In this document: one piece after another, positions 1 through 64,000 of the stretch
How positions within the stretch are numbered: position 1 is the first letter of the stretch
Layout: each line of letters starts with the position of its first letter
Assembly (NCBI GenBank): GCA_944393005.1
Contig: CALXYO010000002.1
Location: 124,001-188,000, forward strand
Length of the DNA: 64,000 nt
Origin: an uncultured Spirochaetales bacterium
GTDB lineage: Bacteria; Spirochaetota; Spirochaetia; Sphaerochaetales; Sphaerochaetaceae
Reading direction: 5' to 3'
Notes under the pieces: generated by a model
What the model saw: the letters and a program-made list of their open reading frames with translations, nothing else
What the model was told of the DNA's origin: nothing
Database searches by the model: none
Made by a program: the position numbers and the translations under genes

Positions 1-1427
1 AGTGCATAAATAGTATCATCCTTCACGCTTTTGATCACCGTACCTCCTGCAAAAAGCACGGAAAGCTCAAAGTGAAGATAGAATGACCTGTAATCAAGAT
101 TCGCAGTTCCGACAAGAGCGATCTTGTCATCTGCGACAAGAGTTTTGGAATGTATGAAGCCAGGTGTGAATTCATAGATTCTCACACCCTGGCTCACCAG
201 TCTTTTATATACCGAACGAGTCACCTCATGCACCGATTTCTTGTCGGCATAATGAGGGGTCACGATACGTACATCCACACCCGATGCGGCGGCGATGGAC
301 AGTGCTGTCGTGATCTCGCTGTCGAGGATCAGATACGGACTGACCATCCATACATACTGCCGTGCATTGTTTATAGCCTGAAGATAGACATTGCGTGCTA
401 TTGCCCTCTCATCAAACGGACTGTCGGCAAACGGCTGAACATAGCCGTCAGAGGGAACACTCACACTCGGGCGGAACAGGGAAAAATCCTCATCCTTCTT
501 TGTTATGGCCTTCCATACAAGAAGGAACATCATCGTGAAGTTCCATACCGCCTGACCGCTTATCTTCATCGCATTGTCCTTCCAGTAGGCAAAACGGATG
601 ATGTCATTCGTGTATTCATCCGCAAGGTTCAGCCCGCCGCTGTAGCATACATTGCCGTCTATGTTGAATATCTTGCGGTGATCACGGTAATTGAGCCGCG
701 GATTCATATGCAGGGCAAGCGGGTTGAACGTATATGCCTCAAATCCCATTGCACGCAGCTTCTGGGCATAGCCTGCAGGCAGAACGTTTATTGACCCAAG
801 GTCATCATAAAGTATCCTTATAAGGACACCTTCCCTGCTTTTTCTCCTGAGAATCTCAAGGATAGTGTCCCATACCTTTCCCGGTGCGAGTATGAAATAC
901 TCTATGAAAATGAACTTCTCTGCCTTTTCGATCTCATTTATCAGATCATTGAAAAAATCATCACCGAAAGCGAAATACCTGACACTGGTGTTCTTCGCCG
1001 GAGCATAGCCGCTTGTCTGGTATATATAAGACATCTGCCTCGCTTCCGATTCATCTATTCCTTCAAGCTCCTCCCTCGTTATGTCCTCTATGTCGTAGTG
1101 ACCGAGATCACGTGTCTGCAAGATCTTCCTTGATGCTATCTTTCCTATCTTCTTCTTTCCGAAAATGAGATAGAGAATGCCTCCGGCAAGAGGAAAGACG
1201 CAGATTATGAGCATCCACGAGAGCTTGTAGTCAGGCGACTCTTCCCTGGTGGCGACAAAAAGCACAGCACAGAATGACATGGCGAGAAGCAGGAACAGCA
1301 CATGCACGTCATTCGAGAAATAGAATGCCGCAAGGATGAGGATTATGAACTGGCTTGCCATCAGAAGCGCGAACCACAGCAGTCTGGATGAAAGCAGCCG
1401 GATTGTTTTCTTAAGAAACCGTCTCAC
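1..1427 (-). CDS. cls: Cardiolipin synthase, C-terminus cut by window edge
   Basis: Membrane phospholipase-D-family enzyme that condenses phosphatidylglycerol into cardiolipin. The minus-strand frame starts at GTG 1427 and overlaps the upstream queH stop by 4 bases (GTGA). About 475 codons are visible and the frame is still open at base 1, so roughly the last 30-40 residues are missing. The N-terminus has two hydrophobic membrane segments. Two HKD motifs are readable: one beginning HRKIFNID followed by a GG, and a second HSKTLVADDK followed by GTANLD. This two-HKD, two-TM layout is typical of bacterial Cls. It is translationally coupled to queH, with no obvious functional link. Confidence 0.93.
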   Translation of the reverse strand, partial: MRRFLKKTIRLLSSRLLWFALLMASQFIILILAAFYFSNDVHVLFLLLAMSFCAVLFVATREESPDYKLSWMLIICVFPLAGGILYLIFGKKKIGKIASRKILQTRDLGHYDIEDITREELEGIDESEARQMSYIYQTSGYAPAKNTSVRYFAFGDDFFNDLINEIEKAEKFIFIEYFILAPGKVWDTILEILRRKSREGVLIRILYDDLGSINVLPAGYAQKLRAMGFEAYTFNPLALHMNPRLNYRDHRKIFNIDGNVCYSGGLNLADEYTNDIIRFAYWKDNAMKISGQAVWNFTMMFLLVWKAITKKDEDFSLFRPSVSVPSDGYVQPFADSPFDERAIARNVYLQAINNARQYVWMVSPYLILDSEITTALSIAAASGVDVRIVTPHYADKKSVHEVTRSVYKRLVSQGVRIYEFTPGFIHSKTLVADDKIALVGTANLDYRSFYLHFELSVLFAGGTVIKSVKDDTIYA

Positions 1428-1963
1428 TGGCTCACCCCTGAGAGAGAAAACTCGCAGCCGCAGTAATTCTGCCGGTACAGTCCGAGCTGTCTTGAAATTT
1501 CGATTGAACGCGTGAACCCGTTTTTCTTCTTGAAATCAATTTCCTCAAAACCGTCAAACACATCGCCTGCACTGAATATCTTCCTGCTGTTCTTGAAACG
1601 TGACACGCTCAGCGTGGTTGTGAAATGCTCAATACCGAGCTCTGCCGCCTTCTGGGCAGCCCTTCTCAGATTGTATGAAAAGCAGATGGAACACCTCTCT
1701 CCTCCTTCCCTGTCACCTTCATGCCCGCTGACAGATGCAAGCCATTCATCATGGTCCTGCTCCTCCCTGATGACTTCAAGATCATAGAAAGCAGCGACTT
1801 TCAGAAGTTCCCCGTACCGCTTTTCAAATTCGGAGGCAGGATAGATATTGCTGTTGGAGAAAAAAAGCACCGGAAGCCAGCCTTCACTGAGAAGACGTTC
1901 GATTGAAGCGGTTGAACACGGACCGCAGCAGCAGTGCAGCAAAATTTTTTTCTCTCTTTCCAT
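1424..1963 (-). CDS. queH: Epoxyqueuosine reductase QueH
   Basis: A 179-aa protein of the QueH (former DUF208) family, which reduces epoxyqueuosine to queuosine in tRNA wobble positions, replacing QueG. The N-terminus has the Cys-rich motif HCCCGPC (residues 10-16), there is a CSIC pair near residue 91, and a CGC pair lies near the C-terminus; these family cysteines are ligands for Fe-S and metal centres. The ATG at 1963 has no Shine-Dalgarno, but an extended -10 (TGGTAATAT) ends 7 nt upstream, so the mRNA may be leaderless. It is followed by cls with a 4-bp overlap. Confidence 0.93.
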   Translation of the reverse strand: MEREKKILLHCCCGPCSTASIERLLSEGWLPVLFFSNSNIYPASEFEKRYGELLKVAAFYDLEVIREEQDHDEWLASVSGHEGDREGGERCSICFSYNLRRAAQKAAELGIEHFTTTLSVSRFKNSRKIFSAGDVFDGFEEIDFKKKNGFTRSIEISRQLGLYRQNYCGCEFSLSGVSQ

Positions 1964-1970
1964 GACTGAG

Positions 1971-1999
1971 ATATTACCATATTATTAGTATTTTGTGAG
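1971..1999 (-). promoter_or_regulatory. Promoter of queH-cls
   Basis: On the minus strand: -35-like CTCACA (1994-1999), a 17-bp spacer, and -10 TAATAT (1971-1976) preceded by TGG, giving an extended -10. The -10 ends 7 nt before the queH ATG. It overlaps the ribosome-binding site region of the divergent TPR gene. Confidence 0.5.
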
Positions 2000-2008
2000 G
2001 AACCCAAA

Positions 2009-3067
2009 TTGAATAAGAACAATATTATCATAATCGTTGCAGTCATATTGATTCTGATTGCCTTTGCCGCTTTCGGCTCAAATACCACAGTGCAGATAAT
2101 AATGCTGCTGGCTGCTTTGCTTGCCCTGCTGTATACAAGAAGGTCGACAATGTACTTTGCACGGGCCAACAAGGCGTATACGGCTAAAAAAGGAGACTAT
2201 ATCCAGCTTTACAACAAAGCAGTCAAGGCCGGTCTGGCTTATAAGTACATGGTCATCGCAGGCACCATACTGATCAAAGAAGGGGCTGTGGAAGACGGAA
2301 AGAATGCGCTTTGCAGAATAATAAACGACAGGCACTTCAGGGATGACAAGATAATCAGTCAGGCCAGGATCGCACTGTCGATGGGCTATTATCAGGAAAA
2401 AGATTACAGCAAAGCTGCAGAAATCTGCGAGGAAGTCATGAAGAGTGATTACAGGGACAAGAACCTTTACATCAATCTGTCAACCTATCTGCTGGCGCTC
2501 GGCAGGCTTGATGATTTCTATATTCTTGTCGATGAGTTCTCATCCAAGAGCAAGCTCAGTACTCCGGCTCTTGCCGATCTGCAGGTCACAAGATGCATTC
2601 TTCAGGGTGATTTCATTAAGGCTTATCAGATGCTTGTATACTTCATGAAGCAGTACACCTTCAATTTTGCCGATCCATATGTGCATTTTGCCCAGGTATA
2701 CATGCACTACGGAGAGGCAGAGAAAGCTGTTGAAGTTCTGAAGGAATGCCTTGCAAAGGTTCTTTTCGAGCCTATCTACATAATCCCGAAAGAAGTGATC
2801 AGGCAGCTTATTGAAGAACTCTCAGATCCTGACAGAGCACCCGCTCTCATGGCAGCAAACAATGCCGATCCTCTTGCCCTGATCAACGGTCACATGCCTC
2901 AGCCGTACAGCGGCGAGATAATCTTTGCCTCCTTCAGCGAGGTTGAGGAAGCTGAAAAGCAGGAAGAAATCGAAAAACGCAGGCAGAAGAGTCTGATCGA
3001 AAGAGACCACTCAACTGATCTCACCGATGAAGATGAGCAGTGGCTGAAAAGACATCAGGACAGCTAA
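2009..3067 (+). CDS. Membrane-anchored TPR-repeat protein
   Basis: A 352-aa protein beginning at TTG 2009, with GTGAGG about 8 nt upstream as ribosome-binding site. Two hydrophobic helices (about residues 5-22 and 27-42) anchor it in the inner membrane. The rest is alpha-helical with tetratricopeptide-like repeats, for example YYQEKDYSKAAEICEEVM and YMHYGEAEKAVEVLKE. The C-terminus is highly charged (Glu/Lys/Asp). TPR proteins act as scaffolds for protein complexes; no specific partner can be inferred. The stop codon overlaps the convergent rnz gene by 4 bp. Confidence 0.75.
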   Translation: MNKNNIIIIVAVILILIAFAAFGSNTTVQIIMLLAALLALLYTRRSTMYFARANKAYTAKKGDYIQLYNKAVKAGLAYKYMVIAGTILIKEGAVEDGKNALCRIINDRHFRDDKIISQARIALSMGYYQEKDYSKAAEICEEVMKSDYRDKNLYINLSTYLLALGRLDDFYILVDEFSSKSKLSTPALADLQVTRCILQGDFIKAYQMLVYFMKQYTFNFADPYVHFAQVYMHYGEAEKAVEVLKECLAKVLFEPIYIIPKEVIRQLIEELSDPDRAPALMAANNADPLALINGHMPQPYSGEIIFASFSEVEEAEKQEEIEKRRQKSLIERDHSTDLTDEDEQWLKRHQDS

Positions 3068-3987
3068 TCCTTCAGAGGTATTGTGAAGCTCATACGGTCC
3101 TTTGTGAGAACGGTCTCAGGGAATATTTCCCTCGCCTCGGCAAGCAGTATTTTAAGCTCCCTGTCGCTGTAGCGCGGAGAATAATGCTGAAGACAGAGTT
3201 TTGCCGCACCCGCATCACGTGCGACCATGGCAGCCTGAAACGCTGTCATGTGTTTTTTCTCCCTCGCATCATCGACAAGTGCATGCTCAAACATGCCTTC
3301 ACAGAAGAGTATGTCTGAATCATGAGCATAATCCGCCATTTCAGGAAAGTACAGGCTGTCTGTCATGTAAGTGAACTTGCGCCCGCTTCTCTTAGGCCCG
3401 AGTATCATATCAGGAGTGATGATCTGTCCCTGTGAATTCTCAACAGCCACACCATGCTGGAGAAGTGACCATTTAGGCCCTTTCTCGACTTTGTTCAGGA
3501 TGGCCTTCTCCACAGAAAACTCACCCGGACGCTGTTTCTCGACAAGCGAGTAGCCATAGCAGATCTTGGTATGCTTCAGCATGAAACAGTTCACCGTGTA
3601 TTCATCAGTCTCAACCAGAACCCCCTCCTCAACAGGTGTGAATATGATCTCGTAATTGATGTACATATCAAGGATTCTGCGGCTTGATTCTATATACTCC
3701 CCAAGCCTTGAAGGTCCGTAAATATAAAGAGGCTCGCTTCTGTCAACCTGGCTTGAAAGCATGAGAAGTCCCGGCAGACCGGTCACATGATCGGCATGCA
3801 TATGAGAAATGAAGACAGAGTGTATATGTTTCCAGCTCAGGTTGAGCATCTTCAGCGACACCTGTGTTCCCTCTCCGCAGTCGAAAAGGAAAAGCTGTCC
3901 TTCCCTCCTGACGAGGACACTGGTCAGAAAACGATTGGGAAGCGGCATCATGCCGCCTGTTCCGAGACTGAAAACTTCAAAATTCAC
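3064..3987 (-). CDS. rnz: Ribonuclease Z (tRNA 3'-processing endonuclease)
   Basis: A 307-aa metallo-beta-lactamase-fold nuclease that cuts tRNA precursors after the discriminator base. It has the zinc motif HMHADH (residues 62-67) after the strand LFLFDCGEGTQ, a conserved MTDS block, and further His ligands near the C-terminus. Its length matches the short tRNase Z form. The start is GTG at 3987; there is no Shine-Dalgarno, but a TATACT -10 lies 7 nt upstream inside the short gap after the ABC permease gene, so it may be a leaderless unit of its own. Confidence 0.93.
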   Translation of the reverse strand: MNFEVFSLGTGGMMPLPNRFLTSVLVRREGQLFLFDCGEGTQVSLKMLNLSWKHIHSVFISHMHADHVTGLPGLLMLSSQVDRSEPLYIYGPSRLGEYIESSRRILDMYINYEIIFTPVEEGVLVETDEYTVNCFMLKHTKICYGYSLVEKQRPGEFSVEKAILNKVEKGPKWSLLQHGVAVENSQGQIITPDMILGPKRSGRKFTYMTDSLYFPEMADYAHDSDILFCEGMFEHALVDDAREKKHMTAFQAAMVARDAGAAKLCLQHYSPRYSDRELKILLAEAREIFPETVLTKDRMSFTIPLKD

Positions 3988-3994
3988 AGATGTG

Positions 3995-4024
3995 AGTATA
4001 GCTGAATGGCAAGCTATGAAACAA
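3995..4024 (-). promoter_or_regulatory. Possible promoter of rnz
   Basis: Minus strand: TTGTTT (4019-4024), 18-bp spacer, TATACT (3995-4000), then 7 nt to the GTG start of rnz. The -35 is weak (3 of 6 consensus positions). It overlaps the end of the upstream permease gene. Confidence 0.4.
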
Positions 4025-5156
4025 GATCCCCCTTCACTGATGCGCCGGTTCCTTTCCTCAGACTTATGAAAAGAGAAAGACAGCTTGAAAGCAGAAGCGC
4101 GATGAACACTGCCAGCAGCATTACGTATGGAATACGAATGGGAAAATCAGTCACATAGCTTTGCAGGAACGGGTAATCCTGCACATTGACACCGGACAGG
4201 AATGGAATAAAAAGCAAAGCTGCTGCAATACCCACAGCCAGGCCGGACAGCAGTGCATACAGGACTCTTCTGACAGTTATCATCATATAGCAGCCAGCCA
4301 TATCCCGACTGCTGCTGCCAGAGAGCATCATCAGGGCAATATCCCTTTTGTCACGCTCTATATATTCAGCTGAAACTGAAATGGAAAAGAAGCCGGCAAG
4401 GAATGCCAGCAGAGTGACAACTGCAGAGAGGAGAGTGACAGAAGTCCTTATGTTGGAATAAATTGATGCATATATCCTCTGATAGCCCACCACATTGTAA
4501 CCACGGCTTACCAAATCATTTTCAAGACTGGATGCATCACTTGCCGTATATATCTCCCACTGGCGTGTTCCTCCGGCAAGGTCTTCTGACGTGAACACAA
4601 GAGAATCGTCGAATTCACTGTATCCTGTTGAATAGGTTCCTTCAATGAAAAGGTAGACCGGCCGTATCCTTTCCACATCCGCATCATAAATCATCAGTGC
4701 AAGATTGTCTCCGGACTCAACTGAAAGGTCTGATGCAAGAATGCGGGAAATTATGATGCCGTCAAGCGTTGTGGGGTTATCAATGAGATCAAGGTTCAGG
4801 GCATCCCTTCTCTCGCTGAAAAAATAGTCATCATCAACTCCTTTCACGGTCACCAGAGCACTCTCATCAAGAGAGTAGCACAAGGCCTGGGTTGTCTTGA
4901 CCTCATTGACGTATGAGTGTGGAGGAAGAAGCGAAGGTTCTATTTCGTCATAGCTCACCAGTGTGCCGCTTCCAAGCAGCTGGAGAACGTTATCAAGGCC
5001 ATCGGCCATGGAGAAAATGAAAACGACAGCAAAAGAAAGGAGTGCCGTTACGGCAAGCAGGAGCAAAGTGGAAAGCGCCGTACGTATTTTCCACCTGAGG
5101 CTCTGCCCTTTTCCGCTTTTGCGCTTCACATACAAAGAGAGAGCCTCATTCCTCAT
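4014..5156 (-). CDS. ABC transporter permease, FtsX/LolC-E type
   Basis: A 380-aa permease with one N-terminal transmembrane helix (about residues 30-52), a large extracytoplasmic domain, and three clustered helices in the C-terminal third: the layout of the FtsX/MacB/LolC-E family. It is the last gene of a permease-ATPase-permease set and its start overlaps the ATPase gene by 11 bp. In the LolCDE arrangement such a complex extracts lipoproteins from the inner membrane, which would fit a spirochaete rich in lipoproteins; a macrolide or peptide exporter (MacB-like) is the alternative. No substrate residues can be read. Confidence 0.8.
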   Translation of the reverse strand: MRNEALSLYVKRKSGKGQSLRWKIRTALSTLLLLAVTALLSFAVVFIFSMADGLDNVLQLLGSGTLVSYDEIEPSLLPPHSYVNEVKTTQALCYSLDESALVTVKGVDDDYFFSERRDALNLDLIDNPTTLDGIIISRILASDLSVESGDNLALMIYDADVERIRPVYLFIEGTYSTGYSEFDDSLVFTSEDLAGGTRQWEIYTASDASSLENDLVSRGYNVVGYQRIYASIYSNIRTSVTLLSAVVTLLAFLAGFFSISVSAEYIERDKRDIALMMLSGSSSRDMAGCYMMITVRRVLYALLSGLAVGIAAALLFIPFLSGVNVQDYPFLQSYVTDFPIRIPYVMLLAVFIALLLSSCLSLFISLRKGTGASVKGDLVS

Positions 5157-5829
5157 AAGGCATCAGCTCCTTATGTGTCAGCATATAATGATGTTCCGCT
5201 TTTATGGCAAACTGAGGATTATGTGTCACAAGTATCATAGACAGGCCATTATCATGAACAAGAGAAAACAGGAGATCTTCAATCATCGAGGCGCTCTCCT
5301 CATCCAGTGAACCGGTCGGCTCGTCTGCGAATATTATATCAGGAGAGGTTATCACGGCCCGTGCAATCGCCGTCCTCTGCCTCTCTCCTCCGGACAGTTC
5401 TGCCGGCCTGTGATGAAGCCTCTCTCCAAGACCCAGATGATCAAGAAGCATGGAAGCTTTCTCAAAAGCACTTCTTTTCTTCACTCCCCTGTTCATAAGA
5501 GGGAGGGCTGTATTCTCAAGTGCGCTGAAATCTTCAAGAAGGAGGCTGTGCTGGAAAACAAAACCCATTTTATTCCGTCTGAGAGATGAAAGGCGGCTGT
5601 CGCTGAATCCGGTCACATCGGTTCCGCTGTAAAAAACAGAGCCGGATGTGGGTTTTTCTATCAGCGATGCAATATAGAGAAGAGTCGACTTCCCGCTTCC
5701 GCTTTTTCCCTGAACGGAGATGCTTTCACCTTTATGAAGAGTAAGGTTTATGTCTTTAAGGACATCAACACCGCCGGGACCGCTGAAACTCTTGCATATG
5801 TTCTCAAGACGCAAAACTTCACTGTTCAT
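5146..5829 (-). CDS. ABC transporter ATP-binding protein, LolD/MacB family
   Basis: A 227-aa nucleotide-binding subunit. The Walker A is GKSGSGKST (residues 41-49), the signature is LSGGERQR, and the Walker B with its extension is IIFADEPTGSLD. The GSLD after the Walker B and the downstream ILVTHNP are hallmarks of the LolD/FtsE/MacB exporter clade. It overlaps the permease before it by 4 bp and the one after by 11 bp, so the three genes are translated as a unit and very likely form a heteromeric exporter with two ATPase copies. Confidence 0.92.
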   Translation of the reverse strand: MNSEVLRLENICKSFSGPGGVDVLKDINLTLHKGESISVQGKSGSGKSTLLYIASLIEKPTSGSVFYSGTDVTGFSDSRLSSLRRNKMGFVFQHSLLLEDFSALENTALPLMNRGVKKRSAFEKASMLLDHLGLGERLHHRPAELSGGERQRTAIARAVITSPDIIFADEPTGSLDEESASMIEDLLFSLVHDNGLSMILVTHNPQFAIKAEHHYMLTHKELMPYEE

Positions 5830-6926
5830 ACAGCATTCAGCACCTCCACAGCCGTATCTTCTCCCAGTTTTCTGAGGAATGCAAGCCCGTATATTGCTGA
5901 TGACAGAACAAGCATTGCCACTGAAATCACGGAGAAATATGTCCAGTCAATGCTGTATCTGCCGTACAGTCCGGTAATATATGGGAAAGCTTTGAGGAAA
6001 AGTTCTGTAAGGACAAGTCCGGCAATGAGGGAAAGCAGTGCGATGAAAAAACCGGTCAGCGAGAAAATTAATGTCAGTTTTCCCTTTGAGAACCCTGTAA
6101 AATGCAGAGCCGTGACCTCCCGTCTCTTGCCCGATGCAAGCATGGACGCATTCTGCACACTCTGGACTAAAACTATGACATACAGAGATGAAAGCAGCAC
6201 ACTCATCACTGTTTTCTCAAGCATCAGCGCAGAACAGTATATGCTTTCACTTTCATACCACATTGCGACATCCCAGCCTCCGGCTTCCAGATGTGAAGCA
6301 AGTTCATCCTCATCTGTCATCACATTCTTGAATGCGACTTTCCATTCCAGTGACTCATCACTCATACAGAGCGGGAGGAAAACATATTGCGAGTCAAAAT
6401 CACTTAAGGTTGTCTGATACAATCCTTCAACAGCATACGTCCTCGTGCGAGGTATCATCCTCACCGCACGCCCCTGAACAAGACTTGTGATACTGACACT
6501 GTCAGAAAAGCCTCTGGCATAACTTCTGAACGGAAGATATATTCCGTTTTGCGGGACCGTGCCAGTATTTGTCATAAGAGCACCGTCATAGCTGTCATCT
6601 ATGTATCTTATAACAACGCCCCTGGTACCTGATGCATCGCTCATGAGGCCCTTTTCCTCTTTGTACGGAAAAACCTCGGCAATGCCGGAATACTCTTCGC
6701 ACAGGATGTCCACATCCTGTGCATCAGATACACTGACAACCAGAGGAAAGCTTTTTATTTCCCTCAGCGGTTCTGTCCCTCTGGACTGCATGTAATCCAT
6801 GAGAGAGATTATTGAAAGCATGATCATCGTTGAAATTGCGAGTCCTGCCATTATGCGTATGACGCAGGACCTGTGATGCTTTGATCTTGAGAACATATAG
6901 CGGAAAACGAGAAGTAACGTCATCAC
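5826..6926 (-). CDS. ABC transporter permease, FtsX/LolC-E type (second subunit)
   Basis: A 366-aa permease with the same topology as its partner downstream: an N-terminal helix around residues 22-45, an extracytoplasmic domain of about 190 residues, and three helices at the C-terminus. It differs clearly in sequence from the other permease, so the pair resembles LolC/LolE heterodimers. The ATG at 6926 overlaps the stop of the preceding exported-protein gene by 4 bp, tying that protein to the transporter. Confidence 0.8.
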   Translation of the reverse strand: MMTLLLVFRYMFSRSKHHRSCVIRIMAGLAISTMIMLSIISLMDYMQSRGTEPLREIKSFPLVVSVSDAQDVDILCEEYSGIAEVFPYKEEKGLMSDASGTRGVVIRYIDDSYDGALMTNTGTVPQNGIYLPFRSYARGFSDSVSITSLVQGRAVRMIPRTRTYAVEGLYQTTLSDFDSQYVFLPLCMSDESLEWKVAFKNVMTDEDELASHLEAGGWDVAMWYESESIYCSALMLEKTVMSVLLSSLYVIVLVQSVQNASMLASGKRREVTALHFTGFSKGKLTLIFSLTGFFIALLSLIAGLVLTELFLKAFPYITGLYGRYSIDWTYFSVISVAMLVLSSAIYGLAFLRKLGEDTAVEVLNAV

Positions 6927-7870
6927 AGCATCTCCAGCGAAAGCACACGGCGTCCGTCACTGTCGTAATGAATGTCGGCATAAGGTTTCCTGTCGCGGTA
7001 GCGCGTGCACATTATGGTTCCATCCTCATTATATACGTATCTGTTCTTCACTCCGGCATCAGTGCTCTCGACTTTCTCAGCAAGACGTCCGCCAACATAA
7101 TAAAGATCATTTATAAGTCCGTCCGATCTTTCGCGTATGAAGAACAGATCACCGTTTCTGTCATAAATGTACTCTTTTGATGAAATGACATTGCCCTGCT
7201 GATCAGAAAGAACCTCTGATCTTAAAACAAGATTCTCATCATATGTTGAAACCATGATTCCATCAGGAACAGTCTCCCGGACGGAAAACCCTCCATCATC
7301 ACTATATACAATGTCTGTATCATCTGAGATCTCGGCACAGCTTTTAAGGGAAAGTATCATATTCTCCCCATCACGCACCTCACTCCTGCCGTCAGAGCGG
7401 TAGCTGACGAAGGTCCCTTCATAAAGGCTGACGGAGTCATGGGTCGCATCCACTACGGCAGTAAGTCCGGAAAGCGGTGAATAGTTATACTGCACCACTC
7501 TGTATACTTCTCCGTCAGATGAATATATAATCCGTCTTAGAATTCCGTTTTCGGAATATTCATATAATAAATCAGCCTGATGACCATCGGAGATTATGCT
7601 CTCACTCATGAGCCGCCCGTCATGGAAATTCCGTTTTACGGTCTCATTCCGTGTGATGATTGTTTCACCTATCTTATCGGATATGACTGTTTTCACAGCC
7701 TCATCATCGAGGTAGAGTGTTCTCTCATTACCATCTTCAACAATATAATATCCCTGAGACGGAACTTCCGGAAGAAGCCTCAGCGGCTGCATGAGCGCGT
7801 TGCTTTCATACACCGCCGCATGGAGTGAAAACGCAAGTGTGAAAAGTGAAAGCAGCGCGGGAAGTCTCAA
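6923..7870 (-). CDS. Exported protein with YD/MORN-like repeats
   Basis: A 315-aa protein with an N-terminal signal peptide (hydrophobic stretch up to about residue 18, ending LHAA). The mature part is built of short beta-strand repeats of the form Y-x-x-x-G-x-(hydrophobic), such as YSENGILRR, YDRNGDLFF, YNEDGTIMC and YDSDGRRVL, resembling YD/Rhs or MORN (YwqK-like) repeats. The start is TTG 7870, 3 nt after the ftsY stop, with GGAGG in the end of ftsY as ribosome-binding site. It overlaps the ABC exporter genes and may be a periplasmic accessory factor; the function is unknown. Confidence 0.65.
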   Translation of the reverse strand: MRLPALLSLFTLAFSLHAAVYESNALMQPLRLLPEVPSQGYYIVEDGNERTLYLDDEAVKTVISDKIGETIITRNETVKRNFHDGRLMSESIISDGHQADLLYEYSENGILRRIIYSSDGEVYRVVQYNYSPLSGLTAVVDATHDSVSLYEGTFVSYRSDGRSEVRDGENMILSLKSCAEISDDTDIVYSDDGGFSVRETVPDGIMVSTYDENLVLRSEVLSDQQGNVISSKEYIYDRNGDLFFIRERSDGLINDLYYVGGRLAEKVESTDAGVKNRYVYNEDGTIMCTRYRDRKPYADIHYDSDGRRVLSLEML

Positions 7871-7873
7871 GTT

Positions 7874-8752
7874 TTATTTTTCCTCCAGGCCTACAAGTGC
7901 ATCAAGGAACTCATCCTTGTCAAACGGGTGGATATCATCATAAGTCTCGCCGGTTCCAACAAACACGATAGGAAGGCCGAGAGCCTGTCCGATCTGGACA
8001 AGTGCACCGCCTTTGGAAGCTGAATCATACTTTGTGAGGATGACACCGTCAAGTTTCACGGCAGAATTGAAAAGCATTGCCTGACTCAGTCCGTTCTGTC
8101 CGGTTGTTGCATCAATGACAAGATACTTCCTGTAACACTCAGGCTTTATGCCCCTGTTGGAGATTATCTTGTCAATCTTCTGAAGTTCCTTCATGAGATT
8201 CTCTTTGTTGTGCATACGCCCTGCTGTATCTGCAAGGATGAGATCATCATTCTGGGCAATTGCAGAAGAAAGTGCATCGTAAACAACTGCACCGGGGTCA
8301 GATCCCGTTGACTGTTTCACTATCCTCATGTTAAGCCGTTTGGCATGAATGTCAAGCTGGTCGACAGCAGCAGCACGGAATGTATCAGCAGCAGCAAGAA
8401 GCACCTTCTTGCCCCTCTTGGTATAATAATTTGCCATCTTGGCTATGCTTGTGGTCTTGCCGACTCCGTTGACACCAAGAATGAGGAAGACATTAAGTCC
8501 TGATGGATCAAGCTCCACGCTTGAAGTCTTCACATAAGAAGAGAGAAGATCCTTCATGATCCTCTGCAGATCCTCAACCGTCGAAGCTTTTTCCTCCTTT
8601 GCTTCTTTCCTCAGAGTCTGTATGACTTCATCAGTAAGACGGGCACCCAGATCACCTTCGATCAGGGTATCCTCCAGCTCCTCGAAGAAAGCTTCATCAA
8701 TCTTGTGGGATGAGAATATATTTTTAAGTTTCTCAACAAATTTATTGAACAT
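7874..8752 (-). CDS. ftsY: Signal recognition particle receptor FtsY
   Basis: A 292-aa SRP GTPase that docks ribosome-SRP complexes at the inner membrane. The helical N domain (about residues 1-80) is followed by the G domain with P-loop GVNGVGKTT (93-101), DTAGR, and TKYD. The acidic A domain of Escherichia coli FtsY is absent, as in many compact FtsY proteins. The start at 8752 has AGGAG about 9 nt upstream. It lies in a long co-directional run with prfB and the Lol-like exporter. Confidence 0.96.
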   Translation of the reverse strand: MFNKFVEKLKNIFSSHKIDEAFFEELEDTLIEGDLGARLTDEVIQTLRKEAKEEKASTVEDLQRIMKDLLSSYVKTSSVELDPSGLNVFLILGVNGVGKTTSIAKMANYYTKRGKKVLLAAADTFRAAAVDQLDIHAKRLNMRIVKQSTGSDPGAVVYDALSSAIAQNDDLILADTAGRMHNKENLMKELQKIDKIISNRGIKPECYRKYLVIDATTGQNGLSQAMLFNSAVKLDGVILTKYDSASKGGALVQIGQALGLPIVFVGTGETYDDIHPFDKDEFLDALVGLEEK

Positions 8753-8763
8753 AGTGTAAACTC

Positions 8764-9996
8764 CTACACATAAACCTGACGGGCTGTATCGTAATAGACA
8801 AAACAGTCCCTGATGAAATCTAGCAGATTAATCACGCTGATTCCAGCACTGAGCGTTCCCACAGGGTTGATCCATCCTGCAGTCTGAGGATATATATTTG
8901 CAATTGAGCTTGCCGCCACATACATGGCAAAGCTCAGTATCGTATTTCTGAGAGAAGTGTACATTTCTTCCTTTGCATCCCTGACTCTGCCGTCCTCAGC
9001 CATCCACTGGGGTTTGAGAGTCACGGAATAGAAGGATGTGCCGGGTGTGATCTGAAGGTTCTCGCTTTCAAATCCCTCGCTGCTCACGCTCATTATGAGA
9101 GCCCCGGATTCAAAGCTGAGTGTCTGCGGCAGCTTCGGCAGTTCGACCGCAAACAGGGAGGCATCAGCAGAATAAGGATGAGCTGTCACAGTTATGCTTC
9201 CACCGGGGATGCTCTTGAGTTCTCCGTCAATGACAGCCGTACCATCCTCGCCAGGTGCAATGTCCGCATACATGTCATAATAACCGGCAGCACTTATTCT
9301 CATACCGGTAACAGATGAAGGGATAAGCAGCCATGAGGAATAGGGAAAAGCCTCGGTCTCCTCATCTATGAAGAAATGTGCATTAGTGAAATTCTGAACA
9401 TTCACAAGCACATATGACGGGGCAAAGACGGAAATGACAGAAGCCATGAGAGATGGAAGTTCATTCTCAAGAGTGCCGTCGACATACAGAGACGAATATA
9501 ACTCAGTGATTTTGCCTCCGGCATACATATACACATCAAGGCTGCTGATCCCGTCCTCACTGGAGCTGATGAAGGCAAAGAAAAGGTCCAGACTGGCTAT
9601 GCGGCTCACATGCTCAAGCATGGCAGGATCACGCGATGAGAGAAATTCATCTCCGACATCAACCGGTATCAGGATGAAATTCTCATCACCTTCGTAATAC
9701 GGGCAGTAGGAAGAAGGAGATGATTCACCATTCTCTCTTTCTGCCGCATAGTCATCGTGCACAGCTTCAAGGACCTGTCTTTCTGTTTCCTCAAGGTACC
9801 TGGCATAGTTTATGCCGGTAAGCTCCTGGGAAGGAGGAAGAAGAGAAAAGACCGTGTCAAGACAACTGACTGCAAAACTGTCAATATCCTCAGACGGATT
9901 TCCGCCTGCAGCATACCCGATATTAAGCGCAGATGCGCACACAGATAAAGAGAAGAATGCAAAAAGCAGGCACGATACAGCTGTTTTCCTGAACAT
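8764..9996 (-). CDS. Exported protein of unknown function
   Basis: A 410-aa protein whose best start is ATG 9996, with GGAG 6 nt upstream; in-frame starts further upstream run into prfB. It begins with a typical signal peptide (FRKTAVSC then a Leu/Phe-rich core, ending CASA). The body is beta-rich with segments such as SIPGGSITVTAHPYSA that recall PEGA-like surface repeats, and the C-terminal 70 residues contain amphipathic or hydrophobic helices. A TIM-like or outer-membrane-associated role is possible but nothing specific is recognisable. Confidence 0.65.
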   Translation of the reverse strand: MFRKTAVSCLLFAFFSLSVCASALNIGYAAGGNPSEDIDSFAVSCLDTVFSLLPPSQELTGINYARYLEETERQVLEAVHDDYAAERENGESSPSSYCPYYEGDENFILIPVDVGDEFLSSRDPAMLEHVSRIASLDLFFAFISSSEDGISSLDVYMYAGGKITELYSSLYVDGTLENELPSLMASVISVFAPSYVLVNVQNFTNAHFFIDEETEAFPYSSWLLIPSSVTGMRISAAGYYDMYADIAPGEDGTAVIDGELKSIPGGSITVTAHPYSADASLFAVELPKLPQTLSFESGALIMSVSSEGFESENLQITPGTSFYSVTLKPQWMAEDGRVRDAKEEMYTSLRNTILSFAMYVAASSIANIYPQTAGWINPVGTLSAGISVINLLDFIRDCFVYYDTARQVYV

Positions 9997-10015
9997 ATTC
10001 TTCTCCATCCGGCAT

Positions 10016-11117
10016 TTATGCTTCTTCTTTCGCCCAGTTGAGATATGCTTCAATGAACGGGTCAATCGCACCGTCCATAACCGCATTTATGTTTCCGATC
10101 TCGACATTCGTCCTGTGATCCTTCACCAGGGTATAAGGCTGGAAGACATAGCTTCTTATCTGGCTGCCCCATGCGATGTCTTTCTTTGCAATGGCGTTCT
10201 TCTGATGTTCCTCCTCACGCTTTTTCTGATAGTACTCGTAAAGGCGTGAACGGAGCATCTTGAATGCGACTTCCTTGTTCATGAACTGGCTTCGTTCATT
10301 CTGACACTGAACGACAATACCGGTTGCATAGTGCGTGATACGGACAGCTGAGTCGGTTTTGTTGACATGCTGACCGCCGGCACCGCCTGCACGGTATGTG
10401 TCAAGACGGTAGTCTTCCGGTTTGAGCTCGATTTCAATGTCATCATCAATAAGAGGAGACGCATAGACGGAAGTGAATGATGTATGTCTTCTCTTGTTCG
10501 CATCAAACGGGGAGATTCTGACAAGACGGTGCACACCGGCTTCTCCTTTGAGATAGCCGAACGCATAAGGTCCGGAAACCTTCACTGTGGCACTCTTTAT
10601 GCCGCCTTCATCCTCAAGGATATCAAGGATCTCACTCTTGAAACCGTGACGCTCACACCATCTGAGATACATTCTCAGAAGCATGTTCGCCCAGTCACAG
10701 GCTTCAGTTCCGCCGGCACCGGCATGAATTGAGAGGAACATGTCGTTCTTGTCAAATTTGCCGTCAAGCAGAGTCTTCAGCTTAAGAGGCTTGTACTCCT
10801 CGTCAAGCTTAATGATCTGTTCATCAAGTTCAGCGGTAAGAGCCTCATCATCCTCACTTGAATACATTTCAATCAGGTCGGAAATATCATCAATATCCTT
10901 GATAAGCTTCTGCCATGGGTAGTATGAATCCTTAAGCGCATTGAGCTTCTGGAAAGTTTTTTCCGCCTCATCCTTGTCATTCCAGAAGTCAGCTTCGCCT
11001 GTCTTCTGTTCAAGGTCATTTATCTGGGAAAGCACGTCAGAGCTTTCAAAGACGCCTCCATACGTTATAGGCTTCTTCTTTTATGGTGTCGAAAAGTGCT
11101 CTGTTCTGTAAAAACAT
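10016..11117 (-). CDS. prfB: Peptide chain release factor 2, with programmed +1 frameshift
   Basis: RF2 recognises UGA and UAA stop codons. The 343-codon main frame shows the class-I factor features, including the GGQ loop (AGGAGGQHVNKTDSAVR region) and the SPF discriminator tripeptide (RISPFDA). A separate 23-codon leader starts at ATG 11117 (leader begins MFLQNR) and ends CTT TGA at 11051-11046; a +1 slip on CTT continues as Glu-Ser-Ser into the main frame, giving 366 aa, the normal RF2 length. GGAGG lies 3 nt upstream of the CTT, the internal Shine-Dalgarno that stimulates slippage. The base after TGA is A, not the usual C. The ATG directly follows the stop of the GH57-like gene, whose last codons hold the ribosome-binding site. 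Confidence 0.97.
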
Positions 11118-12944
11118 TCATTTCTCCTTCGTACTCGATATACGGGTAACAATATTCAGACTTTGTGCACTCTGCGGTGCAATGCTGATTTTGAAAGTCA
11201 GCTTCACCCTAGTATAGAGATAAAACTGTTCTGAGCCAAGACTGGTGACCTCACTCTGATAGCGGTTTTCCTCGCTGACTGAAAAATAATCAGTACTTGT
11301 GAAGGACAGCTGGAGACAGCGGGAAGAATCAAAGAACCTGACGTTTTTTATTCCGGAGAGGGCACTGCCGACCAGTGGCTCCCTTTTTTCGTTATAGGCA
11401 AAGGCGGATGCACCGGGCAGCGTGAAATATATCACAGTTGAATATTCTCCGCTCAGGAACTCGCTGCCATGATTCACGAGCGTATGAGACATGTAAAGAT
11501 TCTGGTTGTTGAGCTTGTAATGCTTCTCGACAGAGAAGTTCATATTCTCTTCCTGATACGAGAAGCAGAACTCGCTTCGGCTCTTGTTCACACTGTCAAG
11601 GCTGTATGTCCTGTACCCCATAAGGTACTCCTGACCGTTGATCACATAGCTGTCAATGAAACTTCTCTTCTTCCTTGTCTCGGGGAAACTCTTGAGCCAG
11701 GAAGGCACTGTATCGAATATGTTGAGGCCGAGTTCCTTTGAAGAGTATTCATATACCGACGCACCTGTAAGGGAAAACAGAGCCCTGGCCTGACGGCCGT
11801 AGCAGAACTCCTCATCCAGTCCGTCGTCATCCACATCGGCACAGTTCAGTCTCAGTCCTGCCTCCTCAAGGCTGTTCTCCGCATCGATCAGAGTCCTGTA
11901 ATACTGCCTGTGCTCATTAAGCGACAGGCAGGAAGCCTGTGTGTCACAGAGAAACAGAGAACCGGAAGGAAGAGTCGAAAGCATTTCCTGAAGCCTACGT
12001 CTGAGTACCCTGTCTTTCTTTGACTCACTGGCAAACTCGGCAAGAGTGAGATAGCGGTTCAGGTAGAACCTGAAGTCCTCGCTCCGGCTGAAAAGATCAT
12101 TGAACGAGGCAAGTCCGTTAGCATAGGCATCACGGCCGTACCAGCCGTTCGCAAGATACCCCACGCAGTCCATATCACAGTCACGTGCAAGAATGATGTC
12201 CGCACCCGCACTCTGCGCCGCAGTGAAAAGCGATGTGAACACAGTATAAAGTTCCTCATCATCCTCCCTGTGGTAGCTTGCCCCCTGACACAGCTGGTCA
12301 AGATTTATCATGCAGGTGAGATTCTCATCATCAGAGTTCAGGACTATATCCCTCATGATCTGCTTAAGCTGATCAAGGGAAATCTCATTCTGGGCATATG
12401 AACTGACGGCTTTTGAGAATTTGTCATTTGCCTGAAGCACATCTATCTTCCTGCCTATCTCATTCATCCGGAATGATGCTCTGCCGGATGTTTTCTGGCC
12501 AAGGGCATCATATGATGATATGACCAGTCTCTCCAGCCCGATTGTCTTCATCATCGCAACAATGCTGGAAGCCCATATCTGACCATAGCACCACAGCGTT
12601 GTGGCCCTGACTCCGTATGTCTTGCGGATGAGTGTGGTTGTCCTATCAACGGCAATGGACCGGTCCTTATGAGGAATAAGCGGAAGAATCGTATTGTTGT
12701 ACGCACTGGTGAAAAGCTCCAGCGAGCCGCATTTCGCAAGCGTGGAGACAAGAAGGTTTATCTCGGGAAAATGCATCCCGAGATACTTTATCATAGCGCT
12801 TGGACAGGCTATTGAAAGCCTGCAGCCGCGATTGTTGTGAACATAAGTCAGCACAGGCTTGAGGATACAGGTTATCAGACGCATGAACACCGGATGCGGA
12901 GATGCGTGTGAGACCTGTGAATAAAAGCCTAGCACGAACTTCAT
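11118..12944 (-). CDS. GH57-like protein lacking the catalytic glutamate
   Basis: A 608-aa protein related to glycoside hydrolase family 57 (alpha-amylase/4-alpha-glucanotransferase). The family block around residues 75-140 is recognisable: ILPLIPHKDR, then RATTLWCYGQIW. In GH57 enzymes the second block reads W-L-T-E-R-V-W, where Glu is the nucleophile; here the position is Gly121. The block expected to hold the acid/base Asp also lacks the usual HDDGEKFG pattern. The C-terminal 250 residues are beta-rich like the DUF1926 domain of the glucanotransferases. It is probably a non-catalytic glucan-binding or regulatory relative. It lies 15 nt after rnfB and abuts prfB. Confidence 0.7.
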   Translation of the reverse strand: MKFVLGFYSQVSHASPHPVFMRLITCILKPVLTYVHNNRGCRLSIACPSAMIKYLGMHFPEINLLVSTLAKCGSLELFTSAYNNTILPLIPHKDRSIAVDRTTTLIRKTYGVRATTLWCYGQIWASSIVAMMKTIGLERLVISSYDALGQKTSGRASFRMNEIGRKIDVLQANDKFSKAVSSYAQNEISLDQLKQIMRDIVLNSDDENLTCMINLDQLCQGASYHREDDEELYTVFTSLFTAAQSAGADIILARDCDMDCVGYLANGWYGRDAYANGLASFNDLFSRSEDFRFYLNRYLTLAEFASESKKDRVLRRRLQEMLSTLPSGSLFLCDTQASCLSLNEHRQYYRTLIDAENSLEEAGLRLNCADVDDDGLDEEFCYGRQARALFSLTGASVYEYSSKELGLNIFDTVPSWLKSFPETRKKRSFIDSYVINGQEYLMGYRTYSLDSVNKSRSEFCFSYQEENMNFSVEKHYKLNNQNLYMSHTLVNHGSEFLSGEYSTVIYFTLPGASAFAYNEKREPLVGSALSGIKNVRFFDSSRCLQLSFTSTDYFSVSEENRYQSEVTSLGSEQFYLYTRVKLTFKISIAPQSAQSLNIVTRISSTKEK

Positions 12945-12959
12945 GTATCAGAACCCTCT

Positions 12960-13763
12960 TCAGTCCTTTTTGACTATGCACTTCTGAGGACATAGTTCTG
13001 CAGCCTGTGCAATATTGCTGTGATCAGCAGCATAATCGATCGCAGAAAGGAATGATGTGACCTTGCAGCCGGACGATGGAACCTTGACTTCGCATATCCT
13101 GCATCCGATACAGCCGACCTTGCATTCCTTTCTGACCTTGGCTCCGCTTTCATGGTTGTTGCAGGCAACCACGTACTGAGCACTGGCAGGAATCATCTTT
13201 ATGGCTCCGGTAGGACAAACCGTCGTGCATTTCTTACATCCGATGCACTTTGAACTGTCAACCTTTATGAAACCTTCGCTGTCCTTGTAAATGGCTTGTG
13301 CAGGACATACTTTCATGCAGGAACCAAGATGGAGACAGCCTTCCTTACAGGCATTCGGGCCTGCCTGAAGAAGATAAGCGGCATTGCAGTCCATCATTCC
13401 TTCGTACTTGAAATCAATGCCGGTAACGGCTTCATTGCCGCGGCAGTGAACGAAAGCGACCATCTTCTCACCCGGCATATCAACACTCACACCCATGATC
13501 TCGCCCATTCTGGTAGCAAGAGCAGCACCGCCGGGAGCACAGAGCCCAACTTCGGCTTCTCCCTTGTATACAGCTTCTGCATATGCGGAACAGCCGGCAA
13601 AGCCGCAGCCGCCGCAGTTGGCACCCGGCATTGAATCCTCAAGCTCCACAAGTTTCTCATCTTTAACAACAGCAAGCTTCTTGTCCGCAACCGCAAGTCC
13701 GAGGCCAAGGACAAGACCCATGCCCGCAATAACGCAGAATGCTGAAATTATGGCAGTTATCAT
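12960..13763 (-). CDS. rnfB: Electron transport complex subunit RnfB
   Basis: A 267-aa ferredoxin-like subunit of the Rnf complex. The ATG at 13763 is preceded by GAGGAGG; earlier in-frame starts lack this. The N-terminal membrane helix (about 3-25) is followed by the NCGGCGFAGC cluster motif binding a 4Fe-4S centre, then further Cys sets (GCLHLGSCMKVCP, CIGCKKCTTVCP, CKVGCIGCRIC). RnfB is the likely entry point for electrons from reduced ferredoxin. It is the last rnf gene, 10 bp after rnfA. Confidence 0.96.
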   Translation of the reverse strand: MITAIISAFCVIAGMGLVLGLGLAVADKKLAVVKDEKLVELEDSMPGANCGGCGFAGCSAYAEAVYKGEAEVGLCAPGGAALATRMGEIMGVSVDMPGEKMVAFVHCRGNEAVTGIDFKYEGMMDCNAAYLLQAGPNACKEGCLHLGSCMKVCPAQAIYKDSEGFIKVDSSKCIGCKKCTTVCPTGAIKMIPASAQYVVACNNHESGAKVRKECKVGCIGCRICEVKVPSSGCKVTSFLSAIDYAADHSNIAQAAELCPQKCIVKKD

Positions 13764-13773
13764 CTTTTCCTCC

Positions 13774-14367
13774 TCATACCAGACCGAGATTTGTAAGCAG
13801 ACTCTTGTCGAATGCCATGAAGGCAAGTGCCATCAGTCCTGCTGAGATGAATGCGATCGGAACACCCTTGAAGACCTTCCTGACAGGTGTTAGCTCAAGC
13901 TTTTCCCTTATGTTGCTCATGAGAACAATCGCAAGCGTGAAGCCCAGACCAGCAGAAAGACCTGCAAAGAAGCTTTCAAGCAGATTGTAACCTTCATCGA
14001 TATTGATGATCGCGATGCCGAGAACAGCACAGTTCGTCGTGATAAGGGGAAGGAAAATGCCCAGTGCCTTGTAAAGAGACGGGCTCATCTTCCTTATGAC
14101 CATCTCGACAATCTGAACCAATGCAGCGATGACAAGGATGAATGAAATCGTCTGCAGATAGGCAAGATCGAATGGAATGAGCAGGTATGTATACACTGCA
14201 TAGCATACGACACTGGCAACCGCGGTAACGAATGTAACTGCCATACCCATGCCGAGAGCGCTTTCACTGTTCTTCGACACGCCGATGAAAGGACAGAGTC
14301 CCATGAACTGTACCAGAATGAAGTTCTGGATGAACACATATGTGATGATTATTGCGATATAAGTCAT
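13774..14367 (-). CDS. rnfA: Electron transport complex subunit RnfA
   Basis: A 197-aa integral membrane subunit with six predicted helices. It has the paired conserved motifs of the RnfA/NqrE family: FMGLCPFIGVS near the first helix and LPLITTNCAVLG in the middle; these cysteines hold the membrane 2Fe-2S centre in Rnf/Nqr structures. The start at 14367 overlaps the rnfE stop by 4 bp. Confidence 0.96.
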   Translation of the reverse strand: MTYIAIIITYVFIQNFILVQFMGLCPFIGVSKNSESALGMGMAVTFVTAVASVVCYAVYTYLLIPFDLAYLQTISFILVIAALVQIVEMVIRKMSPSLYKALGIFLPLITTNCAVLGIAIINIDEGYNLLESFFAGLSAGLGFTLAIVLMSNIREKLELTPVRKVFKGVPIAFISAGLMALAFMAFDKSLLTNLGLV

Positions 14368-15008
14368 GCTCTCTCTCCTTTTGCCGCCTTGCGTTCACTG
14401 TTCCATGTGAAGAAAGCTTTGAGATACCCCATGACCAGCAGTGCTCCTGCGGCAAGGGTGAGAACCCTTACAGGGCTTTCGCTGAGACCCGGAATCGTTA
14501 TGATAAGGCGCTGGGTCTCGCTGAGATTGAACAATGTGATGGTTCCGGCTCCGAAGATTTCCCTTATCGCGGCGATGAGGGACAGAGCCAGGGTGAATCC
14601 GATTCCCATTCCGATTGCATCAAGCGCGCTGTCGAGTACTGTGTTCTTGTTTGCAAAGGCCTCGGCACGTCCGAGGATTATGCAGTTCACAACGATCAGA
14701 GGCAGATAAACGCCCAGTGCGTTGAAAACTGCCGGAACAAATGCATGAAGAACCATCTCGACAATCGTGACGAATGACGCTATGACGACAATATATGCCG
14801 GAATACGGATTGAATCCGGAATGATCTTCCTCAGCGCGGAAATGAAGATATTTGAGCCGAGCAGAACGAAAAGAACGCTGGCTCCCATACCGAACGCATT
14901 GAACACCTGTGTCGTGACACCGAGAGTCGGACACATTCCGAGCATGATTATAAATGTCGGGTTTTCCTTGAAAATACCCTTTGTAAGTTCATATCTGTGT
15001 GACATCAC
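14364..15008 (-). CDS. rnfE: Electron transport complex subunit RnfE
   Basis: A 214-aa membrane protein of the RnfE/NqrD family, homologous to RnfA, with motifs LGMCPTLGV and LPLIVVNCIILGRAEAFA. With RnfA it forms the inverted-topology pair that carries the intramembrane Fe-S cluster. It overlaps rnfA and rnfG by 4 bp each, so the rnf cluster is translationally coupled. Confidence 0.96.
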   Translation of the reverse strand: MMSHRYELTKGIFKENPTFIIMLGMCPTLGVTTQVFNAFGMGASVLFVLLGSNIFISALRKIIPDSIRIPAYIVVIASFVTIVEMVLHAFVPAVFNALGVYLPLIVVNCIILGRAEAFANKNTVLDSALDAIGMGIGFTLALSLIAAIREIFGAGTITLFNLSETQRLIITIPGLSESPVRVLTLAAGALLVMGYLKAFFTWNSERKAAKGERA

Positions 15009-15556
15009 CGGCCTCCTAAGCTCTTCACGTAATCAGAACCGGACCTTATGGCGGAGCTTACGCCATTGAAAGTGACAGTTGCGCCCGATACCGCAGAAGG
15101 ATCGGCAAGATCATTCTTAGACTCAGGAAGAGCCTGATCGCCGCCAAGACCTTCAAACATTGCCATGTACCAGCTTTCCTCGGCTTTCTTTCCAAGGCCC
15201 GGAGTCTCGCTGTTGCTCATGACTTTAGCTGAAAGAACGGAACCGTCAGTGTAATAGCTTGCGGCAATCACGATATCACCGCCGTAACCCGTTGTCGTCA
15301 GCTCAAGAATATAGCCGACGATGTTTCCGCTTTCATCACTGAGGGGAATCACGTAGCTGATATCACCCCCGTTGCCCTCTCTCTGCTCACCCTGGCTGTA
15401 GCCTCCGGAAACGGCGGAAAGAGTCTCCATCGTGGTCCGCTGGGTGTTTATCTCAATATAAGGCGCCGTGATCTGGTTGATCACTGCGAGCAGGATAACG
15501 GAAACGGCACAGATCGCGAAAAGGATAAAAGCAACTTTCAAACACTGCTTGATCAT
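15005..15556 (-). CDS. rnfG: Electron transport complex subunit RnfG (flavoprotein)
   Basis: A 183-aa single-helix subunit exposed outside the cytoplasm. It starts at ATG 15556, overlapping the rnfD stop by 4 bp; the longer reading frame upstream is rnfD sequence in another frame. The FMN-binding domain ends in VSGATVTFNGV, the S-G-A-T motif whose Thr is covalently flavinylated by ApbE. No apbE gene is in the window. Confidence 0.95.
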   Translation of the reverse strand: MIKQCLKVAFILFAICAVSVILLAVINQITAPYIEINTQRTTMETLSAVSGGYSQGEQREGNGGDISYVIPLSDESGNIVGYILELTTTGYGGDIVIAASYYTDGSVLSAKVMSNSETPGLGKKAEESWYMAMFEGLGGDQALPESKNDLADPSAVSGATVTFNGVSSAIRSGSDYVKSLGGR

Positions 15557-16614
15557 TTCTTTGCCTCCTTTACCGGTCTGACATAACCGAACTTTCTGGG
15601 TCTGACGTATCTGTCGATAGTCGGGGTGAGAATATTCATGAGTATGATTGCCAGAGACACTCCTTCCGGCAGGGATCCGAAATAGCGGATGAGGAAGGTG
15701 AAGAAACCGCATCCGACTGCGAATATGACCTCGCCTTTCTTCGTCGTCGGAGTCGTCACCCAGTCGGTCGCCATGAAGAAGGCACCCAGCATGATACCGC
15801 CGGTGAAAAGCGGCATGAGGATTTCACCGCTGAAAAGGCCTGTTCCGGCCCTCACCCCTCCGAAGATCCAGGAAAGGATGGCAAATGAGGAGAGGAAACA
15901 GACAGGGATATGCCATGTGATGACTTTTGATGCGATGAGGAATATTCCGCCGATCAGTATGCAGAGTGCTGATACCTCTCCGATACATCCGCCAATATTG
16001 CCGATGAACGCATCAACGGTATACGGAGAGATATGAAGTGCATTGCCGATACTCTGGGCTATGCCTGTTGATGCATATCCCAGTTCGCTGAGAACACCTT
16101 CATAGTCCAGGCCGGAAAGACCGCCTGAAATCGCGGTCTTCACGGCTCCAAGCGGAGTCGCGCTTGCAAGTGCATCGGCACTCAGTGCACGCGGTGCGGT
16201 GAATGCTGACATGGCGGACGAGAATGAGAAGAACACGAACACACGTCCGGCAAGAGCCGGATTCATCCAGTTGCAGCCCAGACCGCCGAATGTCCACTTG
16301 ACAGCAAAAATCGCAAAGAACGATGCGATTACCGGAATGTAAAGAGGAATTTCAGGCGGCATGTTCATGCCTACGAGAAGGCCTGTCACGACAGCTGACA
16401 GGTCAGACAGGGTATTCTTCCTGTCAATGAGACCGAGCAGGAACTCCGTGAGAACGGAAGCTGCAACTGACACGAGAAGGACGACAAGCGCCCTTATACC
16501 GAATGCATATATACCCCACAGACAGGAAGGAAGAAGAGCGATGATGACAAAGAGCATGCTCTTTTGTATATCCATGCCTGTATGGATGTGCGGACTTACA
16601 GTTACTCTTTTCAT
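15553..16614 (-). CDS. rnfD: Electron transport complex subunit RnfD
   Basis: A 353-aa membrane subunit with about ten helices, start ATG 16614 just after rnfC (1-bp gap). It has the RnfD/NqrB hallmark WTFGGLGCNWMNPALAGRVF. The flavinylation site reads D-A-L-A-S-A-T-P-L in place of the usual S-G-A-T-P-L; the Thr is kept. Together with rnfC, rnfG, rnfE, rnfA and rnfB it forms a complete ferredoxin:NAD oxidoreductase that pumps Na+ or H+. Confidence 0.95.
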   Translation of the reverse strand: MKRVTVSPHIHTGMDIQKSMLFVIIALLPSCLWGIYAFGIRALVVLLVSVAASVLTEFLLGLIDRKNTLSDLSAVVTGLLVGMNMPPEIPLYIPVIASFFAIFAVKWTFGGLGCNWMNPALAGRVFVFFSFSSAMSAFTAPRALSADALASATPLGAVKTAISGGLSGLDYEGVLSELGYASTGIAQSIGNALHISPYTVDAFIGNIGGCIGEVSALCILIGGIFLIASKVITWHIPVCFLSSFAILSWIFGGVRAGTGLFSGEILMPLFTGGIMLGAFFMATDWVTTPTTKKGEVIFAVGCGFFTFLIRYFGSLPEGVSLAIILMNILTPTIDRYVRPRKFGYVRPVKEAKK

Positions 16615-16615
16615 C

Positions 16616-17923
16616 TTACTTTCTCCTTGACATCTTCTTGCCCAGCTTGAATCCCTGCACAAGAGGAAGGTGTGCCGGGCAGATAAATGCACAGCATCCG
16701 CATTCCTTGCAGTCCAGAAGACCGAGATCAAGAGCTTCCTTGTATCTTCCGTTCTTGATATTCCGGAACATCTTGTTAGGCATCAGTCCCATCGGGCAGT
16801 GTGCGACACATTTGCCGCATGAGACACAGACCCCTTCATTTACCACTTCAGCTTTAAGTGCGAGAATGCCGCTGGTGCCTTTCAGCACAGGAGCCTCTTC
16901 ATCCGCAAATGCGAATCCCATCATCGGACCGCCGGAAATTAGCTTGTCAGGCTCCTTGCAGTTATATCCTCCGCAGTATGCGATGAGATCTTTTGTGGCA
17001 GCACCTACAGGGCAGAGAAGATTCCTCGGCCTGCTGACAGCCTCACCTGACACAGTCACGATTCTCTCAATCAGAGGCTTGTGGAAAACGCATGCCTCAT
17101 ACACTGCATACACGGAGCCGATATTGCACACTACAGCACCGACATCAATCGGAAGCTTTCCAGAGGGAACTTCTCTTCCGACTGCAGCCTTTATGAGCTG
17201 TTTCTCATCCCCCTGAGGATATTTCATCTTGAGCGCAAGCACTTCCACCGGGTATGAATACTTCGAGATTCTTTCCTGAAGAAGCGATACAGCATCAAGT
17301 TTGTTTGCCTCTATTCCTATTATGATCCTGGACGGTGAAAGGATCTTTGCAAGTATCATGACACCTTCCAGCGTCTCATCTGCCCTTTCAAGCATTGAAC
17401 GGTAATCACTCGTAAGGTACGGCTCGCATTCAACACCGTTGATTATGAGAGCATCAACCTTCTTGCCTTCAGGAACGGCGAGCTTTACATGTGCAGGGAA
17501 CGTCGCACCTCCCATACCGACAATCCCCATGTCCCTGATCGTATCAAGAAGGGTCTGCGGACTTTCATTCTTCCAGTCGTAGCGTGTTGTGAACATTTCG
17601 GGCTGAATCCCATCGGCCTTGATGACCACAGCTTCACAGCTGGCACCATTCGCAAGTCTCACATTCCTCACGTCAACCACACTTCCCGATACAGGAGAAT
17701 GCACATTGGCGGAAACAAACGAGGCGGCCTGCCCTATCATTTCCCCTTTAACGACAATATCGCCCTTCTTCTTGAGGGCCTTTGCCGGAGCCCCGATATG
17801 CTGCGACATCGCAACGATAAGCGTTTCGGGCATCGGAAGTACTTCTATCGGGCTGTTTTTCGACAATTCTTTCTTGTCATGAGGATGAACACCACCACGT
17901 TTGAAGGTGGACATTCTTATCAT
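16616..17923 (-). CDS. rnfC: Electron transport complex subunit RnfC
   Basis: A 435-aa peripheral subunit holding FMN/NADH sites and two 4Fe-4S clusters. The ATG at 17923 is chosen because AAGGAG lies 7 nt upstream. It has the flavin/NADH-binding glycine-rich GMGGATFPAHVKL, and the cluster motifs CVSCGKCVAHCP and CKECGCCAFICP near the C-terminus. It is the first gene of the rnfCDGEAB operon, the order seen in many bacteria. The long C-terminal coiled-coil of gamma-proteobacterial RnfC is absent. Confidence 0.96.
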   Translation of the reverse strand: MIRMSTFKRGGVHPHDKKELSKNSPIEVLPMPETLIVAMSQHIGAPAKALKKKGDIVVKGEMIGQAASFVSANVHSPVSGSVVDVRNVRLANGASCEAVVIKADGIQPEMFTTRYDWKNESPQTLLDTIRDMGIVGMGGATFPAHVKLAVPEGKKVDALIINGVECEPYLTSDYRSMLERADETLEGVMILAKILSPSRIIIGIEANKLDAVSLLQERISKYSYPVEVLALKMKYPQGDEKQLIKAAVGREVPSGKLPIDVGAVVCNIGSVYAVYEACVFHKPLIERIVTVSGEAVSRPRNLLCPVGAATKDLIAYCGGYNCKEPDKLISGGPMMGFAFADEEAPVLKGTSGILALKAEVVNEGVCVSCGKCVAHCPMGLMPNKMFRNIKNGRYKEALDLGLLDCKECGCCAFICPAHLPLVQGFKLGKKMSRRK

Positions 17924-17957
17924 ATATCTACTCCTTTTCAGTTGAATGAACAAAATA

Positions 17958-17987
17958 ATAATACAACATGTTCATGAAATAACTCAA
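17958..17987 (-). promoter_or_regulatory. Promoter of the rnf operon
   Basis: Minus strand: TTGAGT (17982-17987), 18-bp spacer, TATTAT (17958-17963), about 34 nt before the rnfC ATG, followed by a good Shine-Dalgarno. Because genes from 17.9 kb down to 4.0 kb are co-directional with gaps under 40 bp, this promoter may serve much of that run. Confidence 0.55.
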
Positions 17988-18052
17988 CAAAAGTTTTTGT
18001 TCTTCCTCTTCCTTTTTTGCGTGCTGAGTTTATCCTCTGCATCTGCATACAG

Positions 18053-18104
18053 AAAACCGTGAGACAGATGCCGCAGTCAGAAACACAGCATGAGGATCAC
18101 GGTT
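18053..18104 (-). terminator. Terminator-like hairpin after the sulfatase operon
   Basis: Minus strand: ACCGTGA (18104-18098) pairs with TCACGGT (18063-18057), followed by TTTTCTGT. The loop is long (34 nt) but contains an inner ATGC/GCAT pairing. It lies between the last gene of the glycan locus and the rnf promoter. Confidence 0.45.
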
Positions 18105-18143
18105 GACGGTACTTCATTCATCTGAATATGGATGTATCGTAAA

Positions 18144-19556
18144 TCAGACCTCCGGCGCGCTCGGACCTGTATGCTTATCATAGCCGATATCGTGGCATCT
18201 CCATCTCCTGTCCGCCTTTACTGGCAGCGAATAAAACAGGTCACCGCTTTCACTGATATACTTCGCAAAAAGCTGCCTCATTTCATCAAGCACACCAGAG
18301 TAAGATGGATCACTCACCAGATTCCTCTTTTCAAACGGATCACATGCAAGGTCATACAGTTCCTCGCCTTTTCCTTCAAGGTAGAAGATATACTTCACAT
18401 TATCTTTTCTTATCATCCGGCCCGGTGAAATGGTATAGCCCCATTCAGTGTACCATTGACTTACGATGTATTCTCTTTCCTCTGGCACTCCTCCGCTGAA
18501 AAGCGGGGAAAGATCAATCCCGTCCAGATTATCCGGTCTTGCAAGACCTGCGTATGAGACGAGTGTCGGAAAAACATCAAGAAGAGATGCACACTGATGC
18601 ACCATGCAGCCTTTCTTTTTCACAGCAGGTCCGCTGAAAATGAGCGGTACTCTTGTGACTTCCTCATATAAAGTGACCTGCTTGGTGACAGAACGGCGGG
18701 CTGTTATATTGTCACCGTGATCGCTTGTGAAGACAATGAGCGTATCATCATTGAGAAGACCTGCACTGACATATGCATCATAGACTCTCTTCATATCAGT
18801 GTCCGCTTTTTCAAGATAATATCTGTATGCAAGCAGGTAATACTGAAAATCCTCTTCTTTCCACTGCGATACCTGACTCTGTCTGACGTGAGAACAGCAC
18901 AGATACTGCACAGGAAGCGGCCTGTTTCCTATGTCATCAAAATAAAAGTTCTCTGGAAGCGGCGGAAGCGGACCGTCATAGGATTTGTTCTTCACTCCTC
19001 CCTTGTTCAGTCCTATCCAGCCGCATATGTTATGCGGATTTATCAGATCGACAACCATCAGAAGGGGTCTGTCATCATTCCTTTCCTCCAGATAGCGGAG
19101 TGTCTGATCAACTGTATAGACATCCGCATATGTGTCCATGTTGTACGGGAAAAGTGGATTGTCATCAGGAATTCTCTGTTCATCCTCTGCGCTGCAGATA
19201 AACCCCCGCAGTGCTCCTCCGTCATGCTTTTTGCCGAAATGACGGCATTCATAACCTGCATCACTGAATGTCTGTCCGAGGGCCGGATAGCTTTCATCAA
19301 GAGGAGTAATCGGGCACTGACGTCCGTTGGACCACACCTGATTACGATGCGGATACTGCCCGGACCACAGACTCGCACGTGATGGCTGACAGAGCGGGTA
19401 AGAGCAGTAGCAGTCGCTTACTGTCATTCCATCCTTTGCCAGACTTGTGATAAACGGAATGGAGCAGTATCCGCCGTAAAGATCAAGGGCACGGAATGAC
19501 AGCTGATCGAGCACGAAAACCAGTATATTCGGTTTCTTCACCAGTACGGATCCCAT
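18144..19556 (-). CDS. Type I sulfatase (Cys-type), glycan locus
   Basis: A 470-aa arylsulfatase-family hydrolase removing sulfate esters from sugars. The N-terminal NILVFVLDQ supplies metal-binding Asp. The maturation motif C56-x-P-S-R (LCQPSRASLWSG) marks a Cys-type enzyme whose Cys becomes formylglycine, in anaerobes through the radical-SAM anSME; no anSME gene is in the window. FTSDHGDN gives the second metal-ligand pair. No signal peptide is seen, implying cytoplasmic action on imported oligosaccharides. The start overlaps the GH88 gene by 19 bp. Confidence 0.92.
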   Translation of the reverse strand: MGSVLVKKPNILVFVLDQLSFRALDLYGGYCSIPFITSLAKDGMTVSDCYCSYPLCQPSRASLWSGQYPHRNQVWSNGRQCPITPLDESYPALGQTFSDAGYECRHFGKKHDGGALRGFICSAEDEQRIPDDNPLFPYNMDTYADVYTVDQTLRYLEERNDDRPLLMVVDLINPHNICGWIGLNKGGVKNKSYDGPLPPLPENFYFDDIGNRPLPVQYLCCSHVRQSQVSQWKEEDFQYYLLAYRYYLEKADTDMKRVYDAYVSAGLLNDDTLIVFTSDHGDNITARRSVTKQVTLYEEVTRVPLIFSGPAVKKKGCMVHQCASLLDVFPTLVSYAGLARPDNLDGIDLSPLFSGGVPEEREYIVSQWYTEWGYTISPGRMIRKDNVKYIFYLEGKGEELYDLACDPFEKRNLVSDPSYSGVLDEMRQLFAKYISESGDLFYSLPVKADRRWRCHDIGYDKHTGPSAPEV

Positions 19557-20704
19557 TTTCCTGATAACCTCCTTAAAGCCTCAAGATAATAATAATCACC
19601 CCAGATGTTGCATTCATCCACACCTCTGTTACGGCAGGTGTTCCACTGGCTTTTCCTGGCGTAGGTACCATGCATGAGAAGTCCGTTTGACTCTTTTTCA
19701 TCCCTGACTGCGCATTTGTCTGAAAGCACCTTCATAAGAGAAGATGCAATGTGATGAAGCCGTCTTCCTTCTTCTCCTTCAATTAGGTCTGCAGCCTCAA
19801 GCATTGCGCATATGACGATTGCAAGTGCGGACGAATCACGCGGCTCGGAGCTTGGATTCGAGAAATCAAAATCCCAGTAAGGAATTATGTCATCAGGAAG
19901 ATGTGAAAGGAAGAAATCAAGACAGCGGTGGAAAACAGACAGTGCATATTCATCCCCAGTATGCCTGTAGGCAAGAATCGTTCCGTATACTCCCCATGCC
20001 TGACCGCGAGCCCACGCAGAACCGTCTCTGTTGCCCTGTGCGGTCACACCACGGACAGGAAGTCCGGTTTCTTTATCGAAATAATATGTATGATAAGTGG
20101 AATCATCAGGACGCAACACGTAATGCAAAGCTGTTGAAAGATGTTTTCTTGCAATCACTGCATACCTGTCATCACCGGTTGTCCCGCTTGCCCAGAAAAG
20201 AAGAGGAAGATTGAGAAGACAGTCAATGATCAGACGGTATTCCCGGGGATCTCCGAGATCTCCCCATGCCTGAATGAAGCTTCCTTTCTCCTGAAAGCGT
20301 GAGACAAGATTGTCAGCGGCCATGAGAGCCGCTTTTCTGGCTTTTTCATTTCCGGTAAGCTTGTAGGCTGCCACGCAGGAAGGAGAATAGAGAAAACCCA
20401 TGTCATGATGATTTACATCGATTTTCTTTTCTATTCTCTCATAGAATGAATCCACCTGCTTCATTGCGGCATCCATGAAAGCTTCATCATGTGAAAGCTC
20501 ATAGGAGAGCCATAGCTCCCCTGTCCAGAAGCCTGTTGTCCATTCAACATTCTCCGTTGCGGGATAAATCCCATTCTCGCTGTGGCTGTACTTGAATTTA
20601 TCAGTATATTCAGACAGACAGCTTTTATTCACTGCAAGCGCATTTTTCACTGCACATGACAGATCACTGGCAGAAAACTCCGGCAAAGATTCAAAATCAA
20701 TCAT
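19538..20704 (-). CDS. Unsaturated glucuronyl hydrolase, GH88 family
   Basis: A 388-aa (alpha/alpha)6-barrel enzyme that removes the 4,5-unsaturated uronic acid left at the end of oligosaccharides by polysaccharide lyases. HHDMGF (Asp101) and LIIDCLLN (Asp161) correspond to the two catalytic Asp residues of GH88. WTTGFWTGELWLSYEL near residue 56 and GSAWARGQAWGVYG are also family blocks. There is no signal peptide, so it is cytoplasmic. It sits between two sulfatases, implying a sulfated substrate such as a glycosaminoglycan or ulvan-like oligosaccharide. Confidence 0.93.
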   Translation of the reverse strand: MIDFESLPEFSASDLSCAVKNALAVNKSCLSEYTDKFKYSHSENGIYPATENVEWTTGFWTGELWLSYELSHDEAFMDAAMKQVDSFYERIEKKIDVNHHDMGFLYSPSCVAAYKLTGNEKARKAALMAADNLVSRFQEKGSFIQAWGDLGDPREYRLIIDCLLNLPLLFWASGTTGDDRYAVIARKHLSTALHYVLRPDDSTYHTYYFDKETGLPVRGVTAQGNRDGSAWARGQAWGVYGTILAYRHTGDEYALSVFHRCLDFFLSHLPDDIIPYWDFDFSNPSSEPRDSSALAIVICAMLEAADLIEGEEGRRLHHIASSLMKVLSDKCAVRDEKESNGLLMHGTYARKSQWNTCRNRGVDECNIWGDYYYLEALRRLSGKWDPYW

Positions 20705-20715
20705 TTCTCACTCCC

Positions 20716-22086
20716 TCATATAAGGAAAATATCGTTATGAATACTCTTGTTCTCTTTTATAAGAGAATCGAAACGCTGCGCCTGTTCATCAGAGGAAGAC
20801 AGCTCCAGCGGATTCATCTCATAAGGATCTTTCTCAAGATCATAAAGATACCTTTTCACTTCGAATCCGGGAACAGTGCCGCTGTCGATGACATACTTCT
20901 GACTTCCCGTTCTGATGCATCTCCAGCCGAAGCAGCGGTTATCAAGCCCCCTCTCCCGGTAAGGCATCACCTGTTCGGGCATTCCGGGTATCATCATATG
21001 GTAGGAATATTCTCTGCCGTTCTGCTGCGAGAGAAGAGAGGATGCATGACTTATCCCGTTCACGGTGGAAGGGATCTTCACTCCCATGAGATCAAGAAGC
21101 GTCGGCATCTGATCCTCGCTCATTATGATTGAGCTGCTGCATCCGCTGCCTAAATCGGGATCGTGGATCACAAGAGGAATCCTCAGAGATTCCTCATACC
21201 ATACATTTTTTCCGTACAGGCCCTGAGAACCCATCATATCCCCATGGTCACCTGAAAGGACAATGATGGAATTGTCATACATTCCGCTGTCTTTCAAATA
21301 AGTGACAAGACGTGCGAACTGCTCGTCGAGTCCTGCAACTGCTGCAAAATAATCATGCCGTTTCTCAAGATAATCCCTATCACATCTCCACTCTTCAGGC
21401 ACATTGGGACGGAATGCATAATCTTCCGTGTAAAGCGCCTTTCTCCTGTCGTCTATATCGGTATAAGGAGGATGGGGAGGATTCCATGAAAGGAATGCGA
21501 GAACCGGACGGTCCTCTCCCTTCACGCTTTCAAGATATTTTATGAAAACATCCGTATCATGTTCGGCGGACCACTGGTTTATGTTTATCATTCTGCTGCT
21601 GTCGTGCCAGTAATGAGGATGCATGTGCCTGTTCATCGCACCATATGAATACCAGTAGTCGAAATTATGCCGTCTTTCTCCGGGTGGGGTGTAGGCATCC
21701 CATTCCACGGCACCTGATTCAGGTGACGGGAAAAAATTCATCTCGCTTGCATCAAGATGCCACTTGCCCACATATCCTGTCAGATAGCCTTCCTCATGAA
21801 GAACATCGGATATCGCCACTTCCTGAGGATACAGCATCACATTCTCATTAAGACCTATCTTGCAATTTGTCCACATGCCGAGGGACAGCGGATTCTTTCC
21901 CGTCAGCAATGCAGCTCTGTGAGGAGAACACAATGGGTAAGTTGAAAGAGCGCTATTGCAGAAAACGCTGTCACGGGCGAACTCATCCATCGCAGGAGTA
22001 TTGACGTGGTCCTCCCCGCTGCAGCCCATTGCATGATAGCGCCACTGATCTGCAAAAACATAAATCAGGTTCTTTTTCTTTCCCAT
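20716..22086 (-). CDS. Type I sulfatase (Cys-type), glycan locus
   Basis: A 456-aa sulfatase, different in sequence from the one at 18.1 kb. The formylglycine motif is C53-S-P-H-R (PLCSPHRAALLTGKNP); His in the fourth position is a less common variant of C-x-P-S/x-R. Metal-binding blocks are FADQWR at the N-terminus and LSGDHGDMMGSQGLYGKNVWYEE. It starts at 22086, 59 bp after the binding-protein gene. The two sulfatases probably attack different sulfate positions on the same oligosaccharide. Confidence 0.92.
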   Translation of the reverse strand: MGKKKNLIYVFADQWRYHAMGCSGEDHVNTPAMDEFARDSVFCNSALSTYPLCSPHRAALLTGKNPLSLGMWTNCKIGLNENVMLYPQEVAISDVLHEEGYLTGYVGKWHLDASEMNFFPSPESGAVEWDAYTPPGERRHNFDYWYSYGAMNRHMHPHYWHDSSRMININQWSAEHDTDVFIKYLESVKGEDRPVLAFLSWNPPHPPYTDIDDRRKALYTEDYAFRPNVPEEWRCDRDYLEKRHDYFAAVAGLDEQFARLVTYLKDSGMYDNSIIVLSGDHGDMMGSQGLYGKNVWYEESLRIPLVIHDPDLGSGCSSSIIMSEDQMPTLLDLMGVKIPSTVNGISHASSLLSQQNGREYSYHMMIPGMPEQVMPYRERGLDNRCFGWRCIRTGSQKYVIDSGTVPGFEVKRYLYDLEKDPYEMNPLELSSSDEQAQRFDSLIKENKSIHNDIFLI

Positions 22087-22145
22087 ATTGTCCTCCTCAC
22101 AGGGAGGGGCGCCTGAGCACCCCTCTTTTCCGTTTGATATTATTG

Positions 22146-23759
22146 TCAGATATTCTGACTGCTTTCGATATAGAAATCGTAAGCTCTCTGGTTGATCTCG
22201 ATAGCCTCATCGATACCGCGGGTGTGAAGTTCCTTGATGAAAGCATCATAATCGGCATCGAAGTCGCTTGTTCCGAGAATCCAGCTCTGAAGCTTCTCTT
22301 CCACATACGGCTGGATCTGACCCATGATTCTCTCGTACCTCGTCTCATCTTCAGGGAAGTACTTCATGTCAAGCTCACCGTCAGCAAACGGAGGCTGGCT
22401 CTGGTCATACCATTCCGGATGTGCTTCATAAAGTTCAATGACCGCTCTTCCTTCATCATTTGTGGAAATAATCTCATACTCACCGGTCTGGTTCATACCG
22501 ACTCTGTAGAGAGCACCGATGCTTCTCAAATACCCGACAGGTGTCTGATCACTGTTGAGAACTGTATCATAGAACTGCTTCTGACCGTTCTCGTCAACAT
22601 AGTAGCTGACACCTTCGATACCCCAGTTCATGAGATTGCTGCCTTCTTCCGTGAAGAGATAATCCATAAACTTGATCACGGTGACAGGATCTTCACACTG
22701 TGATGAAATTCCCCAGCCGACACCAGGATATCTCATTGTTCTTTCCTTCACGACACCGTTCTGGTCTGCAGGAGGAGCGATACCGACCATCTTGAAGCCG
22801 GGGATATCGGAAGCAAGCTTTGTGTTGTAGTCAACGGCACTGATCCAGTCATGAGTCATGCCTCCGAGGTTTGCTGCAAGAAGAGTATCTCTTCCCTTCG
22901 GTCCGCGTGTGAAGATTTCAGGATCAATAAGACCTTCCTGATACCATTTCACGAGATTGCGCACACCTGTCTTGAAGTTCTCTTCAAGAGGTTCGTATGT
23001 GATCTTTCCGTCACGCACGTAGAACTCAATTGAGGTATCCCACAGATAAAGGTATTCATCAGGCATCTTCCAGCCGGCACGGTCGAAGAGAGGAATTTCG
23101 TCCTTGAGTCCGTTTCCGTTGGGATCCTCATTGCGGAATGCCGTGAGAACTTCATAAAGCTCATCAACTGTTGTCGGGACTTCAAGACCGAGCTTGTCAA
23201 GCCAGTCCTGGCGGATGAACCAGAACTCGGCATTGTTCATTGTCTGGTTTTTTGGAATGAAGTAAATGTTTCCATCCGTACTTGTCGCATACTGGGCAAA
23301 TGCAGGATCCTCTTCCATCAGTGCCTTGATATGAGGTGCATACTCATCAATGAGGTCATTGAGAGGAATAAGACCGCCGTCACGGCCCAGCGACTCAAGA
23401 TCAGCAGTGCTTACATAACCGATGACATCAGCGAGGTTGCCGGAGCTGAGCATCAGGTTGAATGCCTCATCCTCATTGGAGTTTGACTGGCTTATGACAC
23501 TTTCAAAACGGATGTTTGTGCGTTTCTCAAGTTCCTGCCAGACAGCCCAGTTCGGGTCAAACGGCATGTTGTTGAAATTGAGGAAGATTGTGAATGTGGT
23601 CTTCTCATCTGTGATCGGAAGGTGGAAAGTTCCATCTTCATTCAGCGTCGGTCTTGCTTCTGCCACCGATGCGGATGTTGTCGTCTCTTCGCTGCCGCCT
23701 GCCATAATGGGCAAGGCACATGCAAAGAGAGCAAGAAATACAATCAATGCTTTTTTCAT
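22146..23759 (-). CDS. Extracellular solute-binding protein, Lpl/LipO type
   Basis: A 537-aa ABC substrate-binding protein. The N-terminus is a signal sequence (KKALIVFLALFAC) with either a relaxed lipobox L-F-A-C or a signal-peptidase-I site near MAGGSEE. At about 530 residues it belongs to the large LplA/YtcQ-like group that binds oligosaccharides, in keeping with the downstream sulfatases and GH88. It has the usual blocks (FRNEDPNGNGLKDEIPLF, a calcium-like loop). It is placed between the two permease genes upstream and the enzymes downstream. Confidence 0.9.
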   Translation of the reverse strand: MKKALIVFLALFACALPIMAGGSEETTTSASVAEARPTLNEDGTFHLPITDEKTTFTIFLNFNNMPFDPNWAVWQELEKRTNIRFESVISQSNSNEDEAFNLMLSSGNLADVIGYVSTADLESLGRDGGLIPLNDLIDEYAPHIKALMEEDPAFAQYATSTDGNIYFIPKNQTMNNAEFWFIRQDWLDKLGLEVPTTVDELYEVLTAFRNEDPNGNGLKDEIPLFDRAGWKMPDEYLYLWDTSIEFYVRDGKITYEPLEENFKTGVRNLVKWYQEGLIDPEIFTRGPKGRDTLLAANLGGMTHDWISAVDYNTKLASDIPGFKMVGIAPPADQNGVVKERTMRYPGVGWGISSQCEDPVTVIKFMDYLFTEEGSNLMNWGIEGVSYYVDENGQKQFYDTVLNSDQTPVGYLRSIGALYRVGMNQTGEYEIISTNDEGRAVIELYEAHPEWYDQSQPPFADGELDMKYFPEDETRYERIMGQIQPYVEEKLQSWILGTSDFDADYDAFIKELHTRGIDEAIEINQRAYDFYIESSQNI

Positions 23760-23779
23760 GTTTTATCTCCTTTTAAAAA

Positions 23780-24697
23780 TTAACCTTTGTTAGCGCCAAG
23801 CGTGATGCCTGACTTGAAATACTTCTGTATGAACGGATATGCAATCGCCATCGGGATGATAGCAAGGATGATGAGTGCATAAATGACCGTTGTCTGGGAT
23901 GTGAGGGACTGTGCCGTGATGATGGCGCTTTCCATCTCATTTGCCGTTCTGTCGACAAGAAGCTTCTTGAGAAGAACCTGAAGAGGCACTTTCTCATCGC
24001 TTGTCAGCAGGTTCATCGGCCAGAAATATCCGTTCCATCTGTTGACTGCATAGAAAAGCGCAACTGTAGCCAATGACGGCTTTGACAGCGGCAGATAGAC
24101 CTGGGCGAAGATCCTGAAATCACTTGCACCGTCTATGAATGCCGCTTCCTCCAGCGATGCAGGCACCTGTTCGAAGAAACTCTTCAGTATGATCATATTG
24201 TACGTGCTGATCGAGAAGCCGAATATGATGGCGATTCTCGTGTCAAGGAGATTGAAATCCCTGAACGTCATGTACATCGGTATGATACCTGCGCTGAACC
24301 ACATGGTGAAAACGGCAAGCAGCGTGAAGAATTTCCTGAAAATGAGCCTGGGCCTTGAAAGCGCATATGCCATCGTAGTGGAAAAGAACATATTGACCAT
24401 GACACCGCACAGTGTATAGAAAATGGAGTTGCCGAAGCTGGTCCACAGCCACGGTGTCTGGAATGCCTCCCTGTAGCTTTCCAGTGTTGCGAGCACGGGA
24501 GTGAACATAACCTGTCCGTTCTCAACATACAGAGGGCGGCTGATGGAAGCAATGAATACGTAATATATCGGATAAAGACAGAGGAAGATGAGGACTACGC
24601 CGAGTATCTTCACCGAGATATCGAATATTTTCTCTCCCCTGCTTTCGATTTTGGCGATTGAACCGCCTTTGTCTTTTGTATTTACTGCATGTTTCAT
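23780..24697 (-). CDS. Carbohydrate ABC permease, LplC/YtcP (CUT1) type
   Basis: A 305-aa permease with six helices. The cytoplasmic EAA loop reads EEAAFIDGASDFRIFAQVYLPLSKP, the contact site for the ATPase. No ATPase gene lies in the operon; as in other Lpl-type systems a shared MsmK-like ATPase encoded elsewhere must energise it. It pairs with the LplB-type permease 19 bp upstream. Confidence 0.93.
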   Translation of the reverse strand: MKHAVNTKDKGGSIAKIESRGEKIFDISVKILGVVLIFLCLYPIYYVFIASISRPLYVENGQVMFTPVLATLESYREAFQTPWLWTSFGNSIFYTLCGVMVNMFFSTTMAYALSRPRLIFRKFFTLLAVFTMWFSAGIIPMYMTFRDFNLLDTRIAIIFGFSISTYNMIILKSFFEQVPASLEEAAFIDGASDFRIFAQVYLPLSKPSLATVALFYAVNRWNGYFWPMNLLTSDEKVPLQVLLKKLLVDRTANEMESAIITAQSLTSQTTVIYALIILAIIPMAIAYPFIQKYFKSGITLGANKG

Positions 24698-24716
24698 TTA
24701 TTCAGACCTCCTTTGC

Positions 24717-25664
24717 TTACCACAATGACGTCTCTGTCAGACGCTTGGACAGCTTGTTGGCAAAGACAACAAGGATGAGCGCAATTACAGCCTCGAAGAG
24801 GCCCGCCGCCGTTGCAATGCCGTAATCTCCGTTCTGGATACCCATACGGAAGGAGTATGTGCTGATGACATCCGCTGTCGAATATGTTGAAGGCTGATAC
24901 AGCAGGAGGATTGACTCATAGCCGACCTTGACCATCTTGCCGATATTCATGACGAACATCGTAACGACTGTCGGGATGATGCCCGGAAGCGTGATATGCC
25001 ATATTCTCTGGAAACGTCCGGCACCGTCGACAAGAGCCGCTTCATACAGTTCCGGATCAATACCCATCAGCGCAGCGATATATACAACAGCATTGAAGCC
25101 TGCAGTCTGCCACAGCGTCATTATTGTATATATCGGTCTGAAATACTGGGGGTAAACCATAAAGTATGTGGCATCTCCTCCGAAAAGCTCGATGAACTTG
25201 TTGATGATGCCCGTTGAAGGAGAAAGGAAGTTGACGACCATACCGCAGACAACGACAGTTGAGATGAAGTACGGCAGGAACGTTGCTGTCTGCAGCGTTT
25301 TCTTGATCACCTTGCCTTTCATTTCCGTTACTATGATTGCAAGCAGGATCGGTGCCGGGAAACAGATGACCATCTGCCAGATTGCAATCATAAGCGTATT
25401 CTTGATGGTTCTCCAGAAATCCGGACCCTGTATGTAAATCTTGAAGTTCTCAAAACCGACAAATGTGCTTCCTTCAAAACCACGGAAAATATTGTAGTCA
25501 TAGAAAGCCATCCGCAGACCGATCATCGGTTTATAGCAGAACATAAGATACCATATGAGTCCCGGTGCCAGCAGGATGAGAAGCTGCCAGCTTGAAAGGA
25601 AACGCCTGCCAAGACTTTTATGTGTCCTCAGCTGGATTTCCTGATTAGATTTTCTCAGGCTCAT
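24717..25664 (-). CDS. Carbohydrate ABC permease, LplB/YteP (CUT1) type
   Basis: A 315-aa permease with six helices and EAA loop YEAALVDGAGRFQRIWHITLPG. It is the first gene of the glycan operon; the ATG at 25664 has GGAGG 7 nt upstream. The order permease-permease-binding protein next to a divergent membrane AraC regulator matches Lpl/Yte-type oligosaccharide loci. Confidence 0.93.
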   Translation of the reverse strand: MSLRKSNQEIQLRTHKSLGRRFLSSWQLLILLAPGLIWYLMFCYKPMIGLRMAFYDYNIFRGFEGSTFVGFENFKIYIQGPDFWRTIKNTLMIAIWQMVICFPAPILLAIIVTEMKGKVIKKTLQTATFLPYFISTVVVCGMVVNFLSPSTGIINKFIELFGGDATYFMVYPQYFRPIYTIMTLWQTAGFNAVVYIAALMGIDPELYEAALVDGAGRFQRIWHITLPGIIPTVVTMFVMNIGKMVKVGYESILLLYQPSTYSTADVISTYSFRMGIQNGDYGIATAAGLFEAVIALILVVFANKLSKRLTETSLW

Positions 25665-25717
25665 TCTTACCTCCTCAATGTGTGTTTCCAGCTTAAGGCC
25701 ACTTTCCTGATAACAAA

Positions 25718-25737
25718 ATCATCAATTTTCAGATGAT
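25718..25737. promoter_or_regulatory. Inverted repeat in the divergent control region
   Basis: ATCATC (25718-25723) and GATGAT (25732-25737) flank an 8-nt centre in the 185-bp gap between the transporter operon and the AraC regulator. AraC proteins more often bind direct repeats, so this is only a weak operator candidate. No confident promoter for the transporter operon was found here. Confidence 0.25.
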
Positions 25738-25813
25738 CTGCAAAATTCTGGAGAAATGGAATTTTCGGAACAATCCGGAAATTTTTCCATTTTTTCACAT
25801 ATGTTTTTCTCAT

Positions 25814-25842
25814 TTGAAAAGTTTCACGGCACAGTATAGAAT
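25814..25842 (+). promoter_or_regulatory. Promoter of the AraC regulator gene
   Basis: TTGAAA (25814-25819), 17-bp spacer, TAGAAT (25837-25842): each box matches the consensus at 5 of 6 positions. The ATG at 25850 begins 7 nt after the -10, so transcription should start at or next to the start codon. Confidence 0.65.
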
Positions 25843-25849
25843 TTATGTA

Positions 25850-27976
25850 ATGCATGAGAGAGGAAAACAAAAGACTTACCATGAACAGCTGAGTTCTGTT
25901 TTCATAGCCACGGCCATTCTGGTCGCGGCAATCGCAATAATTGCGGGACTCCTGGCCGAAAGGAACATCATGACATCCACGATGCACGCAAATGAATCGC
26001 TGGAAGATGTCTCCTCATACATGCTTTCATCCCGGGTAAATGAAATAAGCAACACCATAGACTACCTTTCCACATGCGAGTGCGTCCTTGACTGGCTGTA
26101 TGCCGACATAGGCAGCGCGGACTACTACTATCAGGGACTGCTTTCATATCAGGAACTCGTCAGGAGATCTCCGGTTTTCAATTCAGGAACTTTCAATATC
26201 GCGATAACAAGCGATGACGCATCCTCATTCGTCATAACATCGGGCGGAACATACAGCAAAAGGGAATTCCTCAGCTATGTCACTCCGGGACTGGTGAGGC
26301 TTCCAGCCGGTGACGCGTCGATATCGCTCACTCCGGATAATTCCACCCTTCTCATGTCGGTAAAACGCTATCTCGGGGAAAAGACGCTTATATTCTACTG
26401 CACGATCTCTCTGTCCTATCTTTCTTTCCCGCTTGAAAGCAACATACAGTATGCCTTCATCGACACCTCAAGCGGCATAATCTACACTCCGTTCGAAGAG
26501 ATCGGGAACAAACTTGAAGGTCTCAATCTGCATGTGATGCAGGACGGAAGGCTGACCATGGACAACATGTCTCTCAGAAAGGAAAGCTATTCCCAGTTCG
26601 ATTTCTGTGCTGTCTACGCCCACAGCACCACAATGATCTCACCGTTCATCTTCATGCTGATCTTCATCCCCTGCATAATATTGATGTGCCTTTATGTGTC
26701 ATTCAAAATTTCCGGAAGGCTGTACAGACCGGTGAAGGAAGCATATGAAACCCTGATGAGCCCGGAGGAAGAAGAAACAAGAGGAAACGAATTCGACACG
26801 ATCATCGTAAAGTGCCAGGAGGCCGATCAGATTTCAAAGAAGCTCATAACAATGAGCGCGGAACTGCAGAACGCAACCGACATACAGAAATACCGCTCAT
26901 ATCTCAGAGGTCAGGATTCGCTGTACCGTGCGGAAGATGACATTGCTGCATTCTTCTGTCTGAGCATCCTTTCATCTGGCAGCCTTCCAGACGGAAGACA
27001 GGCTACTGTGAATCTCACCTTCAACTCCATGGCGAGAAAGGTGAAACATCTGCACTTCATCATAACAGACAGCGGTTTTTCCGTGCTTATCTACAAATCG
27101 AATAACAGTGAAGAATGCTACAGTACACTTTACAGGACGCTGAAGGAGTTCACGGCAATCGATGCTGAAGCGGGACTTCAGGCTGCGATCACAAGGCCGT
27201 GCGAAGGCTGGAGCGGTATAAAGGGCCTGTATCAGAATGCACTTAACATCATGGACTGCCGCTATATCCTTCAGGATAAGATCATCATGACTGAAGACGA
27301 CATGATCGACAATACGGGCCTGATGCATTATCCGATCAGTGAGGAGAGAAAGCTGATCAATGCCGCACTGAGCGCATCTGTGAACACACTTGATATCTTT
27401 GATGCGATAGTAAAAGACAATACAGCTCCTGAAAGAATGCTAACCGAAAAGGAATTTGAACGATTCTCATCTGCCCTGATATCAACAGTCATGAGGATAT
27501 TCCAGGAAATGAAAGAAGACATCGACGGGGATGTGAACTGGAAAGATCTCATGGACAACCAGAAACCGGCTGCTGCAATAAGCGAGCTTAGAAACCTGCT
27601 TGCAGGATACGTTGAAAGGAAGAACAGGGAAAACAGCGAACGCTATGACTATCTTGTCGATGAGATGAAAAAATATATTCAGGCCCATTACAGTGAGAAC
27701 ATCCAGCTGATCGATCTGTCTGAAGAATTCAACTTAAGTCCCAAATACTGCTCTGAGGTGTTCAACCGCCTGAGCGGTGAGAACTTCAAGAACTACCTCA
27801 ACCGTTTCAGGATAAACGAAGCCCAGAGAATACTTGATGAGAATCCTGAGATCAGAATAACCCAGCTTGCAAGCGAAGTGGGTTTCTCATCAAGCAACTC
27901 CTTCATCCGCGTATTCGACAAATACATGGGCATCACACCGAAACAGTATGCGGAAAGCAGGAAAAAGGAAATCTAA
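25850..27976 (+). CDS. Membrane-bound AraC-family regulator of the glycan locus
   Basis: A 708-aa one-component regulator. The first helix (about residues 14-36) and a second around residue 255 bracket an extracytoplasmic sensor of some 210 residues. A cytoplasmic linker leads to a C-terminal AraC DNA-binding domain with two helix-turn-helix units (IQLIDLSEEFNLSPKYCSEVF and ITQLASEVGFSSSNSFIRVF, then GITPKQYAE). This layout resembles the YesN/YtdP-type regulators next to Lpl transporters; the ligand is presumably the imported oligosaccharide. A start at 25733 is open but lies upstream of the predicted promoter and was rejected. There is no Shine-Dalgarno before ATG 25850. Confidence 0.88.
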   Translation: MHERGKQKTYHEQLSSVFIATAILVAAIAIIAGLLAERNIMTSTMHANESLEDVSSYMLSSRVNEISNTIDYLSTCECVLDWLYADIGSADYYYQGLLSYQELVRRSPVFNSGTFNIAITSDDASSFVITSGGTYSKREFLSYVTPGLVRLPAGDASISLTPDNSTLLMSVKRYLGEKTLIFYCTISLSYLSFPLESNIQYAFIDTSSGIIYTPFEEIGNKLEGLNLHVMQDGRLTMDNMSLRKESYSQFDFCAVYAHSTTMISPFIFMLIFIPCIILMCLYVSFKISGRLYRPVKEAYETLMSPEEEETRGNEFDTIIVKCQEADQISKKLITMSAELQNATDIQKYRSYLRGQDSLYRAEDDIAAFFCLSILSSGSLPDGRQATVNLTFNSMARKVKHLHFIITDSGFSVLIYKSNNSEECYSTLYRTLKEFTAIDAEAGLQAAITRPCEGWSGIKGLYQNALNIMDCRYILQDKIIMTEDDMIDNTGLMHYPISEERKLINAALSASVNTLDIFDAIVKDNTAPERMLTEKEFERFSSALISTVMRIFQEMKEDIDGDVNWKDLMDNQKPAAAISELRNLLAGYVERKNRENSERYDYLVDEMKKYIQAHYSENIQLIDLSEEFNLSPKYCSEVFNRLSGENFKNYLNRFRINEAQRILDENPEIRITQLASEVGFSSSNSFIRVFDKYMGITPKQYAESRKKEI

Positions 27977-28065
27977 AGTGAGAATATCTCACCGATGCTG
28001 ATAAATTGGGTACCCAGAGCTATGATTTCCAGTAATATACCTGTCCTGATGACTTTTCCCCTCAT
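27973..28065 (-). CDS. Small hydrophobic peptide, 30 aa
   Basis: ATG 28065 to TAG 27975-27973 encodes 30 residues: a basic start (MRGKVIRTG) followed by one hydrophobic helix (ILLEIIALGTQF) and ISIGEIFSL. GGAGG lies 9 nt upstream and a near-consensus promoter is found at 28138-28166, so this is more than a chance frame. The stop overlaps the stop of the convergent AraC gene by 2 bp. It could be a small membrane regulator of the AraC sensor or transporter, or a type-I-toxin-like peptide. An overlapping frame from ATG 28069 gives a 26-residue hydrophilic peptide with closer Shine-Dalgarno spacing. Confidence 0.45.
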   Translation of the reverse strand: MRGKVIRTGILLEIIALGTQFISIGEIFSL

Positions 28066-28120
28066 CCATTTCCACCTCCCCTCACGCAGCTGAAACAAAG
28101 GGAAGCATCGAAACCCATTT

Positions 28121-28137
28121 AAATGCACTCTGCATTT
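28121..28137. promoter_or_regulatory. Operator-like palindrome at the small-ORF transcription start
   Basis: AAATGCA-CTC-TGCATTT, a perfect 7-bp inverted repeat with a 3-bp centre, directly adjoins the -10 box at 28138-28143 and covers the expected minus-strand transcription start. The position fits a repressor site. Confidence 0.45.
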
Positions 28138-28166
28138 ATTCTATTACGTTTCCATCATGATGTCAC
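28138..28166 (-). promoter_or_regulatory. Promoter of the small hydrophobic ORF
   Basis: Minus strand: GTGACA (28161-28166), 17-bp spacer, TAGAAT (28138-28143), both 5 of 6 matches to consensus. It predicts a leader of roughly 65 nt before the ATG at 28065. Confidence 0.55.
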
Positions 28167-28212
28167 CGAAGCAATTGCAGAAAACAGGAAACCTGAAGTG
28201 TGCATATATGAC

Positions 28213-28242
28213 AGAAGACTGCGGGAAATGCCGCAGCCTTCT
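28213..28242. other. Hairpin after the broken outer-membrane gene
   Basis: AGAAG-A-CTGCGG (28213-28224) pairs with CCGCAG-C-CTTCT (28231-28242) around a 6-nt loop, with one mismatch. It lies 22 bp past the stop of the minus-strand pseudogene. No T-run follows on either strand, so termination by it would be inefficient. Confidence 0.45.
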
Positions 28243-28263
28243 CATCAATGCTGATAATATTAA

Positions 28264-28889
28264 TCACCAGCAGTAGAAAACACCTGCATGAGGTGTCACC
28301 TGAACACCAAGCTTGCCTATGTTCATGCTGTCTGAATAATCGCCATATGATGAATTGACAATAGTCACGAACGGTACACCGAGATTAACACCGGCAAGGA
28401 TGCCGAAATGACCGAATCTGAATGCAAAGTCGGTATTGGCACTCACACCGAAACTGTGATAGCTGGAAGATACGGAATAGCCGTCTCCAGATGAGCTGCT
28501 TCCATGGTATGCATATTCAAGCCCGGCACCGAGAAGGAGATCGATGGAATCCGTAAGTCCAATTCTATACAGGAAGGTCACAGCCGGAGTGAAATCTGTT
28601 TCAGCAAGGTCATTGGAAACATCATGCCCATCATATCTTGTAGAGATATTCGCATCTGCTCCGAGTTTGATAGCCCTATATTCTCTTTCTCACCGAAAAA
28701 GAATGCACCGTAAAGATCAATAGCTACACCGTTGTCCACATAAGTGTCACTTCTTTCGCTCGTACCTTCAGGCTTCAGAGTGTAGATGTCAAAAGAAGGA
28801 CCGGCATTGATCCCCGCAAAACCTCCGGCAAAAACATTTGCAATCAGGATGGATACTACCAGCAGGAGAGTGATAATTTTTTTCGTCAA
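28264..28889 (-). pseudogene. Outer-membrane beta-barrel protein, frameshifted and 5'-disrupted
   Basis: The signal peptide and first strands are read from 28889 (TTG; KKIITLLLVVSILIANVFAGG), but the frame breaks near 28685 after FFFGEKE. Reading on in the neighbouring frame gives EREYRAIKLGADANISTRYDG and continues to TAA-type stop at 28264, with alternating hydrophobic strands and a terminal aromatic residue (FYCW). One missing base (or two extra) would restore a barrel of about 208 aa. The usual ATG-AAA start is missing because the tnpB remnant runs into codon 1. A sequencing error could explain the frameshift but not the lost start. Confidence 0.75.
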
Positions 28890-29199
28890 CGACCCTCAGG
28901 ACTAGCTGAAGGCTTGGACGTGAGCGTTTTGCCCACAGGCTCCGTCTCCGGTTTGCCTGTGGCACCCCATCCATACGGCTGATTGACTGCAGCCTGCCCG
29001 GATTGCTGGACCCGGGTGATGTAATTGTCGCGGATGTTAATGGCGGCATTCACATCTGCATGCATCTGGACGTGCTGTTGTTGCTGATGAGACAGTCCAC
29101 GGACATGTTGAAGGCCCTTGCATATTGTTTCCTTGTCTCGATGATTGATGATTTTTCATCTCCTGACAATTTAGGAAAAATACTAACTGTTCTTCTCAT
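28886..29199 (-). pseudogene. tnpB: tnpB (IS605-type) remnant with internal deletion
   Basis: On the minus strand ATG 29199 opens a frame beginning MRRTVSIFPKL, continuing EKSSIIETRKQYARAFNMS, as in the TnpB N-terminus. In another frame, from about 29060 down to TGA 28888-28886, lies the TnpB C-terminus: ADVNAAINIRDNYI (with the third catalytic Asp), then a Gly/Pro-rich tail VNQPYGWGATGKPETE. The roughly 300 residues between them are gone. The gene is divergent from the tnpA remnant, as in IS605. Confidence 0.75.
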
Positions 29200-29326
29200 G
29201 TCCTTATCATACCGCTTCAATAATCGGCTTCACAACGGATGTTGTAAGGAGTTATCTGGAAGCTGATGGTTTTTCTCTCTTACACTGCGGAAAGAAAGAA
29301 AGGACACAGGTGTGATTGATTGAGAG

Positions 29327-29677
29327 ATGCTAAAGATACTCTCTCAAGGAATGGTGGTGGTAGACACGAAGACAATACTGGCACAGGTCTGTGCCGAGTA
29401 CGGCTGGAGTCTCAAGGCCATAGAGATAATGCCTGACCATGTGCATCTTTTTCTGGAGGCATCTCCTGATGATACACCCTCTTCAATAGCGCGTACGCTG
29501 AAGTCGATTTCCGCTGTCCACATCTTCACGGCCTTCCCAAAACTGAAGGAACGCAAGTTCTGGGGCTCCGGTCTCTGGTCCCGTGGCTGCTACTATGGAA
29601 GCGTCGGTGCCGTTACTGAAGAGAGTGTGAAGAAGTATATTGAAAACCAGAAATCCAACATCGGAGGTAGCGAATGA
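29327..29677 (+). pseudogene. tnpA: tnpA (IS200/IS605 Y1 transposase) remnant
   Basis: 116 codons matching the Y1 HUH transposase: the HUH motif in IMPDHVHLF and the tyrosine helix ESVKKYIENQ are intact, as is KFWGSGLWSRGCYYGSVG. The N-terminal strand that normally precedes (the HxVWxTKYR region) is missing. Upstream in frame there are stops (for example TGA at about 29321), and only scattered resemblance remains back to about 29206. It may therefore be inactive, although both catalytic motifs survive. Confidence 0.75.
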
Positions 29678-29871
29678 TGAAATGCCCGACATGTGGCAAG
29701 GCTATGGTCAAAGGAGCTGTCATATCTTCAAGCAGCATGCCATTCAGCACGAATGTCATGTTCAAGCCTGACAGGAATGATGGATCTTGCCCTCTTGCTC
29801 TTGAACACAAGGCGGAGGCATATGTCTGCCAATCCTGTGGACATGTATTTGCCGATTACAAGATCAAATAA
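29674..29871 (+). CDS. Small zinc-ribbon protein
   Basis: A 65-aa protein with two CxxC knuckles: CPTCGK at the start and CQSCGH near the end, about 47 residues apart, as in small zinc-ribbon families (possibly DUF6487-like). The first ATG (29674) overlaps the tnpA stop by 4 bp and a second ATG follows; GGAGGT lies 6 nt upstream within the tnpA end, so translation is well supported. The context suggests a passenger gene of the insertion element. The function is unknown. Confidence 0.6.
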   Translation: MMKCPTCGKAMVKGAVISSSSMPFSTNVMFKPDRNDGSCPLALEHKAEAYVCQSCGHVFADYKIK

Positions 29872-29940
29872 TCATTGCCGCCTTCATCCGGCAGGACAAG
29901 CCTTGCCGGTTTTCTGGCGGCTAACTTTATAAATGATTAT
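29868..29940. repeat. Nested inverted repeat at the end of the IS-linked zinc-ribbon gene
   Basis: Three arm pairs nest around one centre: ATAATCATT/AATGATTAT (29868-29876, 29932-29940), GCCGCC/GGCGGC (29877-29882, 29916-29921) and CCGGCA/TGCCGG (29888-29893, 29904-29909). The zinc-ribbon stop codon lies in the left arm. The inner stem followed by TTTTC can also act as a plus-strand terminator. Subterminal hairpins are typical of IS200/IS605 ends. Confidence 0.6.
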
Positions 29941-29971
29941 CGACAAAATAATGATCGCTCAAAACTTGAAT

Positions 29972-30000
29972 TTGACTCACATTAACCCATTGAATATAAT
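29972..30000 (+). promoter_or_regulatory. Strong promoter of the ATPase/Asp23-like gene
   Basis: TTGACT (29972-29977), 17-bp spacer, perfect TATAAT (29995-30000). The ATG at 30009 begins 8 nt after the -10, with no Shine-Dalgarno between, so the transcript is predicted to start at the AUG. Confidence 0.75.
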
Positions 30001-30008
30001 TTCACCTG

Positions 30009-30866
30009 ATGAACAGAATATTCAAATTCGCATTCTCTCATCTCAATGGTGTGAAAGTCTATGCTCTGGTCGGGCGATCCGGAACAGGGAAAAGCCACCA
30101 CAGCAAGCTTGTGGCACAGAAACACCATATAGATCTGATCATAGATGACGGTCTCCTCATAAAAGGCGACAAGATACTTGCCGGCCATTCTGCAAAGAGA
30201 GACCCAAATTTCCTTGTCGCTGTAAAAACCGCGGTTTTTGATGATGATGCCCACAGGGAAGAAGTCATCGAAGCCCTTCTCAAGGAGAAATACAAGAAGA
30301 TACTCATAATCGGAACAAGCGAGAAAATGGTCAACAAGATTGCCCAGCGCCTCAACCTTCCTCCTGTAAGCAAGGTCTTCCATATTGAGGAAGTTGCAAG
30401 CGAAGAGGAAATCGAGACTGCGATGAGAATCCGCTATACGGAAGGAAAGCATGTCATACCCGTTCCGTCGATAGAAATAACACGCAACTACCCCCAGATC
30501 GTCTATGACAGCATGAAAGTGTTTTTCGGAAAGAGGATTCCATTCAAGAAAAAACAGAGTTTTGAGAAGACAATAGTCCGTCCTGAGTTCAGCCGCCCCG
30601 ACAAGGATGCCGTGAATGAAAACACTCTCATGCAGATGGTTAAGCACTGCATCGATGAATACGACAAGGTAATAAAAGTCAAACGGGTCAGGACAACTGC
30701 ACTGAAGAACAATGAATATGACATCAACGTGACCCTGCAGGTTCCGCTCAGACACTATATCGGACAGACCATGAGTGAACTTCAGGAATACATTGCCGAC
30801 TGTATTGAAAAATACGGCGGAATCATGGTGCACCAGGTATCTATAGAAATCGAAGAATGGGGCTAA
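30009..30866 (+). CDS. P-loop ATPase with Asp23-like C-terminal domain
   Basis: A 285-aa protein. The N-terminal half is a P-loop domain with Walker A GRSGTGKS (about residues 23-30), then a Walker-B-like DLIIDDGLL. Residues about 225-285 (VTLQVPLRHYIGQTMSELQEYIADCI, then VHQVSIEIEEWG) resemble half of the Asp23/Gls24 fold, known from envelope-stress proteins. The two parts in one chain are unusual. It is driven by its own strong promoter, and its stop overlaps the convergent pcnB by 4 bp. The role is unknown; kinase or ATPase activity is inferred only from the P-loop. Confidence 0.65.
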   Translation: MNRIFKFAFSHLNGVKVYALVGRSGTGKSHHSKLVAQKHHIDLIIDDGLLIKGDKILAGHSAKRDPNFLVAVKTAVFDDDAHREEVIEALLKEKYKKILIIGTSEKMVNKIAQRLNLPPVSKVFHIEEVASEEEIETAMRIRYTEGKHVIPVPSIEITRNYPQIVYDSMKVFFGKRIPFKKKQSFEKTIVRPEFSRPDKDAVNENTLMQMVKHCIDEYDKVIKVKRVRTTALKNNEYDINVTLQVPLRHYIGQTMSELQEYIADCIEKYGGIMVHQVSIEIEEWG

Positions 30867-32083
30867 AGATCGTGAGCCTCGGCACTTGATGCTGCCTGTG
30901 AGATATCAGCAGGCTGGCCGGATGAGGCCTTTGCATTATCCTTTTTCTTTCTTGAGTTCTTGTATTTATAACGCTGGCTTCTGGCTGATGCGGCGGCGTT
31001 CTTCTTTCTTGACGGAGCATTCTTTCGCTTCTGGATTGAAACAGTCTTGAGTCCATCCTGAGCAAGGATGAGGTCAACTGCCTTCTCAATCTCATAATTC
31101 GGAGGAGTCAGAGGTGCGACAAACACCTTGATCTGCCTGAAAAGCTCATGACTCAGCTCACTCACACTCATGTGTGACTCATCATACACCAGTACAGGAC
31201 GGGCTATGATCTGAAGAATATCGGCAAGAGTAAAGGACGTGCCGCTGCTCTTAGCACTCATGACTTTCTCATCAAGTTCCTGTAAAGATGAAAGCACGTT
31301 GGAGTATTTTATATACATCTCAAAACCGGGAAGAATGAAAGGAAGCAGATTATACTTATGCAATGCAAGCATTACCTGACAAGAACATCCGGAATTGAAT
31401 ATTTTCAGTGCCTCATCGGTAAGACGGGAGATGGATACATGCTCAAGGCAGGAAGAATCCCTTTTCAATGCTCTTTTCACATCCCATTTGAGACGAAAAC
31501 CCGTAGTGCAGCTGTATTTTACCGCCCTTATCATCCTGACAGGATCCTCCTTAAACGAATATGAAAGAGGAATGAGACTTCTTATAACCTTTTTCCTTAT
31601 GTCCTCAAGTCCATTGTTGAAATCAAGAAGGTGACCGTCAAGCGGATTGTAATAAAGAGCGTTTATGGAGAAGTCCCTGCGTCTCGCATCCTGCTCTATT
31701 GTACCGAAAATATTGTTGTTTCCTTCTTCAAAATTTTCCTCATCCGAGCGGAATGTAGTGACTTCTATAATCTTTGCAGCAAAGAAGAGATGCACTATGC
31801 GGAATCTTTTTCCTATGATCCGGCTGTTCCAGAAAAGGCGCTGTATCTGCTTGGGGCTTGCCGATGTGGCGATATCGAAATCCTTGGGACGTTTTCCCAG
31901 TATCATATCGCGTACGGCACCGCCGACCACATATGCCTTATACCCGTGTGACCACATCTTCCTTATCGCCCACAGACAATCCTTGTCTATCTGGCTGTTA
32001 TGAATGTTATGTTCCTTGGAAGTGTAGACTTTCGCAACCGCAACACGCCTGCCCTTCTCATCACTCTTATATCGTGTAAACAT
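30863..32083 (-). CDS. pcnB: Poly(A) polymerase / CCA-transferase family protein PcnB
   Basis: A 406-aa class-II nucleotidyltransferase that adds poly(A) tails to RNA. It has the head motif VVGGAVRDMILGKRPKDFDIATSA with the catalytic Asp pair, the basic RRRDFSINALYY block, and a neck with RMIRAVKY. The C-terminus is very basic (Lys/Arg-rich, residues about 355-395), typical of poly(A) polymerase I rather than a CCA enzyme. The start at 32083 has a weak AGGA upstream; a longer frame to 32134 is possible. Confidence 0.88.
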   Translation of the reverse strand: MFTRYKSDEKGRRVAVAKVYTSKEHNIHNSQIDKDCLWAIRKMWSHGYKAYVVGGAVRDMILGKRPKDFDIATSASPKQIQRLFWNSRIIGKRFRIVHLFFAAKIIEVTTFRSDEENFEEGNNNIFGTIEQDARRRDFSINALYYNPLDGHLLDFNNGLEDIRKKVIRSLIPLSYSFKEDPVRMIRAVKYSCTTGFRLKWDVKRALKRDSSCLEHVSISRLTDEALKIFNSGCSCQVMLALHKYNLLPFILPGFEMYIKYSNVLSSLQELDEKVMSAKSSGTSFTLADILQIIARPVLVYDESHMSVSELSHELFRQIKVFVAPLTPPNYEIEKAVDLILAQDGLKTVSIQKRKNAPSRKKNAAASARSQRYKYKNSRKKKDNAKASSGQPADISQAASSAEAHDL

Positions 32084-32139
32084 CAAGCAATCCTGAAATT
32101 GAAAAGCATGGAAAACAGCCTTCCGATGCTTCATGATCC

Positions 32140-32400
32140 GGAAAAAATCCGGACGACACTAATTTAGATTATCAGCGCCATTGAGGTCAAGAGAATCCAG
32201 ATATCTTCTACCTGAGCGGTATAAGTGTTATTTCCCACATTCTGATACATGGTTTCATGAAATGATCAAGAGCCACATTCAGATTTCACACATGGTGCGG
32301 AACTGCTAAATACGCAGTAGCTGTTCCACTTATAATCTGCGATGTGGGCAGCCCCGTTACAAACCTTCTATACAAATTAGAATTAATCTGACCTTCTCTA
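32140..32400. other. Gene-free region with inverted repeats
   Basis: No credible gene. It holds an imperfect long hairpin: CCACATTCAGATT (32273-32285) against AATCTGCGATGTGG (32334-32347), enclosing GGAAC-T-GCT/AGC-T-GTTCC (32299-32307, 32319-32327). A diverged copy of its left part (CCACATTCTGAT...ACATGG) lies at 32235-32252. It could be an unrecognised structured RNA or a decayed mobile-element end. Confidence 0.35.
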
Positions 32401-32437
32401 AAAACAAAAAACTGCATCTGAGTGTTTCAAATGCAGT
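32401..32437 (-). terminator. Rho-independent terminator of tRNA-Cys
   Basis: Minus strand: ACTGCAT (32437-32431) pairs with ATGCAGT (32417-32411), followed by TTTTTGTTTT (32410-32401). It lies about 40 nt after the tRNA 3' end. Confidence 0.75.
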
Positions 32438-32477
32438 TTTCTTCTCCAAAGCTGGATTAACATAGAAGTCAGATTAA

Positions 32478-32551
32478 AGGTGCCGATCGGATTCGAACCG
32501 ATGAAAGACGGTTTTGCAGACCGTTCCCTTAGGCCACTTGGGTACAGCACC
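32478..32551 (-). tRNA. tRNA-Cys (anticodon GCA)
   Basis: On the minus strand a 74-nt cloverleaf: acceptor GGTGCTG/CGGCACC, D arm with AAGTGG, anticodon stem ACGGT/ACCGT with loop CTGCAAA (anticodon GCA), T loop TTCGAAT, and discriminator U at 32478, which is characteristic of cysteine tRNA. CCA is not encoded. A possible promoter (TTGAAT, 17 bp, TTAAAG) lies upstream. Confidence 0.95.
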
Positions 32552-32631
32552 ATTGACGAATGTGAACTTTAACACATCTACCGTAATTTATTCAAGAGGT
32601 AATTTATTAGATTAAGAATACAGAATTGTGG

Positions 32632-32637
32632 TATGAT
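32632..32637 (+). promoter_or_regulatory. -10 box of the barrel-protein gene
   Basis: TATGAT (5 of 6 consensus) ends 6 nt before ATG 32644, preceded by GTGG. No convincing -35 or Shine-Dalgarno is present, so the gene may be read from a leaderless mRNA. Confidence 0.4.
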
Positions 32638-32643
32638 CTTGTC

Positions 32644-33261
32644 ATGAGAAAATTAACTACATCTGTCATGATTTTACTGTTTTCCCTTTCATCAGTCTGG
32701 GCACTGAATGAAGTCCAGGAATCCCCTTATCCCCCGACATATTCCTACACTACGATCAGCACCGGCTTCAGCATCAGCGCTGCAGACGGAGAGGAAGTTC
32801 GTAATGCAGTACCTGTATCATTTCAGGCAGGGGTACTGTCAAACAATGAAAGCGGATCAATGGCAATGGGATTCGGCACACGTATCGATATCGGATTCGG
32901 CATCGGCAGCAACAGCCGAAACATCTCGATAGACACAATGGCAGGGCTTGACATGCTGTTCCGTTTCAACAGGTCGTTTGCCATTGATGTGCTGGCAGGA
33001 TGTGCATTCGGCTTCATCGGAACGGATGAGAATCCGGATATACTGACAATAGGGCCGGCACTGTCTGCCGCACTGAGAATAACACCGGCTGGTTTTTCAG
33101 CTGTTGCACTTGATGCGGGAGCTGCCGTATACGGGCAGTTCGGAATAGGAGATGAATACACTGGTGTCAATTTCGTACCTTATGTATCCATCACATTCGA
33201 CATATCATCATGGCCCGTCCTCTTCCATCCCTACCATTCATCCCATGTGATAATTTTCTGA
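32644..33261 (+). CDS. Exported beta-barrel protein
   Basis: A 205-aa protein with a signal peptide (RKLTTSVMILLFSLSSVWA). The mature chain is made of alternating-residue amphipathic strands rich in Gly, Ser and Phe/Ile (for example MGFGTRIDIGFGIGS, FSAVALDAGAAVYGQFGIG), the appearance of small spirochaetal outer-membrane barrels. Start 32644 is preferred over 32626 because it places the signal peptide at the N-terminus. Similar proteins are encoded at 28.3 and 61.8 kb. Confidence 0.7.
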   Translation: MRKLTTSVMILLFSLSSVWALNEVQESPYPPTYSYTTISTGFSISAADGEEVRNAVPVSFQAGVLSNNESGSMAMGFGTRIDIGFGIGSNSRNISIDTMAGLDMLFRFNRSFAIDVLAGCAFGFIGTDENPDILTIGPALSAALRITPAGFSAVALDAGAAVYGQFGIGDEYTGVNFVPYVSITFDISSWPVLFHPYHSSHVIIF

Positions 33262-33324
33262 GCCTTTCAATTTTTCTTTTCCCCTCTCCTTTCCCGGTAT
33301 ATCATTCAGGAAAGGAGATTTTTT

Positions 33325-34461
33325 ATGGATGACTATTTCAACGAATATGAGAAAAAGTATTCACACTGCGTCTGGATTCCGTTTGAAAAGCTTGAATCTT
33401 TCATGAAGGATGTTCTCATGGCAAGCGGTGTTCCTGAAAGTGACGCACAGATTGTCAGCGATGTGCTGATCACATCAGATAAAAGAGGAATAGATTCTCA
33501 TGGAATCGGAAGGCTGAAACCTATTTACATAGACCGCATTGATGCGGGAATACTGAACCCTGTTACAAAAATTGAAATAATCAAGGACGAGAAAGCCTGT
33601 GTCACGATCGACGGTCACAATGGCATGGGTCATGTCATTGCGAAAAAAGCCATGGAAATGGCCATCAGAAAGGCTGAAGAATACGGACTCGGCATGGCAG
33701 TCGTGAGAAACTCAACACACTACGGAATCGCCGGCTACTATGCGACCATGGCAACAGAAAAGAACATGATAGGAATCACCGGCACCAATGCACGTCCTTC
33801 AATAGCCCCGACTTTCGGCGTTGAGAACATGATGGGTACAAACCCTCTTACTTTCGCACTGCCGACAGATGAGGCTTTCCCGTTCGTTCTGGACTGTGCC
33901 ACAAGTGTGACACAGAGAGGAAAGATCGAGGTTTACGGCAGAGCCGGAAAGGATCTTCCCCATGGCTGGGTGATAGACGAGAATGGAAACGACAGAACTG
34001 ACACGGCAGGAGTGCTTGAAGATCTCACGAAAGGGAAAGCAGCGCTCACACCGCTGGGCGGCATCGGAGAAGAAAACGGAGGATATAAAGGCTACGGGTA
34101 TGCGGCTGTTGTCGAGATACTCTCAGCCGCACTCCAGGACGGTTCATGGATGAAAGCTCTGAACGGAAGAAACGATGCCGGCAGGATGATACCCTATCCT
34201 CTTGGACATTTCTTCATTGCGATCAACCCTGCATTCTTCATGGGAACTGAAACATTCAGGCTTATCGCGGGAACCATCTGCAGACAGCTCAGGGCAAGCA
34301 GGAAAGCCCCGGGAGAGGACCGCATTTTCACAGCCGGAGAAAAAGAATACCTTGCATGGCAGTACAGGAAGATACACGGCTGCCCTGTACCGCCGTCACT
34401 GCAGAAAGTCATAAAGGAGCTCACTTCACGCTTCAGACTTGATTACTCCTGGGAATTCTGA
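33325..34461 (+). CDS. Malate/L-lactate dehydrogenase family oxidoreductase
   Basis: A 378-aa member of the Ldh-2/MDH-2 family (YlbC/ComC/AllD-like), NAD(P)H-dependent reductases of malate, lactate, ureidoglycolate or related 2-oxo acids. It has SHGIGRL with the catalytic His, the NSTHYGIAGYYATMA block, and GTNPLTFALP. AAAGGAG sits 7 nt before ATG 33325. The C-terminal 25 residues overlap the convergent gene by 19 bp. The exact substrate cannot be told from sequence. Confidence 0.9.
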   Translation: MDDYFNEYEKKYSHCVWIPFEKLESFMKDVLMASGVPESDAQIVSDVLITSDKRGIDSHGIGRLKPIYIDRIDAGILNPVTKIEIIKDEKACVTIDGHNGMGHVIAKKAMEMAIRKAEEYGLGMAVVRNSTHYGIAGYYATMATEKNMIGITGTNARPSIAPTFGVENMMGTNPLTFALPTDEAFPFVLDCATSVTQRGKIEVYGRAGKDLPHGWVIDENGNDRTDTAGVLEDLTKGKAALTPLGGIGEENGGYKGYGYAAVVEILSAALQDGSWMKALNGRNDAGRMIPYPLGHFFIAINPAFFMGTETFRLIAGTICRQLRASRKAPGEDRIFTAGEKEYLAWQYRKIHGCPVPPSLQKVIKELTSRFRLDYSWEF

Positions 34462-35642
34462 AAAAGACGTTCGGCAAGTTCTCGGACAGAAGCAAAAGAA
34501 TAGTCACACTGTATGTAGGCGTAGCTCTTGGTGCGCTTGCATACAAGTCCGTGAGCTTCCTTCTCAAGCGAATAGAATCCGTTTGATATCCTCGGGTTGT
34601 CATAGCTTGTGAAAGCCTGTCCGGAAACAAGGTCAACCGTCTCTCCCGGCCTGAGAACATACTGCGAAGGCATGTCGAAAGTGTCATGATGGTCAATGCG
34701 GCCGAAGCCCAGCGTGAGATTGAAAACCTGCGGAGTGCCGCCCTCATAGAACGCCCAGGGGCTGTCCATACGGCCCAGGAAATTGTATGCGATATCAATA
34801 TTGCCGCATTTCATCACGCTTCCTTCCAGCTTTGATGCTGAAGATGGAAAGAAAACAAGATATATCATCTGCAGGCGCGGATTTATCACGCTCATCCAGC
34901 CAAGGTCCTCACCCTTTGCAATCTGGCCTACAATGTAGTCATAGGAACCGGAAGGTCCGGGAACATAGCCTGCATCCACAAACGGGCTGTTCATGCTTGG
35001 CGCGTGTTTCAGATCAGAGAATTTCACCCCGCTTTTTAATCTGTTGTATGCGACTTCCCTGAAATTGGGTGAAAACGCCGAGAAAGAGGCCGGTACTGTA
35101 TTTATGAAGCAGCCCGATTCAAGAAAAGGAGGAGAAAGCATCGAGTGGATGGTCGCGTTGTATGCAAGATTCTCCTCCCCGCTGTTCACAAGGCGGACGA
35201 GGGAATAAAGGACCGGGTGACCGGGAAAGACCATATCTACTTTTGAGGCATGATAGCGGTTGTGCTCCTGCCGTGACTTCATCTCGCTCAGCCGCCACAG
35301 TGCGCCGCTCGCACCATCGGAGCCATATCTGCGTACCATCCAGCAGGTGTTGCTGGTGAGAATCATATCCTCATACTTGGAAGGGAATGTGAGATATATT
35401 CCTCCGGCCTGATAGAATTTCTGCTTGCCTTTGTACCAGTCGGCATTCTCGTCGCTGCCGACACCGATGGAACGACCTCTGAAATAAGGCAGGGACAGCG
35501 CATTCACGAACCCGCCCTGCACGGACTGTGCGGACAGCTCGATGGCAACTTCCCCCTGATCTTCAATGACGGCCCTGATAAGATTGTTGCTCATGAAAGT
35601 CGCATTTCTCGACTCCCACAGCGGAATACGCCTTATATCCAT
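34443..35642 (-). CDS. Mutarotase-like carbohydrate protein, function unknown
   Basis: A 399-aa soluble protein, all-beta in character, resembling galactose-mutarotase-like folds (aldose epimerase/DUF4432 type). Examples are SNNLIRAVIEDQGEVAIEL at the start and GRIDHHDTFDMPSQYVLRPGE later; the family assignment is tentative. The start at 35642 has GGAG 7 nt upstream. It is divergent from the GH36 homologue across 48 bp, suggesting shared control and a joint role in alpha-galactoside or related sugar handling. Confidence 0.5.
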   Translation of the reverse strand: MDIRRIPLWESRNATFMSNNLIRAVIEDQGEVAIELSAQSVQGGFVNALSLPYFRGRSIGVGSDENADWYKGKQKFYQAGGIYLTFPSKYEDMILTSNTCWMVRRYGSDGASGALWRLSEMKSRQEHNRYHASKVDMVFPGHPVLYSLVRLVNSGEENLAYNATIHSMLSPPFLESGCFINTVPASFSAFSPNFREVAYNRLKSGVKFSDLKHAPSMNSPFVDAGYVPGPSGSYDYIVGQIAKGEDLGWMSVINPRLQMIYLVFFPSSASKLEGSVMKCGNIDIAYNFLGRMDSPWAFYEGGTPQVFNLTLGFGRIDHHDTFDMPSQYVLRPGETVDLVSGQAFTSYDNPRISNGFYSLEKEAHGLVCKRTKSYAYIQCDYSFASVRELAERLFQNSQE

Positions 35643-35690
35643 TTGTCAACTCCACCGTTTTCCTTTAATATTACTTTAAGGACATTCATT

Positions 35691-37967
35691 ATGATAACTG
35701 TAAAGAACAATGTTTTCCACCTTGCGACAAACAATACAAGCTATATTTTCATGATAAACGAACTGGGACTGCCGGAACACCTGCATTACGGTCACAGGCT
35801 CACTGGTCCGGAAACATATTCACTGCCGCTGAGGATGAAAAGACTTGTTCCGCGCAGCGGGGAAGTGTCCTTCAATGACAGGAACTGGGAAATCAACCTG
35901 AATGACCTTCCGCTTGAATTCTCCACACAGGGAAGCGGAGACTTCCGCACCCCCTTCATCAGCATGCTCGCATCAAGGAACTGCAGTGCTGGACTTGACC
36001 TCAGATACTTCTCAAATGAGACATACAAAGGCATAAAAAGAGCTGCAAGCCCGATAGTCCAGGCCCTTGGAGGCGAAGATGATGCCCACGGCATCCGGGT
36101 CGACTTCTGCGACAGCAGACGCGGCATCACACTATCGCTTTACTATACAGTGTTTCCTTCCTGCGACACCATCGTGCGCAGGGCAGTGATCACAAACAGC
36201 TCAAAGGAAGAGATCGCACTGCAGAAAGCTGCAAGCCTTCAGCTTGACCTCTTCACCTGCGATTACGAAGTATCACTGTTCGGCGGTCCCTGCGGCAGGG
36301 AGAACAGGCAGAGGAAGGAAAAGCTGACTGCCGGCATGAGCATCGTGAATGAGTCAAGAAGCGGCTTCACCGGACAGAAATCAAACTGCATCATCCTTGA
36401 AAACAGCAGAGGGTGCATAATAACATCCCTTCTCTATTCGGGCGATCATAGTGAAATCATTGAGGTGAGTCCGTACGGCAAGACGCACATAGTCACCGGA
36501 CTTAACAGCGACACAGTGAGACCGGTTCTGAAAAGCGAGGAGAGCTTTGAAACTCCGGAAGCTGTGCTCACATACGGAACAGACAGGCAAAAGGCCGTAG
36601 AGATGCTTCACGCCTTTGAGAAGAACTATGTCATCCGCGGAACATGGAAGAACAGGCTGCGTCCTGTTTCCTTCAGCACCGAATTCAGCATGGGCCTTGA
36701 TGTGAGGGAAGACAGGCTTCTTGAGGAAATAAAGAATGCTGCCGCACTCGGCTTTGAGATGTTCATCCTCTCTGACGGATGGTTCGGTGTCAGGTCTTCC
36801 GATGAGGACTCGCTGGGCGACTGGAGTGCGAATACGATGAAGATACCTGACGGTCTTGCCGCCATCTCAAAAGCCTGCCATAAAGCCGGCATGCTTTTCG
36901 GACTATGGATGAGTCCTGAGCTCGCTTCACTCAACAGCCGCTATGCAATGGAAAACCCCGACTGGCTTGTCAGGGATCCCAGAAAGAAGAACAATGCCAA
37001 CGAAAAGGGAGGATACCTCATAGATCTCACAAGGAAGGAAGTCTATGACGACATCCTCTCCTCTCTCAAGAGCCTTATCGAGCGTACGGGCATTGACCTT
37101 ATACGATGGAATCTGGGAACACAGATGGCGGATGTATGGTCCCGCTGTGAGGACGAAAGCATGTCAGGAACATGGAGGCACCGCTACATTCTCGCATTCA
37201 ACCGGCTGCAGAGAAGCATAATGCTGGCCTTCCCCAACCTTCTGATTGAAAACGTCAGCTCCACATCCCCCCGCTTCGACATGTCGCTGCTGTCATCCTC
37301 CTCGCTGCTTTCAAGCACTGCGGTGAATGACTCATTCGAAATGCTGGATGCAATAATAGGATCATCTTCAATTGTCCCCCTCTCCTGTGTCTCCAACACG
37401 GTCACGGAAAGACGGTGGAACCTCGAAGGACGTTATTCAAGCCTTTCAAGCGCATTCAATATCGCGGCATTCGGCTCGCTGTGCTACTCCACTGAACTGA
37501 AGAAACTCAGCAGCCGGGAGAAAATGATGCTGAAGGACCAGATCGATTTCTACAAGATGCACCGTGCGGTGTTCCAGTACGGCACATTCCGCGTGATGGA
37601 AAACGGAAACAGGGTGATCATGTACTGTGCAAGTCCAGACAGAAGCACAATACTGCTTCTGCTTGCATACAGAAGCATGGTTCCCTCAGGTGAAGATGAC
37701 ATAATCTTCATTCCTGATGCGGACGAGAGAGGAATCTACGAAGTGGCAAGAAGGAGTGAGAGAAGTGAATTCACATCTGTGGAAGACTACTTCCAGCCTC
37801 CTGAATTCGAGGATGAAGCCTATACCGTTTCCGGTGACATCCTTAAATGGGCAGGACTGAGGCTCTGCGAGCATTACATGGGAACCTCCTACACACACGG
37901 CATGCGTGTCATGGGGGATCACTCCACAAGACTATATATATTCAAGAAAATTAACGAGGAAAAATAA
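35691..37967 (+). CDS. GH36 alpha-galactosidase homologue without catalytic aspartates
   Basis: A 758-aa protein with full GH36 architecture: N-terminal beta-supersandwich, a TIM barrel (about residues 335-640) and a C-terminal beta domain. FILSDGWFGVRSSDEDSLGDWS matches the family block, but active GH36 enzymes read K-W-D-M-N at the nucleophile and W-T-S-D at the acid/base. Here these are R-W-N474-L-G and S-S-T-A544. The 70-residue spacing equals that of active enzymes, so the alignment is solid. The CSGGGGRFD loop is replaced by VSSTSPRFD. ATG 35691 with AAGGA upstream is preferred. It is joined to gpsA by TAATG overlap. Confidence 0.85.
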   Translation: MITVKNNVFHLATNNTSYIFMINELGLPEHLHYGHRLTGPETYSLPLRMKRLVPRSGEVSFNDRNWEINLNDLPLEFSTQGSGDFRTPFISMLASRNCSAGLDLRYFSNETYKGIKRAASPIVQALGGEDDAHGIRVDFCDSRRGITLSLYYTVFPSCDTIVRRAVITNSSKEEIALQKAASLQLDLFTCDYEVSLFGGPCGRENRQRKEKLTAGMSIVNESRSGFTGQKSNCIILENSRGCIITSLLYSGDHSEIIEVSPYGKTHIVTGLNSDTVRPVLKSEESFETPEAVLTYGTDRQKAVEMLHAFEKNYVIRGTWKNRLRPVSFSTEFSMGLDVREDRLLEEIKNAAALGFEMFILSDGWFGVRSSDEDSLGDWSANTMKIPDGLAAISKACHKAGMLFGLWMSPELASLNSRYAMENPDWLVRDPRKKNNANEKGGYLIDLTRKEVYDDILSSLKSLIERTGIDLIRWNLGTQMADVWSRCEDESMSGTWRHRYILAFNRLQRSIMLAFPNLLIENVSSTSPRFDMSLLSSSSLLSSTAVNDSFEMLDAIIGSSSIVPLSCVSNTVTERRWNLEGRYSSLSSAFNIAAFGSLCYSTELKKLSSREKMMLKDQIDFYKMHRAVFQYGTFRVMENGNRVIMYCASPDRSTILLLLAYRSMVPSGEDDIIFIPDADERGIYEVARRSERSEFTSVEDYFQPPEFEDEAYTVSGDILKWAGLRLCEHYMGTSYTHGMRVMGDHSTRLYIFKKINEEK

Positions 37968-38938
37968 TGGCTGAGAAAAAGAACAATGTTGTCGTTGCCG
38001 GCGGCGGCGTATTCGGAACCGCAATAGCCGAGCGTCTTGCATGGAACGACAAGAACAATGTCATCATTCACTCTGTGGAAAGCGATGTGGTGAAAACAAT
38101 CAATGAACAGCACAGAAACGTGAAATACTTTCCTACCCGCTATCTCAACATGAACCTGAAGGCAAGCGGGGACTATTCCGTATTCTGCGATGCCGACCAG
38201 ATATTTCTCGTCATCCCGTCAAAGGCGATCGTGAGCTTTTCACAGGAAATCAAGAAATACACAAAGGACAGGGAACCTCTTGTCATAAACCTTGCAAAGG
38301 GCATGAGTGACGACGGGGCCTTCATAACAGAGAAGATACCGTTCCGCAATACAGCCAGCATGAAGGGTCCGAGCTTCGCAATCGAAGTCCTCAACGGACT
38401 TCCCACTGCATTCACTTTCGGAGGAAAGAAAGAGGACTACCTCTTCGTTAAAGACTGCCTTTTCGAGGGAACCAGCATGATTCTCGATCACAGCGACGAC
38501 ATAAGAGGAGTCGAACTCACGTCAATCCTCAAGAACATGTATGCGATAGCCATCGGGCTTGTTTCAGGACGTTATTCAAGCCCAAATGTCGATTTCCTCG
38601 TATACACAAAAGCCGTCAACGAGATGAGACGTTTCCTCAAGCTCTACAACTGTGATGAGGAAACAATATTCCGCTACTGTGCGATCGGAGACCTCGGTCT
38701 TACCGGTCTGAACGATCTGTCCAGGAACAGAACGCTCGGAATGCTCATCGGAAAGGGATTCGACTACACCAGCGGCTCATCCGCGACCCTGATCGAAGGT
38801 CACCGCTCGATAAAGCTGTTCGGGGAAAGCACGAGAAAGCTCGGCGTCGAAAAGGACTACCCTCTCGTTCAGGCGCTCTACGGCCTCCTGTATGAAGGAA
38901 AGACACTGAACGACTATCTCTTCACGGTATTCAGCTGA
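37967..38938 (+). CDS. gpsA: Glycerol-3-phosphate dehydrogenase, NAD(P)-dependent
   Basis: A 323-aa cytoplasmic enzyme reducing dihydroxyacetone phosphate to sn-glycerol-3-phosphate for phospholipid synthesis. It has the Rossmann motif GGGVFGTAIAERLA (residues 11-24), the catalytic-lysine regions (NLAKGM, VELTSILKNMYAIAIG) and the GDLGLTG block. The start codon shares one base with the stop of the GH36 homologue and its stop shares one base with the next gene, so the three are translationally coupled. Confidence 0.95.
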   Translation: MAEKKNNVVVAGGGVFGTAIAERLAWNDKNNVIIHSVESDVVKTINEQHRNVKYFPTRYLNMNLKASGDYSVFCDADQIFLVIPSKAIVSFSQEIKKYTKDREPLVINLAKGMSDDGAFITEKIPFRNTASMKGPSFAIEVLNGLPTAFTFGGKKEDYLFVKDCLFEGTSMILDHSDDIRGVELTSILKNMYAIAIGLVSGRYSSPNVDFLVYTKAVNEMRRFLKLYNCDEETIFRYCAIGDLGLTGLNDLSRNRTLGMLIGKGFDYTSGSSATLIEGHRSIKLFGESTRKLGVEKDYPLVQALYGLLYEGKTLNDYLFTVFS

Positions 38939-40191
38939 TGCTCAGCATACTGAGTGAAGAGAAGGCAGAAGCCGCGCTGAGAGAGAAAATAAGGGAAATG
39001 GAGAAGCGCGGCAGTCTTGATGAGGAAGGCCTTCACAGAATTGAAGGAAAGTCATTCATGCTCGGCTGTCTCATCGCACGCACAAAACAGGGACAGGAGA
39101 CTGTATCATATGCGTTTTCAGGCAGCTTTGACGGCAGCTATCTCATAAAAGGCTGGGTGCCACCCTGCTTTTCTGTCTCTTCCTTTGAGAAGATAGTCGA
39201 TGAATATGACAGCATTATACACTGCTATTCAGACCGCATCGAACTGGGAGAAAAGGATCTGGAACCCGTCAGGCGGAGCCTTTCAAACGAATGTCAGGCG
39301 AAAATATTCGGCAACTACACTTTCCACACGCCCTCTGGAAGCGTGAAGTTCGCAGACATGAAGCTGAAAGCCATGCCTCCCACGGGAACCGGAGACTGCG
39401 CTGCGGCAAAACTCCTTTCCTGGTGTTTCAAGCGCGGCTGGGAACCTCTGTCGCTGTGTGAAATATATTATGGACATGACAGCACGCTGAGACAGCATCT
39501 TCACTCCTATCCGCCATGCGACGAGAAGTGCGCGCTTATCCTGAAACATATCTTCACTCTTGACATCATTTACAGTGATGACGACATAGTCATCGTGAAC
39601 AAGGAAGCCGGGATGCTCTCAGTTCCCGGAAAAGGAGAGGACAAGGCGGACTGCGTCTCATCAAGAGTGAAGAAAATATTCCCCTCAGCACCTCTTCTTC
39701 CCTCAATCCACCGTCTGGACATGGACACGTCAGGCCTTCTCGTGCTTGCAAAGAATGAAAAAGCCAAGAGCTTCATATCAAGACAGTTCGAGGAGCGAAG
39801 TGTGGAAAAAACCTACATTGCCCTTCTGGACGGTCTTGTGAAAGAGGAAAGAGGGACGATTGACCTTCCCCTCCGCCTTGACACCGACAACCGGCCTTAC
39901 CAGATCGTCGACCTGGAGAAAGGGAAAAAAGCCGTCACTCAGTTTGAAAGACTGTCAGTTGAGATAATTGACGAACGTACCGTCACACGTGTGCGTTTCA
40001 CACCTCATACCGGACGCACGCATCAGCTGAGAGTGCACAGCGCATCAGGACTGAAATGCCCGATCCTCGGCGACAGGCTTTACGGAAGCAGAAAAGAAGG
40101 AGAAAGGCTCGCCCTGCATGCCCAGAGCCTGAGCTTCATACATCCCTCAACCGGAGAGAGAGTGTCATTCTCCAGCCCCGCTCCATTTTAA
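38938..40191 (+). CDS. RluA-family pseudouridine synthase with N-terminal extension
   Basis: A 417-aa protein. The C-terminal 225 residues are an RluA-type catalytic domain: IVNKEAGMLSVPG, the catalytic Asp in HRLDMDTSGLL, and RTHQLRVH. The N-terminal about 190 residues are an additional domain containing PPTGTGDCAAAKLLSWCF, found in the longer RluA subgroup. Likely substrates are 23S rRNA or tRNA uridines. It overlaps gpsA by 1 bp (TGATG) and the convergent PHP gene by 27 bp. Confidence 0.9.
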   Translation: MLSILSEEKAEAALREKIREMEKRGSLDEEGLHRIEGKSFMLGCLIARTKQGQETVSYAFSGSFDGSYLIKGWVPPCFSVSSFEKIVDEYDSIIHCYSDRIELGEKDLEPVRRSLSNECQAKIFGNYTFHTPSGSVKFADMKLKAMPPTGTGDCAAAKLLSWCFKRGWEPLSLCEIYYGHDSTLRQHLHSYPPCDEKCALILKHIFTLDIIYSDDDIVIVNKEAGMLSVPGKGEDKADCVSSRVKKIFPSAPLLPSIHRLDMDTSGLLVLAKNEKAKSFISRQFEERSVEKTYIALLDGLVKEERGTIDLPLRLDTDNRPYQIVDLEKGKKAVTQFERLSVEIIDERTVTRVRFTPHTGRTHQLRVHSASGLKCPILGDRLYGSRKEGERLALHAQSLSFIHPSTGERVSFSSPAPF

Positions 40192-40980
40192 CTGTCCGCC
40201 GGCAGACACACAGGGGCGCACCAGAGTGACACCATGCTGATGTGCAAATACCTCAAGCCGTGCTTTTGTAAGTGTGAGATTGGCCGTGCTGTGGGCATCG
40301 GTTGAAAGGATAACGGAGGCTCCCATTCTTGCGGCAAGCGTCCAGAACGGACCAAAAGGATAGCAGAAGCGGTCAGGAGCCTGGCGTTTCAGCATGCCGT
40401 TCCCGTTTATCTCAAGCGGAATGGAAAGCCTGACTGCCTCACCGATGATCTCACGGGCAACGCTTTTATGTACCTCATCCCAGGCAGAAGAACCGGCCAT
40501 GAAGAGATCAGGATGCGCCGCGTAATCGAAAAGACCGCTCTCAAGTGCACCGATGAACTGATCGCGGTAGCGGTAAATCTCGTCCAGAGTTAGTATTGAG
40601 GAAAACGGTGAGACTCTTGTGCCGTCAGATCTTTCTATGAAATGGGTTCCGGTGACAAGGTAATCAACTCTCCCGCTTTCCTTCAGTTTTCTCAGGTATC
40701 CTTCATAACGTGGGAAATAATCGCATTCATAGCCTAGCAGGATCTGTATGCCGGCCTCTTTCTGCTGTACCCTGACATCCCTCTCATAAGATTCCATCAT
40801 GGAATAATCCATGCGCGAGCGGTGAAGGAAATTGTCTGGAAAAGGACAGTGCTCGGAAAATCCCAGGAGCTGCAGTCCTTTATCTTCAGCCTCTCTGACA
40901 TACTCGGCAATCGTACCGCTGCCGTGTCCGCAGTAAAAAGAATGGGTGTGTATATTGTATGTCTCAGTAAAGGCGCTCAT
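40165..40980 (-). CDS. PHP-domain phosphatase, histidinol-phosphatase type
   Basis: A 271-aa PHP-fold metal hydrolase. It has NIHTHSFYCGHG (metal His pair), GFSEHCP, the ligand cluster in GYECDYF, TGTHFI, AAHPDLF and STDAHS, all in the order of HisK-type histidinol-phosphate phosphatases. There is no his operon nearby, so another phosphoester substrate is possible. It overlaps mltG by 17 bp. Confidence 0.82.
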   Translation of the reverse strand: MSAFTETYNIHTHSFYCGHGSGTIAEYVREAEDKGLQLLGFSEHCPFPDNFLHRSRMDYSMMESYERDVRVQQKEAGIQILLGYECDYFPRYEGYLRKLKESGRVDYLVTGTHFIERSDGTRVSPFSSILTLDEIYRYRDQFIGALESGLFDYAAHPDLFMAGSSAWDEVHKSVAREIIGEAVRLSIPLEINGNGMLKRQAPDRFCYPFGPFWTLAARMGASVILSTDAHSTANLTLTKARLEVFAHQHGVTLVRPCVSAGGQLKWSGAGE

Positions 40981-42379
40981 AGGTTTTCAGATGTTCCTCG
41001 TATGTTGATGAAGTATACAACCTTCCCTGTTTATCGTGAAGGTAGTAGAGAGCACCGGTGTCAGCAGGCTCAAGCACGCTTTCAAGACTTGCAGGAGAAG
41101 GACATCCTATGCCGCTTGGCGGAAGTCCTTTCTGACGGCGGGTGTTGTAAGGAGTTATCTTCTCATATGCGCTCTGGGGCAGATCTCCTGTCCAGTCATC
41201 AAGTTCATAGCGCGTGGTGGCATCGATGCCGAGCGGCATGTCCTCTTCAATGCGGTTCAGTATGACAGCGGCAATGACAGGCATCTGTTCCTCATCCTGC
41301 GTCTCCCTGTTCACCATGCTGGCGATCCTGACAGCATCATCCATGCTCAGTGATGAGGAGGCAAGTTCCTGTGAATGTGAGCGGAACCAGTCAAGAGTTG
41401 AGGAAAGCATGCTGTAAGCAAGAGAGTGAACATCAGTGAACTCATAGACACCGCTCATCAGATACCCCTCGACAAAGGACATTCCGTATTCAGATGCAAG
41501 CTCGTCACAGGCAGAAAGGAAAGCCCCGCGCCCGGCAAAGCCGCGGCTCCACAGCATTCTGTCGATATCTTCAAGTGTGTAGCCCGCATAAATGGTGACG
41601 GAATTGTTTTCCACTCTGCTTGTAATGAGGTGTGCCGCCTCTTCTGCCGTCATTGAACTGTCAATGATATAGATTCCCGGCTGTATCGAAGTCGTAAGTC
41701 CGCTGTCAACCAGGTATGACAGGAACTCATCACTGTCAAGAACAGGCTCTAAGAGACGGGACACTTCCCCCGCTCCCATTCCCTTTGTTATCTCAACGGT
41801 ATGAGAATAAAAACCGGGCTCTGCGCTGTCTTCCACATGAGCGGCAGAAGTCATTGCGTCAGATGAAACAGCTGTGGAAGAAGCATCGGACGAGCTTCCT
41901 GCACGGCGTATGAGGACAAGTACTATAAGAAGGAATATGACAGCCAGTGCGGCAGCGGCAATGCGTATGTACAGACCTGAATTGTCCTTCTTCTCATATA
42001 CCGGTTCCGGTTTTCTTTTTCTGCTCTCTTCCGCCCTGCTGCCGGCAATTGCTTTCTTCATGCCGGAATAACGGTCAGCAGCCTTCTTCTCAGTGTTCTC
42101 CTTCTGCTGTTTCGTGCTTCTGACCTTGACGCCTTCTCTTTTCAGGACAGCGTTTATGCGCTCCTCCCTCGTCATATTCCCCATATCCTGGACATCGGGA
42201 AGAGAGCGCTGCGGGAAAGAAGCAGGCTTGCGTGTCACCTTGGCTTTTTCAAGTTTTGACTGTGCCGTGTTTCCTTCCCTTTTCTTCACCGGTGCAGTTC
42301 CCTTTGTCTTTTTCGCAGATGCAGCGTCTGATGAGGAAGCCTTGCTTTTTGCAGGAACCTTGAATTTGTTCTCGCTCAT
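40964..42379 (-). CDS. mltG: Endolytic murein transglycosylase MltG
   Basis: A 471-aa bitopic protein that cuts nascent peptidoglycan strands. A long cytoplasmic tail of about 135 residues, very rich in Lys, Arg, Ser and Ala, precedes the transmembrane helix (IRIAAAALAVIFLLIVLVLI, about 138-157). The periplasmic YceG domain follows, with GIYIID, EGYLMSGVYEF, and SMVNRETQDEEQ, whose Glu aligns with catalytic Glu218 of Escherichia coli MltG. ITPYNTRRQKGLPPSGIGCPS is the other signature. The basic tail is much longer than in enterobacteria. It overlaps the gene upstream by 4 bp. Confidence 0.92.
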   Translation of the reverse strand: MSENKFKVPAKSKASSSDAASAKKTKGTAPVKKREGNTAQSKLEKAKVTRKPASFPQRSLPDVQDMGNMTREERINAVLKREGVKVRSTKQQKENTEKKAADRYSGMKKAIAGSRAEESRKRKPEPVYEKKDNSGLYIRIAAAALAVIFLLIVLVLIRRAGSSSDASSTAVSSDAMTSAAHVEDSAEPGFYSHTVEITKGMGAGEVSRLLEPVLDSDEFLSYLVDSGLTTSIQPGIYIIDSSMTAEEAAHLITSRVENNSVTIYAGYTLEDIDRMLWSRGFAGRGAFLSACDELASEYGMSFVEGYLMSGVYEFTDVHSLAYSMLSSTLDWFRSHSQELASSSLSMDDAVRIASMVNRETQDEEQMPVIAAVILNRIEEDMPLGIDATTRYELDDWTGDLPQSAYEKITPYNTRRQKGLPPSGIGCPSPASLESVLEPADTGALYYLHDKQGRLYTSSTYEEHLKTYERLY

Positions 42380-43455
42380 TTGAGACGCTCCTTCACGTTT
42401 GCTATCTTGCGTCTTATTGACCTGTTCTCATCCTCAATACGGGCAATCTGCCCATTGATCGTCCGGATCTCTTCCCTGAGATCACTGATTTTCCTGTTGT
42501 TGAAATCTATCATGGAGAGGAAATCGGAAATGGCGGAATACTCTTTCTGCCTGTCAATCTCGCTGCGGCAGCTTTCAATATGATTGTTGAGCTCAAGCAT
42601 TCTCTCGACTATGTTCAGGTACTCCTCCCCTGTGTTCTGGTTTATCCACTTGTAGCCGTTGTCGAAAAGATAGAGGCCGTATGACGTGCCAGCTTCCTTC
42701 ATCTCGTTCTCAAAGTGAGCATAATCCTTCCTGATCTCATCACTGCCTGAAGTTTCCATCTGAGATGCGGAAAGACGGTGTTTGCGGCTCTCAACATCCT
42801 GACAGAGAAGGGAATAGGATGATGAAAGGGATGAATATGTTTCAAGATACTCCCCCGCCTTCTCCCCGCTCAGATGGAAAAGCAGGTTTTTATCCCTCAG
42901 AGTGCTGAAACACTGAGAGAAAACACTGCCCTGATTCTTCTGATAGAGTGCAAGACGGACTTTTGCCGCAAAAGCGACAGGACCTTTCTTCTGCGTCTCC
43001 TCATACAGGCTGCGGCTGTAGGACGTGAAGGGAGAGAGCGCCTTTTCGACTTCAGGATCGCAGGAAGGACTGTCCGCCTGTGCGAAAGCCACCGCACCGA
43101 TGAGAACTTCCAGCTCCCTGAGTTTCCGCTCAGTGCTGTTTTTCTCCTTCTGCAGCCTTGAAAGGCTTTCCTCGCCTTCACTCAGCCTTGCACGCAGCTC
43201 ATCCATCTGCAGCTTACGGCTTTTGATGCTGTTGAAATTGTCCCGGGCAGAGATGAAAGCCGTACGCAGAGTGGGCGCGATGAGGGAAATTTCCTCATTA
43301 TCATCAGCACATGCCGCACCCGCCAGCCTAAGGGCCAGAGAACGCAGTTCATTGTATGATGCGTCCATATCTTTCTGAATTTCCTCTATCCTGCTTTTGA
43401 CACTGTCCATAACCGATGAGATCCTGACTTCCGCCGTATTGCCCAATATTAACAT
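42376..43455 (-). CDS. Coiled-coil protein of unknown function
   Basis: A 359-aa protein that is almost entirely alpha-helical with long heptad-rich stretches at residues about 15-50, 80-125 and 275-355. There is no signal peptide or membrane segment. The start at 43455 lacks a clear Shine-Dalgarno; an internal ATG at 43410 (MDSVKSRIEE) is a plausible alternative. It lies directly upstream of and overlaps mltG, so a cell-envelope or division scaffold role is possible but unproven. Confidence 0.6.
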   Translation of the reverse strand: MLILGNTAEVRISSVMDSVKSRIEEIQKDMDASYNELRSLALRLAGAACADDNEEISLIAPTLRTAFISARDNFNSIKSRKLQMDELRARLSEGEESLSRLQKEKNSTERKLRELEVLIGAVAFAQADSPSCDPEVEKALSPFTSYSRSLYEETQKKGPVAFAAKVRLALYQKNQGSVFSQCFSTLRDKNLLFHLSGEKAGEYLETYSSLSSSYSLLCQDVESRKHRLSASQMETSGSDEIRKDYAHFENEMKEAGTSYGLYLFDNGYKWINQNTGEEYLNIVERMLELNNHIESCRSEIDRQKEYSAISDFLSMIDFNNRKISDLREEIRTINGQIARIEDENRSIRRKIANVKERLK

Positions 43456-43526
43456 GAGGCGCTTTCATTCTCAATACAAGCGGTGCGGAAGAGATGTCCA
43501 GAGGTTTCCATTCCACGTGTCCTGAA

Positions 43527-43556
43527 TTGACAAACAGAGCCCATGTTGGCTATCCT
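43527..43556 (+). promoter_or_regulatory. Promoter of the DbpA-domain gene
   Basis: Consensus TTGACA (43527-43532), 18-bp spacer, TATCCT (43551-43556). It predicts a leader of about 88 nt before ATG 43651. Confidence 0.55.
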
Positions 43557-43650
43557 TTGTTTCAATTCCACCGTGTGTAAAATCGGTTTCAAGAGGTGGA
43601 AAAAAACAATAAAGAAAGTGCATGAAACGCACTCAGGAGTTGCAGATTAT

Positions 43651-44283
43651 ATGGAAATTAAGGACAGTGAACTTGAAGGAATAATTCAAGGTCTCGTAAG
43701 CAGCATCCGCTCAGACAGCAGGCCGGAGGAACTTGAGAAAATAAAGAAGCTCATCAAGAAAAATGTTCCATTCACGCTCAGAAGCTATTTCTCAGCCTAC
43801 CTTCTCAGGCAGATGACAGAAAAGAAGGAAGAAAGAAAGAGTGCAAGAAGAGATGAAAAGCCTTTCGTGAAAAAGGAAAGGACCCAGCAGAACGCCCCCA
43901 TGCGCGACAATGCGGCAAGAGAAAGCAGGGATGAGATCAAAGCAGACAAAGAACCCAGGAAGAGTGAGAAGAAGCTCAGGATCGTGCCGGAAGGAGCAAA
44001 GACCCTTTATATCAATCTCGGCAAGATGGGACATGTATATGCAAGAGACCTTGTCTCACTCATCACTTCAAACTGTGAGATAGCAAAAGAAGATATCTAC
44101 CTGATCCGCCTGCATGACAAGTATTCATTTGTCACAATGAGCGAGGAAAACTGCCAGAAGGCAATCGAGAAGCTGGAAGGTCTGCAGTACAAGAACAGGA
44201 TCATACAGATAAATCTTTCAAACAAGGAAAAGCCGGCAGCGGCTGCGACACAGGCAGATGAACAGGATAGCAGTATTTCCTAA
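43651..44283 (+). CDS. DbpA-type RNA-binding domain protein
   Basis: A 210-aa protein. An N-terminal helical region and a long charged Lys/Glu/Arg linker (about 60-125) precede a C-terminal DbpA RNA-binding domain (about 130-200; TLYINLGKMGHVYARDLVSLI, KYSFVTMSEENCQKAIEKL). In DEAD-box helicases this domain binds 23S rRNA; here the helicase core is absent, so the protein may act in trans. ATG 43651 is chosen because upstream codons lie in the leader predicted from the promoter. It overlaps the next gene by 26 bp. Confidence 0.75.
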   Translation: MEIKDSELEGIIQGLVSSIRSDSRPEELEKIKKLIKKNVPFTLRSYFSAYLLRQMTEKKEERKSARRDEKPFVKKERTQQNAPMRDNAARESRDEIKADKEPRKSEKKLRIVPEGAKTLYINLGKMGHVYARDLVSLITSNCEIAKEDIYLIRLHDKYSFVTMSEENCQKAIEKLEGLQYKNRIIQINLSNKEKPAAAATQADEQDSSIS

Positions 44284-44905
44284 CGGAGCATTCCAGACCA
44301 ACTGCTATATAATAACAACGGATGAAGGTGCAGCTCTTATAGATGCACCTTCTCCTGCTTCAAGGATAATCAGACGTCTTGAAGAAGAGAATCTCGAGCT
44401 CAGATGGATTTATCTGACTCACGGTCATTTCGACCACGTGATGGCGCTTTCCGCTCTCAGGGAACGCTATAAGGATGTCAGAATCGCGATAAGCGCTGCT
44501 GATGCATCTTATCTTGACCCGGTTGTATGCAGAAGGGATCTTTCTTTCTTCTCAATACATGATGACAAGGACATTACATTTCCCTCTGCCGATCTGCTTC
44601 TGAGAGACGGCGATGTGACAGCTGACGGGCTTACAGTGATTGAGACACCGGGACATACTGAAGGCAGCATCTGTCTGTACAGCAAAAAGGATAAAGTTCT
44701 GTTTTCCGGAGACACGCTTTTTGCCAGGGGTGTGGGACGCACAGACATGCCAGGCGGCTCATGGAGCGCCCTGCAGTCATCCCTCCGCCGTCTGTTTTCC
44801 ATAGTCAGGGACGGAAGCGTACAGGTCCTTCCCGGACATGGAATGATCACCACAATTGAAGAAGAAAGGAAGGGCAACCCCTTCCTTCCCCAGCTTGATC
44901 AGTAA
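44258..44905 (+). CDS. Metallo-beta-lactamase-fold hydrolase, glyoxalase-II-like
   Basis: A 215-aa MBL-fold enzyme with zinc motif THGHFDH (about residues 53-59), then ETPGHTEGSICLY, SGDTLF and the terminal PGHG His. This spacing matches the short glyoxalase-II-like group (YcbL type), thioesterases of uncertain substrate. The stop overlaps the convergent DksA-like gene by 7 bp. Confidence 0.88.
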   Translation: MNRIAVFPNGAFQTNCYIITTDEGAALIDAPSPASRIIRRLEEENLELRWIYLTHGHFDHVMALSALRERYKDVRIAISAADASYLDPVVCRRDLSFFSIHDDKDITFPSADLLLRDGDVTADGLTVIETPGHTEGSICLYSKKDKVLFSGDTLFARGVGRTDMPGGSWSALQSSLRRLFSIVRDGSVQVLPGHGMITTIEEERKGNPFLPQLDQ

Positions 44906-45258
44906 TTTGTACGTCTTTTTTCCTCTGCACTCTTGCAGTCGATGCAAAGCACTGCGGAAGGCATCGCCCTGAGACGGTCCTCAGGAATTTTCTTGCCGCA
45001 TTTGAGACATATGCCGTATTTGTTTTCGCTGATTCTCTTGAGTGCGTTCTCCACTGCCGTGAGACGCTTCGCATCCATGGCATTGAGAGCTTCCATTTTC
45101 TTGAATGCACCTTCATCCGAAGCAAGATCGACACTGTCACCCCGTCCTGTCACCCCCTCTTCCTTGAACGAGGAATTGTCCCCGTTCATTCTATCCAGGA
45201 TTTCCTTTCTTTCCTTGTACAGAAGCTCCTTCATTTCCTCAATAAAAGTGTTATCCAT
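44899..45258 (-). CDS. DksA/TraR-family zinc-finger protein
   Basis: A 119-aa RNA-polymerase secondary-channel factor relative. A helical N-terminal hairpin with D-S-V-D-L-A (fits the DxxDxA tip motif of DksA) precedes a four-cysteine zinc finger (CLKCGKK then LCIDCK). It is shorter than Escherichia coli DksA but similar to spirochaetal and TraR-like forms. The start at 45258 has GGGG upstream and a good promoter at 45302-45329. Confidence 0.85.
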   Translation of the reverse strand: MDNTFIEEMKELLYKERKEILDRMNGDNSSFKEEGVTGRGDSVDLASDEGAFKKMEALNAMDAKRLTAVENALKRISENKYGICLKCGKKIPEDRLRAMPSAVLCIDCKSAEEKRRTNY

Positions 45259-45301
45259 ACTTTTCCCCCTTTATCGGTACCAGATAATTTTTATGAAGAT
45301 G

Positions 45302-45329
45302 AATATAGCAGTTTTTGCTAAGTTGTCAA
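45302..45329 (-). promoter_or_regulatory. Promoter of the DksA-like gene
   Basis: Minus strand: consensus TTGACA (45324-45329), 16-bp spacer, TATATT (45302-45307), about 43 nt before the ATG at 45258. Confidence 0.65.
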
Positions 45330-45382
45330 GGTTAAAAAGGGGTTTTCATCTTCCACAAGCGTGCAAGGATACACGGCATATC

Positions 45383-45574
45383 TCATTTCCTGAGTTTTCT
45401 GACACTTGTGATCGTACCGAAGACCACCACAAGATACACAATGAAGACGATCACGCGGACGAAAACCGGACCGGTATAGACCAGAGCCAGCAGGATGAAG
45501 CCTGCAGTTATGCCGAAAAGCCACAGCAGGACTGCCAGCCACAGTCCTTTCAGGGGATCATCCTTCTTAGGCAT
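45383..45574 (-). CDS. Small membrane protein
   Basis: A 63-aa protein with two transmembrane helices (about 10-31 and 35-56) and basic ends (PKKDD start, RKLRK end). It overlaps the end of the thrH gene by 8 bp and is probably translated with it. No family is recognised. Confidence 0.6.
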   Translation of the reverse strand: MPKKDDPLKGLWLAVLLWLFGITAGFILLALVYTGPVFVRVIVFIVYLVVVFGTITSVRKLRK

Positions 45575-46172
45575 TGAGGAACTCCTTTATGGTCTTCAGG
45601 AAATCATCATAGGTTGTGGAGAGATGAAGCTCAGGGTATTCTTCCAGAATATTCTCAGGTGCCCTGAAAAGGCTGCCGCTGTCAGCTGTCTTTATCATGG
45701 TGAGATCATTATAGCTGTCACCGGCGGCAAAACATCTGAATCCCATTGCCTGCAGATGCTCTATCGCCTTGCGCTTTCCGTCCTTCTGACGCAGTGTGTA
45801 TCCTGTTATGTTTCCATCATCATCAACAACGAGGCTGTTGCAGAAAATCGTCGGCCATGCGAGTTTTCTCATAAGAGGAGATGCGAATTCACGGAACGTG
45901 TCTGAAAGTATGACAACCTGTGTGACTGACCTCAGCTCATCCAGAAACTCCTTCGCACCTTCAAGCGGTTCTATGCTGCTTATCACACTCTGGATATCAG
46001 CGAGTTTCAAGCCGTGTTCTCTGAGTATATCCAGCCTGCCCTTCATCAGCACATCGTAATCAGGCACGTCACGTGTGGTGAGACGCAGTTTCTCAATGCC
46101 GGTCTTTTCGGCAAAGGCAATCCAGATTTCGGGAACAAGCACACCTTCAAGATCAAGACATACAACTTCCAT
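45567..46172 (-). CDS. thrH: Phosphoserine phosphatase / homoserine kinase ThrH
   Basis: A 201-aa HAD-family enzyme. The nucleophile motif is DLEGVL with Asp and Glu as in ThrH, followed by ILSDTFREF (motif II) and AAGDSYNDLTMI (motif IV). ThrH of Pseudomonas dephosphorylates phosphoserine and can transfer the phosphate to homoserine. AGGTG-type Shine-Dalgarno precedes ATG 46172. Confidence 0.88.
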   Translation of the reverse strand: MEVVCLDLEGVLVPEIWIAFAEKTGIEKLRLTTRDVPDYDVLMKGRLDILREHGLKLADIQSVISSIEPLEGAKEFLDELRSVTQVVILSDTFREFASPLMRKLAWPTIFCNSLVVDDDGNITGYTLRQKDGKRKAIEHLQAMGFRCFAAGDSYNDLTMIKTADSGSLFRAPENILEEYPELHLSTTYDDFLKTIKEFLNA

Positions 46173-46231
46173 AATACACCTCCCGGTTTTTCCTGCATTC
46201 TACGTTTTAAAGTCAGGTGAGGCAATATCGC

Positions 46232-46261
46232 TGGAAACGTTTCATCATATTTTGCTAACAT
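46232..46261 (+). promoter_or_regulatory. Possible promoter of the DMT transporter gene
   Basis: TGGAAA (46232-46237), 18-bp spacer, TAACAT (46256-46261). The second ATG of the gene (46269) begins 7 nt after the -10; no Shine-Dalgarno is present. Confidence 0.4.
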
Positions 46262-46265
46262 TCTC

Positions 46266-47168
46266 ATGATGAAGAAAAGCATATTCTACCTTGTATCATT
46301 TCTCACCGGTGCCGTGATCAGCGTGATGGTGGTCGCCAACACGGAACTGGGACGCATCACGACGAATGAAGTGTCTCTCATTGTGAATCAGGCAATAGGT
46401 GTTGTTCTGACAACTTTCATTCTGCTTGCAGGCAGGAAAAACGAGATCATAAACCCGGCAAGGAAGAAAAGCAGGTGGTACATGTATTTCGGAGGCCTCT
46501 TCGGCATCTGCGTCATGGTCTGTAATTTCTACAGTGTCCTCAATGTCGGCTCAGCGCTTGCAATGGCCGCTGCAGTGTTCGGACAGAGTCTCACAGGTCT
46601 TGTCACAGATCTTTTCGGACTCTTCTCAATGCCGAAAAGAAAACAGAGCACGCTGAAATGGATTTCCCTTGCGCTTTCCTTCACCGGCATCTTCATAATG
46701 AGCCTGTCTCAAAGCGGTTCTTTCCGGCTCATCTATATCCTCATGGGAGTGCTTGCAGGAATCATGACAATGCTGCAGATGACGTACAACTCATCTTTCG
46801 CAAAGGCCAAGGGAGCCGTTTTCTCCGCACGGCAAAATGCAATCTCGGGCCTTGCCGGAACAATAATCTATGCCGCACTGCTGATGCCGGAGGAAACGCT
46901 TCACGGCTTCACGCTGCTTCCCTCAGCCTCATTCCTTTCAATAATAACAGGCGGAACCCTCGCCATAGTGGTTGTGGTCTCGACCAATCTGGTCATTCCG
47001 AGAATACCGGCAGTCTATTCCGCCCTTCTGCTTTCCTGCGGCCAGATACTCACAAGCATTGTGATAGACACTTTCCTTTATGATCTGTTCTCACCAAGCC
47101 TGCTCATCGGTTCCCTTGTCATGCTTGCAGGCATAGGGCTCAACTTCAGTGCAGACAGAAAAGCATGA
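46266..47168 (+). CDS. DMT-family transporter, YdcZ/DUF606 type
   Basis: A 300-aa inner-membrane protein with ten hydrophobic helices formed by two copies of a five-helix DUF606 unit (first about 5-140, second about 150-297). Drug/metabolite transporters of this kind export small molecules; the substrate is unknown. ATG at 46266 or 46269 are both possible; the promoter geometry favours 46269. Confidence 0.8.
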   Translation: MMKKSIFYLVSFLTGAVISVMVVANTELGRITTNEVSLIVNQAIGVVLTTFILLAGRKNEIINPARKKSRWYMYFGGLFGICVMVCNFYSVLNVGSALAMAAAVFGQSLTGLVTDLFGLFSMPKRKQSTLKWISLALSFTGIFIMSLSQSGSFRLIYILMGVLAGIMTMLQMTYNSSFAKAKGAVFSARQNAISGLAGTIIYAALLMPEETLHGFTLLPSASFLSIITGGTLAIVVVVSTNLVIPRIPAVYSALLLSCGQILTSIVIDTFLYDLFSPSLLIGSLVMLAGIGLNFSADRKA

Positions 47169-47178
47169 AAAACGGCTT

Positions 47179-48345
47179 CTACAAAGCCAGCTTTGCCTTC
47201 ACCTCGGCAGTGAGTTCTTTATTCAGATTCGCCTTCACTGTGACAAACTGGGCCCGTGTTCCTATGAGGACAGCACCGGAGAGAAGTCCGTCCCGGATGA
47301 AATATGAACATCTGTTGTCATCACCTTCCCTGACGATCACATCACAGCCGGCAGTACTGACATTTCCAAGGCTCACAACATCAAGACCGGCAACCTTAAG
47401 CATGCTTGAAGGACTTGCAATTCTGTAGGCTGTCTTCTTTCCTGCAATGTTTGAAGCGAGAACCTTCGCCATATCAAGTGCAGCGCTGACCTGTCCGGTC
47501 ACACGGCCATCCGTCTCCGCAACATCGCCTATCGCATAAATGTCCTCAACAGATGTCATCAGGTAATCATCAACGACAACACCTCTGCTGACCTTAAGCC
47601 CCGCATCCACGGCAAGGAAGGTGTTTGACCTTATTCCCACTGATTCGACAATGGTGGAAGCAGGGATGGAAAATCCGTCATCACACTTCACTCCGCTCAC
47701 GCACTCATCATGGTCATAAAGGAAATTGGATGTCCTGACACCGCAAAGAATGCTGAGTCCCATGCCCTCCAGCCGTTTCTGAAGATAAACAGCACTGTCC
47801 CTGTCAAGCTGACGGGGCAGAAGATAAGGGAATGTCTCAATCACAGTGACGGTTTTCCCGGTGTGGCAGTGGATTTCATAGGCAGCTTCGATTCCCAGCA
47901 GTCCGCCGCCGATAACGACAGTGTTCTCGCAATGATCCTTCAGCCAGGCCCTGAGCGAATATACATCATCCACAGTCCTTACAGTGAATATTCCCTTCGA
48001 CTTTCCGCCGGGAAGTGCAAGAGAGAGTGCACTGGCTCCGTTTGCAAGCACAAGCACATCATATTCATATGCCTCTCCGTCATCGCTGTACACAAGCTTG
48101 TTGTCAGGATCAATGCAGTTCACATGCTTTCTGACAAGCTTGTAGCGTTCATCAGTGATCTCAGGTTTTATGGCAAGATCCTTCTCATCCGCTGTGTCAG
48201 AAAGCAGGGAAAGAACCCGTGTCCTGTAATAAGGAGAAAAGGATTCATCGCTGAAGACCTCAATGGTACAGTCATCAACTGTCCTGAGGATATTGAGTGC
48301 CGCATTGTAACTTGCAATTCCGTTGCCTACGATAACTATCTTCAT
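47179..48345 (-). CDS. FAD/NAD(P)-dependent oxidoreductase, rubredoxin-reductase-like
   Basis: A 388-aa pyridine-nucleotide-disulfide oxidoreductase-fold flavoprotein. The FAD motif is VIVGNGIASYNAA at the N-terminus, the NAD motif is VVIGGGLLGIEAAYEI near residue 145, and the second FAD motif is DIYAIGDVAE. No redox-active CxxC is seen, placing it with rubredoxin/ferredoxin reductases and NADH oxidases that protect anaerobes from oxygen. The ATG at 48345 gives the normal Rossmann start; it lacks a Shine-Dalgarno but lies 8 nt after a -10-like TAAAGT. Confidence 0.88.
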   Translation of the reverse strand: MKIVIVGNGIASYNAALNILRTVDDCTIEVFSDESFSPYYRTRVLSLLSDTADEKDLAIKPEITDERYKLVRKHVNCIDPDNKLVYSDDGEAYEYDVLVLANGASALSLALPGGKSKGIFTVRTVDDVYSLRAWLKDHCENTVVIGGGLLGIEAAYEIHCHTGKTVTVIETFPYLLPRQLDRDSAVYLQKRLEGMGLSILCGVRTSNFLYDHDECVSGVKCDDGFSIPASTIVESVGIRSNTFLAVDAGLKVSRGVVVDDYLMTSVEDIYAIGDVAETDGRVTGQVSAALDMAKVLASNIAGKKTAYRIASPSSMLKVAGLDVVSLGNVSTAGCDVIVREGDDNRCSYFIRDGLLSGAVLIGTRAQFVTVKANLNKELTAEVKAKLAL

Positions 48346-48353
48346 AAGTCTGA

Positions 48354-48382
48354 ACTTTAATACCAAATAAAAATACAGGCAA
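48354..48382 (-). promoter_or_regulatory. Possible promoter of the FAD oxidoreductase gene
   Basis: Minus strand: TTGCCT (48377-48382), 17-bp spacer, TAAAGT (48354-48359), then 8 nt to ATG 48345. Both boxes match at 4 of 6 positions. Confidence 0.4.
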
Positions 48383-48455
48383 GCGGAAAACGGTACAGCA
48401 GGAGAAAAGCACCTGTCTTTCGCACAGAGAAAACTCAGTATTCACAATTAAACTG

Positions 48456-48483
48456 AAAAGCCGTTCCATCAATGAGGAACGGC
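48456..48483 (-). terminator. Rho-independent terminator after the SIMPL lipoprotein gene
   Basis: Minus strand: GCCGTTCC (48483-48476) pairs with GGAACGGC (48467-48460) around an 8-nt loop, followed by TTTT. It lies about 30 nt past the stop of the gene ending at 48513. Confidence 0.8.
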
Positions 48484-48512
48484 CGGAAGCTGGATTGAGA
48501 GAGGTTTTCCTC

Positions 48513-49229
48513 TCAGATCAGATTGAATGTGACGGAAACCGATGCGCTGACCTCAAGGTCTCCTGCATAGTAGCTGGCAGATGCCTTGGACGATTCTGCC
48601 GCATAATCGGCACTTGCGGCAAGCGCTACCGGCTGTATTCTGTTGGAATACCAGTTCACACTGCCAGATGAGATTGTGAGGGGGCCCTCAACAGTAAGGC
48701 CTGCAGCTGAAGCATAATCCTCAGCCTGAGCATATGCATCCTGCATTGCCAGGACACGGGCCTGACTCATCACTGCCGATTTATCTTCAGCATCAAGGCT
48801 GATGGAGGAAATGGTGATGCCGCTTATAGAGGAAAGACGGTCAATGATTGGTGCAAGATCATCAAGGTTGCGGACTTTCACGCTGAGGCTCTGCTGTGAG
48901 CACTGGCCGAGAAGCACCTGCTGCCCGTCAACATAGCTGTAACGCGGATAAAGATTCATGCCGGTGGTTCTCAGATCATCATCCACGATTGAGAACTCCT
49001 CACTCAGGATCCTGTACACCTCTGCCATTTTCTCATTTGCCATGCTCTGGGCTTCCCCTGTGGTATCGGCGGTTTCCTCAACGGAAACGGAAAAAGATGC
49101 CATGTCTGGTTCAATGGTGACTGACCCGGAACCGGATACCGAAATGGTTCTCATGAGTGCATCATCCGAAGTCTGACATGCAGTCAGACAGAGAAGAGCG
49201 CAAAGCGCCGCGATCAAAAACTTTTTCAC
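48513..49229 (-). CDS. SIMPL-domain (DUF541) lipoprotein
   Basis: A 238-aa envelope protein. The signal sequence ends in lipobox L-T-A-C (Cys18), so it is a lipoprotein. The mature part is a SIMPL/DUF541 domain, with ISVSGSGSVTIEPDMASFSVSVEE at its start and VSASVSVTFNLI at its end. SIMPL proteins form periplasmic ring-like oligomers of unclear function, sometimes linked to oxidative stress. The start overlaps the Nudix gene stop by 4 bp. Confidence 0.85.
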   Translation of the reverse strand: MKKFLIAALCALLCLTACQTSDDALMRTISVSGSGSVTIEPDMASFSVSVEETADTTGEAQSMANEKMAEVYRILSEEFSIVDDDLRTTGMNLYPRYSYVDGQQVLLGQCSQQSLSVKVRNLDDLAPIIDRLSSISGITISSISLDAEDKSAVMSQARVLAMQDAYAQAEDYASAAGLTVEGPLTISSGSVNWYSNRIQPVALAASADYAAESSKASASYYAGDLEVSASVSVTFNLI

Positions 49230-49843
49230 TTTCTTTTCTCCTCTTTACCCTCTCTCCGTCTGAATTCCCTGATCAGCAGTCCGGTCGCAGCCATCATGAT
49301 GGCATTGTCCGCAATCCCGCTGCCCATATTTTCAATCACTTCCTCAAGAGGAAGCGAGAAAACATCAATCTGCTCATTGGCATCAAGATTCTGGTCCCCA
49401 ACCTTATGAAGGTTCTCGGCAAGATAATAATACTGCCTGTTCGACATGAAGGCATTATTCGGGCACATGTCCGCCAGAAGCTTCACATCTTCCGCCTCGT
49501 ATCCTGTCTCCTCAAGCAACTCGCGTCTTGCGGCATCAAGAGGATCCTCTCCTTCCTCCACAAGACCGGCGGGGTATTCAAGAGTGATGCTGTCACTGCC
49601 GTGACGGTACTGCTCTTCCATTATCACACGCCAGGATCCATTCTCATCCTGGAAAACAGGAATGATCACAACCCACTTCGGGCATTCCACTTCAATGAAA
49701 GTTCCCTTCCGTCCGTCCTGACTTTCTCTCACGACGGAATTCACGGAAAAGATCGGACAGTCGAAGAGCCTTTTCCTGTCACCGCTCTTCCATACCAGAT
49801 GATCAATATCTTTCTCTATTTCTCTGTAATCCTTATTTTGCAT
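49226..49843 (-). CDS. Nudix hydrolase, ADP-ribose pyrophosphatase type
   Basis: A 205-aa Nudix protein. The Nudix box GLVEEGEDPLDAARRELLEE (then TGY) fits G-x5-E-x7-R-E-U-x-E-E-x-G-U exactly. Length and N-terminal beta extension suggest an ADP-sugar pyrophosphatase. ATG 49843 is chosen because AAGGA lies 6-8 nt upstream, inside the end of the mrp gene, which it overlaps by 11 bp. Confidence 0.88.
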   Translation of the reverse strand: MQNKDYREIEKDIDHLVWKSGDRKRLFDCPIFSVNSVVRESQDGRKGTFIEVECPKWVVIIPVFQDENGSWRVIMEEQYRHGSDSITLEYPAGLVEEGEDPLDAARRELLEETGYEAEDVKLLADMCPNNAFMSNRQYYYLAENLHKVGDQNLDANEQIDVFSLPLEEVIENMGSGIADNAIMMAATGLLIREFRRREGKEEKRK

Positions 49844-50765
49844 TTCTGTTCCTTGAAGCACAGTTGCTTGTGCAGGATGCACAGGCAGATGGTGAACACT
49901 GCGGTGTTCCCAGGAATGATGTATCGCGGGATGTTGAACAGGCAGTGCCGAAATTTATCTGACGGCAGATTTCCATCAGAGCCTCACGGGAAGGATGGCT
50001 TATGCCGTTCTTCATGAAGTCGACTCCGCTGTCCTCAGCCTCCCTGAGGTCAATTTCCATGGGCACACGGCCAAGGAACGGAACATGCATCTCCTGACAC
50101 ATCTTCTCTCCTCCTCCGATGCCGAAGATGGGGATCTCTGTTCCGCATTCAGGGCACCTGAGTCCTGACATATTCTCGATCACGCCTATGATCGCACAGC
50201 CGAGCTTGCGGGAAAAGCCGACAGAACGTCTTGCATCAAGCACCGCCACAGGCTGCGGAGTCGTTACGATTATCGTACCTGTAAGTGAATGAATTGACTG
50301 GCATACGGTAAGCTGCTCATCACCGGTTCCGGGAGGGGAATCAATCAGAAGATAATCGAGGGTTCCCCATTCCACATCAGCAAGGAACTGCCTGATAGCC
50401 GTGTTCTTCAGACTTCCCCTCCAGATGATCGGAGCATCCGGATCCTGAATCGCGAAGGCAAGCGAAACGACCTTTAGACCTTCTCTCGGTTCAACAGGAT
50501 ACAGCGTGGTTCCGTCCGGAGAACCGAGCACGCCGTCCTCACAGCCGAGCATCTTCGCAACATTAGGTCCTGTGATGTCGGTATCGAGAATGCCGACAGT
50601 GCATCCCATATCTACAAGGGCATTTGCAAGATTTACGGTTATGGTCGTCTTTCCGACCCCTCCTTTGCCTGACATGATCAGTATCTTGCGCCCGATTTTA
50701 TCCATTCTGTCCTGAATCTTCTCAGTCTGAAGATCCCATTCATCCTTGACTTGTGAATCAGCCAT
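49833..50765 (-). CDS. Mrp/NBP35-family Fe-S cluster carrier ATPase
   Basis: A 310-aa P-loop ATPase of the Mrp/ApbC family that carries 4Fe-4S clusters to target proteins, fitting a genome with many Fe-S enzymes such as Rnf. Walker A is SGKGGVGKTT, with IDSPPGTGDEQL as switch/Walker B, and the cluster-binding C-x-x-C lies in MSGLRCPECG. A further Cys-rich tail (CSPSACASCTSNCAS) is at the C-terminus. ATG 50765 follows AAGGAG; the longer upstream frame was rejected. Confidence 0.93.
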   Translation of the reverse strand: MADSQVKDEWDLQTEKIQDRMDKIGRKILIMSGKGGVGKTTITVNLANALVDMGCTVGILDTDITGPNVAKMLGCEDGVLGSPDGTTLYPVEPREGLKVVSLAFAIQDPDAPIIWRGSLKNTAIRQFLADVEWGTLDYLLIDSPPGTGDEQLTVCQSIHSLTGTIIVTTPQPVAVLDARRSVGFSRKLGCAIIGVIENMSGLRCPECGTEIPIFGIGGGEKMCQEMHVPFLGRVPMEIDLREAEDSGVDFMKNGISHPSREALMEICRQINFGTACSTSRDTSFLGTPQCSPSACASCTSNCASRNRNAK

Positions 50766-50858
50766 AAACTCTCCTTGTGAAACTAACATACTTCCAAGAA
50801 GGAGAAAAAGCAAGGATTTCACCCTGTGGGTCCGGTCATTGTGGAAGGAAAATGAAGG

Positions 50859-52073
50859 CTATTGTCTGTCCTCATCAGCATTCTTTCTGTTCTCGCCTTC
50901 GGGAAGAATGATATCCCCGCGCGGGTTCACATCCGGAGCATTCTCATCCTGTATCTTCTTTTTCAGGCTGCGTCTTCCCTTTTCCTGGATCTTATATTCG
51001 CGTATGTAGCTCTTGCCGGATGACAGCAGCACCGCAACAGGCTTGAGTGGCGGTGTGATGGCACAGACAATCTGGATTATGCTCATGATGGGAACAGCGA
51101 GGAACATGCCCGGCAGTCCCCAGATATAGCCCCATACGGAAAGGGAGATGAGGATCATGAGCGGTGACATATTCAGCTGAACGCCCTGAAGACGGGGATC
51201 AATTATATTGCCAAGTATCATCTCGATGGAGATCGTGAGGACTATGACATATATTATGTTCACCCACTCTGTCGGGGCAAACTGGATGATGGACATCAGT
51301 ATCGTGAGGACTGTGACTATGATGGAACCTATTGTCGGGATGAAATTGAGAAGCATTGCCAGCACACCCCATACAAGAGCGAAATCAAGATTGGTCACAA
51401 TGGCCGTAAGATAATAAAGGAAACCTGTCAGAAGGCTTATCACGGCCTTGAGCATCAGGTATTTCGTCATCTGCCTGTTTATGCGTCCCATGGTGGATGC
51501 GAATTTCTGGCTCTTGTCACGCGGCAGGGCGAAGGTTATCTTCGGCATGAAAGTCGTTCTCTCAAGCAGAAGGAAGAGGACTATCACGAAGATCAGCATC
51601 GCATCGGAAAGCACTGAGATTATCTGGGAAGAGAAACTCGTCAGCGAATTCATGGCAAGGCCGTACCAGTCGACATCTATCATTGAGAGCACTGAAAACT
51701 CCTCACCGAGTTCGGGGAAATGCTCGGCAAGCTCACTGGAGAAATTCTTGTCGAGCGACACAACACGGGAGGCGTAATACGGCATTCTGTCCAGTATCAT
51801 GTTGACCATCAGGAAGAGAATGTACAGAAAGCCGAAGAATATAACGAAAATAAGGGCCATGCACAGGATGATCGAAATGGCATTTGGCACCTTGAGGCGT
51901 GACATGCGGTCCATCAGAGGGTTTACGAATGCGAAGATGAAAAGCGCCAGTGCGACCGGAAGCGTGACTTCACTGGCCGCCTTTATGACAAAAAGGAACA
52001 GGACAACGGCCGCAAAGACCAGGCAGTTCCTTATCTGTCTGCTGTACTGCTGTGCATTATTTACCTCTTTCAT
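50859..52073 (-). CDS. AI-2E family transporter / PerM-like permease
   Basis: A 404-aa membrane protein with about eight helices and the AI-2E/PerM family layout: a helix pair at the N-terminus, a central cytosolic/periplasmic insertion, and a C-terminal block ending ISLSVWGYIWGLPGMFLAVP. Despite the name most members have unknown substrates (AI-2 export, Na+/H+ antiport). The charged C-terminal tail is cytoplasmic. No Shine-Dalgarno precedes ATG 52073, which lies 9 nt after a TATTCT -10. Confidence 0.85.
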   Translation of the reverse strand: MKEVNNAQQYSRQIRNCLVFAAVVLFLFVIKAASEVTLPVALALFIFAFVNPLMDRMSRLKVPNAISIILCMALIFVIFFGFLYILFLMVNMILDRMPYYASRVVSLDKNFSSELAEHFPELGEEFSVLSMIDVDWYGLAMNSLTSFSSQIISVLSDAMLIFVIVLFLLLERTTFMPKITFALPRDKSQKFASTMGRINRQMTKYLMLKAVISLLTGFLYYLTAIVTNLDFALVWGVLAMLLNFIPTIGSIIVTVLTILMSIIQFAPTEWVNIIYVIVLTISIEMILGNIIDPRLQGVQLNMSPLMILISLSVWGYIWGLPGMFLAVPIMSIIQIVCAITPPLKPVAVLLSSGKSYIREYKIQEKGRRSLKKKIQDENAPDVNPRGDIILPEGENRKNADEDRQ

Positions 52074-52082
52074 ACAGTATTC

Positions 52083-52112
52083 AGAATAGAACACTTTGAC
52101 TTTTTAACTCAA
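52083..52112 (-). promoter_or_regulatory. Possible promoter of the AI-2E transporter gene
   Basis: Minus strand: TTGAGT (52107-52112), 18-bp spacer, TATTCT (52083-52088), then 9 nt to ATG 52073. It lies in the divergent gap before the trmJ-like gene. Confidence 0.4.
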
Positions 52113-52167
52113 GTGAAAAAAGAAAGAATTGTAAACTTTGAAGATCAATAATATCATTCATGCTGTT

Positions 52168-52911
52168 ATGGAAAACAAAGAGTTTTTAAACAGGATCGAG
52201 ATCGTTCTCGTGGATACGCAGGACGGAGCGAACATAGGTTCTGTCTGCCGTGCCATGAAGACAATGGGGCTGACACATCTTACTCTTGTCACAAAAAGAA
52301 ACTATGACGAGAACAGGGTGAGAACCCTTGCACTGCATGCCTCTGATCTGTACGAGAATGCAAAACGTACGGAGAGTCTGGAAGACGCCATAAAGGACAG
52401 CATTCTTGCAGTGGGAGCCACAAGACGCAGGGGGAAATACCGCAAGCTCTCCTCCTTCTCGCCGGAACAGCTTGCATCCCATATAAGTTCACTTCCCGAT
52501 GGCAAGGTATCCATCGTGTTCGGCCGTGAATCCGACGGTCTCACAGACGAGGAAGTGATGTCATGTTCGGCTGTCGTGTCGATACCGACAAGCGAGGCAT
52601 TCCCTTCCCTCAACCTTTCCCAGGCTGTGCAGATCATCGCCTACACGCTTTTCACAAAGGCACAGATCTATCCGCAGGGAATGACTGCGGTCACTCATGA
52701 AAGAGTAAGACAGGCCGTTGATGATGCATCATCCCACCTGAGCGCCATCGGATACTACAAATGGGACGAGGAAAGGAAATGGACGGAGAACTTTCTCAAG
52801 GATCTTCTGGAACGCGCAGCACTGAGCGAGAGCGAGATGCAGAGGTTCGACAAGCTCTTTGCAAAAATAGAGAACATAAAAATCCACAAGGAGGGAATCA
52901 AGAATGAGTGA
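52168..52911 (+). CDS. tRNA 2'-O-methyltransferase, TrmJ/SpoU family
   Basis: A 247-aa SPOUT methyltransferase with the knot motifs IVFGRESDGLTDEEV and IPTSEAFPSLNLSQAV, matching the TrmJ subgroup that methylates position 32 in the tRNA anticodon loop. ATG 52168 puts the first family block (IEIVLVDTQDGANIGSVCRAM) about 8 residues from the start, as usual. The in-frame TTG at 52138 directly follows a -10-like TAAACT (52132-52137) and so would be untranscribed. No clear Shine-Dalgarno is present. It overlaps the next gene by 8 bp. Confidence 0.88.
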   Translation: MENKEFLNRIEIVLVDTQDGANIGSVCRAMKTMGLTHLTLVTKRNYDENRVRTLALHASDLYENAKRTESLEDAIKDSILAVGATRRRGKYRKLSSFSPEQLASHISSLPDGKVSIVFGRESDGLTDEEVMSCSAVVSIPTSEAFPSLNLSQAVQIIAYTLFTKAQIYPQGMTAVTHERVRQAVDDASSHLSAIGYYKWDEERKWTENFLKDLLERAALSESEMQRFDKLFAKIENIKIHKEGIKNE

Positions 52912-53713
52912 CTTCACGGATTTTCTGAATCCCATGCCCCGTGTAATCGCGCACAGGGGCGACAGCAAAAACTACCCGGAAAACACCCTTCCCGCTTTCC
53001 GCTCCGCAGTTGAGATGGATATTGACGTGATCGAAACCGATATCCACATCACAAAAGACGGCAGGCTTGTGATCTGGCATGACCCGACACTTGAGCGCAA
53101 CACAGACGGCAAAGGAAGAATCGAAGACCATACTCTCTCGGAGCTTAGACAGTTCGATGCCGGCTATACCTTCAGCGCAGACGGAGGAAAGACATTCCCG
53201 TTCAGGGGAAAAGGTGTAAGGATATGCACACTTGATGAAGCTCTTGAGGAATGCCCTGATGAGCGTTTCAACATTGACCTGAAGACAAAATGTCCCCAGA
53301 TCGTTGATGAATTCATCAAGGTGATCAGGGGGCATAATGCCGTACACCGTATCGTCGGAGCCTCATTCCATCTCTCTAATCTCAGAAGACTGAGAAAGAA
53401 TGCCCCGGACTTCCTGACAAGCGTCACCACAGCAGAAGTCGTGCCTCTTCTCTTCCGCCAGAAGACGCATACACTGCCCCGCTCATTCAGCAGAAAGATC
53501 ATATTCCAGATTCCGCGCCGTGCATCATTTATTGAAGTCGTCACGCCTGATTTCGTGAAACAGATGCATGAAAGGGATGCAGTCATAATGGTATGGACCA
53601 TAAATGAGGAAGCTGAGATGAGAGAACTCTTCGCCATGGGTGTCGATTCTGTCATGACTGATGATCCTGCCCTTGTGATCAAGGTTGCAAAGGATATGGG
53701 ACTGAGAAATTAG
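52904..53713 (+). CDS. Glycerophosphodiester phosphodiesterase
   Basis: A 269-aa GDPD-family TIM barrel hydrolysing glycerophosphodiesters to glycerol-3-phosphate and an alcohol. Catalytic and metal residues appear in VIAHRGDSKNYPENTLPAF, ETDIHITKDGRLVIWHDPTL, and FNIDLKTK. It has no signal peptide, so it is cytoplasmic. GGAGG lies in the end of the trmJ-like gene. Confidence 0.92.
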   Translation: MSDFTDFLNPMPRVIAHRGDSKNYPENTLPAFRSAVEMDIDVIETDIHITKDGRLVIWHDPTLERNTDGKGRIEDHTLSELRQFDAGYTFSADGGKTFPFRGKGVRICTLDEALEECPDERFNIDLKTKCPQIVDEFIKVIRGHNAVHRIVGASFHLSNLRRLRKNAPDFLTSVTTAEVVPLLFRQKTHTLPRSFSRKIIFQIPRRASFIEVVTPDFVKQMHERDAVIMVWTINEEAEMRELFAMGVDSVMTDDPALVIKVAKDMGLRN

Positions 53714-53727
53714 CGGAGGAAAAAGAT

Positions 53728-54828
53728 ATGAAAAGCAAGGTATATTATTCAGATCTGAGAACAGGTTTCAACAACTCTCTTATCGACAAACTCACAAGGC
53801 TCATGGAGAAAGCCGGTATTGCCGATATAGATTTCACAAACCAGTATGTTGCCATAAAGATGCATTTCGGGGAACCGGGGAATCTTGCGTTCCTGCGTCC
53901 CAACTGGGCAAAGTGCGTTGCCGATGAAGTGAAGAAACTCGGTGGCAGACCATTCCTCACAGACTGCAACACGCTTTATGTCGGAGGAAGGAAAAATACG
54001 CTTGATCATCTGGACAGCGCAAATCTCAACGGTTTCAATCCACTTTCCACTGGCTGCCAGATCATAATCGCAGACGGTCTGAAGGGAACTGATGAAGTTG
54101 ATGTGGAAGTTGACGGCAATTATGTCAGGAAAGCCCATATCGGACGTGCTGTGATGGATGCTGACATTTTCATAAGCCTCACCCATTTCAAAGGACACGA
54201 ATCGACCGGCTTCGGCGGTGCGCTGAAAAACATAGGCATGGGCTGCGGTTCCAGGGCCGGGAAAATGGACATGCACTCACAGGGCAAGCCTGTGGTTGAT
54301 GAAAGCAAATGCATAGGCTGTCACCGCTGCGAGAAGATATGTGCACACGGCGCCCCGTCATTCACAGACAGGAAATGCCATATAGATCTCGATAAATGTG
54401 TAGGCTGCGGACGCTGTATAGGCGTCTGTCCGGTCGATGCCATCAATGAAGGAGTATACAACAGCAATGAAATACTGAACTGCAAGATGATGGAATACGC
54501 GAAGGCTGTCGTTCAGAACCGGCCCCGTTTCCATATTGCCATTGCAGTTGACATATCGCCGAACTGTGACTGCCATAATGAGAATGACGCACCGATCACA
54601 CCTAATGTAGGCATGTTTGCGTCCTTTGATCCTGTCGCACTTGACCAGGCCTGTGCCGATGCGGTGAACGCAATGCCCGTAAACCATAACACCATGCTGG
54701 ATGAGGCGCATGAACATACAGGAGATCATTTCCATGACATCCACCCGGACACTTCATGGAAGCAGGGTCTTGAATACGCACAGTCAATCGGCCTCGGTTC
54801 AAGGGAATACGAGCTAGTCAAAGTATGA
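53728..54828 (+). CDS. DUF362 protein with 2x[4Fe-4S] ferredoxin domain
   Basis: A 366-aa protein. The N-terminal DUF362 region has KMHFGEPGN, LTDCNTLYVGGR and HFKGHESTGFGGALKNIGMGCGSR; a ferredoxin insert carries CIGCHRCEKICAHG and CVGCGRCIGVCP. Such proteins are common in anaerobes and are thought to be Fe-S flavin-free oxidoreductase components, but the reaction is unknown. GGAGG is 8 nt before ATG 53728. It overlaps the following lipoprotein gene by 4 bp. Confidence 0.88.
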   Translation: MKSKVYYSDLRTGFNNSLIDKLTRLMEKAGIADIDFTNQYVAIKMHFGEPGNLAFLRPNWAKCVADEVKKLGGRPFLTDCNTLYVGGRKNTLDHLDSANLNGFNPLSTGCQIIIADGLKGTDEVDVEVDGNYVRKAHIGRAVMDADIFISLTHFKGHESTGFGGALKNIGMGCGSRAGKMDMHSQGKPVVDESKCIGCHRCEKICAHGAPSFTDRKCHIDLDKCVGCGRCIGVCPVDAINEGVYNSNEILNCKMMEYAKAVVQNRPRFHIAIAVDISPNCDCHNENDAPITPNVGMFASFDPVALDQACADAVNAMPVNHNTMLDEAHEHTGDHFHDIHPDTSWKQGLEYAQSIGLGSREYELVKV

Positions 54829-55331
54829 AATCTAAATTTATAGCATTTATATTTATGCTTCTATTGATTACAACTGTCTCATGCAGCAATGAGACAGTTG
54901 TACCATTGTATGATGGGATAGTTGAGAAATTACCAGATTGGTTTTCAAACAGAAGATGGCTTCCCATAAAAGAAACAAGCACACTTCAAAACCCGCCTAT
55001 ATTGGAAACCTCATTTTATGAAATATATGAAGTTTCTGAAGACTATGAAGAATATCCGCCACTCGGATATTTCTATGGCGTTTTTGATGGTTTCAAGAAT
55101 ATGAATGGACTTCAGTTCTCAACTACTGCAGAAAACAACAAATATATTATCAGTATTGTCCTTGACACTATAATGGATGGTAGGAAACTATTCTCTGAAG
55201 GTGAAATCACATATGAATTAACAGGAAATGGGCAGATGAAGTATACGTGGGATACCATGAATTATTTTACAACAGAGGAAGAGACCCAAACCTATCACCA
55301 ATTAGATACTGTTATGTATAAACAGGAATAA
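54825..55331 (+). CDS. AT-rich lipoprotein gene of unknown function
   Basis: A 168-aa protein with signal sequence KSKFIAFIFMLLLITTVSC and lipobox T-V-S-C, giving a lipoprotein. The mature part has no recognisable domain; it is acidic with several Tyr-rich segments (YEIYEVSEDYEEYPPLGYFYG). The first 180 bases count at about 36% G+C, against about 50% in the gene before it, and codon choice shifts toward A/T endings, suggesting recent acquisition. A perfect 14-bp inverted repeat covers the lipobox codons, and an 11-bp one follows the stop. Confidence 0.7.
   Translation: MKSKFIAFIFMLLLITTVSCSNETVVPLYDGIVEKLPDWFSNRRWLPIKETSTLQNPPILETSFYEIYEVSEDYEEYPPLGYFYGVFDGFKNMNGLQFSTTAENNKYIISIVLDTIMDGRKLFSEGEITYELTGNGQMKYTWDTMNYFTTEEETQTYHQLDTVMYKQE
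54869..54902. repeat. Perfect 14-bp inverted repeat inside the lipoprotein gene
   Basis: TACAACTGTCTCAT (54869-54882), 6-nt loop GCAGCA, ATGAGACAGTTGTA (54889-54902). It spans codons 16-26 around the lipobox. No T-run follows. Confidence 0.9.
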
Positions 55332-55337
55332 TTTATT

Positions 55338-55374
55338 GTCCACGGTTTTAGAGAAGTATGAACAAACCGTGGAC
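55338..55374. terminator. Perfect 11-bp hairpin between convergent genes
   Basis: GTCCACGGTTT (55338-55348), 15-nt loop, AAACCGTGGAC (55364-55374), between the lipoprotein gene stop (55331) and the nagB stop (55432). There is no clear T-run on either strand, so it may be a weak bidirectional terminator or a mobile-element scar. Confidence 0.5.
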
Positions 55375-55431
55375 GACATACCTTAAAATAATCTTAAGAA
55401 AGATTCTATAAATTAACTAATCATTTGCGAC

Positions 55432-56241
55432 TCAAAGAATTGATTCCACATCAAGATGGCTGCTTTCAATATCCTTGAAGTACTTGTATGTATCGACCTT
55501 GAGCTCGCCGCATGCTGGTTCATCACATACGATGATTGCCTTCGGATGCATCTGAAGGGCCGAGCATGTCCAGTACTGGGAAACAGAACCTTCAACGGTT
55601 GCCTGAAGCGCTCTTGCCTTGTTGTGTCCGTTCACAAGGATTATTACCTCTTTGCTGTCAGTGACGGTCTGGACACCTACAGTAAGTGCAGTGCTCGGCA
55701 CCGCATTGACATCGTTGTTAAAGAAGCGGGAGTTCATGACCTTTGTGTCATATGTAAGCGTTTTCTGCCTTGTCCTTGATGAAAGAGAGCTGAAAGGCTC
55801 ATTGAAGGCAATGTGACCGTCAGCACCGATTCCGCCAAGGAAAAGATCAATACCGCCTACAGAAGCGATCTTGGCTTCATAGCGCTCGCATTCAGCTTTC
55901 AGATCAGGGGCATTGCCATTGAGTATGTTTATGTTCTCTTTCGGAATGTCGATATGATCGAAGAAATTCCTGTGCATGAACGACCAGTAGCTTTCCGGAT
56001 GTTCCTTGGGCAGTCCGACGTATTCATCCATATTGAACGTGATGACATTCCTGAAGGAGATGTATCCTTCCTTGTTTAGGCGGATAAGTTCCTTGTATGT
56101 TCCTATCGGAGAAGAACCGGTCGGGAGACCAAGAATAAACGGACGGTCATTGTCTTTCTGAAAGTCCTTTATCGTTCTTGCAATATATCTTGCAGCCCAC
56201 TTTGACAGATTATCATAATCATTCTGAATGATAACGCGCAT
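55432..56241 (-). CDS. nagB: Glucosamine-6-phosphate deaminase
   Basis: A 269-aa aldose-ketose isomerase/deaminase converting glucosamine-6-phosphate to fructose-6-phosphate and ammonia. It has [17 protein letters not shown] (phosphate loop), [30 protein letters not shown] with catalytic Asp and His, and LTVGVQTV. Length equals that of Escherichia coli NagB. AGGAGG precedes ATG 56241. There is no nagA or transporter beside it. It could feed on amino sugars from glycosaminoglycans or chitin-like food. Confidence 0.96.
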
Positions 56242-56278
56242 GAAAAACCTCCTGAGATTTTATTCAGGAATAAGCTTA

Positions 56279-57376
56279 TCATGCCATGACGGATTTGTCC
56301 AACGGAGAAGACTCGATGATTCCGCCTGCGACCACAAGATCCCCGTCATAAACCACACAGCTCTGGCCGGCAGTGACACCTTTCACGGGAGAGAGGAAGT
56401 GCACCTCAAAAGACGTACTGTCTGTCTTTCTGACGTATGCGTCTTCTCCCCTGCTTGCCGATCTGATCTTCACCTGATACACCTTGTCAGAAGAGAAATC
56501 CTCCCTGCTGGTCCAGTTCACGGTATCAACATAGACATATGACTGACCGGCTTCGCTGTCATAACCCACTATGACTCTGTTGTTCACACTGTCGAGCGCA
56601 AGCACATAAAGGGGCTGCGGTGCGGCAATGCCAAGCCCGCGTCTCTGCCCTATGGTGTAATGCCAGAATCCCTTATGGTGGCCGAGTACTTTCCCGTCCG
56701 TGTTCACAATATCACCGATCCGGTCTTCGGCGTTAAGCAGATCGCTGTAATCACCGCCGTAGAAATCCTGGCTTTCCGCCTGTCCTTCCTCATGGAAATG
56801 CTCTCTCACATCAATCTCCCTGACCTGACTTTTCAGATAAGTCCCAAGCGGAAAGAGCGTTGTGGACAACTGCTTCTGGGAAAGCCTGTAAAGGAAATAT
56901 GACTGATCCTTCTTTTCGTCAACAGCCTTTCTGAGTTCCCATCTGCCAATTTCATCATTATATGTTATGCGTGCATAATGTCCGGTTGCGAATTTGTCAA
57001 ATTCAATCCCCTTCTCTCTGGCATAATCAAGGAGGACACCGAATTTGATCTTCTCATTGCACCACACACAGGGATTTGGAGTCCGGGCCGACATGTATTC
57101 GCTTCTGAAGTTTTCAAGAACAGTGGACTCGTACAGATCCGAACAGTCCAGCACGGTGTACGGGATACCGAGTTTCCTGCAGAATTCGGCGATATGGACC
57201 TTGTCCTCAGCACGTGCAGGTGAATAACAGCTGTTCGGGCTGACAGGAGCAGGATAAGGGGAATCCTTTTTCCATATAAGCATGGTGACACCTTCAACAT
57301 CATATCCTTCCTTCTTGAGAAGATATGCCGTAACACATGAATCAATACCGCCCGACAGTCCTACCAGTACTTTCAC
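56279..57376 (-). CDS. mnmA: tRNA-specific 2-thiouridylase MnmA
   Basis: A 365-aa enzyme that thiolates U34 of tRNA-Lys/Glu/Gln. PP-loop GLSGGIDSCVTAY is at the N-terminus; the catalytic Cys is in TPNPCVWCNEKIKFG and its partner region in YSLRGLGIAAP-like GQRRGLGIAAPQPLYV. The GTG start at 57376 has GGAG 7 nt upstream. Confidence 0.95.
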   Translation of the reverse strand: MKVLVGLSGGIDSCVTAYLLKKEGYDVEGVTMLIWKKDSPYPAPVSPNSCYSPARAEDKVHIAEFCRKLGIPYTVLDCSDLYESTVLENFRSEYMSARTPNPCVWCNEKIKFGVLLDYAREKGIEFDKFATGHYARITYNDEIGRWELRKAVDEKKDQSYFLYRLSQKQLSTTLFPLGTYLKSQVREIDVREHFHEEGQAESQDFYGGDYSDLLNAEDRIGDIVNTDGKVLGHHKGFWHYTIGQRRGLGIAAPQPLYVLALDSVNNRVIVGYDSEAGQSYVYVDTVNWTSREDFSSDKVYQVKIRSASRGEDAYVRKTDSTSFEVHFLSPVKGVTAGQSCVVYDGDLVVAGGIIESSPLDKSVMA

Positions 57377-57413
57377 CTCAGTCTCCTATTCAGCAATATT
57401 CTTGCTTAAAGAC

Positions 57414-57443
57414 AAAAAAAAGGGAAGTACAACCGCACTTCCC
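57414..57443 (-). terminator. Rho-independent terminator after the flavin reductase gene
   Basis: Minus strand: GGGAAGT (57443-57437) pairs with ACTTCCC (57428-57422) around an 8-nt loop, followed by eight T residues (57421-57414). It is a textbook intrinsic terminator. Confidence 0.9.
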
Positions 57444-57463
57444 CTGTTGCCGGAAATTCCCTC

Positions 57464-58018
57464 TTATTTGAATTTCTTTCCCGCATTAAATGCCCTGGCA
57501 ACCACATCACCGAGGGCAACATACTGATTTGCCGCAGCATCAAACGTGATGGGGTCAAGCTTTCTGTAATCGACACAGCCGTCTTCATCAAGTATGGACT
57601 CATCCGCACTTACGTTTCTGATACGCCCGACAAGGTTCTCGCCTCTGATCTCAACCAGTTCACATTCCATGGTAAGAGGAAGCTCGTTGATGACAGGCGC
57701 ATTGACATAGGCGCTCTTCGTTGTTGTGAATCCGGCTCTGGCAAGCTTGTCGGGGACCCTGTTTCCGGATTCGATGCCGAGATAGTCACATGCGGCAGCT
57801 GTCCTGCGTGTAGCGAAACTGATGGTGAAAGCATTGCTCACCTTTATGTTCTTTGTTGTTTTGTGCCCCGCACTAAGGCATATCTCGACAAGATCATCAT
57901 TATAGATGCAGCCCCAGGCCGCATTCATTGCATTTGCATTTCCTTCCTCATCATATGTCCCGATAATAAGTACGGGAAGAGGATACATCCATGTCTTCAC
58001 ACCGAAATCTTTTCTCAT
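57464..58018 (-). CDS. Flavin reductase-like protein (flavoredoxin type)
   Basis: A 184-aa FMN-binding split-barrel protein. Family features are NAMNAAWGCIYNDDLVEIC, HKTTKNI, and NAFTISFATRRTAAACDYLG. Such flavoredoxins pass electrons between ferredoxin/NAD(P)H and acceptors in anaerobes. AGGAG precedes ATG 58018, and a strong terminator isolates it from mnmA. Confidence 0.85.
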   Translation of the reverse strand: MRKDFGVKTWMYPLPVLIIGTYDEEGNANAMNAAWGCIYNDDLVEICLSAGHKTTKNIKVSNAFTISFATRRTAAACDYLGIESGNRVPDKLARAGFTTTKSAYVNAPVINELPLTMECELVEIRGENLVGRIRNVSADESILDEDGCVDYRKLDPITFDAAANQYVALGDVVARAFNAGKKFK

Positions 58019-58069
58019 GATTCATATCTCCTTCCAAATAAGATAACCAAAGAAAAGCCGGTTGTGAAG

Positions 58070-58104
58070 AAAAAGCTCCACACCGCATGGAACGATATGG
58101 AGCT
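58070..58104 (-). terminator. Rho-independent terminator of fusA
   Basis: Minus strand: AGCTCCA (58104-58098) pairs with TGGAGCT (58080-58074), loop 17 nt, then TTTTCTTC. It lies about 30 nt after the fusA stop. Confidence 0.7.
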
Positions 58105-58132
58105 GTTATTAAAAGATTTCAGGGGAAACGGC

Positions 58133-60241
58133 TTATTTCTTTTCAGCCTTCTTCTTTTCCTCGTACTTCTTCTTCAGATCGTCGGAAACACTCTGAGGAA
58201 CCTTGCCGTACTTTGCAACTTCCATTGTGAATTCCGCCTTGCCCTGAGTGAGGGAACGTAGCACTGTGGAGTAACCGAACATTTCTGAAAGAGGAACTTC
58301 AGCGATAACCTGGCACTGGTTGTTGTCTTCCGTTGAAGAGACGATCATACCTCTTCTCTGGTTGATTGAACCGAAGATATTGCCCTGGAATTCGCTCGGA
58401 CCTGATACCTCAACCTTCATGATAGGCTCGAGAATGGCAGGCTTTGCCTTCTCATATGCTTCCTTGAAAGCACCGATGGCAGCTGTCTGGAATGCCATAT
58501 CACTGGAGTCAACCGGGTGCCATGCACCATCGTTGACAACACAGCGCACGCCAACTACAGGGAAGCCGATCTGAGTACCTTTCTTCATTGCACTCTGGAA
58601 GCCCTTGTCACAGGAAGGAATGTATTCAGTTGGAATGGCACCGCCCTTGACCTCATCGACGAACTCATAATCCTTCTGCTCACCATTCTCATCCGGCTGA
58701 ATCGGCTCGATATAACCTGCGACACGTGCATACTGACCGGAACCGCCTGTCTGCTTCTTGTGAGTATAGTTGAAGTCCGCTCTCTGAGTAATGGCTTCTC
58801 TGTAGGCAACCTCGGGCTGACCTACCTTGACTTCTGCCTTGTATTCTCTCTTCATTCTCTCGATATAGACATCGAGGTGAAGCTCACCCATACCCTTGAT
58901 GATTGTCTGTCCTGATTCAGGATCGACATATGTCTGGAATGTCGGGTCTTCCTTTGTGAAGCGGTTGAGAGCCTTTGCCATATTGTCAGCGGCTTTTTTG
59001 TCAACCGGCTCGATCGCAAGCGAGATAACCGGGTTTGGAACGAACATACTTGTCATTGAGTAGTTCAGGGAAGGACCGCAGAATGTATCACCGGAAGCAC
59101 AGTCGATACCGAAGAGAGCTGCGATCTCACCGCATCCTGCCTCATTGATGTCTTCCATTGTGGAAGCATGCATCTTTACAAGGCGTCCGACACGGAACTT
59201 CTTCCTGCTTCTTGTATTGTAGAGCTCATCACCCTTCTTGATTCTGCCCTGATAGACTCTGATGTATGTCAGCTGGCCGAACTGTCCATCCTCAAGCTTG
59301 AATGCGAGAATGACAGGAGGCAGATCGTCTGATGAAACAAGCTCGACTTCCTTCTCGTTGTCATCAAGGTCAAGAGCATAGTTGTGCACGTCTGACGGGC
59401 ATGGGAGGTAGTCGACAACAGCATCAAGCAGAGGCTGGATGCCCTTGTTCTTGTATGCAGAACCCATGAACACCGGGCACAGGCGCAGAGCAATGGTCTC
59501 TTCCCTGACAACCTTCTTGATGAGTTCGACGGAAACATCTTCCATCAGCATTGCTTCCATGAGTTCCTCAGAATTCATGGAGATTGTATCAAGCATCTCC
59601 TCTCTCTTTGCCTTTGCCTCATCCATGAGCTCTGCAGGAATCTCAGCAACGCGCAGACTCTGATGGTCAGCACCGGCATCGAAATAGTAGGCTTTCATCT
59701 CGACAAGGTCCACGACACCTTCAAGCTTGTCCTCAAGTCCTATTGGGATCTGCATGAGAACGGCATTCAGGCCGAGCTTCTCAATGAGCTGGTCCTTGAC
59801 CCTGTACGGATTTGCACCGCTTCTGTCACACTTGTTGACGAATGCGATACGGGGAACATGATATCTCTTCATCTGGCGGTCTACAGTGATTGACTGTGAC
59901 TGAACGCCGCCGACTGAACAGAGAACGAGAATTGCACCGTCAAGAACACGGAGGGAACGTTCTACCTCGATTGTGAAGTCCACGTGGCCCGGAGTGTCGA
60001 TGACGTTGATTTCATGATCTTTCCAGTAAACATTTGTAGCTGCGGATGCAATTGTGATGCCGCGCTCCCTTTCAAGTTCCATGGAGTCCATGGTTGCACC
60101 TACACCGTCCTTGCCGCGGACATCGTGAATAGCGTGGATCTTATTGCAGTAATAAAGAATACGCTCACTGAGTGTTGTCTTACCTGAGTCGATATGAGCA
60201 CTGATTCCGATATTTCTCATATCCTTGAGGTTGTTTACCAT
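58133..60241 (-). CDS. fusA: Elongation factor G, spirochaete/mitochondrial EFG1 type
   Basis: A 702-aa translocation GTPase. G-domain motifs are [17 protein letters not shown] and NKCD; domains II-V follow. The switch I region reads [26 protein letters not shown], with the RGKDGVGA insert shared with mitochondrial EFG1 and the spirochaete group (spdEFG1), unlike the canonical bacterial EF-G. It stands alone, away from any str operon (no rpsL, rpsG or tuf nearby), with its own terminator. GAGAGGAAC precedes ATG 60241. Confidence 0.95.
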
Positions 60242-60427
60242 ATTTTAGTTCCTCTCAAATATATAAAACTCATAATTGTGATTTATCTTCTGCCAGCCTT
60301 TTATCGCTGTGCAACTTCATCCGAAGGTGCATATTATTAGTTTTTTTGCATATGTGCAAGACACTTGCTGAAAAAAATATGTGAAGTGTGGTAAACTTCG
60401 CGGCAGTACTTGAAACGGAGAAAAATT

Positions 60428-61168
60428 ATGTCTTACCAGGATGAGAATGCAAAAACGGTCACCAGATGGATTGAAGAAGGATGGCAGTGGGGAACACCGA
60501 TTGACCATGACACATATGAAAAGGCAGCCAGCGGAGACTGGGATGTGCTCCTCACTCCGGTCAGGAAAGTTCCTCATTCCTGGTTCGGAGAACTGAAGGG
60601 GAAAAAGCTGCTCGGCCTTGCATCCGGCGGCGGACAGCAGATACCGGTCTTTTCAGCCAGAGGCGCCATCTGCACCGTTCTTGATTACTGTCAGGCACAG
60701 CTTAAAAGTGAGATAATGGTGGCAGAAAGAGAGGGATACGAAGTCAGGACTGTATGTGCGGACATGTCAAAACCGCTTCCATTTGAGGATGAGTCGTTCG
60801 ACATTATCTTCCATCCGGTTTCAAACTGCTATATCGAGGAAGTGAGACCCCTTTTCAGGGAATGCTTCAGGATACTGAAGAAAGGCGGAATACTGCTTTG
60901 CGGGCTTGACAACGGGATCAACTACATTATCAATGACGACGAGACGGAAATCGTGAATGCCCTGCCCTTCAATCCCCTGAAGAATCCTGAGCTTTACAGG
61001 GAGGATGACGGATATCAATTCTCGCACACATTCGCAGAGCAGATAGGAGGGCAGATCGAAGCCGGTTTCACTCTCACCGATGTTGATGAAGATACAAACG
61101 GGGAAGGCAGGCTTCACGAACTCAACATACCGACATTCTGGATGACAAGAGCCGTGAAACCTTTCTAG
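60428..61168 (+). CDS. Class I SAM-dependent methyltransferase
   Basis: A 246-aa methyltransferase. Motif I is LLGLASGGGQQIPVF (around residue 60), then VLDYCQAQL, VCADMSKPLPFEDESFDIIF and FRECFRILKKGGILLCG. The acceptor is unknown. ATG 60428 has GGAG 7 nt upstream. An extended -10 (TGGTAAACT, about 60390) probably drives it. Confidence 0.88.
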   Translation: MSYQDENAKTVTRWIEEGWQWGTPIDHDTYEKAASGDWDVLLTPVRKVPHSWFGELKGKKLLGLASGGGQQIPVFSARGAICTVLDYCQAQLKSEIMVAEREGYEVRTVCADMSKPLPFEDESFDIIFHPVSNCYIEEVRPLFRECFRILKKGGILLCGLDNGINYIINDDETEIVNALPFNPLKNPELYREDDGYQFSHTFAEQIGGQIEAGFTLTDVDEDTNGEGRLHELNIPTFWMTRAVKPF

Positions 61169-61217
61169 CCGTCTTTCTTTGTGCTACAATTGCACCAGTG
61201 AGCCAAGGAGGAAACAT

Positions 61218-61619
61218 ATGGCAACAGTTTTTGAAATGATCATCAGCGGAGACATTCCGTCAACAAAGCTTTATGAAGATGACAGTGTACTCGTCATTCT
61301 CGATATCAACCCGGTGGAAAAAGGACACAGCCTCGTCATCAGCAAGACAGTATATGAAGATTTCACGCAGTGCCCTTCCGCACAGCTTTCGCACATGATG
61401 GAAATCGCCCAGCGGGTTGCGCTCAAGCTCAAGGCTGAGCTGAAATGCGACGGCACGAATATTCTCATCAACAACGGAAAAGCTTCAGGTCAGGAGATTC
61501 CGCATCTGCATATCCATGTCATACCGCGTTATGACAACGACGGACAAAGTTTCGGCTTCTCAAAGAAGAGCTATGAAGGCGATGAGATAAAAGAATACGG
61601 GAAGAAGCTTGCATTATGA
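61218..61619 (+). CDS. HIT-family nucleotide hydrolase
   Basis: A 133-aa histidine-triad protein; the active-site H-x-H-x-H appears as HLHIHVIPR. N-terminal FEMIISGDIPSTKLYEDD is also typical. HIT proteins hydrolyse nucleoside phosphoramidates or similar. ATG 61218 is favoured by AAGGAGG upstream. It overlaps the next small lipoprotein gene by 4 bp. Confidence 0.93.
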   Translation: MATVFEMIISGDIPSTKLYEDDSVLVILDINPVEKGHSLVISKTVYEDFTQCPSAQLSHMMEIAQRVALKLKAELKCDGTNILINNGKASGQEIPHLHIHVIPRYDNDGQSFGFSKKSYEGDEIKEYGKKLAL

Positions 61620-61783
61620 GAAAACTCATCATTCCGCTGCTGCTGGCGCTTGTCATAACCTCCTGTGCTTCATATACGGTAAGGACAGGACTTGATGCCA
61701 TCGAAGTTCCGCAGCAGACAGTCCTCACTCCGACAAAGCTGAGCGAGATTCAGGCTATGAATTCCGCTCTCCAGAATAACTGA
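61616..61783 (+). CDS. Small lipoprotein, 55 aa
   Basis: ATG 61616 overlaps the HIT stop by 4 bp (ATGA). The product has a signal sequence (RKLIIPLLLALVITSC) with lipobox I-T-S-C at Cys17, then a short mature peptide ASYTVRTGLDAIEVPQQT and a helical tail. It is translationally coupled to the HIT gene. No family is known to me; the clear lipobox makes it a credible gene despite its size. Confidence 0.65.
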   Translation: MRKLIIPLLLALVITSCASYTVRTGLDAIEVPQQTVLTPTKLSEIQAMNSALQNN

Positions 61784-61822
61784 AAAAGAAAAGGAGCATG
61801 CCTCAGAAAAGACACGCTCCTT
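61782..61822 (-). terminator. Terminator of the barrel-protein gene (bidirectional)
   Basis: Minus strand: AAGGAGC (61822-61816) pairs with GCTCCTT (61797-61791), followed by TTCTTTTTC. An inner TG/CA pairing extends the stem past one mismatch. On the plus strand the right arm is followed by a mixed GTGTTTGTC, so it may also slow transcription there. Confidence 0.75.
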
Positions 61823-61847
61823 GTGTTTGTCTGTTAGAGAATGGTTA

Positions 61848-62360
61848 TCAGAATTTAACTCCGATTCCGACACTGGGAAGAGGAATTGTCATATTGAATG
61901 ATGTATCTATCTTATCGTTTACAATTTCGAATACATCCATCTGGAGACCTACTCCGAGGTCAACATACACACTGCTTGTGAGATCGATGAGAAGATCACA
62001 CATAGCATCAATGCCCATTGCGAAATTGCCGCCGAGGTTGAAAGTCGGACCGACACTCAGAAGAATACCGAGATTTGAGTTCCTGACATCAATCTTATGA
62101 GCATAGAATGCACCGAGTTCAATATCGCTCTGGAAATTCGTAGTGATTGAGACATCAAAACCGGGACCGTTGTCAAAGATCATTGCGAAGTCGGCAGATG
62201 CTTCTATATCGAACTTGGCATCAAATTCGCTGTTGTTGAACAGTGTGAGTTCTGATGTTGAACCTGTCAGACCTACATTAAGCATGGTGTCTGTGACAGA
62301 AGAGAATGCAGGTACTGCGGCACAAAGCAGAAGAGCTGCGACGATTAACACTTTCTTCAT
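61848..62360 (-). CDS. Small outer-membrane beta-barrel protein
   Basis: A 170-aa protein with a signal peptide (KKVLIVAALLLCAAVPAFS) and a mature part of alternating strands (DAKFDIEASADFAMIF, VGPTFNLGGNFAMGID, VYVDLGVGLQMDVF), ending ...GVGIGVKF with a terminal Phe, the signal for outer-membrane assembly. AGAGGTG precedes ATG 62360. It resembles in style, but is not obviously a copy of, the barrels at 28.3 and 32.6 kb. Confidence 0.75.
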   Translation of the reverse strand: MKKVLIVAALLLCAAVPAFSSVTDTMLNVGLTGSTSELTLFNNSEFDAKFDIEASADFAMIFDNGPGFDVSITTNFQSDIELGAFYAHKIDVRNSNLGILLSVGPTFNLGGNFAMGIDAMCDLLIDLTSSVYVDLGVGLQMDVFEIVNDKIDTSFNMTIPLPSVGIGVKF

Positions 62361-62447
62361 TTTATTTCACCTCTTTTTACCTTTAAGATTTCCTAAATAA
62401 TAGCAGATAAAACTGAAAATTACACCGGATGCGTAAAAAAAACATGT

Positions 62448-62471
62448 AAAAAAGGAGACGGCGCTCGTCTC
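62448..62471 (-). terminator. Rho-independent terminator of the acyl-CoA synthetase gene
   Basis: Minus strand: GAGACG (62471-62466) pairs with CGTCTC (62460-62455), 5-nt loop, then C and TTTTTT (62453-62448). Confidence 0.8.
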
Positions 62472-62478
62472 ACCTGTT

Positions 62479-64000
62479 TCACCTGTACATCGCATCAATC
62501 TCAGCTTTGTATATGTCGCTGATCACGAACCGTTTGATCTCCTGTTTTGCTGAAAGCTCCCTGTTGACCTCAAAAGCCTTTGGAAGGATTGTGAATCTCA
62601 TGACCTGCTCAAATGTTCTGAATCCGTTCTTAGTACTGATCCTTTCCTTTATTTCATTGTCAATCAGATTATAAACCTCAGGTATTGTGTGAAGATCATC
62701 GCGGTTTGTGTAATAGACATGATTGTCCTTCAGATAACGTTCCACATTAGCGCTATCTATGACTATCAGCGCACACAGGTACTTTCTGTCCTGTCCCACG
62801 ACCACAGACGAGGCAATATAAGGAGAATCATTTATTGTCTCCTCGATGGGAACCGGTTCTACATTCTCGCCGCCAGAGAGCACGATCGTATCCTTTGCAC
62901 GGCCGACAATGGAAAATTCCCCGTGTATTGTCCATATTGCAAGGTCTCCGGTATTGAGCCATCCGTCACTGTCAATCACTTTCGATGTGAGGTCCGGTCT
63001 CTTGTAATACCCCTGCATAACCTGTGCACCCTTTGCATAAAGCACACCCTTCTCTCCGGCAGCGCACTGTCTGCCGTTCTCATCAACGATCTTCAGCTGT
63101 ATGTCTCCGAAAGGATAGAGAGTTCCCGGGACTCTCTCCTTCCATCTGCGCAGTCCGATCACAGGGCTTGTCTCTGTAAGACCGTAACCGTCAACAACGT
63201 TGATTCCGATTGCGGAGAAAAACTCGTCAACAGCCTGAGGCATTGAACCGCCGCCGGAAATACCTGCAACGAAATTCTTTCCAAGCTTCTCCTTTATTTT
63301 CGAGAAAACCAGCTTGTCACCAAGTTTATACACAGGAGTGAGCACAGCAAGCGGGATGGCACTTATCAGCACATCAAGCACCCTGTTTCTCTTTTTGTAG
63401 TCTTTCGTATAACCGTGGAAACGATTGTAGAATTTTTTTCTGGAACTGCCGACTGCAACAAAGAAACTGAAAAGCCGCCTTACAACAGGCTTTGCATTCT
63501 TCATTTGAGAATACACCCCGTTTTTCACTGTCTCCCATATCCTGGGCACGGAACCCATGATATGAGGATTCACTCTCTGTATGTCATTGAGGAGAATCTT
63601 TCCGATCGGCTTTGAATATGCGATCGTGCTCCTGAGATAAATGATCACGTACTGCAGGATTCTCTCAAAAGAATGCCATACGGGAAGAACAGATAGCCAT
63701 ATCTGTCCGGGACCGACAGGATAGCCTATTGAATCAATGACAGGCGGAATGGAATAAAGATTGCTCTGTGAAAGCATCACACCTTTCGGTTCGCCTGTGG
63801 TTCCGCTTGTGAAGATTATTGTTGCAAGATCCTCCGGTTTCCCCTCCCTAACCAAATCATCTATCTTCACAAGCTGTTTCTCCCCGGCATTCATATATTC
63901 ATCAATAAGATTGTTCTGGAAGAGAATTCTCACTTTGTATTCATTTTCTTTCTGAGCAAGATCAATGATAGGAGAATCATCCATCACGATAAGAGTTTTC
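62479..64000 (-). CDS. Long-chain acyl-CoA synthetase (AMP-forming), N-terminus cut by window edge
   Basis: About 507 C-terminal residues of an AMP-binding enzyme that activates fatty acids with ATP and CoA. It has the P-loop IIFTSGTTGEPKGVMLS, VVDGYGLTETSPVIGLRR, and the hinge block DGWLNTGDLAIWTIHGEFSIVGRAKD. It belongs to the FadD15/long-chain (YngI-like) group by its long C-terminal domain. The frame is still open at base 64000; roughly 120-150 N-terminal residues lie outside. Confidence 0.93.
   Translation of the reverse strand, partial: KTLIVMDDSPIIDLAQKENEYKVRILFQNNLIDEYMNAGEKQLVKIDDLVREGKPEDLATIIFTSGTTGEPKGVMLSQSNLYSIPPVIDSIGYPVGPGQIWLSVLPVWHSFERILQYVIIYLRSTIAYSKPIGKILLNDIQRVNPHIMGSVPRIWETVKNGVYSQMKNAKPVVRRLFSFFVAVGSSRKKFYNRFHGYTKDYKKRNRVLDVLISAIPLAVLTPVYKLGDKLVFSKIKEKLGKNFVAGISGGGSMPQAVDEFFSAIGINVVDGYGLTETSPVIGLRRWKERVPGTLYPFGDIQLKIVDENGRQCAAGEKGVLYAKGAQVMQGYYKRPDLTSKVIDSDGWLNTGDLAIWTIHGEFSIVGRAKDTIVLSGGENVEPVPIEETINDSPYIASSVVVGQDRKYLCALIVIDSANVERYLKDNHVYYTNRDDLHTIPEVYNLIDNEIKERISTKNGFRTFEQVMRFTILPKAFEVNRELSAKQEIKRFVISDIYKAEIDAMYR

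Follow-up and report, generated by a model that had tools for sequence, protein, structure and literature searches.

The window analysed here is a 64 kb stretch (G000:C2:124001-188000) of a 2.26 Mb genome in 20 contigs. Judged by the EF-G-type protein of the window, uncultured Spirochaetales are closest, with Bullifex porci, Candidatus Aphodenecus, Candidatus Ornithospirochaeta and Sphaerochaeta spp. farther out, which places the source organism among gut spirochaetes of the Sphaerochaetaceae type. An earlier note on this DNA had pointed to eight genes with a -10 box close to the start codon and no Shine-Dalgarno (SD) sequence. All eight boxes and their gaps (the gap being the number of nucleotides between the end of the -10 box and the start codon) were read back at the coordinates and on the strands listed in Table 1.

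Table 1. Start-proximal promoter elements and the genes that follow them in the window
Feature	Position	Strand	Gap (nt)	Basis and remarks
ATPase -35, TTGACT	29972-29977	+		read directly; TTGAC-like in nearly all 13 orthologs, spacer diverged
ATPase -10, TATAAT	29995-30000	+	8	17 nt after -35
P-loop ATPase-like gene, ATG, no SD	30009-30866	+		ORF; start at or next to the predicted transcription start
queH -10-like, TAATAT	1971-1976	-	7	read directly
queH (epoxyqueuosine reductase), ATG	1424-1963	-		PF02677, E 7.5e-55
rnz -10, TATACT	3995-4000	-	7	read directly; box in 13/13 orthologs, TTG-type -35
rnz -35, TTGTTT	4019-4024	-		~18 nt upstream of -10; overlaps end of upstream gene
rnz (ribonuclease Z), GTG	3064-3987	-		NF000801/TIGR02651
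AraC-type regulator -10, TAGAAT	25837-25842	+	7	6/8 orthologs vs 0.8 in shuffles
AraC-type regulator, ATG	25850-27976	+		PF12833
Barrel -10, TATGAT, with TGG extended -10 (TG 32629-32630)	32632-32637	+	6	read directly
Putative barrel protein, ATG	32644-33261	+		no family match
DMT -10, TAACAT, with TGC extended -10 (TG 46253-46254)	46256-46261	+	7	read directly
DMT (YdcZ-type) transporter, ATG	46269-47168	+		PF04657
FAD oxidoreductase -10-like, TAAAGT	48354-48359	-	8	read directly; weakest of the eight
FAD-dependent oxidoreductase, ATG	47179-48345	-		PF07992
AI-2E transporter -10-like, TATTCT	52083-52088	-	9	read directly
AI-2E family transporter, ATG	50859-52073	-		PF01594
TrmJ/YjtD-type RNA methyltransferase gene	52168-52911	+		divergent from AI-2E gene

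Orthologs of the eight genes were taken from same-genus genomes and aligned at their starts, and across them the spacing between box and start is conserved while the flanks diverge. The 285-aa P-loop protein matches no Pfam or NCBIfam family; the same N-terminus is found in 13 same-genus genomes at 80-99% identity. Ahead of the ATG, all 13 of these orthologs carry a TATAAT-like box at a distance of 7-9 nt, and TAnnnT at gap 5-10 is present in 13/13 versus 2.3 in shuffles. The P-loop protein is also better conserved across the 13 genomes than either RNase Z or QueH. The start codon of rnz is GTG in nine orthologs and ATG in four. The barrel box occurs in 11/15 orthologs, the absences lying mainly among the most distant ones. 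All eight had been described as first genes of transcription units, which is true of seven; for rnz, with another gene of its strand ending 26 nt ahead of it, the description is inexact, though the rnz promoter is conserved.

The loose boxes of queH, the DMT transporter, the FAD oxidoreductase and the AI-2E transporter are near chance when taken singly. The orthologs rescue three of them as putative promoter boxes and hardly the FAD box. For queH the box is kept in 13/14 orthologs (e.g. as TAGTAT or TATAAT) versus 4.2 in shuffles, and an SD is absent in the 14. The DMT box is present in 10/13 orthologs (1.7 in shuffles), most of which have TGC or TGn ahead of it; the promoter is mostly of the extended -10 type with no clear -35. 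For the AI-2E transporter, TAnnnT stands at gap 5-10 in 4/5 orthologs versus 1.0 in shuffles. Only the three nearest genomes (L121-L123) retain the FAD box, which adjoins the start there as TAAAGT, TACAGT and TATAGT. Of the four distant orthologs (L124, L131, L132, L133), three have an SD motif, AAGGAG or GAGG, ahead of the start, so that this gene seems to have switched its mode of initiation within one genus. With a -10-like box at gap 5-10 in 6/7 orthologs, the TrmJ/YjtD-type methyltransferase gene is another possible leaderless gene; its boxes in the window lie 10-13 nt ahead of the start chosen for it.

For a count beyond the window, we sampled 798 kb of the host genome in stretches, about one third of the total, with 736 genes, among them 394 first genes and 279 operon-internal ones. 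A same-genus relative (57.6% G+C) was sampled over 397 kb (352 genes, 178 first genes), and E. coli K-12, with genes called in the same way in eight 50-kb stretches, served as a control (205 first genes). Genes were called with a self-trained hexamer model that chooses starts by coding score plus a prior and leaves the upstream signal unused; this coding-score caller placed the starts of queH and the barrel gene, two of the window's eight, wrongly. A strict box was TAxxxT with at most one mismatch to TATAAT and a loose box was TAnnnT; the controls were 200 dinucleotide shuffles and the other gap triplets. An unconstrained three-class EM was abandoned when its background class collapsed, and fixed motifs with decoy distances were used in its place.

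The genome-wide tally of -10 boxes that the earlier note had proposed, done in this gene-aware form, gives a sharp enrichment at gap 6-8 among the first genes that lack an SD, in both host and relative. In the host, 36 of the 394 first genes have a strict box there, versus 6.3 in dinucleotide shuffles (at most 14 in any of the 200) and a mean of 9.4 at other gap triplets (Poisson p 3e-11). The boxes number 14 at gap 6, 14 at gap 7 and 8 at gap 8, and 0-7 elsewhere. The relative has 22/178, versus 2.9 at other distances and 1.5 in dinucleotide shuffles (maximum 8). E. coli K-12 lacks a peak at gap 6-8 (1/205 versus 2.7), and none of the 279 operon-internal genes of the host sample has a box at gap 5-9. 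A joint SD/-10 start model assigns 57 leaderless first genes to the host (4-9 with decoy distances), 38 to the relative (2-5) and 4 to E. coli (2-6). After decoy subtraction, about 50/394 host first genes (12-13%; ~7% of the 736 genes) and about 34/178 in the relative (19%; ~10% of the 352 genes) are predicted to be leaderless, the rest having an SD or no recognisable signal. The gap-6 peak is also present among 80 loci of the EF-G neighbourhood, which are orthologous and therefore not independent evidence. Among 29 host-relative ortholog pairs with matching starts, too few to measure concordance, one is leaderless in both.

The -35 element, the base at -1 and the SD played no part in picking the 36 and 22 genes, nor did a TGn extension in picking the genes of the joint model, and all of these marks agree with promoters at these starts. 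Matches to TTGACA (at least 4/6) peak at a spacer of 17, where 10/36 host genes have one, with 0-4 at other spacers; a TGn extended -10 is found in 14/57 host and 12/38 relative genes of the joint model, about 1/16 being expected. The boxes thus show the marks of sigma-70-type promoters, either an extended -10 or a -35 set off by a spacer of about 17. The base at -1 is a pyrimidine (C or T) in 32/36 host genes (p 2e-4) and in 22/22 of the relative (p 5e-5). An SD precedes 2/36 box genes versus 168/358 other first genes in the host (p 2e-7), and 1/22 versus 80/156 in the relative (p 1e-5). Operon-internal genes of the host are rich in SDs, as had been noted from the window (81%, versus 55% of first genes), so that both modes of initiation coexist in this genome. 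The 16S matches in the assembly stop at model position 1387, and the 3' tail with the anti-SD was not found there; the sole match (G000:C12:62095-63477; L243, L244) consists of two adjoining pieces, its 3' end being absent or broken. All 20 of the leaderless candidates scanned match Pfam families, from metabolism, envelope, transport and regulation, and are therefore real genes. In three divergent pairs with starts 46-66 nt apart (L100:12057-12102, L102:18350-18397 and L085:6209-6274) the intergenic region seemingly consists of two back-to-back leaderless promoters; pairs leaderless on both sides show no excess overall (5 versus 3.8 expected).

We consider it very likely, from the -10 geometry, that these genes are transcribed from sigma-70-type promoters into leaderless or near-leaderless mRNAs. 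The promoter would be positioned so that transcription begins at the start codon or within about 3 nt of it, and the resulting mRNA would have neither a leader nor an SD. With the geometry, its distance-specific excess, its limitation to transcription-unit starts and its conservation all observed, the exact 5' ends can be predicted from the distance of the -10 box and from the -1 pyrimidine: at the usual distance from -10 to +1, a gap of 6-7 would make the A of the ATG the first transcribed base, and a gap of 8-9 would allow a leader of 1-3 nt. Orthologous gaps reach 9 nt or slightly more, and some of the RNAs may carry such a leader. Since the SD is absent, the ribosome would have to recognise a 5'-terminal start codon, as ribosomes do on known leaderless mRNAs. 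If other bacteria are a guide, translation would start at the 5'-terminal AUG, or sometimes GUG, with either a 70S particle or a subunit loaded with fMet-tRNA and IF2. The translation of leaderless mRNAs is treated in a review (PMC9031893).

Boxes picked by eye might be nothing but chance hexamers in AT-rich intergenic gaps, and two kinds of count seem to speak for this. Loose TAnnnT boxes at gap 6-8 are only about twice as frequent as chance predicts (66 observed versus 27-34 expected), and raw pattern counts over the whole host genome, made without gene calls, show little excess: TATAATN{5,8}ATG occurs 122 times versus 105 for N{14,17}, and TTGAC...TANNNT before ATG 17 times at gap 6-8 versus 15 at gap 12-14, probably because most raw matches fall inside coding sequence. 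(A comparison of the 122 with 46 matches to the reversed pattern was discarded as a misleading control, the distance control being the 105.) However, strict boxes are several times as numerous as in the shuffles or at any other distance, the -35 elements are commonest at a spacer of 17 and the boxes are conserved in orthologs. Chance is refuted for the set, for which we regard it as extremely improbable, and survives only for the FAD box and possibly the AI-2E box. The starts could also be misassigned, the true start being a downstream in-frame codon with an SD served by an ordinary short-leader promoter. The starts were indeed called from coding score and a prior only, and 3/36 host and 4/22 relative candidates have a further in-frame start downstream that an SD-like motif precedes, but this is no more frequent than among the remaining first genes (host 23/190 and 11/168, relative 16/76 and 18/80). 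Moreover, the residues conserved among orthologs begin at the same start codon, and the -1 pyrimidine and the 6-8 nt gap link the box to the annotated codon, which makes misassignment very unlikely, if slightly less so than chance.

The alternative to which we give the most weight, while still holding it unlikely, accepts the promoters as real and supposes an RNA that begins a few nucleotides ahead of the start region or within it, or else a second, upstream promoter supplying a leadered RNA which is the form translated. Gaps of 8-9 in many ATPase orthologs permit a leader of 1-3 nt, and rnz could be transcribed from the upstream gene as well. Yet the prevailing arrangement is a box at gap 6-7 together with a -1 pyrimidine, which is what a +1 on the first base of the ATG predicts, and since these genes lack an SD, no ribosome-binding site could be recognised on a leadered form. 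Leaderless or near-leaderless transcription thus remains the reading that we prefer.

The predicted trait is shared through the genus and probably extends further. In a scan for TTGAC-N17-19-TANNNT followed by ATG, matches at gap 6-8 outnumber those at gap 12-14 in 61/61 genomes from 25 families of the class (2252 versus 919 in total); the scan is only suggestive, since the excess in the host is small (17 versus 15), a single control distance was used and the genomes scanned were all spirochaetes. On balance we lean towards leaderless initiation being an old, class-wide second mode of starting in Spirochaetia, kept gene by gene over long periods and swapped with SD-led starts in some orthologs, such as those of the FAD oxidoreductase and the barrel protein. 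The trait is not peculiar to this lineage: it is genus-wide, probably class-wide and already reported for Spirochaetes (PMC3160421; PMC5243855).

What we describe adds a well-supported new case to a phenomenon already known and does not amount to a new type of system. The candidates resemble the TA-led genes of Zheng 2011 (PMC3160421), in which the first T of TANNNT lies about 12 nt before the start, the SD signal is absent and the motif exceeds dinucleotide shuffles: here the peak at gap 6-8 puts that T at -12 to -14, and both the lack of SDs and the excess over shuffles are found in host and relative. In that survey TA-led genes were reported for 6/18 Spirochaetes genomes, at a mean of 3.9% of genes (range 1.8-6.9%); the shares here, ~7% and in the relative ~10% of genes, are somewhat higher, though the methods differ. 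The leaderless share of genes is 19.2% in Actinobacteria and 39.4% in Deinococcus-Thermus (PMC3160421), and the mycobacterial and Deinococcus shares are above that of the host. As in those groups, where a -10 box abuts the start codon of many, though not most, transcripts (as cited in PMC5243855), the box adjoins the start. The host candidates include GUG as well as AUG starts. The leaderless mRNAs of mycobacteria and Deinococcus likewise start with either codon. Among spirochaetes, Leptospira interrogans has about 440 mRNAs whose 5' UTR, mapped by dRNA-seq, is below 10 nt, and in around half of them it is below 2 nt (PMC5243855). The two spirochaetes are alike in having leaderless mRNAs, measured in Leptospira and predicted from sequence in the Sphaerochaetaceae host; they differ in that no common promoter motif except sigma-54 was reported for Leptospira, whereas -35 and -10 elements are clear here. 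No paper that links Sphaerochaeta to leaderless genes turned up in a literature search.

For annotation, such starts will tend to be misplaced by SD-dependent gene callers. The analysis also supplies a list of conserved genes suited to testing leaderless translation, and extends to the Sphaerochaetaceae a trait that, in the spirochaete literature found, has been measured only in Leptospira.
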